Origin: Gemmatimonadota bacterium
GTDB lineage: Bacteria > Gemmatimonadota > Gemmatimonadetes > JACCXV01 > JAHWKZ01
Direction of reading: 5' to 3'
NCBI GenBank assembly: GCA_025931135.1
Contig: JAICNR010000002.1
Coordinates: 1 to 49,510, forward strand
DNA length: 49,510 nt
Shown here: one piece after another, positions 1 through 49,510 of the stretch
How positions within the stretch are numbered: the stretch's first letter is position 1
Layout: every line of letters begins with the position of its first letter
Position numbers and translations under genes: made by a program
The notes under the pieces: generated by a model
The model's input: only the letters and a program-made list of their open reading frames with translations
The model's database searches: none
Told to the model about the DNA's origin: nothing

Positions 1-22
1 ACCCCGCCGAGGGAGGAGTCCC

Positions 23-535
23 GTGGAGCCGGACGTCGTAGAGGTAAGCGTTGCCAGCCTCGGGATCGACTCGTCGACCCAGTCGCCGATCGTGATCCTG
101 AAGGAGAAGGACGGCGAGCGCTATCTCCCGATCTGGATCGGGCCCAGCGAAGCGAGCGCGATCGCGACCGAGCTGGCCGGCGTGAAGTTCTCCCGGCCGC
201 TCACCCACGACCTCATGAAGACGCTGGTCCGGGCCCTCCACGGCACCCTGTCCCAGGTCGTCATCGGCGCGCTCAAGAACAACACCTACTACGCGCAGGT
301 GTTCGTCCGGAACGGCGACGAGGACGTGGTCGCGATCGACGCGCGGCCGAGTGACTCGATCGCTCTCGCGCTGCGGCTCAACGCCCCCATCTTCGCGTCC
401 GAGGAGCTCCTCGACCACACGGCCGAGGACGTCGGGCAGACGGGCGAGGAGGGCGAGAACGAGTACGACGCCGAGGCGCTCAAGGACTATCTGCGGCGCA
501 TGAACCCGGAGGATTTCGGCCGCTTCACGATGTGA
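23..535 (+). CDS. Bifunctional nuclease (BFN/DUF151) family protein
   Basis: A 170-residue protein starting at GTG behind a strong GGAGG ribosome site. Residues 1-130 form a BFN/DUF151 domain, recognised from the early PIWIGPSEA segment (36-44), the KNNTYYAQV strand (85-93) and the DARPSDSIALALR block (106-118). The last 40 residues are a highly acidic tail. Founding members of the family were described with DNase and RNase activity, but the cellular role in most bacteria is unsettled, so the name describes the family and does not prove activity here. It lies just upstream of the cobalamin riboswitch and nothing links it to B12 transport. Confidence 0.9.
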   Translation: MEPDVVEVSVASLGIDSSTQSPIVILKEKDGERYLPIWIGPSEASAIATELAGVKFSRPLTHDLMKTLVRALHGTLSQVVIGALKNNTYYAQVFVRNGDEDVVAIDARPSDSIALALRLNAPIFASEELLDHTAEDVGQTGEEGENEYDAEALKDYLRRMNPEDFGRFTM

Positions 536-591
536 CGGAAAACAAGTCGCCACAAGAACTTGAGGTGCAAAGAATGACGTAACGCGTTATC

Positions 592-728
592 TGCTTCGAG
601 GTGCCCGACGCGGCCCAGGTGGCCGCAACGGGAGAATAGGGAATGCGGTGAGAATCCGCAGCGGCCCCGCCACTGTGACGCCGGACCGAAACCGGTCGCG
701 GCCCAGCCAGGAGACCTGCCTCGAGGCA
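592..728 (+). promoter_or_regulatory. Cobalamin (AdoCbl-type) riboswitch
   Basis: The segment contains the conserved core GAATGCGGTGAGAATCCGC (641-659), the GCCACTGTGA block (669-678) and the B12-box-like AGCCAGGAGACCTGCC (705-720). A ten-base P1 helix can be drawn between 592-601 and 719-728 with one G-U pair. A terminator follows at 790-831 and the downstream genes are a B12 import set. The expected behaviour is that B12 binding favours termination, but the switching helices were not traced here. I did not find a convincing promoter upstream of position 592. Confidence 0.95.
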
Positions 729-789
729 CGTTGCACGCGGTCCTTCGCGGGAGGGATCCGGCGACACGCTCGGGGCTTCCCGATCGTCC

Positions 790-831
790 GCCCGCCTTCC
801 CGAATCCCGGAACGGCGGGCGTTCTTTTTTT
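790..831 (+). terminator. Intrinsic terminator of the B12 riboswitch
   Basis: GCCCGCC at 790-796 pairs with GGCGGGC at 814-820. The stem is extended by TTCC/GGAA across a one-base bulge, and a run of seven T follows at 825-831. It sits between the riboswitch and the btuF start codon, as expected for a transcription-attenuating expression platform. Confidence 0.88.
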
Positions 832-853
832 CGGACGCGGAGAGGCGGACCCG

Positions 854-1795
854 ATGGGTGGACGGAAGCGACCCAGGCGCGTGGCCGGCGCGTGGATCCT
901 GATGGCGGCATTGCTGCCCGGCGCGTGCGGAGAGCCGGCGAGCGATACGAGAAGAGACGCTCCAGCCCGCCCGGCGATCCGCGTCGTCGACGACGCCGGC
1001 CGGTCGATCGAGCTCGCGGGACCGGCGCGGCGGATCGTCTCGCTCGTTCCGAGCGTGACCGGTACGATCGTCGCGCTCGGGGCGGCGGATCGGCTGGTCG
1101 CTCGGACCCGGTATGATCGGGACCCCGCGCTGGCGGACCTCCCGAGCCTGGGTGGCGGGCTCGATCCCAGCGTCGAGGGGATCGTCGCCCTCGGCCCGGA
1201 CCTGGTCGTGGCCTGGAACGCGCGCGACGACCGGGCGCTCGTCCCGCGTCTCCTCGACGCCGGCATCCCTGTCTACGCCGCCGAGATCCAGGACACGACC
1301 GCGATCTTCGCGACGATCGAGCGGGTCGGCGTCCTCCTCGGAGAGCGGGTCCGCGCGGACTCGGTGGCGGGGGCCCTCCGCGACACGCTCCGGGCGGTCG
1401 CGCGTGACGTTCCGCCCGGGGTCCGCCCCCGCGCTCTGTATCTCATCGCCGGCGACCCCCCCCGGACGGCGGGGCCCGCCACATTCATCGGCCAGGCGCT
1501 GTCGATCGCCGGGGCCGACCCCGCGTTTCCCGAGATCCCCGACGACTGGCCGACGATCTCGCTCGAGGCCGTCGTCGCCCGGGCACCGGACCTGATCGTG
1601 CTCCCGGTGGGCGCGGAACTTCCACGCCTCGAAGCGCTCGCCCGGGAGCCCGGCTGGCGGGACGTGGTCGCGATCCGAGCGGGCCGGGTGGTCGAGATCG
1701 ACGCCGACCTTCTCGCCCGGCCGGGGCCCGAGCTCGGCCGGGCCGCCCGGGAGCTTCGGCGCGGGCTCTCGAAGGTCACGAGGGGGGAGCGCTGA
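854..1795 (+). CDS. btuF: Cobalamin ABC transporter substrate-binding lipoprotein (BtuF-like)
   Basis: A 313-residue periplasmic binding protein. The frame stays open further upstream, but that part would lie inside the riboswitch and terminator, so ATG 854 is chosen. The N-terminus is basic, then hydrophobic, and ends in LPGAC, giving a lipid-attached Cys25. The segment RIVSLVPSVTGTIVALGA is typical of helical-backbone type III binding proteins for B12 and siderophores. Substrate assignment rests on the B12 riboswitch and on the adjoining permease, ATPase and TonB receptor. It lies 8 bp before btuC. A haem or siderophore ligand cannot be excluded from sequence alone, but the riboswitch makes cobalamin much more likely. 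Confidence 0.92.
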   Translation: MGGRKRPRRVAGAWILMAALLPGACGEPASDTRRDAPARPAIRVVDDAGRSIELAGPARRIVSLVPSVTGTIVALGAADRLVARTRYDRDPALADLPSLGGGLDPSVEGIVALGPDLVVAWNARDDRALVPRLLDAGIPVYAAEIQDTTAIFATIERVGVLLGERVRADSVAGALRDTLRAVARDVPPGVRPRALYLIAGDPPRTAGPATFIGQALSIAGADPAFPEIPDDWPTISLEAVVARAPDLIVLPVGAELPRLEALAREPGWRDVVAIRAGRVVEIDADLLARPGPELGRAARELRRGLSKVTRGER

Positions 1796-1803
1796 GTCGG
1801 GGC

Positions 1804-2790
1804 GTGGCCTTAGCCGCGCTCGCCGTCGCGGCGGCGGCGGCGGTCGTCCTGTCGCTGGGGTACGGGGCGGCGCGCCTCGACCTGGGCGAAGTCGTGGCGG
1901 CGCTCCGGGGTCGCGGCGACCCCGCCGCGGTGACGATCGTCCGCGAGCTCCGGTTGCCGCGCGCGGTCCTGGCCGCGCTCGTCGGGGGGGCGCTGGCGCT
2001 CGCGGGCGCAGCCTTTCAGGCCCTCCTCCGGAACCCCCTCGCCGAGCCCTACATCCTCGGTGTGTCGAGCGGCGCCGCCGTCGGGGCAGTGGCCTGGATC
2101 GCCGCCGGTGGGCTCGCGCTGTCCCGTCTCGGGCTGCCGGCCGCGGCGCTTGCCGGCGCGCTCCTCGCGATCGCGCTCGTCCTGTCGATCGCCACCCGCG
2201 TGGATCGCCGGCTCGACGTCAGGGTGCTCCTGCTGGCGGGGGTCGTCGCCGGGTCGTTCTTCAACGCCTGCATCCTGCTCCTCCTCGCGTTCCAGGAGGT
2301 CGACGCGTTCCGCTCCGCGATGTTCTGGATGATGGGGAGCCTGGCCGGGGCGACGTGGCGCGCGGTCGGGCTCCTGGGAGCGGTAGTGGCGCTGGGGGGC
2401 ATCGCGCTCCTCGCTCTCGCGCGGCCGTTCAACGCGCTGGCCGTCGGGGAGGAGACCGCGGCATTCCTGGGGATCCCGGTCGATCGCGTGCGGCGCACCG
2501 CGTACCTGATCGCGAGCGGCCTGGCGGCGGGGTCGGTCATCGCGGCCGGCGGGATCGGCTTCGTCGGGCTCGTCGTCCCGCACGCGGTCCGTATCGTGTG
2601 GGGAGGTGAGCATCGGTTCCTCCTGCCCGCGGCGTTCTTCGCCGGCGCCGCGTTCCTACCGCTCGCCGATCTCCTCGCGCGCGTCGTGGTGGCGCCGAAC
2701 GAGCTGCCGCTCGGGGTCGTGACCGCGTTCATCGGCGTGCCCTTCTTCGTAGCGCTCCTCCGGCGACAGGCGCGGAGCGTCGAGTCATGA
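1804..2790 (+). CDS. btuC: Cobalamin ABC transporter permease (BtuC/FecCD family)
   Basis: A 328-residue polytopic inner-membrane protein beginning at GTG 1804. Family hallmarks are RELRLPRAVLAALVG near residues 46-60, GAAFQALLRNPLAEPYILG near 67-85, and the FVGLVVPHAVR segment near residue 255, which contacts the ATPase. About ten transmembrane helices can be drawn, as in BtuC and FhuB. The stop codon overlaps the btuD start in ATGA, so the two are probably translationally coupled. It would form the channel that receives cobalamin from BtuF and is powered by BtuD. Confidence 0.93.
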   Translation: MALAALAVAAAAAVVLSLGYGAARLDLGEVVAALRGRGDPAAVTIVRELRLPRAVLAALVGGALALAGAAFQALLRNPLAEPYILGVSSGAAVGAVAWIAAGGLALSRLGLPAAALAGALLAIALVLSIATRVDRRLDVRVLLLAGVVAGSFFNACILLLLAFQEVDAFRSAMFWMMGSLAGATWRAVGLLGAVVALGGIALLALARPFNALAVGEETAAFLGIPVDRVRRTAYLIASGLAAGSVIAAGGIGFVGLVVPHAVRIVWGGEHRFLLPAAFFAGAAFLPLADLLARVVVAPNELPLGVVTAFIGVPFFVALLRRQARSVES

Positions 2791-3620
2791 GCTGGCGCGC
2801 CCGCGACCTATGGTTCCGGTATCCGGCCGCCGAGCTCGACGCGGTGGCCGGCGTGGATCTCGACGCGTCTCCCGGCGAGATGGTCGCGATCCTGGGGCCC
2901 AACGGAGCGGGAAAGTCGACGCTCCTCCGATTGCTCCTCGGAGCCGCCGTACCGAGGCGCGGCGACGTCGAGTATCGCGGTCGGCCAGCCGCGTGCTGGG
3001 ATGCCGTCGAGCGTGCGCGCCGGATTGGGGTCCTGCCGCAGCACGAGGAGCCGGCCTTCCCGGTCTCGGTCCTGGAGCTGGTCTCGATGGGCCGCTACCC
3101 GCACCTCGGGGCATGGCGTCGTCCGGATGCCGCCGATCGGGCCGCGGTCGGGCGCGCGCTAGACCGCTGCCGCGTCGCCCCGATCGCGGATCGACCCTAC
3201 GCCACTCTGTCGGGGGGAGAACGCCAGCGCGCCCGGCTGGCGCGCGCACTCGCACAGGAGCCCGAGTCCCTCGCGCTCGACGAGCCGACAGCTTCGCTCG
3301 ATCTCGCCCACGAGATGGAGATCTGGGAGATCCTCCGCGAGGAGGCGGCGCGCGGTCGCGCGATCCTTCTCACGACCCATCATCTGAACCTCGCCGCACG
3401 CTACGCAGATCGACTCGTGCTCATGGACCGGGGCCGTGTCGCGGTAGCCGGGCCACCCCAGGACGTGCTCCGCCCAGAGTCCGTCTCGACCGTCTACTGC
3501 TGGCCCGTCCGCGTCGAGCCGATGGACGAACTGGGGCCGGACCGCGGCGCGCCCCAGGTCGTCCCCCTGAGGCCGGAGCAAGATCGCTCCGGTCCACCCC
3601 CGACCAAGGAGTCTCGATGA
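2787..3620 (+). CDS. btuD: Cobalamin ABC transporter ATP-binding protein
   Basis: A 277-residue ABC ATPase. Walker A GPNGAGKST is at 37-45, the Q-loop at LPQHEE (83-88), the signature LSGGERQR at 141-148, Walker B LALDEP at 162-167 and the switch histidine in the TTHH stretch (196-199). All catalytic elements are intact. It belongs to the FepC/BtuD group that serves B12, haem and siderophore importers. Both ends overlap neighbours by ATGA (btuC upstream, btuB downstream), so the four genes form one coupled operon below the riboswitch. The C-terminal 40 residues are hydrophilic and poorly conserved in appearance. Confidence 0.93.
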   Translation: MSWRARDLWFRYPAAELDAVAGVDLDASPGEMVAILGPNGAGKSTLLRLLLGAAVPRRGDVEYRGRPAACWDAVERARRIGVLPQHEEPAFPVSVLELVSMGRYPHLGAWRRPDAADRAAVGRALDRCRVAPIADRPYATLSGGERQRARLARALAQEPESLALDEPTASLDLAHEMEIWEILREEAARGRAILLTTHHLNLAARYADRLVLMDRGRVAVAGPPQDVLRPESVSTVYCWPVRVEPMDELGPDRGAPQVVPLRPEQDRSGPPPTKESR

Positions 3621-5554
3621 TCGAAGCTCGTTCGCTCCGCGCTCCCTTGCTCGCCGCCTCCGCCCTGCTCTCGCTCACCGGCCCGGCCACCGCGCAGGGC
3701 GAGCGCGACACCGTCGAGACCGTCCTCGTCCCGCCGATCGTCGTCTCGGTGTCGCGCGTCGAGACCGACGCGTCGAGCGTCGCGAGCGCAGTGACGGTCA
3801 TCAGTCGAGAGCAGATCGAGAGCCGTCAGCTCGGCACCGTGCTCGAGGCGCTCCAGAGCGTGCCCGGAGTCTCCCTGGTCCGGACCGGAGGGCCCGGCGG
3901 CTCGACGTCCGTGTTCCTGCGCGGCGCGAGCTCCGCGCACGCGCTCGTCCTCGTCGACGGCATCGAGATGAACGATCCGTCCGCCCCGACGGGCGGCTAC
4001 GACCTGGCGACGTTGGGCACCGACGGCATCGAGCGGATCGAGGTCCTGCGCGGACCGCAGAGCACGATCCACGGGTCGAGCGCGATGGGCGGGGTCGTGA
4101 ACGTCATCACGCGACGGGGCGAAAGCCCGTCGCGCGTGGAGATACGCGCGGAGGGCGGTGCGCACGAGACCGCGAACGGCTCGCTCGCAGTCCTGGGGGC
4201 GGGTCGCGGATGGTCCTGGGCGGCGACCGCATCGCGGCGCACGACGGACGGCATCAGCGCCGCGCCCGAGGACCTGGGGAACGAGGAGCCCGACGGCAGC
4301 ACGACGACCGCGCTGGAGCTTCGCGTCGAGCGGGATGCCGGGCCCTTCCGCCTGGCGCTCGTCGGGCACATCGACGACACGGACACCGACCTCGACGCGG
4401 CAGGCCCGACCGGTGACGATCCGAACCGGCGGCTGACGGACCGTGAGACAGCGTGGAAAGCGGAAGCCCTCTCCGGCGGCGTGGAGGATCGCTGGCGGTC
4501 GGCGGTCTCGATCTCGTACGCCTCCCACGATCGAGCTAGCCTGGACGACCCCGACCAGGCGCGCGCGGACTCGGAGCGCGGCGCGTTCGACGGGAGCGCC
4601 TGGAAGCTCGCCTGGGTGAACGACGTCGAGGTCTCGAAGACGGTCCGGCTCGTGGGGGGCGCGGAGACCGAGCGCGAGCTTGCAGCGACGACGTTCCGGA
4701 GCGACGGCCCCTTCGGACCGTTCGAAAGCGAGCTGACAGAGCGTACGGCGCGGACGAGCGGCGTCTTCGGCGAGCTGCGCGTCGAACCTGTGGGCTGGTT
4801 CTCGATCGCGGCCGGGGGGCGCCTCGACGAGCACGACCGCTTCGGCGCCATCGCCACGGCCCGGCTCGCGCCCTCCGTTTCGATCGCGAGCACGGGCTCG
4901 CGGCTCCGCGCCACCTGGGGCTCGGGCTTTCGCGCGCCGAGTCTGTTCCAGCTCTTCGATCCGCAGTTCGGCGCACCCGACCTCGAAGCGGAGCGCTCAC
5001 GCGGCTGGGACGCTGGGATCGACCAGACGCTGGGGAGGGATCGAGCGCGGATCTCGGCCACGTGGTTCTCAACCCGGTTCGACGACCTGATCGCCTTTGC
5101 GTCGGAGGGCTACCGCAACGAAGAGGAGGCTTCGACGCGCGGGCTGGAAGTCGACGCCGCCGCGCTTTTCGCGCGGGAAGTGCGGCTGGACGCAGCGTAC
5201 ACCTGGACCCGCGCGGAAGCCGAGTCCGGGCCCGAAGCGGGCCTCGCGCTCATTCGTCGGCCGCGACATCAAGGATCGCTCGACGTCGTCTGGAATCCCA
5301 TCCGCTGGCCGGAGATCGCGCTCGGATCGCGCTGGGTCGGCGAGCGTGAGGATCTCGACTTCTCCGCCTTCCCTGCGGAGCGCGTTCGGCTCGACTCCTA
5401 CGTGGTATGGCGCCTGGCGGTCGCATGGGACGCACTCGAGTCGCTCCGGCTCTTCGGGAGGATCGAGAACATTTTCGACACCGATTACGAAGAAGTCCTC
5501 GACTTCGGGACGATTGGACGTTCGGCGTACATCGGCGCGACGGTCCGGCCGTGA
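3617..5554 (+). CDS. btuB: TonB-dependent outer-membrane cobalamin receptor (BtuB-like)
   Basis: A 645-residue protein. The start ATG 3617 is set by the ATGA overlap with btuD and by AAGGAG five bases upstream. A signal peptide ends near ATAQ (residue 27). A plug domain follows with LEALQSVPGVSL, SVFLRGASS, LVDGIEMNDPS and VLRGPQSTIHGSSAMGGVVNVIT, then a beta-barrel running to the C-terminus. The chain ends in TVRP and not in an aromatic residue. Classification as the B12 receptor follows from the riboswitch-controlled operon; plug sequence alone does not separate cobalamin from siderophore receptors. The receptor would use TonB-ExbBD, which is not encoded in this window. Confidence 0.92.
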   Translation: MIEARSLRAPLLAASALLSLTGPATAQGERDTVETVLVPPIVVSVSRVETDASSVASAVTVISREQIESRQLGTVLEALQSVPGVSLVRTGGPGGSTSVFLRGASSAHALVLVDGIEMNDPSAPTGGYDLATLGTDGIERIEVLRGPQSTIHGSSAMGGVVNVITRRGESPSRVEIRAEGGAHETANGSLAVLGAGRGWSWAATASRRTTDGISAAPEDLGNEEPDGSTTTALELRVERDAGPFRLALVGHIDDTDTDLDAAGPTGDDPNRRLTDRETAWKAEALSGGVEDRWRSAVSISYASHDRASLDDPDQARADSERGAFDGSAWKLAWVNDVEVSKTVRLVGGAETERELAATTFRSDGPFGPFESELTERTARTSGVFGELRVEPVGWFSIAAGGRLDEHDRFGAIATARLAPSVSIASTGSRLRATWGSGFRAPSLFQLFDPQFGAPDLEAERSRGWDAGIDQTLGRDRARISATWFSTRFDDLIAFASEGYRNEEEASTRGLEVDAAALFAREVRLDAAYTWTRAEAESGPEAGLALIRRPRHQGSLDVVWNPIRWPEIALGSRWVGEREDLDFSAFPAERVRLDSYVVWRLAVAWDALESLRLFGRIENIFDTDYEEVLDFGTIGRSAYIGATVRP

Positions 5555-5559
5555 GCGTT

Positions 5560-5565
5560 TACCTT
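5560..5565 (+). promoter_or_regulatory. Possible -10 element (TACCTT), leaderless-type
   Basis: TACCTT lies eight bases before the ATG at 5574, directly after the btuB stop codon. The corresponding -35 region is poor (GCGACG at 5537-5542, 3 of 6 matches). It resembles hexamers placed the same way before miaB and coaX. Confidence 0.35.
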
Positions 5566-5573
5566 GCCGCCCC

Positions 5574-7688
5574 ATGCCGTCGCTACTCTCCGCGCGCGCC
5601 TCGTCGATATGCCTGCTCCTCCTCTTCGCCGGCCCGGCGGCGGCGCAGGAGGAAGTCGACAGCCTGGCTCCAGCGGACAGCCTGGTTCAGGCCGAAGGCC
5701 TGACTGCCGCCGACACGCTCCCGGAGCCGCCGAGAATCCGGGAGGATCCCCGCCTCACCTGGCTCGGTGACACCCTCGCGCTCGTCGACACGCTCGCGTT
5801 CACCGAGCCGATCGAGGTGATCCCGGACAGCCTCGTCGATCCCTACACCGTGGAGCGGCCGGGCGCCCGGCCCGTCTTCGAGCTCGGCGGCGACGCCCTT
5901 CTCGGTCGCGGCGCGTTCAGCCTCCTCGACGTGATCGAGAGCGAGTCGCTTCTACTCGGCATGGATCTCGGGGGTGGTGGTGTCGCGACCTTCCTTTCGT
6001 GGCCGGCGGGCGATCCCTCAGGTGTCCAGATCGTGGTCGACGGCGTGCCCGCCGGCAATCCGCTGGCGGCGATGTGGGATCTGCGCCAGCTCCCGCTGGA
6101 AGGGATCGCCCACGTGGCGTTCTATCCTGGGCCGCAGGTCGCCGCGTGGGGAGGTTCGGGAACGGGAGGAGTGCTCGCGATCACCACTCGTCGAGCGGTG
6201 ACCCGGAGCGCGCGGTCTTTGCTCGCGTTTTCGCTGGGGTCGTTCGACGACGAGACGTTCTCCGGGTACTTCGGCCGCGGGGTGGGACCCGACGGGTCGG
6301 TGTTCGTAGCCGCGAACTTCGATGCTACGGAAGGATTCGAGAACGCGGGCAATTTCACGCGGAACCAGCTGGTCGCGAAAGCGGGTTGGCGGTTCTTCGG
6401 GCGGCATCTCCTGGAAGTGACGCGTCGCGCGGACGACCTCTCGGGCGAGGCGGGCCGCACCTCACTGAGCGGCGAAGAGGACTACGAGGGGAAGTCATGG
6501 CACGCCTTCTACCGCGGCGGAGTGGGACCCGTGGGGTTGAGGGCTCACGGCTGGCGCGAGACTCAGCGGATAGACCAGGAGTTCCAGCTGCGGGGCAAGG
6601 AAGGCTTGGTCGGCGAAGGTGTCCGTAAGGGATGGAAAGCGGACGCCGACCTGCATCTGGCGGGCTTGACCGTCTGGGGGTCGGCCTCCGGCGAGGACCA
6701 GGAGCTCGATTCCGCTCACCCCGCGTTCCTCGTCGACGGCGTGAGCCTGCTCGACCCACCCGAGGACTTCATCGGCACCGCACTCGAGAACCCCCGTACG
6801 CGCACCGAATGGGGCGGCGGGATCGGGTACGGTCACCCGGGGGATCGATGGGGCGCCCACGCGACCGCGCGACACCTGGACTTCGGCGACGGGTTCGAGT
6901 CCGGCACGGCGTGGCAGGGCGAGGTCCTCGCCCGACTCGGGAACGGATTCGAGCTGCGGGCGATGGCGGGGCGGGCGCCACGCCCCCCCGATCCCGTCGG
7001 CGAAGCGATCATCGCCCGCCGGGCGGATGAGGCGCTCGAGATCCATCCCGGCTTGATCGCCGACCCGAACGCGCTCGCCACGTGGACGGGCTGGCGCGGT
7101 TCGGTGGGCTGGTCGGATCGACGCTGGCGCGCGTCGGCGGTGGCGTTCGGTGGGACGGGGGAGAACGCGTTCGCATGGCTCCCGCCGGCGGCGTGGCTCT
7201 CCTTCGATCCGGCCGATCCGGTCGAGTTCCCCATCGGAGGGGAAGGCTTCAACACCTTCGACGTCCTCGACCTCTCGATCTCCGGCGGCGAGGTCGAGCT
7301 ATGGATGCCTTTGCCGTACAGCCTGCGGGGCCGGCTCGCGTACCGGCGTCTCTCGTTGACCGAGGACCGGATCGATGAGCAGCTGCCGTACGTCCCCGAG
7401 GATCAGGCGCTGGCTCAGCTCCGGTTCGCGCGGCGCTTCTTTCCGAGTCGGGACCTGCTGGCCGAATCCCGCCTGACGGGGAGGTATGTGGGAGAGCGAG
7501 GCACGATCGCCGACGGGACGCTGCAATCCTATCTGGCCGTCGACGCGCTCGCCCAGGTAACCGTGATCAACTTCACGATCTTCGTTTCCCTCAAGAACAT
7601 CGGCGACCTCCTCTATCGCGCCGACGAGAACTTCGACCTGCCTGGGGCGGAAGGCTATCTCGGAATAGTCTGGCGCTTCCGCGGGTAG
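5574..7688 (+). CDS. TonB-receptor-like outer-membrane protein
   Basis: A 704-residue secreted protein starting at ATG 5574, with a clear signal peptide ending in GPAAAQ near residue 25. A low-complexity stretch rich in D, S, L and T follows (about 26-90). Next is a plug-like domain with IVVDGVPAGNPL, HVAFYPGPQVAAWGGSGTGGVLAITTRRA (in two adjoining pieces), and then a long beta-rich region ending in GIVWRFRG, typical of a barrel. It follows btuB after 19 bp and may have its own promoter. The plug is more divergent than in btuB and the ligand is unknown. Involvement in B12 or corrinoid uptake is possible from position only. Confidence 0.75.
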   Translation: MPSLLSARASSICLLLLFAGPAAAQEEVDSLAPADSLVQAEGLTAADTLPEPPRIREDPRLTWLGDTLALVDTLAFTEPIEVIPDSLVDPYTVERPGARPVFELGGDALLGRGAFSLLDVIESESLLLGMDLGGGGVATFLSWPAGDPSGVQIVVDGVPAGNPLAAMWDLRQLPLEGIAHVAFYPGPQVAAWGGSGTGGVLAITTRRAVTRSARSLLAFSLGSFDDETFSGYFGRGVGPDGSVFVAANFDATEGFENAGNFTRNQLVAKAGWRFFGRHLLEVTRRADDLSGEAGRTSLSGEEDYEGKSWHAFYRGGVGPVGLRAHGWRETQRIDQEFQLRGKEGLVGEGVRKGWKADADLHLAGLTVWGSASGEDQELDSAHPAFLVDGVSLLDPPEDFIGTALENPRTRTEWGGGIGYGHPGDRWGAHATARHLDFGDGFESGTAWQGEVLARLGNGFELRAMAGRAPRPPDPVGEAIIARRADEALEIHPGLIADPNALATWTGWRGSVGWSDRRWRASAVAFGGTGENAFAWLPPAAWLSFDPADPVEFPIGGEGFNTFDVLDLSISGGEVELWMPLPYSLRGRLAYRRLSLTEDRIDEQLPYVPEDQALAQLRFARRFFPSRDLLAESRLTGRYVGERGTIADGTLQSYLAVDALAQVTVINFTIFVSLKNIGDLLYRADENFDLPGAEGYLGIVWRFRG

Positions 7689-7767
7689 CCACGGACCCGC
7701 AGGCGCCGTTACCTTCGGGCGCGATCGAATCGAAGATTCCAGCCAATCGAATGACGGAAGGAAGACG

Positions 7768-8094
7768 ATGCGAACGATCCGCTGCGCGGCTCTGGCCGCG
7801 CTGATCCTATGTCTGGCCGCCTGCGGCGGCGGTGAGGACGAATCGGGGCAGCCGGAGGCCGCGATCGACAGCGCGGCGATGCAGTCCGCCGCCGCGAGAG
7901 ACCTGCGGGAAGGCATGACCGGCGACGAGGTGCGCAACAAGCTCGGCGAGCCCCGCACGCGCGTGACGATGGACGGGGGCCTCGAGCGGTGGACCTACTA
8001 CAACTACAACGCCGACGGCCAGCTGACCGCGAAGACCCTCATCATCTTCGGTAACGACGGCAAAATCGTGGAAGTCAACCACATGTCACAGTAG
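7768..8094 (+). CDS. Small lipoprotein with SmpA/BamE-like fold
   Basis: A 108-residue protein with a lipoprotein signal ending in LAAC (Cys19), followed by a Gly/Asp/Glu linker. Residues 48-105 (LREGMTGDEVRNKLGEP, then WTYYNY and LIIFGNDGKIVEV) match the SmpA/OmlA pattern of a helix and a three-stranded sheet, as in BamE. BamE assists beta-barrel assembly in the outer membrane, but many small lipoproteins share this domain without that role, so only the fold is claimed. A GGAAGGAAG ribosome site precedes the ATG. It lies 6 bp ahead of the acyltransferase and probably shares its transcript. TACCTT at 7710-7715 may be the -10 element. Confidence 0.8.
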   Translation: MRTIRCAALAALILCLAACGGGEDESGQPEAAIDSAAMQSAAARDLREGMTGDEVRNKLGEPRTRVTMDGGLERWTYYNYNADGQLTAKTLIIFGNDGKIVEVNHMSQ

Positions 8095-8100
8095 GTCCCG

Positions 8101-8823
8101 ATGTGGCGTACGGCGTACGCCTGGCTCATCGGCGTCGTCTACACCGTTTTCTGGGCTACGCTCGGCATCCTCACCTGGCCTTTCAGCCCGGGCGGCGGGC
8201 TCTACCTCCGGTATGCGCGCATCTGGTCGGGATGGATCCTGAAGAGCCTAGGGATCCCGCTGGCGGTCGCGGGCGGTGAGAGGCTCGAGGCGGGACGCAC
8301 GTACGTCTTCATGTCGAACCATCAGTCCGTGTTCGACATCTTCGCGCTGTTCCGCGGCGTCGATCATCCGCTCCGCATGGTCGCGAAGCGGATCCTCTTC
8401 TGGATTCCGATCCTCGGGTGGTCGATGTGGATGTGCGGTTTCATCCCCATCGACCGGTCGAACCGAGACAGCGCGATCCGGAGCCTCGATCGCGCGGCGC
8501 GGAAGATCCGCTCGGGGATCAGCGTGGTGGTCTTTCCCGAGGGAACCCGCTCCCGGGACGGCACCTTGCACCCGTTCAAGAAGGGCGGGTTCATGCTCGC
8601 GTTGAAGGCCGGTGTCCCGGTCGTCCCCGTGGTCGTCCTAGGGACCGACAGGATCATGGAGAAGGGCTCGCTGCGGGTCGGTCGTGCCGCCGTCGAGGTC
8701 CGGATCGGCCAGCCGATCGAAACGCGCGGTCGCGGGGCGACCGCCCGGGACCGCCTCATGGCCGACGTCCGCCGAGCGATGATCGACCTCGGCGCCACGG
8801 CGTGCGAGGACGCCCCCGCGTGA
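8101..8823 (+). CDS. plsC: 1-acyl-sn-glycerol-3-phosphate acyltransferase
   Basis: A 240-residue membrane-associated acyltransferase that makes phosphatidate from lysophosphatidate. The catalytic motif NHQSVFD (73-79, His74 and Asp79) and the substrate motif FPEGTRSRDG (145-154) are both present. A hydrophobic N-terminal segment (about 5-28) would anchor it to the inner membrane. VPVVPVVVLGT near 180 is the usual fourth block. It is of normal family length. The C-terminus ends just before the carAB leader region, whose putative -10 hexamer begins at 8825. Confidence 0.92.
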   Translation: MWRTAYAWLIGVVYTVFWATLGILTWPFSPGGGLYLRYARIWSGWILKSLGIPLAVAGGERLEAGRTYVFMSNHQSVFDIFALFRGVDHPLRMVAKRILFWIPILGWSMWMCGFIPIDRSNRDSAIRSLDRAARKIRSGISVVVFPEGTRSRDGTLHPFKKGGFMLALKAGVPVVPVVVLGTDRIMEKGSLRVGRAAVEVRIGQPIETRGRGATARDRLMADVRRAMIDLGATACEDAPA

Positions 8824-8824
8824 G

Positions 8825-8830
8825 TATCTT
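8825..8830 (+). promoter_or_regulatory. Possible -10 element of the carAB leader (TATCTT)
   Basis: TATCTT starts two bases after the plsC stop codon and would place the transcription start a few bases ahead of the PyrR-like loop. The -35 region at 17-bp spacing (GTGCGA, 8802-8807) is weak. Confidence 0.4.
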
Positions 8831-8852
8831 CCTGCAAACAGTTCCTTTAAAT

Positions 8853-8870
8853 CGAGTCCCGTGAGGCTCG
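8853..8870 (+). promoter_or_regulatory. PyrR-type RNA binding loop in the carAB leader
   Basis: AGTCCCGTGAGGCT at 8855-8868 fits the published PyrR-binding consensus ARUCCNGNGAGGYU at every position. It is closed by a CGAG/CTCG stem (8853-8856 with 8867-8870). A terminator hairpin follows at 8913-8939, directly before carA. In known systems UMP-bound PyrR stabilises this loop and so permits the terminator, reducing pyrimidine synthesis. PyrR itself is not encoded in this window and I did not trace the antiterminator pairing. Confidence 0.8.
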
Positions 8871-8912
8871 GAAGGACGGCACACGTGAATCACCCGCCAG
8901 GGTTCGGCGACG

Positions 8913-8939
8913 GTCTCCGCTCCGCGGAGACTTTTTTTT
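8913..8939 (+). terminator. Leader terminator directly before carA
   Basis: GTCTCCGC (8913-8920) pairs perfectly with GCGGAGAC (8924-8931) around a TCC loop, followed by eight T (8932-8939). The right arm contains GGAG (8926-8929), the only candidate ribosome site for carA, so the hairpin could block translation as well as end transcription. Confidence 0.9.
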
Positions 8940-10074
8940 GCCCGTGAGCTCCGCGCTTCCCGCCCGCCTCGCGCTCGAGGATGGCTGGACCGCGCTCGGC
9001 AGATCCGTAGGCGCGACCGGCTCGACCAGCGGCGAGTGCGTGTTCAACACCTGCCTGTCCGGCTATCAGGAGGTGCTGACCGATCCCAGCTATGCGGGTC
9101 AGATCGTCGTCATGACGTACCCGCTGATCGGCAACTACGGGATCGTGGACGGCGACGGCGAGTCGCCGCGGCCCCAGGTGGCTGGATACGTGATGCGGGA
9201 GTGCGTGCGAAACCCGTCGAACTGGCAGGCCAGCGGAAGCCTGCCCGACTGGCTGGCGGAGTACGGCGTCGTCGCGATCGAGGGGATCGACACGCGGGAG
9301 CTCACCCTGCATCTGCGGGACCGTGGCGCGCTGCGTGGGGTGGTGACGACCGACGATCTGGACGCGGCGACGGCGGTCGCGAGGGCGCGAGCCGTTCCGC
9401 TCATGGAGGGCCGCGATCTGACCGGTGAGGTGACGGTTCCCGGTCTCGTGGTCGAGGGCGAAGGTGAGCTGACGGTCGCCGCGCTTGATTTCGGCCTCAA
9501 GCAGAACATCGTCCGCGAGCTGGCCGGCGCGGGCTGCCGCGTGGTGCGACTGCCGGCGGACGCCTCGGCCGACGACGTGCTCGAGCTCGCGCCGGACGGT
9601 CTCTTCTGCTCGAACGGCCCGGGCGATCCGGCGGCGGCCGGCGCGGCGATCGAGACCCTGCGTTCCCTGTCCACGCGGGCGCCGGAGCTGCCGACGTTCG
9701 GAATCTGCCTGGGACACCAGCTCCTGGCGCTGGCGCATGGGGGCGAGACGTACAAGCTCAAGTTCGGGCACCACGGGGGGAATCACCCCGTTCAGGATCT
9801 GCGCACCGGTCACATCGACATCACGAGTCACAACCACGGGTTCGCTGTGCGCGAGCAGAAGTCGGCCGGCCGGCGCATGGTGGCGGGCGCCCCCGCCCTC
9901 GAGATCACGCACTTGAACCTGTACGACGGGACGGTCGAGGGATTCCGGCATGTCGAGCGACCGCTCTTCGCCGTCCAATATCACCCCGAGGCAGCTCCCG
10001 GTCCGCACGACGCGCGCCACCACTTCGACGACTTCGTGTCTGCGATGCGCGGGCACAGGGGCTCCCGCGGGTGA
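8938..10074 (+). CDS. carA: Carbamoyl-phosphate synthase small (glutaminase) subunit
   Basis: A 378-residue subunit that hydrolyses glutamine and passes ammonia to CarB for carbamoyl phosphate, the precursor of pyrimidines and arginine. The N-terminal CPSase domain starts with LALEDG (11-16) and [10 protein letters not shown]. The class I glutaminase domain has the nucleophile in GICLGHQ (Cys257) and the HPE triad residues (His349, Glu351). The start is uncertain: TTG 8938 sits eight bases after GGAG (8926-8929), while GTG 8944 is in frame but 14 bases away. Either start directly abuts the leader terminator, which points to pyrimidine-responsive control. It is followed by carB after 19 bp. 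Confidence 0.95.
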
Positions 10075-10093
10075 GAGCGGCGGCTGCCCGCTG

Positions 10094-13000
10094 ATGCCGC
10101 GCCGCGAGGACATCCGGACGATCCTCCTCATCGGGTCGGGGCCCATCGTAATCGGTCAGGCATGCGAGTTCGACTACTCGGGGACCCAGGCCTGCCGCGC
10201 GCTTCGCGAAGACGGCTACCGCGTCGTCCTGATCAACTCCAACCCCGCGACGATCATGACCGACCCCGCCTCGGCGGACGAGACCTATCTGGAACCCCTG
10301 ACCGTGGAGGCGTGCCGGAAGGTCATCGAGATCGAACGGCCCGAAGCGCTCCTCCCGACGCTGGGTGGACAGACCGCGCTGAACCTCGCCCGCGAGCTGG
10401 CCCTGGCCGGAATACTGGACGAGTTCGAGATCGAGCTGATCGGCGCGGATCTCGAGGCGATCGAGCGGGCCGAGGATCGGGAGCGCTTCCAGTCGCTCAT
10501 GCTCGAGCAGGAGATCGGCGTGCCGCGGGGCGGATTCGCGCGCTCGGTGGACGAGGCGGTGAAGGTGGTGGCGATCACCGGGTACCCCGTGATCGTGCGT
10601 CCGGCGTACACCCTGGGTGGGGCAGGTGGTGGAGTGGCGACGACCGAAGAGGAGTTTCTCGATCTCGCCGCGGGCGGGCTCCGGGCTAGCCCGATCGGGG
10701 AGATCCTTGTCGAGGAGTCCGTCATCGGCTGGAAGGAGTTCGAGCTCGAGGTCATGCGCGACGGCGCGGACAATTGCGTGGTCGTGTGCTCGATCGAAAA
10801 CCTGGATCCGATGGGCGTCCACACCGGCGACTCGATCACGGTCGCGCCGCAGCAGACGCTGACGGATCGGGAGTTTCAGTCGATGCGGGACACCGCGTTC
10901 CGCGTGATCCGCGCGGTCGGGGTCGAGACGGGAGGCTCGAACATTCAGTTCGCGGTCGACCCCAACAACGGCCGGCAGCTCGTGATCGAGATGAACCCGC
11001 GCGTGTCGCGCTCGAGCGCGCTGGCGTCGAAGGCCACCGGGTTCCCGATCGCGAAGATCGCCGCGCGGCTCGCGGTCGGATACACGCTGGACGAGATTCC
11101 CAACGACATTACGGGCGTCACCCCGGCGTCGTTCGAACCGAGCATCGACTATGTGGTCGCGAAGATCCCGCGCTTCGACTTCGCGAAGTTCCCCGGCGCC
11201 GACGGGCGCCTGACGACGGCGATGAAGTCGGTGGGAGAGACGATGGCGATCGGTCGGACCTTCGGTGAGGCGATTCAGAAGGGGCTGCGCGGTCTCGAGA
11301 TCGGCGCCGACGGGCTCTTCGACGCCGCCTCCGCCGCATTGTCGGACGACGCGCTCGCCGAGCGGGTGGAGAGTCCCTCCGCCGAGCGGATCTTCCAGGT
11401 GATGGAAGCCCTTCGCCGCGGCTGGCCGGTCGACCGGCTGCGGGTCGCGACGGGGATCGACCCGTGGTTTCTGCATCAGCTCGAGCGGCTGGCGATGGCG
11501 GAGTCGGAGGCGGTGGAACCGGCGGCGGACGGGGGGGAGGTCCGGGCGCTCAAAGGGGCCGGCTTCTCCGATGCGCACCTGGGGCGGTTGTGGGGGAGAT
11601 CGGAGGACGACGTCCGCGCGCGACGGGAGACGGAGGGAACGCGGCCGGGGTTCAAGGTCGTGGACACCTGTGCCGGCGAATTCGCAGCGCGAACTCCATA
11701 TTACTACTCGAGCTACGACCCGGGCGACGAGGCGACGCCGATGGAGGGGCCCAAGATCCTGATCCTCGGCGGGGGTCCGAACCGGATCGGGCAGGGAATC
11801 GAGTTCGACTACTGCTGCGTGCAGGCGGCACTCGCGCTCCGCGAGGCGGGCTATCGCGTGATCATGGTGAACTCGAATCCGGAGACCGTTTCTACCGATT
11901 ACGACGTTTCCGACCGATTGTACTTCGAGCCATTGACAATCGAAGACGTGAGCGCGGTCATCGCGCGCGAGCGGCCCGACGGGGTTCTCGTCCAGTACGG
12001 CGGACAGACACCGCTGCGACTCGCTGTCCCGCTCCATCGCGCAGGCGTACCGATCATCGGGACCTCCCCCGACGCGATCGACCGGTGCGAGGATCGAGAC
12101 CGTTTCTCGGCCTTTCTCGATTTCCTCGGGATACCCCAGGCCCGGGCCGGCTTCGCGCGCACGGCCGAGGAGGCCCGCGCGGAGGCGCGGCGCATCGGGT
12201 TCCCGATCCTCCTCCGTCCCTCCTATGTCCTCGGTGGACGCGGGATGATCGTGATCCGGCGGGAGGAGGAGCTGGAGATCGCGCTCGAGGAGCGGCTTCG
12301 GATCAGCGGCGCGCATCCACTGCTCGTCGACGAGTTCCTCGAGGATGCGGTCGAGTACGACGTGGACGCGATCGGAGACGGGGAGCGGGTGGTGATCGGG
12401 GGACTCATGGAGCACGTGGAAGCGGCGGGGATCCACTCAGGCGACAGCACGTGCTGGCTGCCGCCGCAGACTGCGGACACCGCGGTCCTGGAAACCCTGG
12501 CGGAGTACACGCGCCGGATCGGGCTGGCGTTACCGGTCCGGGGGCTCATGAACGTGCAGTACGCCGTGCGCGGCGGCGTGGTGCACGTTCTGGAGGTGAA
12601 CCCGCGGGCATCGCGCACGGTGCCGTTCGTGAGCAAGGCGGTAGGAGTCTCGTTGGCACGGCTGGGGGCGCTCGTCATGGTGGGGGAGAGCCTCGAGCGT
12701 CTGGGGCTGGTCGAGGATCCGGTCCCGCTCGCCGTGGCGGTCAAGGCGCCTGCGCTCCCGTTCGGGAAATTCCCGGGGGTCGACCCTGTGACCGGGCCCG
12801 AGATGCGCTCGACGGGCGAGGTGATCGGAATGTCCGACGACCCGGGTGAGGCGTACCGGAAGGCGCTCTTAGGGGCCGGCACCGATCTGCGCGCCGCGCT
12901 TGCGGGACCGGTGCTCCTGTCGTTCGGTGCCCGCGACGTCGAAGCGGGGGCGCGCGTCGCGCGCCGACTCGGTGAGTCGGGGGCCGCGGTTCACGCGACC

Positions 13001-13297
13001 CCGGAGACCTGGGCCGCGCTCGGGGGGTTCGGCGTGACGGTCACGTCGACCTCGGGCGGGGCGCATGAGCCCGCCGCCCGTGTCCGCGCCGCTGAGTTCT
13101 CCCTCGTCGTGAGCACGCCGCGGGACGGCGAGGCCTCGCAGGAGGTCGTGGCGATCCGGCGCGCGGCCGTATGGGCCGGGGTTCCGTGCATCACCACGGT
13201 CGAGGCCGCGGTGGCGGCCGTGGCGGCGCTGGAGGGTCCAGAGAAGGGGTTCGAAGTGCGGAGCCTGCAGCGCTGGGAGGCCCGCGCGCACTGTTGA
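10094..13297 (+). CDS. carB: Carbamoyl-phosphate synthase large subunit
   Basis: A 1,067-residue synthetase starting at ATG 10094 ([30 protein letters not shown], split here across the conserved start). Two homologous ATP-grasp halves are visible, each with a GSGP or [15 protein letters not shown] motif at its start and an NPR metal-binding segment ([15 protein letters not shown] and [15 protein letters not shown]). The C-terminal 130 residues form the MGS-like allosteric domain, where UMP and ornithine bind in E. coli. The length is normal. The last bases of the gene include the -35 box of the HU promoter: the stop codon TGA at 13295-13297 lies within TTGACA. Confidence 0.97.
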
Positions 13298-13321
13298 CAA
13301 GTCGTTGTCGGTCCGTATCTT
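13294..13321 (+). promoter_or_regulatory. Sigma-70-type promoter of the HU gene
   Basis: A perfect -35 TTGACA at 13294-13299 is separated by 16 bp from TATCTT at 13316-13321. The transcript would start near 13328, about 65 bases before the HU start codon. The -35 box overlaps the carB stop codon. Confidence 0.8.
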
Positions 13322-13391
13322 AAGGACACTTCGACAGGGCACTTCTTCGGGACACGAGAACGGCCGCGAGCGCGACGAGAGGGAGGAACGC

Positions 13392-13682
13392 ATGACCAAA
13401 GCGGACTTGGTCGAGCAGATCGCCGAGGCGACGGGGCTCACGAAGAAGGACACCGCCGTCGTGGTGGATGGGTTCCTCGAAGCCGTCAAGCAGGCACTCG
13501 CCCGCGAAACGAACATCGAGATCCGCGGCTTCGGGTCGTTCAAGGTGAAACGGCGCAAAGCCCGCAAGGCTCGCAATCCCCGCACTGGAGACGCCGTCTA
13601 CGTGCCCGGGCGGCTCGTCCCGACCTTCAAGCCCTCCAAGGAGCTGAAGGAGCTGGTGATGGAGGAGTCACCGGTCGCCTAG
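13392..13682 (+). CDS. hup: HU family DNA-binding protein
   Basis: A 96-residue nucleoid protein. It starts at ATG 13392, behind GGGAGG five bases upstream. The N-terminal helical dimerisation part MTKADLVEQIAEATGL is typical, followed by RGFGSFKVKRR and the DNA-binding arm motif RNPRTGD (around 68-74), then the C-terminal FKPSKELKELV. HU/IHF proteins bend DNA as dimers. The sequence does not tell HU from IHF subunits, but a single gene with its own strong promoter favours an HU homodimer. The tRNA-Arg gene follows 53 bp after the stop. Confidence 0.93.
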   Translation: MTKADLVEQIAEATGLTKKDTAVVVDGFLEAVKQALARETNIEIRGFGSFKVKRRKARKARNPRTGDAVYVPGRLVPTFKPSKELKELVMEESPVA

Positions 13683-13735
13683 CCCCGTTCGTCCGTTTCC
13701 GCACGAGCCGGTATCTTCCCAGCATCTGCTTTCGT

Positions 13736-13812
13736 GCGCCCATAGCTCAGCTGGATAGAGCGACAGCCTCCGGAGCTGTAGGTCAGAGGTTCGAATCCTC
13801 TTGGGCGCACCA
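13736..13812 (+). tRNA. tRNA-Arg (anticodon CCG)
   Basis: The 77-base cloverleaf has an acceptor stem GCGCCCA/TGGGCGC, a D arm GCTC/GAGC, an anticodon stem ACAGC/GCTGT around the loop CTCCGGA (anticodon CCG, reading CGG), and a T arm AGAGG-TTCGAAT-CCTCT. The terminal CCA (13810-13812) is encoded. TATCTT at 13712-13717 may be its -10 element. Its 3' half is duplicated at 14861-14909. Confidence 0.97.
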
Positions 13813-13815
13813 CCT
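13767..13815 (+). repeat. Left direct repeat (attL-like, tRNA-Arg 3' end)
   Basis: These 49 bp cover the tRNA from the anticodon loop to three bases beyond CCA and are identical to 14861-14909. The copy inside the intact tRNA keeps the gene functional, as is usual when an element integrates into a tRNA 3' end. Confidence 0.9.
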
Positions 13816-14108
13816 TAACGCGATGCGCCGCAACGAGATAATCGCGACACGCTTATCAGCCCTTTCAGGTGTGGTGTCAGGAATGGTGCCAAACTCGTTG
13901 GCGACGAGCCCCTCGGCGACGCCCCGGGGCGGGCGCAAGTCCCGGCGACGGGCTTCCCCGGCAGTTGCGCGAGATTGGGGTAGAATGAGAGATGGTAGAG
14001 TACATCTTGAGAATGTCGGAAATCATCGTGATTGTGACGATCACACGGTACACGGGGTTCCCGATCAGCAGACGCTTCCCGCGAGGAGTGTTCGGAGGCC
14101 TCCCCCTG

Positions 14109-14136
14109 TTGACTTGCGGGGAGAGTTGGGTGTAAT
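14109..14136 (+). promoter_or_regulatory. Putative promoter of the insertion lipoprotein gene
   Basis: TTGACT (14109-14114) is followed after 16 bp by TGTAAT (14131-14136), nine bases before the ATG at 14146. The transcript would have almost no leader. Confidence 0.5.
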
Positions 14137-14145
14137 GGTGGGGGG

Positions 14146-14586
14146 ATGAGTGCTTCGTCAGCGCGTCACGTATTGATTACTCTCGCGATCTTCGCCTGTG
14201 GCGGTGGAGACGGCGGGGGCAGTCCGATCGATCCCGTCTCTCTGCAAGTCGGGGGGAGCTGGGCCGAGACCTCGGAAGTCGTCTTCGATGTGTGCGACCT
14301 CATGGACAGGCTGGGCCCGCTTACGAAAACCTCTCAGCTTTCCCAATTTGGGGTTCAGCTTAGGCTGATCCGTGATGGGGAGGAATTGGGGAGCGGGTCG
14401 CTGACTCCGACCACCGGGGAATTCGTCCTGTCTGGAACCTACAGCATGGAAGGCCTGACGATCTCCTTCACACAGCGCGGCCGCTTCTCATCCCCGACCC
14501 ATTACACCGCCGAGTCCGACATTACGATCAGTGGGGGGTTTGTCACCTGCGGGGCCCGGACGACCGATTCTGGCGTCCGCCTCTGA
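14146..14586 (+). CDS. Putative lipoprotein of unknown function, in insertion
   Basis: A 146-residue protein. Its N-terminus is a short basic/hydrophobic segment ending in LAIFAC (Cys18), followed by a GGGDGGG linker, as in many exported lipoproteins. The mature part seems rich in beta strands: VQLRLIRDGEELGSG, FVLSGTYSMEGLTISFTQRG and YTAESDITISGG suggest a small lipocalin-like or META-like barrel, though I cannot name the family. Two cysteines (in DVCDLMD and VTCGART) might form a disulfide. It is the only plausible cargo of the tRNA-Arg insertion. Function is unknown. Confidence 0.65.
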   Translation: MSASSARHVLITLAIFACGGGDGGGSPIDPVSLQVGGSWAETSEVVFDVCDLMDRLGPLTKTSQLSQFGVQLRLIRDGEELGSGSLTPTTGEFVLSGTYSMEGLTISFTQRGRFSSPTHYTAESDITISGGFVTCGARTTDSGVRL

Positions 14587-14784
14587 TTGAGGCCTTTCTC
14601 GAGTCGCTGCGGAATCGGTTCCTGTAGTCAATCTTCCGCCATCGCTTCTGGGTATCAGGCGACTTGTCAACTTCCCGTACCCATGCGGAAGGTTGTAGGT
14701 CGGTGCGCTGTCCCTGTCTTGGGTCCGGTCCGAGCAGTTCACCCCGCCGCTTCTCCCTGGTGCCAAAACCGGTGACAAACCGTG

Positions 14785-14849
14785 CTGGCGGTGGCCGTTG
14801 ACGGCTGGCGCAAATATGATCAGACTGGCGCTGGTGTCGTCAACTGGCG
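14785..14849 (+). repeat. Four CTGGCG motifs at about 20-bp spacing
   Basis: CTGGCG begins at 14785, 14805, 14825 and 14844, on the same strand and roughly two helical turns apart. The last copy ends 11 bp before the right tRNA repeat. Regular spacing beside an attachment-like site suggests binding sites for a recombinase, directionality factor or repressor; no such protein is encoded nearby. Confidence 0.5.
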
Positions 14850-14860
14850 CCAGTATTGGT

Positions 14861-14909
14861 CCTCCGGAGCTGTAGGTCAGAGGTTCGAATCCTCTTGGGC
14901 GCACCACCT
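14861..14909 (+). repeat. Right direct repeat (attR-like, tRNA-Arg 3' end)
   Basis: It is identical over 49 bp to 13767-13815. It lacks the 5' half of the tRNA, so it is not a functional gene. It ends exactly one base before the stop codon of the minus-strand lipoprotein gene. Confidence 0.9.
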
Positions 14910-15374
14910 CTACGGCGCGCGAGTGCCTTCCGTCCGCAGCTGACCCACGGAGTCGCCCGCCTCCATCTGCCAGGTCGCCGTCACATCCCCCACGAGCCGG
15001 TCACCTTCCAGGTGGAAGACGGTGTGGGTGGTGACCATCGTTCCGGGCATCCGCACGCTTTCGAAGGGCTCCGAATCGGTGATGATGTTGTCGCCATCGA
15101 CTACGGCCGTGGCCGAAACCGGGTCGCGGCCGGGGAAGTTCAAGGTCCAGCTCGTCTCGCCGATTACCACCTGATACTCGTTGACGAACGTGTCCGCCGG
15201 ATCCGTCGACGTCGTGCGCATGTTCCAGGTACCGGCCAGATCGGCGAGGGAGATCTCCTCTACCGCGGTCGTGTCGGCGGCTTCGTCGGCGACCTCTTCC
15301 GTCGCCTCCTCTGCGCATCCCAGGAGGAGCAGGGCGGCGAACAGGGGAATGAGGCGTTTCATGGTCCAGGGCAT
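14910..15374 (-). CDS. Putative lipoprotein of unknown function
   Basis: A 154-residue protein on the minus strand. ATG 15374 is preferred because GGAGAG lies five bases upstream; ATG 15362 (MKRLIP) is an alternative. The signal segment ends in LLGC (Cys20), followed by an acidic Glu/Ala/Asp linker. From residue 48 the chain reads LADLAGTWNMRTTST, VIGETSWTLNFPGRDP and HTVFHLEGDRLVGDVTATW, a pattern of short strands typical of small lipocalin-like lipoproteins that begin with GTW. Its stop codon touches the right tRNA repeat, so the insertion left it intact. Ligand and role are unknown. Confidence 0.75.
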   Translation of the reverse strand: MPWTMKRLIPLFAALLLLGCAEEATEEVADEAADTTAVEEISLADLAGTWNMRTTSTDPADTFVNEYQVVIGETSWTLNFPGRDPVSATAVVDGDNIITDSEPFESVRMPGTMVTTHTVFHLEGDRLVGDVTATWQMEAGDSVGQLRTEGTRAP

Positions 15375-15419
15375 GGGGACTCTCCGGGAGTGGGAATTCT
15401 CGTGTTCGGGCGATTCTTT

Positions 15420-15446
15420 ACTATACGCGGAGTGACGCGATGTCAA
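15420..15446 (-). promoter_or_regulatory. Putative promoter of the minus-strand lipoprotein gene
   Basis: On the minus strand TTGACA (15441-15446) precedes TATAGT (15420-15425) with a 15-bp spacer, shorter than usual. TAGTAA two bases downstream gives 17 bp. Confidence 0.55.
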
Positions 15447-15498
15447 CGGGAATCGAATAGGATCTGCGATCATGGTTCGACCGTTCCTGGAAAGTCCC

Positions 15499-16527
15499 TC
15501 AGCGAGCGTGGAAGAGCGTGGTGAAATAGTAGAACCCCGCGGCGACCAGCGCCGAGGCCGGAATCGTCAGGATCCAGGCCCAGACGATCCTCCTCGCCAC
15601 CCCCCATTTGACCGCCGACGCGCCGCGCGTCGAGCCCACTCCGACGATCGCGCCGGTGATCGTATGCGTGGTCGAGACGGGAATCCCGAAGTGGGTGGCG
15701 AGAAACAGCGTGAAGGCTCCGCCGGTCTCCGCGCAGAACCCGCCGTACGGCTTGAGATCGGTGATCCGCATCCCCATCGTGCGGACGATTCGCCAGCCTC
15801 CGAGCGCGGTGCCGATCGCCATCGCTATGTGGGCGCCCAGGATGATCCAAAGCGTGCGGGGATCCGTGAGGCTGAGCTCGGTATCGGGGCTGAGGGAGCC
15901 GTGGGCGACCAGCAGCGCGACGATGATCCCCATCGTCTTCTGCGCGTCGTTCCCGCCGTGGCCCAGCGAATAGAGCGCGGCCGAGACGAACTGGCCCTTG
16001 CGGAAGAAGCCGTCCACAGAAGTCGGGCTCCAGCGCCGGAAGATCCACGCCACCGCGATCATGAGAATCACTGCGGCCACGAGGCCGATCATCGGCGCCA
16101 GCGGGATGAACCCCACGGTCAGCAGGATCTTGTCCCAGTTCAGGATGTCGAACCCGGCATGCGCCACGCCCGCGCCGGCGAAACCGCCGATCAACGCGTG
16201 GGACGAGCTGGTGGGAAGGCCCCACCACCACGTCAGGAGGTCCCACACGATCGCTCCGATCAGGCCCGCCAGCACGACCCAGACGTAGATCGTGTCCTCG
16301 GCCTGGACGTCGACGATCTTCGACACGGTATCGGCGACGCGCGGAGCGAAGATGAACATCGCGACGAAGTTGAAGAAGGCTGCCCAGAGCACGGCATACC
16401 GCGGACTGAGGACGCGCGTCGAAACGATCGTCGCGATGGAATTCGCGGCGTCGTGAAACCCGTTGATGACGTCGAAGGCGAACGCCACCGCGACGGTGAG
16501 GATGACGATGATCCAGACGAGATCCAC
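15499..16527 (-). CDS. pit: PiT-family inorganic phosphate transporter
   Basis: A 342-residue inner-membrane permease. The two PiT signature repeats are clear: GFHDAANSIAT near residues 23-33 and GHGGNDAQKTMG near 194-205. Each lies in one of the two inverted halves, and about ten membrane helices can be drawn. PIT proteins import phosphate, often as a neutral metal-phosphate complex, driven by the ion gradient. It follows a DUF47 gene after 21 bp, a common pairing in which the DUF47 protein affects transporter function. Confidence 0.93.
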   Translation of the reverse strand: MDLVWIIVILTVAVAFAFDVINGFHDAANSIATIVSTRVLSPRYAVLWAAFFNFVAMFIFAPRVADTVSKIVDVQAEDTIYVWVVLAGLIGAIVWDLLTWWWGLPTSSSHALIGGFAGAGVAHAGFDILNWDKILLTVGFIPLAPMIGLVAAVILMIAVAWIFRRWSPTSVDGFFRKGQFVSAALYSLGHGGNDAQKTMGIIVALLVAHGSLSPDTELSLTDPRTLWIILGAHIAMAIGTALGGWRIVRTMGMRITDLKPYGGFCAETGGAFTLFLATHFGIPVSTTHTITGAIVGVGSTRGASAVKWGVARRIVWAWILTIPASALVAAGFYYFTTLFHAR

Positions 16528-16548
16528 TTGGATGCGCCCGGCTTCCCG

Positions 16549-17175
16549 TCAGGCGTTCTCGAGGACGATTCCCTCGATGATGTTCGCGACGTCCTCACAC
16601 CGATCCGTCGCGATCTCGAGGTTCTCGTAGAGTTCCTTCCACTTGATGATCGCCACGGGGTCCTTCTCTTCGTCGAACAAGCGCGCCACCGCTCGGCGCA
16701 GCAGCTCGTCGCCCGCGTTCTCTAGCCGGTTCACCTCGATGCAGGCGGCGCTGATCGTCTCCGCATGCTTCATGTCCCGCAGTCCCTTGACCGCGCCTTC
16801 GATGTGGAGGGTGGCGTCGAGTAGGACGGCGGCCAAGTCTCTCGCATCCTGCGTCATTCCGGTGACGTTGTAGAGAACGCACAGGTCGCTGACTGTCTCC
16901 ACGTAGTCCATGATGTCGTCCATGTGCGAGATCAGCATGTGGATCTGGTCTCGATCGATCGGCGTGATGAACGTCTTGTGGAGTGCCTCGACGCAGTCGT
17001 GCGTGATCGAGTCGGCCTCGTGCTCGATGTCCTTGATCCGCGCGGCGCGGGCCACGAAGTCGGTCCCGGCGATCGTCAGCTCCACCAGCTCGCGACATCC
17101 TCGGACCGTCGCCGCCGCGTGGCGCTCGAAGTAATCGAAGAAATTCGTTTCGCGGGGCATGAAACGCTTGAGCAT
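16549..17175 (-). CDS. DUF47 family protein (PhoU-like), partner of PiT
   Basis: A 208-residue all-helical protein. ATG 17175 is chosen because AGGAGG lies four bases upstream; an ATG 18 bases further up has no such site. The start MLKRFMPRETNFFDYFERHA and the internal KDIEHEADSITHDCVEALHKTFITPIDRDQIH region (quoted in part; acidic and histidine metal-site pattern) mark the DUF47 family, which resembles PhoU. Members usually sit next to PiT transporters, as here, and are thought to modulate them. A weak promoter, TAGACA-N17-TAAGCT, is visible upstream on the same strand. Confidence 0.9.
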   Translation of the reverse strand: MLKRFMPRETNFFDYFERHAAATVRGCRELVELTIAGTDFVARAARIKDIEHEADSITHDCVEALHKTFITPIDRDQIHMLISHMDDIMDYVETVSDLCVLYNVTGMTQDARDLAAVLLDATLHIEGAVKGLRDMKHAETISAACIEVNRLENAGDELLRRAVARLFDEEKDPVAIIKWKELYENLEIATDRCEDVANIIEGIVLENA

Positions 17176-17360
17176 CGATCCTCCTGCGAGCATCGGTGGC
17201 CATTGACCCGGAGTACTGCTTGCGATGGCCGCAGCAGCTTAACGATCGGGGATTCCCTTGTCTAGCTTGATCGACCGATCCCGTAACGATTCGCCGTGTC
17301 AGATCCGGAACACCCCTGACCCCCGCTCGACTCCTAGACTGCGGTGGGGGAGGAAAGCGC

Positions 17361-18020
17361 ATGCAATGTCTCAAGGACCGCGGGCTGTCGATCGTCCTGT
17401 TCATCCTGTTCGCGGCCTTTATCGTCGGGCACGCGATCGCTGGCTACCGGGCCGACAACCAGCAGAGACGCGAACATGGAGAGTCCCCGGGCACCCTTCC
17501 CGAGTATTTGACCGGCGGCGAGTTCGCCGAGTCCGTATTCGAGAACTGGGAGAGCGAGTTTCTCCAAATGGGGATGTATGTGCTCCTAACGTCCTGGTTG
17601 ATCCAGCGCGGATCCGCGGAATCCAAGGACCCCGATAGGCGCTCGGAGCAGGACACGGATCCGCGACGCCACCGGGACGATCGTCGTGCGCCCTGGCCGG
17701 TGCGCAGAGGTGGTGTTTCGCTAGCCTTGTACGAATACTCGCTCGCGATCGCCTTCGGACTGTTGTTCGCGCTTTCGTTTGCGCTTCACGCAGTGGGGGG
17801 TGCGCGGGCATATAGCCAGGAGCGGCTGGAGCACGGTGAAGGCCCGATCGGCACCCTCGCCTATCTCGGAACCTCACGCTTCTGGTTCGAGTCGTTCCAG
17901 AACTGGCAGAGCGAGTTTCTCGCGGTATTGTCCATCGTCCTGCTGTCGATCGTCCTGCGACAGCGCGGATCTCCCCAGTCGAAACCGGTCCATGCCCCAC
18001 ATTCCCAAACGGGAGACTGA
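17361..18020 (+). CDS. DUF6766-type membrane protein with internal duplication
   Basis: A 219-residue protein made of two similar halves. The first half (about 8-88) has a membrane segment, a GYRADNQQRREHGE block, a FENWESEFLQM block and a second membrane segment ending WLIQRGSAESK. The second half (about 123-207) repeats the order: ARAYSQERLEHGE, FQNWQSEFLAV, VLRQRGSPQSK. A charged linker joins them. I assign it to the DUF6766 family from the NWxSEFL and QRGS motifs. Four membrane helices with both loops on one side are predicted. Function is unknown. ATG 17361 follows GGGGGAGG. It diverges from the phosphate genes, with about 185 bp between them holding only promoter-like sequence. Confidence 0.8.
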   Translation: MQCLKDRGLSIVLFILFAAFIVGHAIAGYRADNQQRREHGESPGTLPEYLTGGEFAESVFENWESEFLQMGMYVLLTSWLIQRGSAESKDPDRRSEQDTDPRRHRDDRRAPWPVRRGGVSLALYEYSLAIAFGLLFALSFALHAVGGARAYSQERLEHGEGPIGTLAYLGTSRFWFESFQNWQSEFLAVLSIVLLSIVLRQRGSPQSKPVHAPHSQTGD

Positions 18021-18067
18021 ACCGGCCGCGTCTGGCGTCCGGGAGCGCAGTCCGCGAACGTAGTGTC

Positions 18068-18988
18068 ATGGGCGTGGCCGGCCGGCTCCTCCTCCTCGCG
18101 ATCCTGTCGCCGATCCTGTACGTGGTCTCGGCCGCGGCCTGGGTCCCCGTGGTGGCGTGGCACTCCGTCGTCGCCCCGCGCGCATCCGGCCTCATCGGCT
18201 ACCGGGTAGGGGAAGCCGCCATCGGGGGGACGAACCTCGATCCGCGACACGACTGGGTGGCCCTCAACCGGATGCCCGTCGCGCTGCTGCATGCGGTCCT
18301 CGCTGCCGAGGACACCCGTTTCTACGAGCATCACGGGTTCGACCTGGAGCAGATCCGCAAGGCGTGGCGCGCAAACCGGAGCGGGGGCCGGCTTCGCGGC
18401 GCGAGCACGATCACACAACAGACGGCGAAAAATCTGTACCTCGATCCCTCGCGGAACTTCCTGCGAAAGGGCCGCGAGGTCATCCTGACAGGGGCGCTTG
18501 AGGCCTTCCAGTCGAAAGACCGCATCCTGGAGGAATACCTCAACGTGGTCGAGCTCGGTCCGGGCGTCTTCGGCGCAGGCACCGCCGCGCGTATGTATTT
18601 CGATCGCGAGGCCGAGCGGATGACGCGCGAGCAGTCCGCGCTTCTCGCTGCGACGCTGCCCGCGCCGCTCGCGCGGAACCCGGCCGCTTCCACACCCTCG
18701 CTCCGCGCGCGCCAACGAATGATCCTGAGCCGGATGGGACGCTGGTACGAGGGCCCATCGATCGCGGAGGAGGAGGCGGCGACACCGGTAGAGGAGGCGG
18801 TGCGCGAGGAGCTACCGCGGGCAGTGGCGTCGGAGCCACTCGTCCTCGAGGCCGAGGAATCGGGAGATTCCGTCTCCGTGTCGGCCGACTCTGCGCCCCT
18901 GGACGCGGACGAGCCGACGAGCGAAGATCCGGCACCGGTCGAGGAGCTCCCTGGCTCCGGCGCCGACCCGGTGGATTCCGAACCCTGA
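18068..18988 (+). CDS. mtgA: Monofunctional peptidoglycan glycosyltransferase (MtgA-like)
   Basis: A 306-residue GT51 enzyme that polymerises lipid II into glycan strands. One N-terminal membrane anchor (about 6-28) is followed by the catalytic motifs EDTRFYEHHGFD (81-92, catalytic Glu81), GASTITQQTAKNLYL (111-125) and the KDRILEEYLNVVELG region (150-164). No transpeptidase domain follows. The last 80 residues are an acidic, Pro/Ser/Glu-rich tail, unusual for MtgA and possibly a periplasmic interaction segment. The downstream TPR gene begins 12 bp after the stop. Confidence 0.92.
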   Translation: MGVAGRLLLLAILSPILYVVSAAAWVPVVAWHSVVAPRASGLIGYRVGEAAIGGTNLDPRHDWVALNRMPVALLHAVLAAEDTRFYEHHGFDLEQIRKAWRANRSGGRLRGASTITQQTAKNLYLDPSRNFLRKGREVILTGALEAFQSKDRILEEYLNVVELGPGVFGAGTAARMYFDREAERMTREQSALLAATLPAPLARNPAASTPSLRARQRMILSRMGRWYEGPSIAEEEAATPVEEAVREELPRAVASEPLVLEAEESGDSVSVSADSAPLDADEPTSEDPAPVEELPGSGADPVDSEP

Positions 18989-19000
18989 GGCGGAGGCCCG

Positions 19001-19525
19001 TTGACGATCCAGACCGGACCGCGAACCCTTGTCATCGCGACGTTCATCGCCCTGTCGGTCGGATTCCTCGTCGGGTACTGGATGGCCCCGCGGGCCGAGA
19101 CGCCCGAGCCCTCGACCGCGAGCGCGGCTCCCCATTCGGTAGGGCCGGCGGAATACTCCCAGCTCGGGATGCAATCGCTCGAATCCGGAGACTACGCCTC
19201 CGCGGAGCGCTATTTCCGACGCGCCGCCGAGATGTCTCCGGACGACGCCGGGCCGCGCATGGATCTGGCTGTCTCGCTGATGTATCAGGAACGCTGGCAG
19301 GAGGCCGTCGACGAGCTCGAGGCGGCCGCGGAGCTCGCGCCCGAAGCCCCCGAGATCTACTTCCTGCGCGGAGTCGTGTACCGAGACGGGCTGCGCGACA
19401 GCGATCGCGCGCGAGAGTCGTGGGTGCGGTTCCTCGCCATGGTGCCATCAGACTCTCCCCAGGCCGGCACCGTCCGCGGCTGGCTGGAAGGCCTGGAGTC
19501 CGCTGCGGGGGAGACGGCACAATGA
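19001..19525 (+). CDS. Membrane-anchored TPR protein
   Basis: A 174-residue protein starting at TTG 19001 behind GGAGG. A single membrane segment at about 9-28 is followed by a Pro/Ala/Ser linker. Three TPR-like helical pairs run from about residue 50: YSQLGMQSLESGDYASAERYFRRA, DAGPRMDLAVSLMYQERW and YFLRGVVYRDGLRDSDRARES (each cited in part). Such proteins act as adaptors in the periplasm. It sits between mtgA and the rhodanese lipoprotein, and its stop overlaps the next start (ATGA), so the three are likely co-transcribed. A link to cell-wall synthesis is suggested by position only. Confidence 0.8.
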   Translation: MTIQTGPRTLVIATFIALSVGFLVGYWMAPRAETPEPSTASAAPHSVGPAEYSQLGMQSLESGDYASAERYFRRAAEMSPDDAGPRMDLAVSLMYQERWQEAVDELEAAAELAPEAPEIYFLRGVVYRDGLRDSDRARESWVRFLAMVPSDSPQAGTVRGWLEGLESAAGETAQ

Positions 19526-20025
19526 ACGTGAAGCGCATGGCTCCCGCCCTGTCCCTCGCCTGCATCGTGCTGGCGTTCGCGGGCTGCGGCAGCGGGGAAG
19601 CTCCTGCTGGAGAACAGGGCGTCGAGCCGGCCGCCGACACCTTACCCCTTTCCATCCCCGCCCCGCAGGTCCTCGACGGTTTCCTGATCGCAACGCCCGA
19701 GCAAGTTCGAGAGTGGCAGGAAGAGAACGTGGACTTCGCGCTCGTCGACGCGCGGGACACGATTCAGTACGCGCGCGAGCACATCGTCGGCGCGATCAAC
19801 ATCCCGTACATCGAGATCCGCGCTGGGGCCCTGCTTCCGCCCCGCGATCGGCGGGTCGTCGTTTACTGCTCGTCGGAAACGTGTCCGATATCGCAGTATG
19901 CCTACGAGGCGCTCGATCGACTCGGTTACGAGGAGATCTACGACATGCGAGCCGGCCTGCAGGGATGGAAAGATGCCGGACTCCCCACCGTGTTCGGAGC
20001 CGATTCCGCAGTCGAATCACGCTAG
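19522..20025 (+). CDS. Rhodanese-domain lipoprotein
   Basis: A 167-residue exported protein starting at ATG 19522 within the ATGA overlap. The signal segment ends in AFAGC (Cys22). Residues 55-160 form a rhodanese domain: the DARDTIQYAREHIVGAINIPY block, then the active loop VVYCSSETC, whose first Cys is in the catalytic position. A second cysteine five residues later could form a redox pair, which is not usual in sulfurtransferases. Rhodanese domains carry persulfide sulfur or act as phosphatase-like or sensor modules. The natural substrate is unknown. Confidence 0.87.
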   Translation: MNVKRMAPALSLACIVLAFAGCGSGEAPAGEQGVEPAADTLPLSIPAPQVLDGFLIATPEQVREWQEENVDFALVDARDTIQYAREHIVGAINIPYIEIRAGALLPPRDRRVVVYCSSETCPISQYAYEALDRLGYEEIYDMRAGLQGWKDAGLPTVFGADSAVESR

Positions 20026-20081
20026 TTCCCCGCCCAAGCGGTAACACAGTTCTCCATTAACGGAAGACCGCTTCCATTCCT

Positions 20082-20111
20082 TTGACATGCCGTTTCCGGA
20101 CATGCTACGGT
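20082..20111 (+). promoter_or_regulatory. Promoter of the collagen-like gene cluster
   Basis: A perfect TTGACA (20082-20087) is followed after 18 bp by TACGGT (20106-20111), preceded by TGC as in extended -10 promoters. It lies about 50 bp before the lipoprotein start. Confidence 0.65.
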
Positions 20112-20162
20112 GGCGTCAGTTCGCTACCACGGTCACGCACATTCATGTCCGAAAGGATGAAC

Positions 20163-20588
20163 ATGAGACACTTCGGCGTTTCGGCGGGCATTCTTCTTGC
20201 CATGGCCATGCTCCTGTGCTCGTGCAGCGAGAAGCATCCGGTCGGTCCCGGCGGCCAGCCGCAGATCTTCTTCAACTGGCTCCCCGCGCTGCTCGCGGAT
20301 CAGTCGTCCGCGCAGCCGTGCCACGAGCTGATGCAATATCTGGACACCGCCGGAGTTGTGGATCCGTGGGCGAACAAGAGCAGGCAGGAAATGCAGGCGA
20401 CCCTGGATCGTCTCGGAAACTGCGCGTCGCAATACCGGCAGAGCGCGCCGGGCTACGAAGCGGGAGACGAGCCGATCCTGGATGCAATCGTGGTCTACGT
20501 ACAGGAGGCCCGGTCCTTCCTCGCGGGCGGCACCGGCTTCCATCCGAGTTCCCAGAGCACACCCACTCTTCAGCAGGACAGAGGTTGA
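20163..20588 (+). CDS. Small lipoprotein of unknown function, first gene of cluster
   Basis: A 141-residue protein. ATG 20163 is preferred because GAAAGG lies six bases upstream; ATG 20145 and 20157 are in frame. The signal peptide ends in LLCSC (lipid Cys21). The mature part has two further cysteines (in QPCHELM and GNCASQY) that could pair, and reads as mainly helical. I do not recognise a family. It is followed by the collagen-like gene after one base, so the two products are probably made together. It could be a membrane tether or chaperone for the collagen-like protein; this is inference from position. Confidence 0.72.
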
Positions 20589-20589
20589 A

Positions 20590-21954
20590 ATGACACGACA
20601 CCGTTCGATCCTGACGAGGGCGGTGACGGCGCTGTTCCTCGCGGTCGCGCCCGCGAGCTTGTTCGCGCAGGAGCCCGCTCCCGGTGGAAACGGCAGGACG
20701 CTCACCCCCGCGACCGGGGAATCCATCGAGGCCTGCTATCACGTCCCCGGCGGGGTCATCTACCGGATCCGCGAGCCCGGCTTGCCGAGCGCGTGCGTTC
20801 CGGGATCGGATCACATCTACTTCACGTGGGGCTCAGGGGGCGATGGAGTCGGGCCGACCGGTCCTCCCGGTCCGAGCGGTCCGTCCGGACCCCCCGGCCC
20901 CTCCACAGGCGTGCCCGGTCCGGCCGGCCCCCAAGGCGAACCGGGTCCGGTCGGTGCCGAGGGCGACCCGGGCCCGAGCGGTCCTGCCGGCCCGTCCGGC
21001 CCGAGTGGTCCTCAGGGTCCGGAGGGTGATCCCGGTCCGCAAGGTCCCGCCGGAGATGCGGGACCGGAGGGGGCCCAGGGTCCCGCCGGCCCGAGCGGAC
21101 CGCAGGGTCCGCAGGGGGACGAAGGTCCGCAGGGGGATCAGGGTCCGGCGGGTCCCAGTGGGCCGCAAGGTCCTCAGGGCGAACAGGGTCCGACAGGGGA
21201 CGAGGGTCCTCAGGGCGATCCGGGCCCCCAGGGCCTCGCCGGTCCCAGCGGTCCGCAGGGTCCGCAGGGTGATGAGGGTCCACAAGGGGATCAGGGTCCG
21301 GCGGGTCCCAGCGGGCCGCAAGGTCCCCAGGGCGACGAGGGTCCGCAGGGCGATCAGGGTCCGGCGGGTCCGAGTGGCCCCCAGGGTCTGCAGGGGGATC
21401 AGGGTCCGGCGGGTCCGAGCGGTCCGCAGGGTCCGCAAGGTGACCAGGGGCCGCAGGGCGTCGCCGGTGCGACCGGTGCGACGGGTCCGCAGGGTCCGCA
21501 GGGTCCGCAAGGGGACGAGGGCGCCCAGGGGATCCCGGGTGTCGCGGGTCCCACCGGACCGCAAGGACCGATCGGACCGTCCGGTCCTCAGGGACCGACG
21601 GGCGCCACGGGTGCGACAGGCGCGACCGGACCGTCCGGTCCGGCGGGTCCGCTCGGAACATCCGGTGTCGTGACCAGCTCGTCGAGTCCCGAAGTGGGCG
21701 GACCTGCGGCGACGACGATCACGGACTCGGTGACCTGCCCGCTCGGCGAAGTCGCGCTGAGCGGCGGCTGGGAGCTGACGGTTCCCGACGTCAACGACTA
21801 CGCCAAGGTCTTCATCCAGTCGTCGAAGCCGGCGTCTTCCGGAATGGTCGGCTCGCTTACGGGGGACCAGTGGCAGGTCGTCTTGAGTGTCACCGCCAGC
21901 CTCGGAGGCGGAGACACCGTCACACTCAAGGCGGTCGCGCTCTGCAGCAACTAA
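20590..21954 (+). CDS. Secreted collagen-like protein with acidic Gly-X-Y domain
   Basis: A 454-residue protein starting at ATG 20590. A signal peptide ends in SLFAQ (residue 27). Residues 40-84 form a small domain with two cysteines ([13 protein letters not shown] and SACVPG) seen before bacterial collagen repeats. Residues 88-359 hold about 90 Gly-X-Y triplets with a single one-residue break (GPST-GVP). This domain has Asp and Glu but no Lys, Arg or His, and contains 21-residue tandem units ([13 protein letters not shown] plus GDEGPQGDQ). The C-terminal 95 residues form a beta-rich domain with two cysteines, perhaps for trimerisation. It is likely a cell-surface filament. Prolyl hydroxylation is not expected. 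Confidence 0.9.
20851..21666 (+). repeat. Gly-X-Y coding repeat with 63-bp tandem units
   Basis: Nine-base triplet codes of the type GGN-CCN-CAG recur throughout. Near-identical 63-bp units (seven triplets) are clearest between about 21085 and 21440. Recombination between units could change the domain length in frame. Confidence 0.85.
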
Positions 21955-21987
21955 CCCGCAGGTAACACGGGCGGGGATGGACGAGGA

Positions 21988-22018
21988 GGGGCAGGGAGCC
22001 ACCCTGCCCCTTCTCCTT
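21988..22018 (+). terminator. Hairpin after the collagen-like gene
   Basis: GGGGCAGGG (21988-21996) pairs perfectly with CCCTGCCCC (22002-22010). The tail TTCTCCTT is T-rich but interrupted, so termination may be partial and allow some read-through into the TPR glycosyltransferase gene, which starts 12 bases later. Confidence 0.65.
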
Positions 22019-22029
22019 GAGGAGGCGGA

Positions 22030-24489
22030 ATGCGCAAGGCACGAGCGATGGTGGATACCATGGCTTCGTCGCGGGGACCGGAGCCCCCGACCGGCCCGTC
22101 CTGGAAGCGCGCGCTGCCGTTCGTCCTCCTCGCGCTGACCGTCGCGGTCACGTACTCGAACACGCTCGACAACGGTTTCCACCTGGACGATTTCTACCGC
22201 ATCCGGGACAACCCCGAGATACGCAGAGTCGCCCCGATGATGCGCCACTTCACGGATCCCGGGACGATCTCCGGCAGCCAGGGCGTCTCGGAGTCCGCGC
22301 TCAGCCAGATCGGCCAGTATCGACCGCTGCTGCCCCTGAGTCTCTCGCTCAACTACGCGGCCGGCGGCCTCGAGCTCCCCGGCTATCATCTCGTGAACAT
22401 CGCGCTCCACCTGGCGGGCTGCGTCCTGGTCTTCCTCCTGGCGGCGCGGATCCTCGCGCTCGCCCGCCCACACAACCTCTCAGGGACGCGCGAGGCCCGC
22501 TGGACGGCGCTCTTCGTCGCGCTCGTCTACGCGGTCCATCCCCTCTCGGGGTATCCGGTCAACTACATCCTGGCGCGAGACCTCCTTTTCATGCAGGCCT
22601 TCGTTCTCGGTGCCCTGCTGACATACGCCCGCGGGCGCGAGAGGCTGTCCGTTTGGCGCTGGATCGCCGCGCTCGCGCTGTTCGAGCTCGCGCTGATGTC
22701 GAAGGTCACCGCCGCGATCATGCCGTTGCTGATCCTCGCCTGGGAATGGACGATCGCGAGAGCGCCGATCCTGTCCCGTCGGCCGTGGATGCGAGCGGCA
22801 CCCTTCGCCGCGGTCGCCGCCCTGCACCTGGGGTTCGTCCGAATGCTCCTCGACTTCGGAGATCTGGCGCGGGTCGAGTCCGGTGCCGTGTGGTCCTGGA
22901 CCTACGCGCTGACGCAGGCCGACGTCCACGTCACCGAGTACCTGAAGAACTTCTTCTGGCCGCTCGCGATCCGGATGGCGCCCTACGTTGCGGAGCGGCT
23001 CAGCCTGGCGGACCCGCGCGTTCTCGTCGGGCTCGCAGTCATCGTCGCGTCGCTCGCGCTCGCGGTCCGATTGCGCCGCACCGCGCCGGTGGCGGCGTTC
23101 GCGGTCCTGGGGTACTGGATCCTGATGCTGCCGGAGTCCTCGATCCTCCCGATCAGCCATCTCGCAGTCCACTATCGCGCTCTCCCCTCGAGCTGGCTCC
23201 TGTACCTGGCACTGGCGCTCCTTGTCGTCCGCGTCGCGAGGCCACGCGTGGCGATTGCGGTCGGTGGCTGTGCCACGGTGATCCTGGCGATGGCTTCTTA
23301 CACGCTGAATCGCACCTATCGCGACGAAGAGAGCCTCTGGGCCCACAGTGTGAGGCACGGCGGCGAAGCGCTCGCTCACATGAACTACGCGATGAGCATC
23401 GAGGATCGGGCGGACCCTCGGGTGCAGGCCCATCTGGAGCGGGCCGTCGAGATGAGTCCCAACTACGTCCTCGCTCACGTGAACCTGGGGCTTCTGTCCA
23501 TCGACCGAGGAGAGCCGGAGGAGGGCCTGGCCCGACTGCGTTGGGTTACTGGAATGGCTCCTGGCTGGCCTGAGGCGTGGTACTGGCTGTCGGTGGCGGA
23601 AGATCGTCTGGGTCTCCTGGACGATGCCGTGCGGAGCGCCGAGCGCGCTCGGGCGCTCGACCCCGAGAACCTCGAGTACGCGTACCGCTCCGCTCTCGCT
23701 CGTTCCCGGGCCGTCGACTTCGACGACGCCCTCGTGGCTGCCCAGGTGGTCCTGGAAGCCGACCCGGAGCATTCCGGCGCGAGGTTCGTCGAGGCCTATG
23801 CCCTGCAGATGACGGGCGCGACGGAAGCTTCCACGCGCGCGTATGGACGCTATCTCGCCGCACGCCCCGACGACCTGGAGGCGCGATTCGACCTCGCGTA
23901 CGCGTGGATCACGCTCGACCGTTGCGTCGATGCCTTGCCGCACCTGCGGGCCATCCTGGAGCGGCGGCCGGCAGACGCACTCGCCTCTCAGTATCAGGAC
24001 ATGTGCCTTGCGGAGATGCAGGGAGGCTCGCGCGCCGCAGCGATCGCGCTCGAACGGCAGTACGAGGCCGCGTTCGCGGCTTACCGCGCGGGCGACTACC
24101 GACGGTCGCTCGAGTTCCTGCATCTGGTGGAGGCGCTTCGTCCAGGCTATGGGGAAGCACTGTACCTGAAGGGATTCGACCTCCAGATGCTGGGTCGGCT
24201 CGAGGAAGCGGTCGCGGCCTATGAGGACTACCTCGCGGCGCATCCGGGCGAGGCCCAGGTTCACTTCAATGCGGGCCACGCGCTGGCGGCGCTCGACCGC
24301 TGCCCGGAAGCCCGAATGCACCTCGAACGCACGCTCGAGCTCGCGCCCGAGAACACCGAGGCTCGCGAGATCCTGTCGGGCTGCGGGGATGATGACGCGG
24401 GGTCGCGGACCGCGACCGTTTCGGCGGATCCGCGATCAGCACCGCGCCCGGGATCGAGACAGGCAACCATCAACGAGGAAACGACATGA
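22030..24489 (+). CDS. TMTC-like polytopic TPR protein, GT-C glycosyltransferase candidate
   Basis: An 819-residue inner-membrane protein starting at ATG 22030, behind AGGAGG. Residues 28-450 hold about ten membrane helices. The first periplasmic loop begins TLDNGFHLDDFYRI, with the Asp-Asp pair (53-54) expected for GT-C enzymes that use lipid-linked sugars. Residues 460-790 hold about nine TPR units. This order, GT-C membrane part then TPRs, matches the eukaryotic TMTC O-mannosyltransferases and their bacterial relatives. The last 40 residues are polar. Its neighbour is the collagen-like gene, so that protein is a candidate acceptor. Its stop overlaps the next gene (ATGA). Enzyme activity is inferred, not shown. 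Confidence 0.8.
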   Translation: MRKARAMVDTMASSRGPEPPTGPSWKRALPFVLLALTVAVTYSNTLDNGFHLDDFYRIRDNPEIRRVAPMMRHFTDPGTISGSQGVSESALSQIGQYRPLLPLSLSLNYAAGGLELPGYHLVNIALHLAGCVLVFLLAARILALARPHNLSGTREARWTALFVALVYAVHPLSGYPVNYILARDLLFMQAFVLGALLTYARGRERLSVWRWIAALALFELALMSKVTAAIMPLLILAWEWTIARAPILSRRPWMRAAPFAAVAALHLGFVRMLLDFGDLARVESGAVWSWTYALTQADVHVTEYLKNFFWPLAIRMAPYVAERLSLADPRVLVGLAVIVASLALAVRLRRTAPVAAFAVLGYWILMLPESSILPISHLAVHYRALPSSWLLYLALALLVVRVARPRVAIAVGGCATVILAMASYTLNRTYRDEESLWAHSVRHGGEALAHMNYAMSIEDRADPRVQAHLERAVEMSPNYVLAHVNLGLLSIDRGEPEEGLARLRWVTGMAPGWPEAWYWLSVAEDRLGLLDDAVRSAERARALDPENLEYAYRSALARSRAVDFDDALVAAQVVLEADPEHSGARFVEAYALQMTGATEASTRAYGRYLAARPDDLEARFDLAYAWITLDRCVDALPHLRAILERRPADALASQYQDMCLAEMQGGSRAAAIALERQYEAAFAAYRAGDYRRSLEFLHLVEALRPGYGEALYLKGFDLQMLGRLEEAVAAYEDYLAAHPGEAQVHFNAGHALAALDRCPEARMHLERTLELAPENTEAREILSGCGDDDAGSRTATVSADPRSAPRPGSRQATINEETT

Positions 24490-25154
24490 CGAAATCGTGG
24501 ACGGTGATGTTCCTCATCGCTCTGGCTGCGCCTTTGACAGCCCAGGAGCGGACAACGGGAATGGTGGTCGCGGATACGGTGGAATCGGAGGCCGACCCTC
24601 GATGGCTGGCCACTGTATACGCTGGGACCTTCGGAATCGCGGATGACGAGCTGAGCGGGGTCGGAATGACGAGTGACGCCGGAACTCTCTTCGGGGCGCG
24701 GCTCGGCTACCGGTTCAAGCCGAGCTGGGCGATCGAGGCGAGCTACGGATACGCGCCGCTCGATGCAACGTCCGAGGGCTTCGGCAGCGTGGACGGCGCG
24801 CTGCATCTCTACCACGCGGACCTGGTCTTCCTCGCACCCGCTGCCGGGCGCGCGCAGGTGGCGTTGTCCGCGGGCGCCGGGGGGATGCGGTACGCCTACG
24901 ACGAGTTCGAACGGCGGGGGGTGCTGCTCCAGGGCGAGTCCTGGGCGCATGAGCTCATCGTGTCGCTGGGAGCGGGGCTCGTCGTGAACCTGGGGACCCA
25001 TGTCGGCCTCCGGGTCGAGGCCCGGGATCACGTCCAGTTCTGCAGTGCCGAGGAGGAGCCGATCGACGAAACGACCGACTTCTCACACTGTCCTCTGGAC
25101 GACGCGGTGCTTCACAATCCCGAGCTGTCGGGAGGGCTCCTCCTGCGCTTCTAG
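24486..25154 (+). CDS. Outer-membrane beta-barrel protein
   Basis: A 222-residue protein with a signal peptide ending in PLTAQ (residue 20). The mature part has alternating beta strands such as LATVYAGTFGIAD, FGARLGYRFKPSWAIEASYGYAP and LIVSLGAGLVVNLGTHVGLRVEARDHV (given in part), and the chain ends in GLLLRF, a typical barrel end with terminal Phe. An eight-strand OmpW/OmpA-like barrel fits the size. One loop near residue 180-198 holds two cysteines (FCSAEEE and SHCPLDD), probably a surface disulfide. It overlaps the TMTC-like gene by ATGA and is the last gene before a strong terminator, so it ends this operon. Confidence 0.85.
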   Translation: MTKSWTVMFLIALAAPLTAQERTTGMVVADTVESEADPRWLATVYAGTFGIADDELSGVGMTSDAGTLFGARLGYRFKPSWAIEASYGYAPLDATSEGFGSVDGALHLYHADLVFLAPAAGRAQVALSAGAGGMRYAYDEFERRGVLLQGESWAHELIVSLGAGLVVNLGTHVGLRVEARDHVQFCSAEEEPIDETTDFSHCPLDDAVLHNPELSGGLLLRF

Positions 25155-25184
25155 CGTTCCGCGTCTTCCCGGCAGGATCCTGCG

Positions 25185-25233
25185 AACGGGGTCCCGGTAC
25201 GCCGTCTGGGCGGTGCCGGGATCCCGTTTTTTT
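25185..25233 (+). terminator. Intrinsic terminator closing the collagen/TMTC cluster
   Basis: ACGGGGTCCCGG (25186-25197) pairs with CCGGGATCCCGT (25216-25227) with one G-U pair, followed by a T run to 25233. The loop contains a small CCGTC/GGGCGG helix. Confidence 0.88.
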
Positions 25234-25424
25234 CGTGGCCAAATTGCCCCGCCCCCGACAACGGATGAGGCCGCGAGGTCCCCAGAATGGGGAACGGGCG
25301 ACCGGCAATGGGTAAGCCGCTTCTCTTCCCGGGGAACGAGCCCTCCGAACGCGATCGTCCTTGACATTCGACCCGAACCATGGTTCCGTGCGCGGGCACG
25401 CCGTCTGCGACCTTCACGGGTGCC

Positions 25425-26408
25425 ATGCGAACCAGGCCGAACCCCCCTCGCTTCCTCCCGATCCTCGCGGCGACGGCCGCGTGTGTCCTGATCGGCTGCT
25501 CGGACGCCGGCTCCGGTGGTCCAGCGGGACTCGAGGCCATGTCGCAGGACGGTGGGGCGGTCGTCGCCCTCCAGGGCCGGGTGGTGGATCACGATACGCG
25601 CGCCGCCCTGGCCCGTGTCCGGGTGACCGGGGGCGGGGCCACGACCTGGACGGACCAAGCGGGTCGCTTCAGCCTGACCGTAGCCCCCGAAGCCGAGCTG
25701 AGCTTTTCCGGCACCGGGTACTACGACCGGGTCACGGCCGTCGAGGGCTTCGCCGCGACGTATTCGCTCGTTCCCCGCTCCTTCGACATGACGGCGTTCA
25801 ACGACGTCGCGCGGGACCATTCGGCAGGCACGCTGCGTTGGACCTCGGCGCCGGACATCTACGTCGACGTGCGGGGGCACTCCTTCGCGCCGGGTCAGAA
25901 CGTCGCCGCCGCGTGGGTCGATCAGGCGGCTGCCCTGGCTCCCGGATTCGTCACCAGTTGGACCGGTGGCACGCTCTCGGTGGGGTCGGTCACCGTGGGG
26001 TCCGCCCCGCCCCCCGCGGGAACTCCGGGCGTGATCGTGATCGCGTTCGACGAGGACCCCGCGCATTATCCGAACGCCACCGCAGCGGGCTCCGCGATCG
26101 CCTCGTGGGACACTCAGGGGGTGATTCGCAGCGCAACCGTGCGGCTCCGCTTCTCCCACCTGACCGGTGAGGCCGCGACGTTCTCGCGCCAGGCGGTGAT
26201 CGGGCACGAGCTGGGCCATGCGCTCGGGCTAGCCCACATGGACGGCGGCGTCCCGAGCATGATGGCCGCGATCATCCGCACGCCCGAGCTGACGGTCTTC
26301 GACCGTGCGGCCGGGCGGCTGCTGTACGACCGTCGACCCGGGAACCGGGCGGACGACCGCGAGTCGGGCGCCGGGCTTCGGAGCATCACGACCCTCGCCA
26401 GTCGCTGA
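25425..26408 (+). CDS. Metzincin-type zinc metalloprotease lipoprotein
   Basis: A 327-residue exported protein. ATG 25425 is chosen because it opens the signal peptide ending in VLIGC (lipid Cys25). Residues 48-115 resemble a carboxypeptidase regulatory-like beta-sandwich (LQGRVVDHDTRAAL, TDQAGRFSLTV). Residues 140-300 form a protease domain with the full zinc motif HELGHALGLAH (261-271: His261, Glu262, His265, Gly268, His271) and a Met-turn candidate at SMM (278-280). These fit matrixin/astacin-like metzincins. A TTGACA at 25361 hints at its own promoter, though no good -10 follows. It lies 270 bp beyond the collagen/TMTC cluster; collagen as substrate is only a guess. Confidence 0.87.
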   Translation: MRTRPNPPRFLPILAATAACVLIGCSDAGSGGPAGLEAMSQDGGAVVALQGRVVDHDTRAALARVRVTGGGATTWTDQAGRFSLTVAPEAELSFSGTGYYDRVTAVEGFAATYSLVPRSFDMTAFNDVARDHSAGTLRWTSAPDIYVDVRGHSFAPGQNVAAAWVDQAAALAPGFVTSWTGGTLSVGSVTVGSAPPPAGTPGVIVIAFDEDPAHYPNATAAGSAIASWDTQGVIRSATVRLRFSHLTGEAATFSRQAVIGHELGHALGLAHMDGGVPSMMAAIIRTPELTVFDRAAGRLLYDRRPGNRADDRESGAGLRSITTLASR

Positions 26409-26457
26409 TCGGGTCGAAACGTTCCCGCCGCGCCTGTGCGTGGGGGACGGGGTCCTC

Positions 26458-26463
26458 TATATT
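26458..26463 (+). promoter_or_regulatory. Probable -10 element of miaB (TATATT), leaderless-type
   Basis: TATATT lies nine bases before ATG 26473, and no Shine-Dalgarno sequence fits between them. A clear -35 box was not found at 16-18 bp. Confidence 0.5.
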
Positions 26464-26472
26464 CGCCCGTTC

Positions 26473-27828
26473 ATGAGCACTCCAAAACGATACTACATCG
26501 AGACCTACGGCTGTCAGATGAATGTGGCCGACGCCGAGCTGATGGGCGGCGTCCTGAGACGGGAGGGTCACGTGCGGGTCGACGACCCGGCCGAGGCGGA
26601 GGTCGTGATCGTCAACACGTGTGCGATCCGCGACCACGCCGAGCAGCGGGTCATCGGCCGAATCGGGCAGCTGAATCGCCACAAGCTCGAGCGCGGCGGC
26701 GTGCGCCTGGGCGTCGCCGGTTGCGTGGCCAAGGAGCTCGGCAAGGAGCTGCTGGAACTCGCGCACGTCGATTTCGTGATCGGACCCGACGGGTACCGCC
26801 ACCTGCCGGAAGTCCTGGAGCGCGTCGACACCGGCGAGCGGGTGGTCCTCGACCGGTTCAACCGGAGCGAGAACTACGAAGACCTCGAGCCCTATCGGCT
26901 CGAGCGTGGCGCCGCGTGGATCACGATCATGCGCGGCTGCGACAAGTTCTGCTCCTACTGCATCGTGCCCTTCACGCGCGGACGCGAGAAGTGTCGCTCC
27001 GCCGCAGGGATTCTCGAGGAGGTCCGGCGCGCGGTCGACGACGGCGCGAAGGAGGTCACCCTTCTTGGTCAGAACGTGAATTCCTACTGCGCGGGGGAGT
27101 GGGAGTTTCCTGATCTGCTGGCGGCCGTGGCCCGCGTCGAGGGCCTGGGGAGGGTGCGGTTCACCACCAGCCACCCGTGGGACTTCACACAGCGTCTGGT
27201 CGACACGATCGCCGCTGATCCCGTGATCTGCCGTCACGTTCATCTGCCGGTCCAGTCGGGATCCGACCGCGTGCTGGCGGCGATGCGGCGCGAGCACACG
27301 GTCGCCTGGTATCGCGAGCGGGTGGCAATGCTCCGCGAGTCGATCCCGGATTGCGCCATTTCGACGGACGTCATCGTGGGCTTCCCGGGCGAGACGGAGG
27401 ACGACTTCCAGGCGACGCTCGAGCTCATGTCCGAGGTGCGGTACAACTCCGCCTACGTCTTCATCTATTCGCCTCGTCCGCACACGCCGGCGGCCGCGCT
27501 GATCGAGGACCACATCTCTCACGACGTGGCGGTCGATCGACTCGAGCGATTGAACGAGATCCAGCGCGGGATCGGCGCCCGCTACTTGTTGGACAAGGTG
27601 GGGACGATTCAAGGCGTCCTGGTTCAAGGCGAGGCCCGGCGAGGCGAGGGGAGGATGTCGGGATGGACCGAGCAGCGCGAAACCGTGGTGCTCGACGGCG
27701 GTCCGGAACTGACCGGGCAGATCTTGCCGGTGCGGGTGACCGGCCTGTCCGGCATCACGCTTCACGGCGAGGTCGTCGGGCACGCGACGAGCGCGGTGAT
27801 GGAGCTGCCCCTCCTGGCGATCTCGTGA
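26473..27828 (+). CDS. miaB: tRNA-2-methylthio-N6-(isopentenyl)adenosine methylthiotransferase
   Basis: A 451-residue radical-SAM enzyme that adds the 2-methylthio group to i6A37 of tRNA. The N-terminal UPF0004 domain has the auxiliary-cluster cysteines Cys14 (YGCQMN), Cys50 (NTCAIR) and Cys84 (GCVAK). The radical-SAM triad is CDKFCSYC (Cys156, Cys160, Cys163). A TRAM domain ends the chain. All catalytic cysteines are present. The MiaA enzyme that supplies the i6A substrate is encoded at 44129-45055 in this window. The TATATT hexamer nine bases upstream suggests a leaderless transcript. Its stop overlaps the next gene (GTGA). Confidence 0.95.
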   Translation: MSTPKRYYIETYGCQMNVADAELMGGVLRREGHVRVDDPAEAEVVIVNTCAIRDHAEQRVIGRIGQLNRHKLERGGVRLGVAGCVAKELGKELLELAHVDFVIGPDGYRHLPEVLERVDTGERVVLDRFNRSENYEDLEPYRLERGAAWITIMRGCDKFCSYCIVPFTRGREKCRSAAGILEEVRRAVDDGAKEVTLLGQNVNSYCAGEWEFPDLLAAVARVEGLGRVRFTTSHPWDFTQRLVDTIAADPVICRHVHLPVQSGSDRVLAAMRREHTVAWYRERVAMLRESIPDCAISTDVIVGFPGETEDDFQATLELMSEVRYNSAYVFIYSPRPHTPAAALIEDHISHDVAVDRLERLNEIQRGIGARYLLDKVGTIQGVLVQGEARRGEGRMSGWTEQRETVVLDGGPELTGQILPVRVTGLSGITLHGEVVGHATSAVMELPLLAIS

Positions 27829-28118
27829 GTTCCGGAAGGATCGCGGCGCTCGTCGGAGCGTTCGTCACCGTCATTCTCCTCGTCTGGTTCGCGCTGGTGA
27901 ATCGCGGCCAATCCGTGGCGCTCGACTTCGGAGTCTGGTCGTGGCAGGGAGATGCCGTGTACGCGATCTACGCCGGTATCTGCGTCGGTCTCATCGTGAT
28001 GTTCATCGTGTCGCTCCCGGGGGATCTCGCCATCCGTCGCGAACATCGTCGTCTCGCCCATCGCGACCGTGAAATGGCCGTCCGCCGCGGGACGGACTCC
28101 GCAGACCCTCGTCCGTAG
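27825..28118 (+). CDS. LapA-like (DUF1049) small membrane protein
   Basis: A 97-residue protein starting at GTG 27825 in a GTGA overlap with miaB. Two membrane helices (about 6-24 and 44-65) flank a short loop VNRGQSVALDFGVWSW, and a basic coiled tail RREHRRLAHRDREMAVRR follows. This is the arrangement of LapA/DUF1049 proteins, which in E. coli act with LapB in controlling lipopolysaccharide synthesis. No lapB is adjacent here, so the role is uncertain. rimK starts two bases after its stop. Confidence 0.75.
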   Translation: MSSGRIAALVGAFVTVILLVWFALVNRGQSVALDFGVWSWQGDAVYAIYAGICVGLIVMFIVSLPGDLAIRREHRRLAHRDREMAVRRGTDSADPRP

Positions 28119-28119
28119 C

Positions 28120-29058
28120 ATGCGGATTCTGCTGCTCTCGCGGCGCCGATGGCTCTACTCGACCCGCCGGTTCCGGGAGACCGCTCGGCTGCGCGGTCAC
28201 GAGATCACGATCGCCGACCCGTTGGAGTGCATGCTCCTACTCGATCCCGGACCGCGTCTGACCGTCGACGGCCAGTCGATCGACGGCATGGACCTCTGCC
28301 TTCCGCGAATCGGCGCCGCGCTTCCGGGCCAGGGGGTGGCGGTGGTCGCCCATCTCGAGGCGATGGGCGTAACCGTCGTCAACGGCTCGGCCGCCATCCG
28401 CCGCGCTCACGACAAGCTCCTCGCCCTCCAGGTCCTCGCCGCGAACGGGATCGATGTCCCGCGCACGGTTCTGGCGCGGCGGCCGGCGCAGTTCGAGGAG
28501 GCGATCGAGCGCGTCGGGGGACCGCCCGTCGTGTTGAAGCTCCTGCAGGGCGCGCAAGGCGTGGGCGTGATCCTGGCCGAGACCCGCGCCGCCGCGGCGT
28601 CGACGCTCGACTCTCTCTGGGGTCTCCGGCAGGACGTGCTCGTCCAGGAGTACGTGGCCGAGTCGTCCGGCCGGGACGTCCGGGCGCTGGTCGTCGGCGG
28701 GAAGATCGTGGCCGCCATGCGCCGTCAGGCGCGGAGCGGGGAGTGGCGCTCGAACATCCACCGGGGGGGTGCGGGCTCGCCCGTTGAGCTGGGGCCGGAC
28801 TATACCCGCGCTGCCCTGGCAGCCGCCCGGGCGATCGGCCTCGACGTCGCCGGGGTCGACCTGCTGGAGGGGCGCCACGGGCCGCTCGTGATCGAGGTCA
28901 ACGCCTCCCCCGGATTCGAGGGACTGGAGCATGTGTGTCGAATCGACGCCGCCGGCGCGATCCTGGATCACGCCGAACGCCAGGCCGGCCTTGAACCCCC
29001 GGCGTCGGCTGCCCGTTTATCGACTGAACCCATCGCCGAGGAGTCCCGATCGCGCTGA
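28120..29058 (+). CDS. rimK: RimK-family ATP-grasp ligase
   Basis: A 312-residue protein starting at ATG 28120 ([18 protein letters not shown]). The N-terminal pre-ATP-grasp domain resembles RimK, with DPLECMLLL and DLCLPRIG. The ATP-grasp fold follows: [37 protein letters not shown] and the metal-binding end [14 protein letters not shown]. RimK adds glutamates to the C-terminus of ribosomal protein S6; other members make different peptide-like bonds. An aspartic-protease or RimK-associated partner gene common elsewhere is not adjacent. The next gene begins around this stop codon. Confidence 0.9.
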
Positions 29059-31229
29059 AGGACCGTCCCCGTCTCCCGTTCGCCTGCGCTGCGCTCGCCC
29101 TCGGTCTCCTAGGCGCCGCCGACGCCGAGGCACAGGAGCGGGGGGCGCAGGCCTTCGCCGCCGGTCAGGCCGAGCTGTCGGGCGGGGACCCGTGGTCGGC
29201 TCGCGGCCACTTCGAGCGCGCGATCCGTGACGGCTATCCCGCGGGTGCCGGCTACCGCGCGCTCGCGGAAGCATATCTGCTCCTCGACAACCGGCTCTTT
29301 TATGCGCGCGAGGCGCTCGAGAACGCGCTCGCCGCGGCGCCGGACGATCCTGCGTCGTGGTACCTGCTCGCAGACGTGAACCTGCGCCTGGACGGAGGCG
29401 ACGCCGACGGGCGCGCCCGTGCGGCGTTCCACGAGCTGTTCCGGCTGGACCCGTTCCACTCCGACGCCTGGGAGCGTTGGAGTCGGATGTACCTCGATCC
29501 CGCCGACCAGCGCGCGGTCGCCGACATCTTCGCACGCCAGCTCGCCGACCGGTACGATCCGGAGATCGCGCTCCGCCGGATCGACATCCTCGCCGACGGC
29601 GGATTTTTCCCCGAGGCATGGGAGGAGATCGAGCGCTTTCGCGGCGAGGTGAAGGAGGAGCGGTACCTGTCGCGCCTGTCGTACCTCTCGGGGGTGGTCG
29701 AGGCCGCGCGCGGCGCCGAGAGGGAGGGGTCGGGCTACTACTTCAACGGCGTCGCGTTCGCGCGCTCGCTCGAAGACCTCGAGCCCTACTACGCGGATCT
29801 CGAGCCCTTGCTGTCCGAGGCTGAGCGTTCGGCCTGGATCGCTGCGCCCCTGGAGCGGCGGCGCGAGCTCGTGCTCGGCTGGTGGAACGCGCGCGATCCT
29901 CTGCCGCTCTCGGACGTCAACGAGCGCTGGGTGGAGCAGCAACGGCGGATCCGCACGGCGCGCGAGCTGTTCCGCTGGAAGAAGCCGATCCAAAAGGAGA
30001 AGCTGGTCGAGCTCGGGGGCACGAACCTGGGACTGCCTTCCATCGCGATCCGCCTCGACGGTCGGCCGCTGGACGACCGTGGGGCGTTCTATCTCCGTCA
30101 CGGGGAACCGGAAGGACACGCCGATCCGAGGACGGACGCGTGCGGCTTTTGGCACTACGATCGGGACGAGCTGCCGGGCGGCGGGTTCGCGGTGAACTTC
30201 CAGGACGGCGGGGGCGTGTTCTACGGGAACGACTGCACGTTCTCCACCGTTCCCACGACACCGATGGGTATGCAGCATTTCGCCCCCGGCACCGGCGGTC
30301 TCGCTCCGTGGGACAGGCCCCGCGTGGAGAACGAGACCATGGAGCAGGCGGCGCTCGGCCTGTCTACCGACTCCTACGCCTATCCGCTCGATCATCCGAT
30401 CCCCCTCGCCGCGGACCCGGCCACCTTCTCGTATTTCCGCAACGACACCGACCTTACCCTGTACTTCTCGATCCCGCTTCCGGACATCGAGGTGCGGGAT
30501 GCCCGCAGCCGCTATCGGAAAGGGCTTGTTCTGTATGACGCGGGTTGGAACGAGATCACCCGCTGGTCCGAGGAGATGGACGCGATCATGACCCGCGTTC
30601 CCGATGACGAGGGGAACGCGACATGGTACCTGGTGGACCTGTTTCGGGTGCGGATCCTCCCCGGAACCTACCGCTACGCGCTCCAGGTGGAGGACCTGCA
30701 GGGGGAGGGAGTCGGCGTCCGGAAGGGGACGTTGCGCATTCCGCGCTATGCGCCCACCGGCCTCGCGCTGTCGGACCTCGTGATCTCCGCCGGCGTCGCG
30801 GAGTCCGGCCGCCAGAGTCGGTTCCAGCGCTACGGGCACACGATCCTGCCACTCCCGACTGGCCGCTTCATCCGCGGCCAGCCCTTATATCTGTACTTCG
30901 AGACCTACAACCTCCAGCGCGACGACGCCGAGCAGATGTCGTTCCGCGTCGACTACACCATCCGGTCCGAGCGGCTGGATCGGAGCGCGGTCGAGCGATT
31001 CTTCGGGAGCCTCAAGGGGCTGGTCGGGGTGCGCGAGGAACCCCAGTCGGTTACGCTTTCGTTCGAGCGCTCGATGCCGCACGGCGGTCGGCCGGTGTGG
31101 CCGGAGTACCTGTCGTTCGACACCAGCGAGTTGCCCGCCGGGAGCTACACGCTCGAGGTGGAGATCACCGATCACGCGTTCTACGATCGGGGCGCGCACG
31201 GGAGCGCGACCTTCTCGATCGTCGACTGA
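29049..31229 (+). CDS. GWxTD-type TPR-containing exported protein; non-canonical start likely
   Basis: The coding frame is open from 29028 to 31229, but between the stop at 29025 and GTG 29376 it contains no ATG, GTG or TTG. The 109 codons before 29376 are clearly coding: a signal peptide (KDRPR, then a hydrophobic run, then AEAQE) and TPR-like helices. ATC 29049 lies five bases after GAGGAG, the same geometry as btuB (GGAGTCTCG-ATG against GGAGTCCCG-ATC). CTG 29055, which overlaps the rimK stop as CTGA, is the alternative. The mature protein has TPRs and then a GWxTD-like domain ([15 protein letters not shown]) and a beta-rich C-terminus. From ATC it is 726 residues. GWxTD function is unknown. 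Confidence 0.78.
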
Positions 31230-31409
31230 ACGCAGGCCGGGTTCCGCCCCCGGACACATCCGGCGTGGTCCTTGCGAGTTCATCGCCGTCCCTGACGCCG
31301 ACGTTCCGTCGACCCCGTCCGCTCGCGCCGAAAGCGTCGAGCCGCCGACGGGTCCGCGCCGCTCTCCGCCTCACGAATCGATTCCGATCGCGCTCCGGAT
31401 GGGTGGACG

Positions 31410-33761
31410 TTGGCCTGCGCGCGTGCGCCGGCGGTGCCGGCGGCGGTTGCCGTGGGCGCCGCCGCGCTCGTCTGCGGATATGCGGGGCCGGGGGTGGCCG
31501 CGACGGCGCTGGTCGCAGTCGTTCTCGTTCTGTGCGCGACCGCGCGTCGGGCACGCGATTTCATCCCCGTGGGGGCGCTCTGGGCGTGGGCGGCATTCGC
31601 GGGCCTGGCCGGGACGCGGGCGATCTCCGTCGTGGCGGACGCGCGCGAGGACGTTCGCGCCTGGGCGCGCCTCTCGGCGTCCGGGCGGCCCCTGACCGTG
31701 ACGGGGACGATCCGGCTGGACGACGTCCTCGAGTCCGCGGAGGGGCGGTGGAGTCTCCGGGGCGCCGTGTCGGGATGCGGGCGGCCCTGCGACGGCACGG
31801 AGGTGCGGCTCGCGTGGCGTGGAACCGAGCCTCCGGCAACGGGCGAGCGCTGGACCGTCAGCGGGGAGCTCACCCCCGAGCCTCTCGGGGGGGCGCCCGG
31901 CACGCGGTATCCGCCGTTCGGCCTCGCGCCCGGAGCGCGCGAGGGGTTCCTGGCGGAAGCGAAGGTCCTCGATCGCGGCCCCCCGTCGAAGGGTCCGTCC
32001 GCGGCGGTCGAGGCCTGGATCCGCCAACGGCTCGAGGCGCGTTACGGCGGGTCGCTCGGGCCGCTCGCGGTAGCCCTCGTCCTCGGCGACCGCCGAGGAA
32101 TCGACCCGCGGCTGACCGACGCGTTCTCGCGGACGGGGACGCTCCACCTCCTCGCGGTCTCTGGCCTCCATGTCGGGTTCCTGGCCACGCTCCTCGCTCT
32201 CGTCCTGTCGCTCGCACGGATCTCGCCCCCCGCCCGCGCGGCCTGGACGACGCTCGCCCTCGCCGGATACGCGGGGCTGGTTGGAGCGGCGCCGTCGGTC
32301 CTCCGGGCGGCGATCATGGCCGGGCTCGCGCTCGCGGGCAGGGCGAGCGAGCGCGAAGTCGCAGCGTGGCAGTGGTGGGGAGCCGCCGCGGCGACCATGC
32401 TCGCGTGGCGGCCCGCCGACGCGTTCGACCTCGGCTTCGCGCTGTCGTTCGCGTCGGTCGCGGGTCTGCTGATGCTCGTCGGGCCGTTGACTCGCATCGC
32501 CCGATCGGGCGATCGCGGCGCGGCGTTCGGCTGGCTGTCCGCCGGTATCGTCGCCACGACCGCCGCGAGCGCGGGGACGCTCGCCATCCAGTCGGCCGCC
32601 TTTGGATGGATCGCGCCCGGCGGGTTTCTCGTGAACCCTCTGGCGGTCCCGCTCTGCGGGCTGGCGCTCCCGCTCGTCTGGGTCGGCCTGGCCCTGGACG
32701 CGCTCGCGCCCGAGGCGCTCGCGGGTCCGGCTACCCGCGCGGCGGCGCTGGCCCTCGGGGGCCTGCGTCTCGCGGTGGCCTGGTCCGCGCGGGCGGTGGG
32801 GCCGTGGGTACCGGGCCCCGCGGGGTGGGCCGCGACGGCGGTCGTCGGCCTGATCGCCGCGCTCCTGGTCGGATGGCGGAGGCCCGGGATCGGGGTACTG
32901 GCGGCAGCGGCGGCGCTCTCTCTCGCGCTCGCCTCGCGGCCCCCGCGCTCCCCGGTCTGGGAAGTGACCTGGCTCGACGTCGGTCAGGGGGACGCGATCG
33001 CGATCCGGTTTCCCGACGGGGCGACCTGGCTGGTCGACGCGGGGCGGGCATGGGACGGGGGCGACGAGGGGCGGCGCACGGTGCTCCCGTGGCTCCGGCG
33101 GCAGGGGATCGGCAGGCTCGATTGGCTGATCACGACGCACCCGGACCTGGACCACATCGGGGGCGTCGGGAGCGTGCTCGCGGGTGTGGACGTCGGGCGG
33201 TGGGGAAGCGGGGGACCGGTCGCGGCGATCGACCCGTACCTGGATCTCGTCTCTGGCGCGGACGCGCTGCCGGCCGCCGAGCCTCTGCGCGCAGGACGCA
33301 GGTTGTCCCAGGGCGGGGTCTCCGTCGACGTCCTCCATCCGAGCGAGGCCTGGATACCCGCGGACCTCTACGCGTCCCGGATCCCGCCGAATGAAGGCTC
33401 GACGGTGCTGCTCCTGAGCGCCGGCCCCTGCCGGCTCCTCCTGACCGGAGACCTCGGAGCGCCGGGCGAAGCCGCGCTCGTCCGCTCGCTCGGCGATTCC
33501 CTACGCGCCGATCTCCTCCACGCCGGGCATCACGGGAGCCGGCATTCGAGCAGCGCTTCGTTTCTCGCCCGCGTCCGCCCACGCGCGGTGATCGTCTCGG
33601 CCGGCGCGGGGAACCGCTACGGCCACCCGCACGACGAAACCCTCGGACGCTTTGCCGCGGCGGGCGCTTCCGTCCATCGAACGGACCGCACGGGGACGAT
33701 CACCGCGCGCTGCACCCCGTCCGGGTGGCGGCTCGTCTCCGAGCGCCCGTATCTTCCTTGA
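31410..33761 (+). CDS. comEC: ComEC/Rec2-type DNA uptake channel protein
   Basis: A 783-residue inner-membrane protein starting at TTG 31410. N-terminal helices lead to the DUF4131 region. The competence domain then has ALVLGDRRGID and LLAVSGLHVGFL near residue 250. About ten helices follow. The C-terminal metallo-beta-lactamase domain has DVGQGDAIAIRF, the metal motif THPDLDHIGG and HAGHHGSRHS. ComEC transports single-stranded DNA across the inner membrane during natural transformation. No other competence gene is in the window, so competence itself cannot be concluded. The 180 bp before it hold no gene or clear promoter; the stop overlaps a promoter-like TATCTTCC. Confidence 0.93.
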   Translation: MACARAPAVPAAVAVGAAALVCGYAGPGVAATALVAVVLVLCATARRARDFIPVGALWAWAAFAGLAGTRAISVVADAREDVRAWARLSASGRPLTVTGTIRLDDVLESAEGRWSLRGAVSGCGRPCDGTEVRLAWRGTEPPATGERWTVSGELTPEPLGGAPGTRYPPFGLAPGAREGFLAEAKVLDRGPPSKGPSAAVEAWIRQRLEARYGGSLGPLAVALVLGDRRGIDPRLTDAFSRTGTLHLLAVSGLHVGFLATLLALVLSLARISPPARAAWTTLALAGYAGLVGAAPSVLRAAIMAGLALAGRASEREVAAWQWWGAAAATMLAWRPADAFDLGFALSFASVAGLLMLVGPLTRIARSGDRGAAFGWLSAGIVATTAASAGTLAIQSAAFGWIAPGGFLVNPLAVPLCGLALPLVWVGLALDALAPEALAGPATRAAALALGGLRLAVAWSARAVGPWVPGPAGWAATAVVGLIAALLVGWRRPGIGVLAAAAALSLALASRPPRSPVWEVTWLDVGQGDAIAIRFPDGATWLVDAGRAWDGGDEGRRTVLPWLRRQGIGRLDWLITTHPDLDHIGGVGSVLAGVDVGRWGSGGPVAAIDPYLDLVSGADALPAAEPLRAGRRLSQGGVSVDVLHPSEAWIPADLYASRIPPNEGSTVLLLSAGPCRLLLTGDLGAPGEAALVRSLGDSLRADLLHAGHHGSRHSSSASFLARVRPRAVIVSAGAGNRYGHPHDETLGRFAAAGASVHRTDRTGTITARCTPSGWRLVSERPYLP
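33750..33755 (+). promoter_or_regulatory. Possible -10 element of the moxR operon (TATCTT)
   Basis: TATCTT lies within the last codons of comEC, 99 bases ahead of the moxR start. The -35 region is not obvious. It matches the hexamers before carA, HU and coaX. Confidence 0.35.
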
Positions 33762-33854
33762 TTCCCTGGGGACTCACGCCACTCCCAGGAACATTCGACC
33801 GCGGGGCCGGTACTGGAAGCCGATCGCGCGCGCCGACCGAAGCGAAGGAGCTCG

Positions 33855-34871
33855 ATGCCGCTAGAAGAGCCCGGCTACGCCACCCAGGCCACGCTGGAGG
33901 AACGGAACGCCCGCGTCGCGCAGGAGAACGCGTTCGTCCAGGATCTCCTGAACGAGGTTCGGCGCGTGATGGTCGGCCAGCAGGCGCTCCTCGAGGGCCT
34001 CATGATCGGCCTGCTTTCGGACGGTCACGTCCTGCTGGAAGGCGTGCCCGGTCTCGCGAAGACCCTCGCGGTGCGCTCGCTCGCCGCGGCGATCGACTGC
34101 GACTTCCAGCGGATCCAGTTCACTCCCGACCTCCTGCCCGCCGATCTCGTCGGGACGATGGTATACCATCCGCAGCGGGGCGAGTTCGCCGTCCACAAGG
34201 GCCCCGTGTTCACGAACCTCCTCCTCGCGGACGAGATCAATCGCGCGCCGGCGAAGGTCCAGTCCGCGCTCCTCGAGGCGATGCAGGAGAAGCAGGTGAC
34301 GCTGGGCGAGACCACGCACCGTCTCGCCGAGCCCTTTCTCGTGCTCGCGACCCAGAACCCGATCGAGCACGAAGGCACGTACCCGCTTCCCGAGGCCCAG
34401 GTCGACCGCTTCATGCTGAAGGTCCAGGTCTCCTATCCGGCGCGCTCGGACGAGCGCGAGATCATCGCGCGGATGTCGGGCGCGGAGCCCCCGCAGGTGC
34501 GTCCGGTCGTCGGCCCGGAGCGCATCCTGCGCGCACGCGCGGTCGTCGCGGACGTCTACGTCGATCCGAAGATCGTCGAGTACATCCTCGATCTGGTCGA
34601 AGCGACGCGGGATCCGAAGGCGTTCGAGCTGGCCGACCTCGAGCCGCTGATCGCGTTCGGGGCCTCGCCGCGCGCGGGAATCTTCCTCACCCGCGCGGCG
34701 AAGGCGCACGCCTTCCTGCGCGGCCGGGCGTACGCGATCCCCGACGACGTCAAGAGTGTCGCGCGCGACGTCCTTCGCCACCGGCTCCTGCTGACGTACG
34801 AGGCGGAGGCCGAGGGCGTGGACCCGGACAGCCTCCTCACGCGTCTTCTGGAGCGCATCGACGTGCCGTGA
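33855..34871 (+). CDS. moxR: MoxR-family AAA+ ATPase
   Basis: A 338-residue AAA+ ATPase. Walker A is GVPGLAKT (63-70), Walker B LLLADEIN (around 123-130), with sensor 1 in LATQNPIEHEGTYPLPEAQ (given in part) and a C-terminal lid domain. MoxR proteins are thought to act as chaperones that assemble or activate proteins with VWA domains; the VWA-like DUF58 and two VWA proteins follow in the same operon. The stop overlaps the DUF58 start as GTGA. The ribosome site AAGGAG lies six bases before the ATG at 33855. Confidence 0.93.
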   Translation: MPLEEPGYATQATLEERNARVAQENAFVQDLLNEVRRVMVGQQALLEGLMIGLLSDGHVLLEGVPGLAKTLAVRSLAAAIDCDFQRIQFTPDLLPADLVGTMVYHPQRGEFAVHKGPVFTNLLLADEINRAPAKVQSALLEAMQEKQVTLGETTHRLAEPFLVLATQNPIEHEGTYPLPEAQVDRFMLKVQVSYPARSDEREIIARMSGAEPPQVRPVVGPERILRARAVVADVYVDPKIVEYILDLVEATRDPKAFELADLEPLIAFGASPRAGIFLTRAAKAHAFLRGRAYAIPDDVKSVARDVLRHRLLLTYEAEAEGVDPDSLLTRLLERIDVP

Positions 34872-35773
34872 ACGCCGCCGAGCTGGCCCACAAGGTCCGG
34901 CTGCTCGAGATCCAGACCCGTCACCTCGTCAACGACATCTTCTCGGGCGAGTACGAGAGCGTCTTCAAGGGGCGCGGCGTCGAGTTCGCCGAAGTGCGCG
35001 AGTATCAGCCCGGCGACGACGTGCGTGCCATCGACTGGAACGTCACCGCGAGACGGGGAATCCCGTACGTGAAGCAGTTCGCCGAGGAGCGCGAGCTGAC
35101 TGTCATCCTGGCGGTGGACGGCAGCGCGTCGACCCGCTTCGGGACGCAGGGGGCGCTCAAGCGCGAGCGCGCCGCGGAGGTGGCGGCGGTGCTCGGATTG
35201 GCCGCGAGCCGGAACAACGATCGCGCGGGAGCGCTGCTGTTCGCGGAGGGGATCGAACTCTACGTGCCGCCGAAGAAGGGGAAGACGCACGTCCTCCGGC
35301 TCGTGCGCGACATCCTGTCGTTCGATCCTCCCGCGCGCGGGACCGACCTGGCGGGGGCGATCCGGTTCCTGACCCGCGTCCTGCACCGGCGGAGCGTCGT
35401 GTTCCTGCTCTCGGACTTCCTGGACGAGGGATACGAGAAGCCGCTCGCGGCGCTGGCCGTGCGACACGACGTCGTGGCGCTCGTCCTCGAAGATCGACGG
35501 GATCGGGAGCTCCCGGACATCGGCTTGATCGAGGTTATCGAGCCGGAGACGGGAGCCAGACGCTGGCTAGACACGTCCTCGGTGCGCGTGCGGAGCGCGT
35601 ACCGGGCGGCGGCGGCGCGGGCGGAGGGCGAGCGGACCGCTGCGTTCCAGCGCGCGGGGATCGACGCGGTCCCGCTGGACACGTTGGCCGACTGGGTCGA
35701 GCCGATGCGGCGGTTTTTCGAGGCGCGCGAGCGCGCGCGCACGCGGGTCCGGAGGCGGAGAGTGGCGCGGTGA
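34868..35773 (+). CDS. DUF58 protein (VWA-like)
   Basis: A 301-residue protein starting at GTG 34868 in the GTGA overlap with moxR. The DUF58 motif is clear (FKGRGVEFAEVREYQPGDDVRAIDWNVTAR, quoted here in part as EYQPGDDVRAIDW). A VWA-like fold follows with VDGSAST near 82-88 as its metal-site region and FLLSDF near 180. DUF58 proteins accompany MoxR ATPases and are the probable first client. The GTG start of the next gene overlaps its stop, consistent with coupled translation. Confidence 0.9.
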   Translation: MNAAELAHKVRLLEIQTRHLVNDIFSGEYESVFKGRGVEFAEVREYQPGDDVRAIDWNVTARRGIPYVKQFAEERELTVILAVDGSASTRFGTQGALKRERAAEVAAVLGLAASRNNDRAGALLFAEGIELYVPPKKGKTHVLRLVRDILSFDPPARGTDLAGAIRFLTRVLHRRSVVFLLSDFLDEGYEKPLAALAVRHDVVALVLEDRRDRELPDIGLIEVIEPETGARRWLDTSSVRVRSAYRAAAARAEGERTAAFQRAGIDAVPLDTLADWVEPMRRFFEARERARTRVRRRRVAR

Positions 35774-36771
35774 GCCGCCGGATCCGGCACGGGATTTCCG
35801 CGGCAGCGCTGGCCCTCGTCGCGCTCGCGCTCCCGCCCGGGCTGGCAGCGCAGGAGCCGGTGGAGCCGCCGCCCGATCGCGAACCGCTCGCGGCTCCGGT
35901 CGACGTAACTCTCCGGACCGTCCCCGACCCGACCGAACCTGGCGCTACGGAGCCGACCGTGGGCGACCCGCTCTGGGCGACCGTGCGCGCATACGGGCCG
36001 AGCGGGACATACCTCCTCCCCGAGTCCGTGATCGCGGCCTACGGCGCGCGGCCCGAAGTCGCGGTCCTGGGGAGCGAGCGGAGAGACGGACAGCTCCGGC
36101 TACGCCTCGCGGTGTTCCGGCCCGGCGACGTCGTGCTCCCCACCGTCGACGCGCGCGTGGCGACGGCCGCGGGCGAGACGCTCGCGATCCCGGTCGTTTC
36201 CGACACGTTCCGGATCGCCTCCGTGCTCGCGCCGGGTGACACTCTCCTCGCTGACATCAAGCCCCTCTGGCCGAGTCCTGGGATCCCGACCTGGGTCTGG
36301 GTCGCTCTGGTCGTGGCGGCGGCGCTCCTCGCGGCCGGCCTGTGGTGGTGGTGGCGCCGGCGGAAGCGATCGCTCGACGCGGACACGGGGGTCGAGCTTG
36401 GAGACCCGTACGCGGAGGCGCGCCGGAGGCTCGAGGCGCTCGCCGTCGACCCGCCGACTCCCGCCGGGAGGATCGCCGCGGCGGGCGAGATCGGAGATGC
36501 GCTCCGGGCGTATCTGGCCCGCGCATGGGGGACGCCCGCCCTGGAGCGAACCACGCTGGAGATCCTCGGCTCGCTCCCCGCGCCACTCGCTCCCGAGCGC
36601 GCCGCGCTCGGCTCGCTCCTTTCTCAGGTCGATCTCGCGAAATTCGCCCGGCTCGCGCCCCCGGCCGGGCGCGTGCCCGTCGTAGCGGAGCGCGCCATCG
36701 GATGGCTCGATGAAGCCGAGGCGGCGCGGCGGCCGCCGGTCGTCACCGACGCGGGGGAGGCGGTCTCATGA
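35770..36771 (+). CDS. Membrane protein of the MoxR/Bat operon (DUF4381-like)
   Basis: A 333-residue protein starting at GTG 35770. A signal peptide ends in GLAAQ (residue 27). A proline-rich beta domain follows (about 28-165), then one membrane helix at about 174-196 and a cytoplasmic helical part containing DPYAEARRRLEALAVDPP and FARLAPPAGRVP. Length, topology and operon place fit the DUF4381-like proteins found between DUF58 and BatA. Both ends overlap neighbours by four bases. Exact function is unknown; it probably forms part of the membrane complex with the VWA proteins. Confidence 0.75.
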   Translation: MSRRIRHGISAAALALVALALPPGLAAQEPVEPPPDREPLAAPVDVTLRTVPDPTEPGATEPTVGDPLWATVRAYGPSGTYLLPESVIAAYGARPEVAVLGSERRDGQLRLRLAVFRPGDVVLPTVDARVATAAGETLAIPVVSDTFRIASVLAPGDTLLADIKPLWPSPGIPTWVWVALVVAAALLAAGLWWWWRRRKRSLDADTGVELGDPYAEARRRLEALAVDPPTPAGRIAAAGEIGDALRAYLARAWGTPALERTTLEILGSLPAPLAPERAALGSLLSQVDLAKFARLAPPAGRVPVVAERAIGWLDEAEAARRPPVVTDAGEAVS

Positions 36772-37760
36772 GCTGGCCCTGGGCCCTCGCGAGCCCCGCA
36801 TGGCTCGCGCTCCTCGCTCTCCTGCCGCTCGCGTGGTGGTGGGCTCGACGGCGGCGCCGGGACGCGCTCGTTCTCCCGGCCCTCGCCACGGCTCCCGTTC
36901 TCCCGCGGACGTGGCGGGAGCGGCTCCACTGGGCCCCCGACGCGCTCCGCGCGCTCGTCTTCGCGGGGATCGTCCTGGCTCTCGCGCGACCGCAGGAGCT
37001 CGCCGCCGGTCGGCCGGAGACCACGTCGGGCGTCGACATCGTGCTCGCGCTCGACGCCTCGGGCAGCATGAAGGCGGAAGACTTCCAGCCGCGAAACCGC
37101 CTGGAGGTCGCCAAGCAGGCGGCGATCGACTTCGTCGAGGAGCGGACGAGCGACCGGCTGGGTCTCGTGACCTTCGCCGGACAGGCCGTGACCCAGGCCC
37201 CGCTGACCCTCGACCACGAGGCGGTCGAGAGCTCGATCGCGCGGATCGAGATCGGCGGGCTGGCCGACGGGACCGCGATCGGCACCGCGCTCGCCACGGC
37301 CGTGAACCGGCTGCGGGTCTCCGACGCGAAGAGCAAGGTCGTGATCCTCCTGACCGACGGGGTGAACAACGCGGGTCAGATCGATCCGCTGACGGCCGCG
37401 GAGACCGCGCAGGCGCTCGGTGTGCGCGTCTACACCATCGGCGTGGGAACGACCGGCGAGGCGCCGTACCTCCTCGACGATCCGCGCTTCGGCCGCCGCT
37501 ACGTGCGGGTCGTGGTGCGGATCGACGAGGACATCCTGCGCGAGATCGCGCGCCGGACGGGCGGACAGTATTTCCGTGCCACCGACCCCGAGGCGCTGAC
37601 CCGGGTTTACGAGGCGATCGACCGACTCGAGCGTTCTCCGCTCGAGGGGCGCCGACCCGTCACCCGTATCGACCGGTACGCCTGGCTCCTGGCCGGGGTC
37701 CTGGGGCTCGTCGCGCTCGAGGGCGTTCTCCGCGGCACGATCTTCCGGAGGCTTCCGTGA
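36768..37760 (+). CDS. batA: BatA-like VWA-domain membrane protein
   Basis: A 330-residue protein with two N-terminal membrane segments (about 8-26 and 60-77), a VWA domain and a C-terminal membrane segment (about 303-322). The MIDAS metal site is complete: DASGS (95-99), the conserved Thr in LADGTAIG and Asp in LLTDGVN. BatA belongs to the aerotolerance (Bat) set first named in Bacteroides. It overlaps the preceding gene and the fused BatB/BatC gene by four bases each. Confidence 0.9.
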   Translation: MSWPWALASPAWLALLALLPLAWWWARRRRRDALVLPALATAPVLPRTWRERLHWAPDALRALVFAGIVLALARPQELAAGRPETTSGVDIVLALDASGSMKAEDFQPRNRLEVAKQAAIDFVEERTSDRLGLVTFAGQAVTQAPLTLDHEAVESSIARIEIGGLADGTAIGTALATAVNRLRVSDAKSKVVILLTDGVNNAGQIDPLTAAETAQALGVRVYTIGVGTTGEAPYLLDDPRFGRRYVRVVVRIDEDILREIARRTGGQYFRATDPEALTRVYEAIDRLERSPLEGRRPVTRIDRYAWLLAGVLGLVALEGVLRGTIFRRLP

Positions 37761-39439
37761 CCGGCTGGGAATCGATCGCGTGGGCGCGGCCGGATTGGCT
37801 GTGGTCGCTGGCGCTCGTGCCCCTCGCCGCGCTCGCAATCGTCTGGTCGATCCGCCGCCGCCGCCGGGCGCTCGAATCGTTCGCCGAGGCCGGCGTCCGG
37901 GGGCGAACGCAGCCGCTCTCCGAGGGGCGCCGGGTCGTCCGGGGGGTCCTGTTCGTCCTCGGCCTCGCCGCCCTATGTATCGCGGTAGCCGGACCCCGCT
38001 GGGGGATCGAGAGCGTGGCGGAGCCGCCCGTCCGCCAGCGGGTCGTGTTCGCGCTCGACGTCTCGCGCTCGATGCTCGCGCGCGACGCGGATCCCTCGCG
38101 TCTCGATCGGGCGCGGATCGCGGTACGTCAGCTGCTCGGGGGGTTGCCCGCCGCGGAAGTCGGCCTCGTCGTCTTCGCGGGCGAGGCCACGCTCGCGGTC
38201 CCGCTGACGCGGGATCACGACGCGCTCGAGTTGTATCTGGCGACCGTCGGGCCGGACTGGATCAGCGACCCGAGCACGGACCTGCCGAACGCGGTCGCCG
38301 TCTCGCTCGACGCCTTCGGCCCGGAGCCGGGCGCGGGTGAGGCCGTCGTCGTGCTGTCGGACGGAGAGGACCAGACCGGGGGCGTCGACGCGTCGATCGC
38401 GGTGGCCCGCGAGCGCGGGGTCGAGGTCGACGCGATCGGGATCGGAACGCCCTCGGGCGCGCGGATCCCGTTCGGGTCCGGGTTCCTGACCGACGAGGGC
38501 GCGGAAGTCGTGACCCGCCTCGAGCGCGAACCGCTCGAGGCGCTCGCCGGCGCGACCGGCGGCGCTTACGTCGAGCTCGCGGCCGGACCCGGGGACGTGG
38601 GTCCCGTGCTCGCGCGTCTCCGGGCGCTCGACTCGGGGGCCACCCGCGGGACCGCCAGCGAGCGCCAAGCGGAGCGCTATCGCTGGCCGCTGACGCTGGC
38701 CCTCCTCTGCCTGGCCGGCGAGGCCGCGCTCCGGCTCCGCGATCGGCGCTCCGGCCCGCGGATGGAGCCCGCGCTGGGAGCGCTGGCCGCCATCCTCCTG
38801 CTCGCGATGGGCCAGGCGGACTCACCGCGCGAGCTCTACGAGAGCGGTCGCTATGGTGAGGCGCTCCTCGCCTGGCGGCAAGCGGACCGCGCGGACGACG
38901 CGACGCCGGCGGATGCGTACGGGCGCGCGAGCGCCGCGTACCGGATGGGAGAGTATCGCGAAGCCGCGGCGAGCTGGGCGGTCGCGGCGCGGACCGTGGA
39001 AGGTCCGGCTCGTGAGTCGGATGCGTGGTACAACGCGGGGAACGCGCGCTATCGGATCGCGGAGGCCGCCGACGCGGAGAGGCCCTCAGAGAGTCTGCCC
39101 TACTGGGACTCGGCGGTCGCGGCCTATCGCGAGGCGCTCCTGCGCGATTCCGCCGACAGGGACGCCAAGCACAATCTCGAGCTGGCGCTCCGCAAGCGCG
39201 ACGAGAGCGGCGGAGGTGGCGGGGGAGCCGGAGGCGGCGGGGGCGGTGAAGGCGGTGGAGGCGGCGGAGGGGGCCGCGGGGTCCAGCCTCCGTCGACGGG
39301 AGGCGACGGAGCGGCGCAGCCGATGTCCCGCTCGCAGGCCGAGCGACTCCTCGACGCGCTCGCGGCCGAAGAGCGGGAGGCGCTCGCGCGCGGGGAAGGG
39401 GATCGGCGCGCCGGTGAGCCGCGCCGACCGGGATGGTGA
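37757..39439 (+). CDS. BatB-BatC fusion: VWA domain plus TPR domain
   Basis: A 560-residue protein starting at GTG 37757. The N-terminal half (1-320) is BatB-like: two membrane helices, a VWA domain with DVSRSM (a MIDAS variant of DxSxS) and LSDGEDQTGG, and a third helix. Around residue 335-353 a second signal-like hydrophobic segment (MEPALGALAAILLLAMGQAD) appears in the middle, followed by TPR units and a glycine-rich stretch (about 480-510). The second part resembles BatC, usually a separate gene. The internal ATG at 38762 could also start a separate BatC product, but there is no intervening stop. Confidence 0.85.
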   Translation: MTGWESIAWARPDWLWSLALVPLAALAIVWSIRRRRRALESFAEAGVRGRTQPLSEGRRVVRGVLFVLGLAALCIAVAGPRWGIESVAEPPVRQRVVFALDVSRSMLARDADPSRLDRARIAVRQLLGGLPAAEVGLVVFAGEATLAVPLTRDHDALELYLATVGPDWISDPSTDLPNAVAVSLDAFGPEPGAGEAVVVLSDGEDQTGGVDASIAVARERGVEVDAIGIGTPSGARIPFGSGFLTDEGAEVVTRLEREPLEALAGATGGAYVELAAGPGDVGPVLARLRALDSGATRGTASERQAERYRWPLTLALLCLAGEAALRLRDRRSGPRMEPALGALAAILLLAMGQADSPRELYESGRYGEALLAWRQADRADDATPADAYGRASAAYRMGEYREAAASWAVAARTVEGPARESDAWYNAGNARYRIAEAADAERPSESLPYWDSAVAAYREALLRDSADRDAKHNLELALRKRDESGGGGGGAGGGGGGEGGGGGGGGRGVQPPSTGGDGAAQPMSRSQAERLLDALAAEEREALARGEGDRRAGEPRRPGW

Positions 39440-41856
39440 TGCGGAACCGCGTCGCGCTCCTCGCGGCTGCCTGGCTGCTCGTCGGCGCGACCGGAGCTGC
39501 GGCCCAGGAAGTGAGCGCGGTCGTCGAGCCGCGTCTCGTGGCGGTCGGGGGCGTCGCCGAACTCACGATCGAAGTGGACCCCGGCGGCATCCGGGGTGGC
39601 GTAGACGAGCCCGCGCTCCCCGCGCTCCCGGGCCAGGTCTCGATCGTCGGGCGGGCGCGGGAATCGCGGGTCGAGATGCGCGGGCTCGACGTGCGGCGGA
39701 CGGTCGTCTTCCGGTACTCCCTCCGCGGCCTCGAGGCCGGCACGGTCCGGATCGAGCCGATCGCGGTGCGGATCGGAGACGTGGTCCGGCGGACCGAGCC
39801 GCTCGTCCTGCTGGTCGTAGGGGAGGCCGGCGGCGCGAGTGCGGAGGCGGGTGGAGCCCCGCCGATCTTCGTTTCGGCGCGCGTCGATCGGCAGCGCGCG
39901 TGGACGGGGCAGCAGATCACGCTGACGTTCGCGTTCTATCACGATCCCTCGATCCCGCTGTCAGAGAGCCCGGACTACGATCCGCCGCAGACCCCGGGAT
40001 TCTGGCGCGTCGAGCTCTCGGACGAGCCCGAGATCTCGAGCGAGCGCGTCGCCGGCCGCACGTACCAGGTCCAGCGCTTCCGCTATGCGCTCTTTCCGCT
40101 CCAGGCCGGTACGGCCGAGATCGGCTCGGCGCGCGTGCGGGTCGTCCAACCCGACCCGGAGAGGTGGTGGGAGCCCGGTCGTCCGCGGGTCCTCGCGACC
40201 GACCCGCTGACCGTAACCGTGGACGAGCTCCCCCAGGGCGCTCCTCCGGGGTTCGGTGGCGCAGTGGGCCGCTACTCGCTCTCGGGCGGGCCTTTGCCCG
40301 GTGACGCGACCGCGGGGTCGCCGATCGAGCTCTCGCTGATCGTGGAGGGCAGCGGCAATCCCGCCACCGTCAACGCACCCGATCTTCCGGAATGGCCCGG
40401 GATCGACGTCGGCTCGCCGAGCGTCGAGACGGAACCGGAGGTGGACGGCCAGCGCCTCGGAGGCCGGGCGACGTTCCGCTGGATCCTCGTGCCCCGGAGC
40501 GAAGGCCGGCTGACGCTGGGCGAAGCCCGCCTGCCGTACTTCGATCCCGACGCAGGGGTGTATGCGGTCGACACGCTTCGTCTCGGCGAGCTCCGCGTCA
40601 GCCCGGGACCGCTCGTGGGCGGGAGCCAGCGGAAGGAACCGCGCGGCCCGACGCTCTGGGCGGCGCGCGTGCCGAGAGAGCCCTGGCCTTCCGGTCTGGC
40701 GAGATCGCCGCTCACATGGTTCGCGCTCGCCGGTCCGTGGCTCGCATGGCTCGGGCTCGCGGCGTGGAGCCGTCGGCCGCGGGGAGCCCGGGGGGGTGCG
40801 GAGGGCCAGGCCGAAGCGATCGTCGCGACGGCGCGCCGGGACCTGGAGGCGCGCGGCGCTCTCGCGGCGTCCGACGCGCGGTCCGCGATCGATCGAGCTC
40901 TCGCGCTTCGCTACGGGTCGGCGCTCTCGGGTCTGCCGTCGCGCGAGCGCCGCGTGCGGCTCGAGCGCGCGGGGGTTCCCGAGGCGGTCGTCGAAGCCGC
41001 GGAGGCCGCACGCGCTGCCCTCGAGGAGGCGCGTTTCGGCGGCGTCAGCCTCGAGCTGGCGACTCGCGAGATCGGGCGTCTCGAGACCGCTCTCGCCGAC
41101 GCGCGTCGGGGAGGGCCGTCGACGGGCTCCCCGACGAAGCGGGGCGCCGCGATCGTTCTCGCCGCCCTGCTCGCGGTCGCGGTCGGGATGCGGGAGGCGC
41201 GCGCCCAGGATGCGATGACTGCCTGGAGCGAGGCGAATCGCGCGTATCAGGCCGGGGAGATGACCGCGGCGGTGCGCGGGTTCGAGGCGCTGAGCCAACG
41301 CTTCGACGACGCCCGGATCGAGGCGAACCTGGCTGCCGCGCTGTGGCGCGAGGGTCGTCGCGGCGAGGCGCTCGCCCGCTATCGCGCCGCGCTCCTCCTC
41401 GCTCCCCGCAGCGGCGCCGTGCGTCGCGACGCGGAACGACTCTGGACCGAGCTCGGGGATCCGCCACGCGAGGGCGCGCTCCGGCGGGTCCTCGGGTTCG
41501 TGCGACTGGACGAGCTCCTGCTGGCGCTCGTGATCGTGAACGGCGTCGCGCTCGCTGCGGCGATCGCCGTCCGCCGGGGACGCGCGCCGGCGCTCGTCGC
41601 GGCAGTCCCCTGCGGGGGAGTGCTGCTTCTCGCGGCGGCCGCGGGGCTCCACGCGTGGACGATCGAGCGACCGGACGTGGCGGTCGCGAAAGCGGCCGTG
41701 GAGATCCAGGCAGCCCCCGGCGGCACGGATGTCGCGTCGCTTCCCGAGGGCGCTCTCGTCCGGGTGCTCGAGCGAGGGGCTGTGAGCTGGCGCGTGAAGG
41801 CGGCGGGCCTTCCGGCGGGCTGGGTGGCCCCCGATCGGATCGTGCCGCTACATTGA
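39433..41856 (+). CDS. BatD-BatE fusion: oxygen-tolerance beta domains, TPR and SH3
   Basis: An 807-residue protein. The start could be ATG 39433, GTG 39436 (GTGA overlap with the previous gene, as elsewhere in this operon) or ATG 39439. A signal peptide ends in GAAAQ. Beta-rich BatD domains follow (about 25-400, with FWRVELSDEP and TFRWILVPRSEGRLTLGEA, the latter in part). A membrane helix lies near 425-450. At about 573-594 a second signal-like segment ends in AREARAQ-type sequence, followed by TPR units, two membrane helices and a C-terminal SH3-like domain (VRVLERGAVSWRVKA). The second part matches BatE, normally separate. Confidence 0.85.
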   Translation: MVMRNRVALLAAAWLLVGATGAAAQEVSAVVEPRLVAVGGVAELTIEVDPGGIRGGVDEPALPALPGQVSIVGRARESRVEMRGLDVRRTVVFRYSLRGLEAGTVRIEPIAVRIGDVVRRTEPLVLLVVGEAGGASAEAGGAPPIFVSARVDRQRAWTGQQITLTFAFYHDPSIPLSESPDYDPPQTPGFWRVELSDEPEISSERVAGRTYQVQRFRYALFPLQAGTAEIGSARVRVVQPDPERWWEPGRPRVLATDPLTVTVDELPQGAPPGFGGAVGRYSLSGGPLPGDATAGSPIELSLIVEGSGNPATVNAPDLPEWPGIDVGSPSVETEPEVDGQRLGGRATFRWILVPRSEGRLTLGEARLPYFDPDAGVYAVDTLRLGELRVSPGPLVGGSQRKEPRGPTLWAARVPREPWPSGLARSPLTWFALAGPWLAWLGLAAWSRRPRGARGGAEGQAEAIVATARRDLEARGALAASDARSAIDRALALRYGSALSGLPSRERRVRLERAGVPEAVVEAAEAARAALEEARFGGVSLELATREIGRLETALADARRGGPSTGSPTKRGAAIVLAALLAVAVGMREARAQDAMTAWSEANRAYQAGEMTAAVRGFEALSQRFDDARIEANLAAALWREGRRGEALARYRAALLLAPRSGAVRRDAERLWTELGDPPREGALRRVLGFVRLDELLLALVIVNGVALAAAIAVRRGRAPALVAAVPCGGVLLLAAAAGLHAWTIERPDVAVAKAAVEIQAAPGGTDVASLPEGALVRVLERGAVSWRVKAAGLPAGWVAPDRIVPLH

Positions 41857-41890
41857 TTCCGGCCGTTCCTTTCGCCTCCATCCCCCCACG

Positions 41891-42358
41891 ATGCCGATGA
41901 TCCGCTACCGGAACGTCCTGCTCGCCACGGACTTCTCCGCTGCCGCGCGCGAAGCGGCAGCCCACGCCGCTGCCTTCGCGTCCGCGAGCGGAGCGACTCT
42001 CCATCTCGTCCACGTCGTCGAGGAATTCGCGTACTGGGAAAGCTTCAGCCTTCAGCATTTCCCCTCGCCGGAGGTCTACGAGGAGCTGAAGAGCAACGCG
42101 CGGATCGCGCTCGAGGACCTCGCGCGTGATGCGGAGCTCGGCGGGGATGTCGCCGCGCACGTCCGCCACGGCAAGCCGTTCGTCGAGATCATCCGCGCGG
42201 CCCGCGAGCTGGAGGCCGACGTGCTGGTGATCGGCAGTCACGGGCAGAGCGGACTCTCCGAGACCCTCTTCGGCTCGACGGCGGAGAAGGTCGTGCGGAA
42301 GGCGCCCTGCGCGGTGCTCGTCGTGCGGCACCCAGAGCACCGCTTCGAGATGCCCTGA
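41891..42358 (+). CDS. Universal stress protein (UspA family)
   Basis: A 155-residue protein starting at ATG 41891 (ATG 41897 also possible). The Usp fold starts with VLLATDFSAAA. The ATP-binding pattern G-x-x-G-(9)-G-S/T is present near the end (GSHGQSGLSETLFGST), followed by KAPCAVLVVRH. Members with this motif bind ATP and respond to stress, though the molecular job is often unknown. TACATT at 41849-41854 may be a -10 element. The stop shares one base with the mutL start (TGATG). Confidence 0.9.
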   Translation: MPMIRYRNVLLATDFSAAAREAAAHAAAFASASGATLHLVHVVEEFAYWESFSLQHFPSPEVYEELKSNARIALEDLARDAELGGDVAAHVRHGKPFVEIIRAARELEADVLVIGSHGQSGLSETLFGSTAEKVVRKAPCAVLVVRHPEHRFEMP

Positions 42359-44121
42359 TGGCGGAACGCGCGCGCGTCCGGGTGCTCCCGGACGTCGTCA
42401 TCGACCAGATCGCTGCGGGCGAGGTGATCGAGCGACCCGCTTCGGTTCTCAAGGAGCTCGTCGACAACGCGCTCGACGCCGGCGCGACACGCATCGATGT
42501 CACGCTCGAGGCCGCGGGCCAGGAGCGGATCTCGGTCGCCGACGACGGCGGCGGGATGGATCGGGAAGACGCGCTGGCGGCGCTCGAGAGGCACGCGACG
42601 AGCAAGATCGAGCGTCTGGAAGATCTCGCCGGGATCGCCTCGCTCGGCTTTCGCGGGGAGGCGCTCCCGTCGATCGCTGCCGTGAGCCGGATGGTGCTGG
42701 AGACCGCCCCTGCGGGCGGCGAAGGAACTGTCGTCCGGGTGGAAGGAGGCCGTGTCTCGGAGGTCGAGCGCGCGTCGCGTGCGCGCGGGACGACCGTTGA
42801 CGTCCGACAGCTCTTCTACAACACCCCGGCTCGGAAGCGCTTCCTGAAGACGCACGCGACCGAGCAGGCGCATCTCGTGCAATGCCTGGTCGAGAGCGCG
42901 CTCGCGAGAATCGACGTCGGCTGGCGCGCCACCCATGGCTCGCGCGCGATCCTGTCGCTGGCCCCTGCCGGCGAGCTCCGCGAGCGCTTGGCCGCGCTCT
43001 ACGACATGGCCTACGCCGACACGCTCCTCGACGTCCCGCCGCTGGCCGAAGGAGCGGTCGCGGTCGACGGCCTGGCGCAGCGGCCGATCGCCGCCGGTGC
43101 GAGCCGTCGGCGCCAGCTCGTGCTCGTGAACGGCCGGCCCGTGGACGCGCCGGAGATCGTCCGCGCCGCCGTCCGGGGGTACCGGTCCACGCTCCCGGCC
43201 GGTACACGTCCGGATCTGTTCCTCCGGATCGACGTCGATCCCGCGGCGGTCGACGTGAACGTCCACCCCGCGAAGCGCGAGGTTCGGTTCCGGGACCCCG
43301 CGGCGGTGGCGGCCGTGGTGGAGGAGGCGGTGCGGGCCGCGCTCGGTGCCGGCCCCGCGGTCGCGGCGGCATATCTCCCGCGCGCGGCGCGAATCGGGGG
43401 GAGAGCACTGCGCGTGGCGGAGCCGTCCGCCCCCGGTCCCGATCAGCTGGCGCTCTTCGTCTCGCGCCGCTCGCGTCCGGCGGCCGCCGCCCTCTCCGAG
43501 CCCGAGCCCGCCGCCGGCGGGGTTCTCCCGGAGCTCGACCGCGCGGCCGTCGAGGCTGGCCTCTGGCAGCTACACGATCGCTTCATCCTCGCCCAGACCT
43601 CCCGCGGCCTGGCGGTCATCGATCAGCACTCCGCGCACGAGCGGATCCTCTACGAAGAGGTCGTTCACGATCTGCGGTCGGCTCCGCGCCCGGCGCAGCG
43701 GCTCCTGTTCCCGCTGGTCCTCCACCTCACGCCGCTCCAGCGCTCGACCTGGGAGTCGTACCGGGGGATGATCGAGGCGCTCGGATTCGAGATCGAGCCG
43801 TTCGGAGGCGATTCGGTCGCGGTCTCGGCGGTTCCGGCGTTCCGCCACACCTTCGATCCCGAGGATGCGCTGGCGGGGCTCCTCGACGATCTGGCGCAGC
43901 CCGGGCGGGGGAGCGCGGACATGAACCAGCACGAGCGCGTTGCGCGCACGTTCGCATGCAAGGCCGCGATCAAGGCCGGCGCCCCGCTCTCGCGCGAAGA
44001 GATGGCCGAGCTCATCGATCGGCTGTTCGCGACGCGGCTCCCGTACGACGATGTGCACGGCCGGCCGGCGATCCTCCAGATCGGGCTCGCCGACCTGGAC
44101 CGGCACTTCGGACGGCATTGA
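42358..44121 (+). CDS. mutL: DNA mismatch repair protein MutL
   Basis: A 587-residue protein of the GHL ATPase family. The N-terminal ATPase has Glu33 and Asn37 in ELVDNALDAGAT, the DDGGGM loop (62-67) and GFRGEAL. The C-terminal domain carries a DQHA(X)2E(X)4E-type endonuclease motif as DQHSAHERILYE (422-433), with Ser replacing Ala but all metal ligands kept. The ACR-like motif is ACKAAIKA. The later CPH motif is reduced to VHGRP. MutL therefore may nick DNA itself, as in most bacteria without MutH. It is followed by miaA after seven bases, the classic mutL-miaA order. Confidence 0.95.
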   Translation: MAERARVRVLPDVVIDQIAAGEVIERPASVLKELVDNALDAGATRIDVTLEAAGQERISVADDGGGMDREDALAALERHATSKIERLEDLAGIASLGFRGEALPSIAAVSRMVLETAPAGGEGTVVRVEGGRVSEVERASRARGTTVDVRQLFYNTPARKRFLKTHATEQAHLVQCLVESALARIDVGWRATHGSRAILSLAPAGELRERLAALYDMAYADTLLDVPPLAEGAVAVDGLAQRPIAAGASRRRQLVLVNGRPVDAPEIVRAAVRGYRSTLPAGTRPDLFLRIDVDPAAVDVNVHPAKREVRFRDPAAVAAVVEEAVRAALGAGPAVAAAYLPRAARIGGRALRVAEPSAPGPDQLALFVSRRSRPAAAALSEPEPAAGGVLPELDRAAVEAGLWQLHDRFILAQTSRGLAVIDQHSAHERILYEEVVHDLRSAPRPAQRLLFPLVLHLTPLQRSTWESYRGMIEALGFEIEPFGGDSVAVSAVPAFRHTFDPEDALAGLLDDLAQPGRGSADMNQHERVARTFACKAAIKAGAPLSREEMAELIDRLFATRLPYDDVHGRPAILQIGLADLDRHFGRH

Positions 44122-44128
44122 GGGGCGA

Positions 44129-45055
44129 TTGGAGCGGAGTTCCGGCAGGTCCCCCGGCTACCTCGTGGTGGCGGGCCCCACGGCGGTCGGGAAGAGCGCG
44201 GTCGCGCTGGAGCTCGCCCAGCGCCTGGACGGGGAGATCGTGATCGCCGACTCCCGTCAGGTCTACCGCGGGATCGACATCGCGACCGCTAAGCCGAGCG
44301 CCGCCGAGCGATCCCGCGTGCCGCACCACCTCGTCGACCTCGTGGCTCTCGGCGATCGATACACCGCCGCGGATTACGCGGTCGACGCGGATGCCGCGAT
44401 CGGCACGATTATCGCGCGCGGTCGCGTGCCGATCGTCTGCGGCGGGACCGGCCTCTACCTCGCCGCGCTGGCGGGTGCGCTGGACCCGATCGAGGAAGCC
44501 GCGGATCCGGCGGGGCGTGCCCGCGCGCGCGCACGGGTCGACGCGATCCCCGACGAGGAGCGGCACGCCGCCCTGGCGGACGTGGATCCCCACACCGCGG
44601 CGCGCCTTCCGCGGGGGGACCGGCAGCGGATCGACCGCGCGCTCGAGGTCTGGTTCCTCACGGGGCGGTCCCTGTCCTCCCACCACGGGGGTGGCCGCGA
44701 GCCGAGACCCCATGTCGCGGCGCGGCTCGTCCGCTCGCGGCCGGAGATCCTCCGGCGGATCGACGAGCGCCTGGACGAGATGCTCTCCGCCGGCCTCGAG
44801 GAGGAGGCGCGCGCGCTGTGGGAAGCGGGCCGGTCGGCGAACGAGCCCGGGCTCGACACGATCGGGATCCAGGAGTGGTGGCGGCACTTCGAGGGCGGGC
44901 GCAGCCGGGACGAGACGATCGAGGAGATCCGCGCGGCCACCCGGCAGTATGCCAAGCGCCAGACGACATGGTTCCGCCATCAGGGGGAGTACCGTCCCAT
45001 CCCGGCGGACGACGCCGCTCCTTCGATCCTCGATCTCTGGAGTCGCTCCGGATGA
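44129..45055 (+). CDS. miaA: tRNA dimethylallyltransferase
   Basis: A 308-residue enzyme that isopentenylates A37 of tRNAs reading UNN codons. The start is taken as TTG 44129, behind AGGGG, just after mutL; no ATG is suitably placed. The P-loop GPTAVGKS is at 16-23, followed by ADSRQVYRGIDIATAKP and GGTGLYL, all conserved in MiaA. The product is the substrate of MiaB, encoded at 26473-27828. Its stop overlaps uppP (ATGA). Confidence 0.94.
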   Translation: MERSSGRSPGYLVVAGPTAVGKSAVALELAQRLDGEIVIADSRQVYRGIDIATAKPSAAERSRVPHHLVDLVALGDRYTAADYAVDADAAIGTIIARGRVPIVCGGTGLYLAALAGALDPIEEAADPAGRARARARVDAIPDEERHAALADVDPHTAARLPRGDRQRIDRALEVWFLTGRSLSSHHGGGREPRPHVAARLVRSRPEILRRIDERLDEMLSAGLEEEARALWEAGRSANEPGLDTIGIQEWWRHFEGGRSRDETIEEIRAATRQYAKRQTTWFRHQGEYRPIPADDAAPSILDLWSRSG

Positions 45056-45825
45056 CGTCCGTCGACGCGCTGATCCTGGGGATCGTTCAGGGTCTCACGG
45101 AGTTCCTTCCCGTGTCGTCGAGCGCGCATCTCGTCATGGGACAGGAGCTCCTCGGCGCCAACGAGCCGGGCGTCGCGTTCGACGTGCTCGTTCACGGGGC
45201 GACGCTCCTCGCCGTCCTTCTCTACTTCCGGCGGCGGATCGTCCAGCTCGTGCGACAGCGATCCTGGCCGTACGCGGGGAAGATCGTCGTGGGGACGATT
45301 CCCGCGGGGATCGTCGGAGTCCTGTTCGAATCCGCGATCGAGCGCGTGTTCGCCGCGCCCGTGGTCGTCGTGTTCGCGCTCTTCGCGACCGGGGCGCTGC
45401 TCCTGTCGCTGCGCGCGATCCCAGCGGACCGGCGGGAAGTCGATGTGCCGTCGTGGTGGCAGGCGTGGTGGATCGGCTGCGCGCAGATGGTGGCGATCCT
45501 CCCTGGGATCAGCCGCTCGGGCTCGACCATCGCCACGGCCCGCTGGCTGGGGGTGGCCCCGGCGCCCGCGGCCGAGTTCTCGTTCCTGCTCGGCGTGCCG
45601 GCGATCGCCGGCGCGATCGTGCTGCAGGCGGGCGAGCTGAGGGCCGGCGTTGCTGAGGGATCGGGGACGATCTACGCCCTGGGGTGGGTCACCGCCCTCC
45701 TCGCCGGTCTCGTCGCGATCGCCCTCGTCTTCCGGTTGCTCGAGCGGCGCGCCTTCGCCCACTTCGGGTGGTATTGCTGGGCGGCGGCGGCGGCATTCGG
45801 GACATGGCTCCTGTTCCACGGATGA
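45052..45825 (+). CDS. uppP: Undecaprenyl-diphosphate phosphatase
   Basis: A 257-residue inner-membrane enzyme that recycles undecaprenyl pyrophosphate for peptidoglycan and glycan synthesis (also called BacA). Both signature motifs are present: QGLTEFLPVSSSAHL (14-28) and PGISRSGSTI near residue 151-160. Eight membrane helices fit the sequence. Start and stop overlap the neighbours by ATGA. Release of undecaprenyl phosphate would also support lipid-linked sugar donors of the type a TMTC-like enzyme could use, but that link is general. Confidence 0.95.
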   Translation: MTSVDALILGIVQGLTEFLPVSSSAHLVMGQELLGANEPGVAFDVLVHGATLLAVLLYFRRRIVQLVRQRSWPYAGKIVVGTIPAGIVGVLFESAIERVFAAPVVVVFALFATGALLLSLRAIPADRREVDVPSWWQAWWIGCAQMVAILPGISRSGSTIATARWLGVAPAPAAEFSFLLGVPAIAGAIVLQAGELRAGVAEGSGTIYALGWVTALLAGLVAIALVFRLLERRAFAHFGWYCWAAAAAFGTWLLFHG

Positions 45826-46688
45826 GCGGGGGGTTCGGCCCGCCACTCGCGCTCTCGGACCTCGTCCGGGCCGCGCTCTCCGAGGACGTGGGGTCGGGTG
45901 ACGTGACGACGCGCGCCACCGTCCCGGCCGACCTGCCCGGGCGGGCGCGGGTGATCGCGCGCGCGCGCGGCGTCGTGGCCGGAACCCAGGCGTTCGTCGA
46001 GGTCTATCGGCAGGTGGATCCTTCCGTCGAGGTCGACCTCGTCGCCCCCGACGGGACGCCGGTCGAGCCCGGGGATCTCGTCGCCGGCGCGCGCGGTGCG
46101 TTCGTGTCCCTCCTCGCGGCCGAGCGTGTGGCGCTCAACTTCCTGCAACGACTCTCCGGCATCGCCACCCTCGCCTCCAAGTTCGTCCGCGCGATCGAGG
46201 GAACGGGTGCGACCGTCGTCGACACGCGCAAGACGACCCCCGGCTGGCGCGCGCTCGAGAAGGCCGCCGTCCGCGCCGGCGGCGCGGCGAATCACCGGAT
46301 GGGCCTCTACGACGCGTATCTGATCAAGGAGAATCACGTGGCGGGAGCGGGTGGGATCGCGGCGGCTTTGGCAGCGGCCCGGCGGCACGACGCTCCCGGT
46401 TTGCCGGTGGAGATCGAAGTCCGCTCGCTCGAGGAGCTGGACGAGGCACTGGGGTCGCGCGACCGTCCCGATCGCATCCTGTGCGACAACTTCTCGCTCG
46501 AAGACCTGGCGCGCGCGGTGGAGCGTGTCCGTTCGGCGCCACATCCGCCACTCGTCGAAGCGAGCGGCGGGATCACCCTCGCCAACGCGCGCGCGGTCGC
46601 GGCTACGGGGGTCGACTGGATCTCGGTCGGCGGCCTCACGCACTCCGCGCCCGCACTCGATCTCTCGTGCCTGATCGAACCGGCCTGA
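45822..46688 (+). CDS. nadC: Quinolinate phosphoribosyltransferase
   Basis: A 288-residue enzyme that joins quinolinate to PRPP, giving nicotinate mononucleotide in NAD synthesis. Clear family segments are EDVGSGDVTTRA near the N-terminus, LNFLQRLSGIAT, VVDTRKTTPGWRALEKAAVRAGG (given in part; RKT binds phosphate), HRMGLYDAYLIKENH and the final ISVGGLTHSAPALDLS. All active-site blocks are intact. It starts at ATG 45822 in an ATGA overlap with uppP. Enzymes that make quinolinate (nadA, nadB) are not in the window. Confidence 0.95.
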   Translation: MSGGFGPPLALSDLVRAALSEDVGSGDVTTRATVPADLPGRARVIARARGVVAGTQAFVEVYRQVDPSVEVDLVAPDGTPVEPGDLVAGARGAFVSLLAAERVALNFLQRLSGIATLASKFVRAIEGTGATVVDTRKTTPGWRALEKAAVRAGGAANHRMGLYDAYLIKENHVAGAGGIAAALAAARRHDAPGLPVEIEVRSLEELDEALGSRDRPDRILCDNFSLEDLARAVERVRSAPHPPLVEASGGITLANARAVAATGVDWISVGGLTHSAPALDLSCLIEPA

Positions 46689-46696
46689 CGATCGGC

Positions 46697-47419
46697 TTGG
46701 CGGAACGCCTCGGCGTGCGGGTCGTCGAGCACGGCGCGATCGAGTCGACGATGGAGGCGGCGCTCACCGATCCCGGTCCGGCGCCGGTCGTCCATCTCGC
46801 GGCGAGCCAGTCGGCCGGCCGCGGCAGGCACGGTCGGGAGTGGCGAAGCCCGCCGGGGAACCTCTACGCGACGATCCGCTGGCCGGAGCCGGACGATCCG
46901 TTCCCGACCGGCCTGCTCGGAGCCGTGCAGATCGAGTGGGCTCGAACGATCGCGGCGGCAGGAGGTCCGGAGGTCCGCTGCAAGTGGCCGAACGACGGCT
47001 GGCTGGACGGGGCGAAGTGGGCGGGGCTCCTGGCCGCGCGTCCCGCGGCGCGGCCGGGAGAGATCCACCTCGGTCTGGGCGCCAACCTGGTCACGGCGCC
47101 TTCGGTCGAAGGAACCGAGGTCGCGTGTCTGCGGGTGCGGTGGACGGAGTGGCCGGGCGCGGGAGAAGCGACCGCGCTCCTTCTCGGCGCGGCGCTCCGC
47201 GTCCTCCGGGACGGCCCGGCCGGCATCGGGCCTCGACTGGCGAGCTGGTCCTTGCACGACGCGCTCAAGCCGGGCGAGCCGCTCGTGGTCGAGGGAGCGG
47301 GCGGGCAGGTCGAGGGCGCGTATCTGGGGATCGACCCGGAGGGGCGGCTCCGGCTCGCAGCGCGCGGGGGAGAGGTTCGCGTCTCGAGCGGGGACGTCCG
47401 GCGGGTGAGACCGGTCTAG
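46697..47419 (+). CDS. birA: Biotin--protein ligase (no DNA-binding domain)
   Basis: A protein of about 240 residues that activates biotin and attaches it to carboxyl-carrier proteins. The ligase motif GRGRHGREW with SPPGNLYATI, the KWPND motif and the C-terminal beta domain are present. No N-terminal helix-turn-helix is seen, so it is a monofunctional group I ligase. The start is uncertain: TTG 46697 (used here), GTG 46667 (overlaps nadC by 22 bp) and CTG 46685 (CTGA overlap) are in frame, and none has a good ribosome site. The usual STN motif reads STM. Confidence 0.88.
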   Translation: MAERLGVRVVEHGAIESTMEAALTDPGPAPVVHLAASQSAGRGRHGREWRSPPGNLYATIRWPEPDDPFPTGLLGAVQIEWARTIAAAGGPEVRCKWPNDGWLDGAKWAGLLAARPAARPGEIHLGLGANLVTAPSVEGTEVACLRVRWTEWPGAGEATALLLGAALRVLRDGPAGIGPRLASWSLHDALKPGEPLVVEGAGGQVEGAYLGIDPEGRLRLAARGGEVRVSSGDVRRVRPV

Positions 47420-47462
47420 CGGGGCCTGCCCGGCCGGTCTTCGCGTTCTCCCCACCGCCGGC

Positions 47463-47468
47463 TATCTT
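47463..47468 (+). promoter_or_regulatory. Probable -10 element of coaX (TATCTT), leaderless-type
   Basis: TATCTT lies nine bases before ATG 47478 and no ribosome site separates them. The -35 region at 17 bp (TTCGCG) is weak. Confidence 0.5.
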
Positions 47469-47477
47469 CCGCCGCCC

Positions 47478-48257
47478 ATGCTCCTCCTCGCCGACATCGG
47501 AAACAGCGAGACCCTTCTCGGGGTGCGAAACGCCCGCGGGGAGATCGAGCGTCGCTGGCGGACGCGCTCCGACCCCCGTTCGACTCCCGACGAGATCGGG
47601 GTGCTCCTCCGGCAGTGGCTCGAGGCGCTCCCGGGGGGCGCGTCCTCCCTCGAGGCGTTCTGCGCCGCGTCCGTGGTCCCGAACTACACCCACGTCCTCG
47701 CGGAGGCGGCCGAGCGCCACCTCGGAATCGGATTGCGGGAGTTCCGCTGGTCCCCGGAGCTCGGGATCGGACTGGAGGTCGACGAGCCAGAGCGGGTGGG
47801 AGCCGACCGGGTGGCGAACGCGCTCGGCGCGCACCTCGCCTACCCGGGCCCGGCGATCGTCGTCGACTTCGGCACCGCGACGACGTTCGACGTCGTTTCC
47901 GCGACGGGGAACTTCCTCGGCGGGGCCATCGCGGCCGGAATCGAAGTGGCGGCGGCCAGCCTGTTCGGCAGGACGGCGTTGCTCCCTCGGATCGCGCTCG
48001 GCTTTCCCGACTCCGCGATCGGGAAGTCGACGGTCCAGAACCTCCAGATCGGCTTGTACCACGGCGCGACGCTCCTGGTCGACGGGCTGGTCGAGCGGAT
48101 ACGCCTCGAGTGGGAGCCGAAGGCCCGAGTGATCGCGACGGGCGGACTCGCGCAACGGATCGCGCCCCATTGCGCGAGCGTGAACGTCGTCGATCCCGAC
48201 CTGACCCTGAAAGGGGTCGGCTGGGGACACGACCGGCTCCACCCCACCTCGATCTGA
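47478..48257 (+). CDS. coaX: Type III pantothenate kinase
   Basis: A 259-residue ASKHA-fold kinase that phosphorylates pantothenate, the first step to coenzyme A. The start MLLLADIGNSETLLGV holds the phosphate-1 motif, GADRVANALGA is the pantothenate-binding block, and VVDFGTATTFDVV is the phosphate-2 motif; VIATGGLA near the end belongs to the adenosine site. Type III kinases resist feedback by CoA and need a monovalent cation. The birA-coaX order is common in several phyla. A weak hairpin (CCCTGG/CCAGGG near 48274-48290) follows, without a good T run. Confidence 0.95.
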   Translation: MLLLADIGNSETLLGVRNARGEIERRWRTRSDPRSTPDEIGVLLRQWLEALPGGASSLEAFCAASVVPNYTHVLAEAAERHLGIGLREFRWSPELGIGLEVDEPERVGADRVANALGAHLAYPGPAIVVDFGTATTFDVVSATGNFLGGAIAAGIEVAAASLFGRTALLPRIALGFPDSAIGKSTVQNLQIGLYHGATLLVDGLVERIRLEWEPKARVIATGGLAQRIAPHCASVNVVDPDLTLKGVGWGHDRLHPTSI

Positions 48258-48354
48258 CATCCCGGCAGACCCCTGGAATGGCCCAGGGATTGCGCTTTTC
48301 TACGCTGCTCCGGGCACTCATGTCATCCTGACAGGCGTTCTTCCGTCGCCGGAG

Positions 48355-48383
48355 TTGACAGCCCGGAGGCGCTCGCGTACGTT
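48355..48383 (+). promoter_or_regulatory. Sigma-70-type promoter of groESL
   Basis: TTGACA (48355-48360) and TACGTT (48378-48383) are separated by 17 bp. The CIRCE operator begins three bases later, so HrcA bound there would cover the transcription start. Confidence 0.85.
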
Positions 48384-48385
48384 TG

Positions 48386-48412
48386 TTAGCAGTCCATCGT
48401 GGTGAGTGCCAG
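48386..48412 (+). promoter_or_regulatory. CIRCE operator (HrcA binding site)
   Basis: TTAGCAGTC-N9-GAGTGCCAG matches the CIRCE inverted repeat TTAGCACTC-N9-GAGTGCTAA at 8 of 9 and 7 of 9 positions with the exact nine-base spacer. It overlaps the expected groES transcript start, indicating heat-shock control by HrcA, whose gene is not in this window. Confidence 0.9.
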
Positions 48413-48443
48413 GCCATTCCAAGTCCAGCTCAGGAGGTACCAC

Positions 48444-49510
<1,067 letters not shown>

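Follow-up and report, generated by a model that had tools for sequence, protein, structure and literature searches.

A clade of GT-C/TPR membrane proteins linked to bacterial collagen genes, with a proposed role in collagen O-glycosylation

Beside a gene for a secreted, acidic collagen-like protein, the window (the whole 49,510-nucleotide stretch of Gemmatimonadota DNA that we analyzed) encodes an 819-residue membrane protein with a GT-C domain and a TPR superhelix. We consider it probable that the two constitute a collagen-dedicated protein O-glycosylation module, in which the GT-C enzyme glycosylates its neighboring collagen. Our computation reveals a GT-C fold, a set of conserved residues, a clade-wide link to collagen genes and an enrichment of Ser and Thr at triplet position Y. 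The linkage, its confirmation in a later-found clade member (G776), the structural matches to GT-C enzymes, the composition of position Y, the glycosyltransferase genes nearby and the precedent of SgtA all support this reading.

Results

Four co-directional genes on the forward strand encode a small lipoprotein (141 amino acids, 20163–20588), the collagen-like protein (454 amino acids, 20590–21954), the GT-C/TPR protein (22030–24489) and an outer-membrane β-barrel protein (222 amino acids, 24486–25154; Pfam OMP_b-brl, E=1.1e-10), the last of which starts in overlap with the GT-C stop codon. The open reading frames, the sequence and Pfam thus confirm the four genes named in a preliminary description of this DNA. 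The lipoprotein, recognized by eye from its lipobox-like signal (LLCSC), has no match in Pfam or NCBIfam. The sister genome G001, from the same genus, repeats this gene order, with a lipoprotein orthologue (79% identical) directly 5' of the collagen gene and a barrel orthologue (72% identical) 3' of the GT-C gene.

The strong terminator described earlier after the barrel gene is well supported: the hairpin at 25185–25228 on the forward strand is followed by a T run and folds as RNA with −44.5 kcal/mol (z=−3.9; 0 of 200 shuffles equally stable). The single promoter proposed for the four genes found no such support, as a scan of the region for sigma-70-type promoters, from which those of this phylum may differ, returned no site. 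Between the collagen and GT-C genes, an attenuator-like hairpin (21983–22015, forward strand) has a 14-bp stem and a predicted RNA folding energy of −32.3 kcal/mol (z −2.8), and it forms a conserved island within the otherwise diverged spacer of G001. Because it lacks a proper U tract, the earlier suggestion that it is leaky is plausible.

Beyond the genus, the full set does not hold together. A distant locus, G093, carries the same four kinds of genes, yet its lipoprotein has no significant similarity to that of the window. The co-occurrence of the four families that the preliminary description proposed to check therefore stands within the genus, where it can be followed by homology, and fails as a full set outside it; we reject wide conservation of the whole set. 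A search of plasmid and viral contigs for relatives returned one weak partial plasmid match and zero viral relatives.

The collagen-like protein (Pfam Collagen, E=1.8e-40) has the hallmarks of bacterial collagens, namely a long Gly-X-Y repeat, a signal peptide (assigned by eye) and flanking non-collagen domains. Its Gly-X-Y region (residues 88–361; 20851–21672, forward strand) includes 85 uninterrupted triplets and contains 24 Asp/Glu and 0 Lys/Arg, which bears out its earlier description as acidic. The C-terminal non-collagen domain (21673–21951, forward strand, delimited from the sequence) is a candidate trimerization or attachment domain; it is 70% identical to its counterpart in G001 over 77 residues and has no match among the 59 other relatives searched. 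Among the matches listed, this gene is the single PF01391 locus of the window's genome assembly, and in G000, G001, G093 and G436 the listed matches belong to one gene only, the linked collagen gene.

The GT-C/TPR protein was modeled at full length by AlphaFold2 (pLDDT 89.3, pTM 0.80). Its first 6–10 residues are uncertain because the start in the sister genome lies further in. In a fold search with the full-length model, TPR matches swamped all others, and we therefore modeled the GT-C domain alone. Although Pfam matched no domain in this membrane half, the confident model (22099–23319, forward strand; pLDDT 92.3, pTM 0.93) contains about 11 transmembrane helices, as counted on the model, and its first 12 matches in the PDB (best E 3.6e-3) are all GT-C enzymes (ArnT, OST, Pmt4, EmbA/B and PglB). 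The structure prediction around Asp53-Asp54 that had been called for thus yields a GT-C fold. The TPR superhelix (23416–24381, forward strand), defined by clear Pfam matches, the AlphaFold2 model and the fold search, consists of about 11 helical pairs.

The best structural match is ArnT, a lipid A glycosyltransferase, which raises the alternative that the enzyme modifies a lipid or polysaccharide, as ArnT does, or another surface protein, with the collagen gene merely co-regulated. The sulfatase/PA14 gene found near one relative (see below) would fit this idea as well. We nevertheless regard it as quite unlikely: to our knowledge ArnT-type enzymes carry no TPR arms, and the collagen gene is the constant neighbor across lineages while the rest of the neighborhood varies.

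Upon alignment of 48 homologues, the Asp-Asp pair of motif M1 (Asp53-Asp54; 22186–22191) proved to be kept, as the earlier description required of orthologues, with the first Asp present in 47/48 and the second in 46/48 sequences. Lys225, the EL3 lysine of motif M4 (22702–22704), is found in 47/48 homologues; the corresponding lysine is a lipid-phosphate ligand in Pmt/TMTC (PMC6801728, PMC7801869). Arg383, the EL5 arginine of motif M7 (23176–23178), occurs in 11/11 members of the collagen-linked clade described below. By its fold, acidic first-loop motif, EL3 lysine and EL5 arginine, the window protein belongs to the GT-C_A superfamily. Other residues distinguish the clade: Asp76 (22255–22257), within the signature F-T/S-D-x-x-T, is present in 11/11 clade members and 3/37 sequences outside, and Asn178 (22561–22563) in 11/11 and 1/37, respectively. 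Like Asp76, Phe74 is invariant in the clade and uncommon elsewhere. Lys225, Arg383, Asp76 and Asn178, as well as the M1 pair, are encoded on the forward strand.

In the window's subclade, M4 has lost its Glu (replaced by V, T or Q) while keeping its Lys, and the Asp of M5 (DW) is absent. These positions correspond to the metal-ligand residues of TMTC proteins, so activity is not assured. Their loss, together with the large TPR superhelix, would fit a catalytically weak or dead GT-C protein acting as a membrane-bound TPR chaperone or secretion factor for collagen chains and blocking their premature trimerization. Such a role would also suit L060, L074, G776 and the window, which are tied strictly to collagen and not to a sugar pathway. 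Still, we judge it unlikely, as both subclades retain Asp53, Arg98-Pro99, His120, Lys225 and Arg383, subclade B retains acidic residues at M5, and most loci have other glycosyltransferase genes near.

A functional tie to collagen is supported by homologues that were gathered solely on the basis of their GT-C similarity. When 60 such proteins were placed in a tree, those encoded near a collagen gene (10/10) all fell into a single clade with 12 members (support 95/91). The two remaining members lie at contig ends, and 0/48 homologues outside the clade are collagen-linked (33 of them with adequate flanks). Counting only determinable cases, linkage is 10/10 within the clade versus 0/33 among the homologues outside it whose flanks suffice (Fisher p=5e-10). 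G405 (L116) has a broken GT-C gene and was therefore excluded from the counts. The clade is hosted by Gemmatimonadota, Gammaproteobacteria and a third group, and beyond the genus pair the collagen/GT-C pairing occurs in nine more genomes, which belong to several lineages. G776, a clade member found after the linkage rule had been stated, has a collagen gene directly upstream. The earlier proposal that the collagen and GT-C/TPR proteins belong together thus holds in every determinable clade member.

Both gene types are frequent, with GT-C/TPR homologues in 86/395 and collagen genes in 109/395 Gemmatimonadota genomes, and a chance neighborhood of two common genes might be suspected. The product of the chance probabilities is 5e-23, and 5e-12 after allowing for any 10/61 homologues; moreover, all links lie within one clade and the prediction held for G776. 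Chance is thus extremely improbable, and we reject it.

The arrangement varies in ways that speak against a dedicated module: the collagen and GT-C genes are convergent in G255 and G406, and in G280 they are separated by a gene for a group II intron maturase and by further genes. Further glycosyltransferase genes are nearby in 6/9 loci outside the window's genus; GT2 genes occur near L061, L071, L072, L073, L117 and L118, and a PMT_2 GT-C gene near L115. L060, L074 and G776 have no glycosyltransferase neighbor, nor does the window among the genes scanned. At L060, a sulfatase/PA14 gene lies two genes downstream.

The composition of the linked collagens is consistent with modification. Ser and Thr occupy 24–74% of Y positions in linked collagens, compared with a median of ~7% in unlinked Gemmatimonadota collagens (p=9e-5 to 7e-4), an enrichment relative to unlinked proteins drawn from the strongest collagen matches. 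Two points temper this support: the window collagen, with 26% Ser/Thr among counted Y positions, is second-lowest within the linked set, and in bacterial collagens generally, Thr at Y is common (31.6%; PMC8968730).

Discussion

What the enzyme catalyzes, with which donor and acceptor and where, and how the lipoprotein and barrel contribute, we infer from these observations as follows. Unfolded collagen-like chains would be exported to the periplasm, where the inner-membrane GT-C domain may use polyprenyl-phosphate (or -diphosphate) as the sugar donor and transfer the sugar onto collagen Ser and Thr, mainly at triplet position Y. The periplasmic TPR superhelix could grip the long, repetitive substrate and support many transfers. 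After modification, the trimer would fold and reach the outer membrane, with the lipoprotein and barrel probably assisting delivery in the window's genus.

Because GT-C/TPR relatives in distant bacterial groups adjoin collagen genes, they suggest an undescribed family of collagen-glycosylating enzymes. We lean, if modestly, toward a coherent family across several lineages, dedicated to O-glycosylating collagens at Ser and Thr in position Y. This would stabilize or decorate the helix independently of proline hydroxylation, with the TPR arm as a guide along the repeat. A search of the open-access literature returned no report of the GT-C/TPR–collagen pair. For Gram-negative bacteria, the clade offers a genetic entry point to collagen glycosylation; it also provides a natural enzyme–substrate pair for making glycosylated recombinant collagen and, in bacteria, a concrete model of TMTC-type enzymes. 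In addition, it suggests a possible reason why protein glycosyltransferases with long or repetitive substrates repeatedly carry TPR arms.

Among known enzymes, ArnT (5f15), Pmt4 (9i5k) and PglB (6gxc) share the membrane fold (Foldseek probability 1.00), with only about 10–15% identity to the window GT-C domain over the structural alignments. No ArnT, Pmt or OST/PglB enzyme is known to carry a TPR arm or to be partnered with a collagen. TMTC1-4 (CAZy GT105) are closer in plan, with an N-terminal GT-C domain of 11 transmembrane helices followed by a long TPR arm, Asp-Asp in the first outer loop, a YRP-type motif, the EL3 Lys and the EL5 Arg. They are eukaryotic ER enzymes that act on cadherins, transferring mannose from Dol-P-Man to Ser/Thr; their metal-ligand motifs are KE(T/Q)xxT and DW, and their catalysis is inferred largely from sequence and modeling (PMC7801869). 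Unlike TMTC1-4, the window's subclade lacks the M4 Glu and M5 Asp. TMTC_DUF1736 was not detected in the window protein (Pfam, E<=1) or in ten further clade members (E<=0.05); it is present in 9/60 wider homologues. Hence, of the TMTC likeness first proposed, the GT-C/TPR plan and the Asp-Asp pair stand, and we reject membership in the TMTC family.

Glycosylation of bacterial collagens is described in a review as the exception, with examples from spore formers, including the exosporium collagen BclA of Bacillus anthracis (PMC8968730). BclA resembles the window protein as a bacterial collagen-like protein, yet it is a Firmicute spore protein, and the literature examined contains no link to a GT-C/TPR enzyme. 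The nearest parallel is in Clostridioides difficile, where SgtA, a TPR-bearing glycosyltransferase whose gene lies immediately upstream of bclA3, modifies Thr with GlcNAc in the collagen repeat of BclA3, a collagen-like exosporium glycoprotein (PMC7157674). As in the window, a TPR-bearing glycosyltransferase gene stands beside a collagen gene, although sgtA precedes bclA3 and here the collagen gene usually comes first. The host is a Gram-positive spore former, unlike the Gemmatimonadota, Gammaproteobacteria and third group that carry the present pair. In SgtA, C-terminal TPRs follow a catalytic domain of GT-A type, a class of enzymes that use nucleotide-sugar donors, in contrast to the membrane GT-C fold found here, and the two catalytic domains lack homology. 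By analogy, SgtA–BclA3 is thus a functional precedent in a different fold.

Organization of the collagen locus

The window's genome is a high-GC metagenome-assembled genome (MAG) totalling 2.43 Mb over 249 contigs, with 81% completeness and 4.87% contamination. As the preliminary description had it, four consecutive genes on the + strand encode a lipoprotein (141 aa, 20163-20588), a collagen-like protein (454 aa, 20590-21954), a GT-C/TPR protein, that is a membrane glycosyltransferase fold with a TPR arm (819 aa, 22030-24489), and an outer-membrane barrel (222 aa, 24486-25154). Among named relatives, Gemmatimonadetes MAG TY_HY_2_bin.52 stands closest to this genome (71% identity in the GT-C/TPR protein). 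The strong terminator described is present after the barrel gene; for the proposed promoter, a sigma-70-like scan returned no site.

The same order spans two contigs of a sister genome from the genus (G001): C108 carries the lipoprotein gene and the start of the collagen gene, within which the assembly breaks, and C209 carries its end, followed by the GT-C/TPR and barrel genes. With identities to the window of 79% (lipoprotein), 70% (collagen C-terminal domain), 68-73% (GT-C/TPR) and 72% (barrel), the layout is thus conserved in the genus. Between the collagen and GT-C genes, a hairpin with a 14-bp stem and no U tract forms a conserved island in a spacer that has otherwise diverged from the sister's. 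A perfect inverted repeat, CTCCTTGAGGAG (about 22013-22024), overlaps the hairpin's 3' arm and the GT-C gene's likely ribosome-binding site; it is not conserved in the sister genome and could possibly control translation of the GT-C gene.

The gene past the terminator (25419-26408) encodes a secreted protein; it contains a carboxypeptidase-regulatory-like domain and shows weak matches to matrixin-type metalloproteases. On the - strand, 15499-17193 holds paired genes for a PiT phosphate transporter (PF01384) and a DUF47/PhoU_div protein.

Collagen linkage falls within one clade

We gathered relatives by GT-C similarity alone, so that their choice was unbiased by collagen; profile searches contributed G416, G436 and G406. 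Beyond the genus, the two best matches show 44% identity and belong to MAGs titled delta proteobacterium and Gammaproteobacteria; in each, a collagen gene immediately precedes the GT-C gene. In three distant Gemmatimonadota (G093, G280 and G255), too, the homologue lies close to a collagen gene. In a tree of 60 homologues, all 10 linked proteins, together with 2 near contig ends, form one clade (UFboot/SH-aLRT 95/91) that splits into two subclades (100/100 and 100/99). None of the 48 homologues outside it is linked (33 with adequate flanks; Fisher p=5e-10). The suggested pairing is upheld in all members of one clade whose flanks could be read, across several lineages, a spread read from record titles and database grouping, mostly of MAGs. 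In G000 (the window's genome), G001, G093 and G436, the linked collagen gene is the only one found.

When the clade profile was then searched against 109 genomes from the order to which G397 belongs, one new member emerged (G776, E=1e-140); its neighborhood, fetched after identification, shows a co-directional collagen gene immediately upstream. The family has a sharp boundary in the window's class, its members scoring below 1e-158 and the next homologue at 4e-62.

Co-occurrence of all four families, a check that the preliminary description proposed, holds by homology only within the genus. G093 has the same four kinds in another order (barrel, lipoprotein, collagen, GT-C); the genes immediately ahead of its collagen gene encode a PF13568 barrel and a putative lipoprotein of 140 aa (L072, 14191-15683). 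By sequence comparison, this lipoprotein is not detectably related to the window's.

In G280, a group II intron maturase gene (L071, 2010-2666) and other genes intervene, which may explain the 4-kb collagen/GT-C separation. In G405 (L116), the GT-C/TPR gene is split over two frames (8262-9670) downstream of a truncated collagen remnant (5448-5675); the pair seems to be decaying together, or the assembly to contain errors.

Outside the genus, 6 of 9 loci have another glycosyltransferase gene nearby. These are GT2 genes at L061, L071, L072, L117 and L118; L115 instead has a PMT_2-type GT-C gene. Another glycosyltransferase gene likewise accompanies the clade member of L073, which sits at a contig end. 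Trypsin-like putative lipoproteins, which may act as the system's processing protease, lie near the GT-C genes of G416 (L115, 7139-8014) and G406 (L118, 5142-5984).

A GT-C/TPR protein distinct from TMTC

The GT-C domain model (pTM 0.93) matched ArnT, OST, Pmt4, EmbB and PglB first. D53, R98-P99, K225 and R383, whose counterparts in relatives bind sugar lipid or acceptor, are retained, as is H120 clade-wide; D76 and N178 are invariant within the clade and rare outside.

The protein had been called TMTC-like, and it does share the plan and superfamily. However, the M4 Glu and M5 Asp, for which a metal-ligand role has been proposed in TMTC (PMC7801869), are missing in the window's subclade and DUF1736 went undetected in every clade member scanned, and we rejected TMTC membership.

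Candidate substrate and proposed mechanism

Flanking domains of the linked collagens vary, with an N-terminal Cys-containing module common to several. Ser and Thr occupy position Y (the third triplet place) in 24-74% of their triplets, compared with mostly 0-20% in unlinked Gemmatimonadota matches that headed the list of collagen matches (n=20; Mann-Whitney p=9e-5, or p=7e-4 without six poor-looking matches). The window's collagen, at 26%, is among the lowest in the linked set, and Thr at Y is common among bacterial collagens in general (PMC8968730).

From sequence and prediction, the basis of the whole analysis, periplasmic O-glycosylation of the collagen chains is the most likely role of the pair; rival readings make the GT-C/TPR protein a degenerate GT-C serving as a TPR chaperone, or a lipid modifier of the ArnT kind. 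The TPR arm would guide unfolded chains to the GT-C domain, which would glycosylate them at GXS/GXT triplets in the periplasm.

The clearest precedent is C. difficile SgtA, a TPR-bearing GT-A enzyme encoded immediately upstream of bclA3 that glycosylates Thr in the collagen repeat (PMC7157674). Both systems set a TPR-bearing glycosyltransferase gene beside a collagen gene, but their catalytic folds, GT-A and GT-C, share no relationship, which would mean two separate origins of the arrangement.
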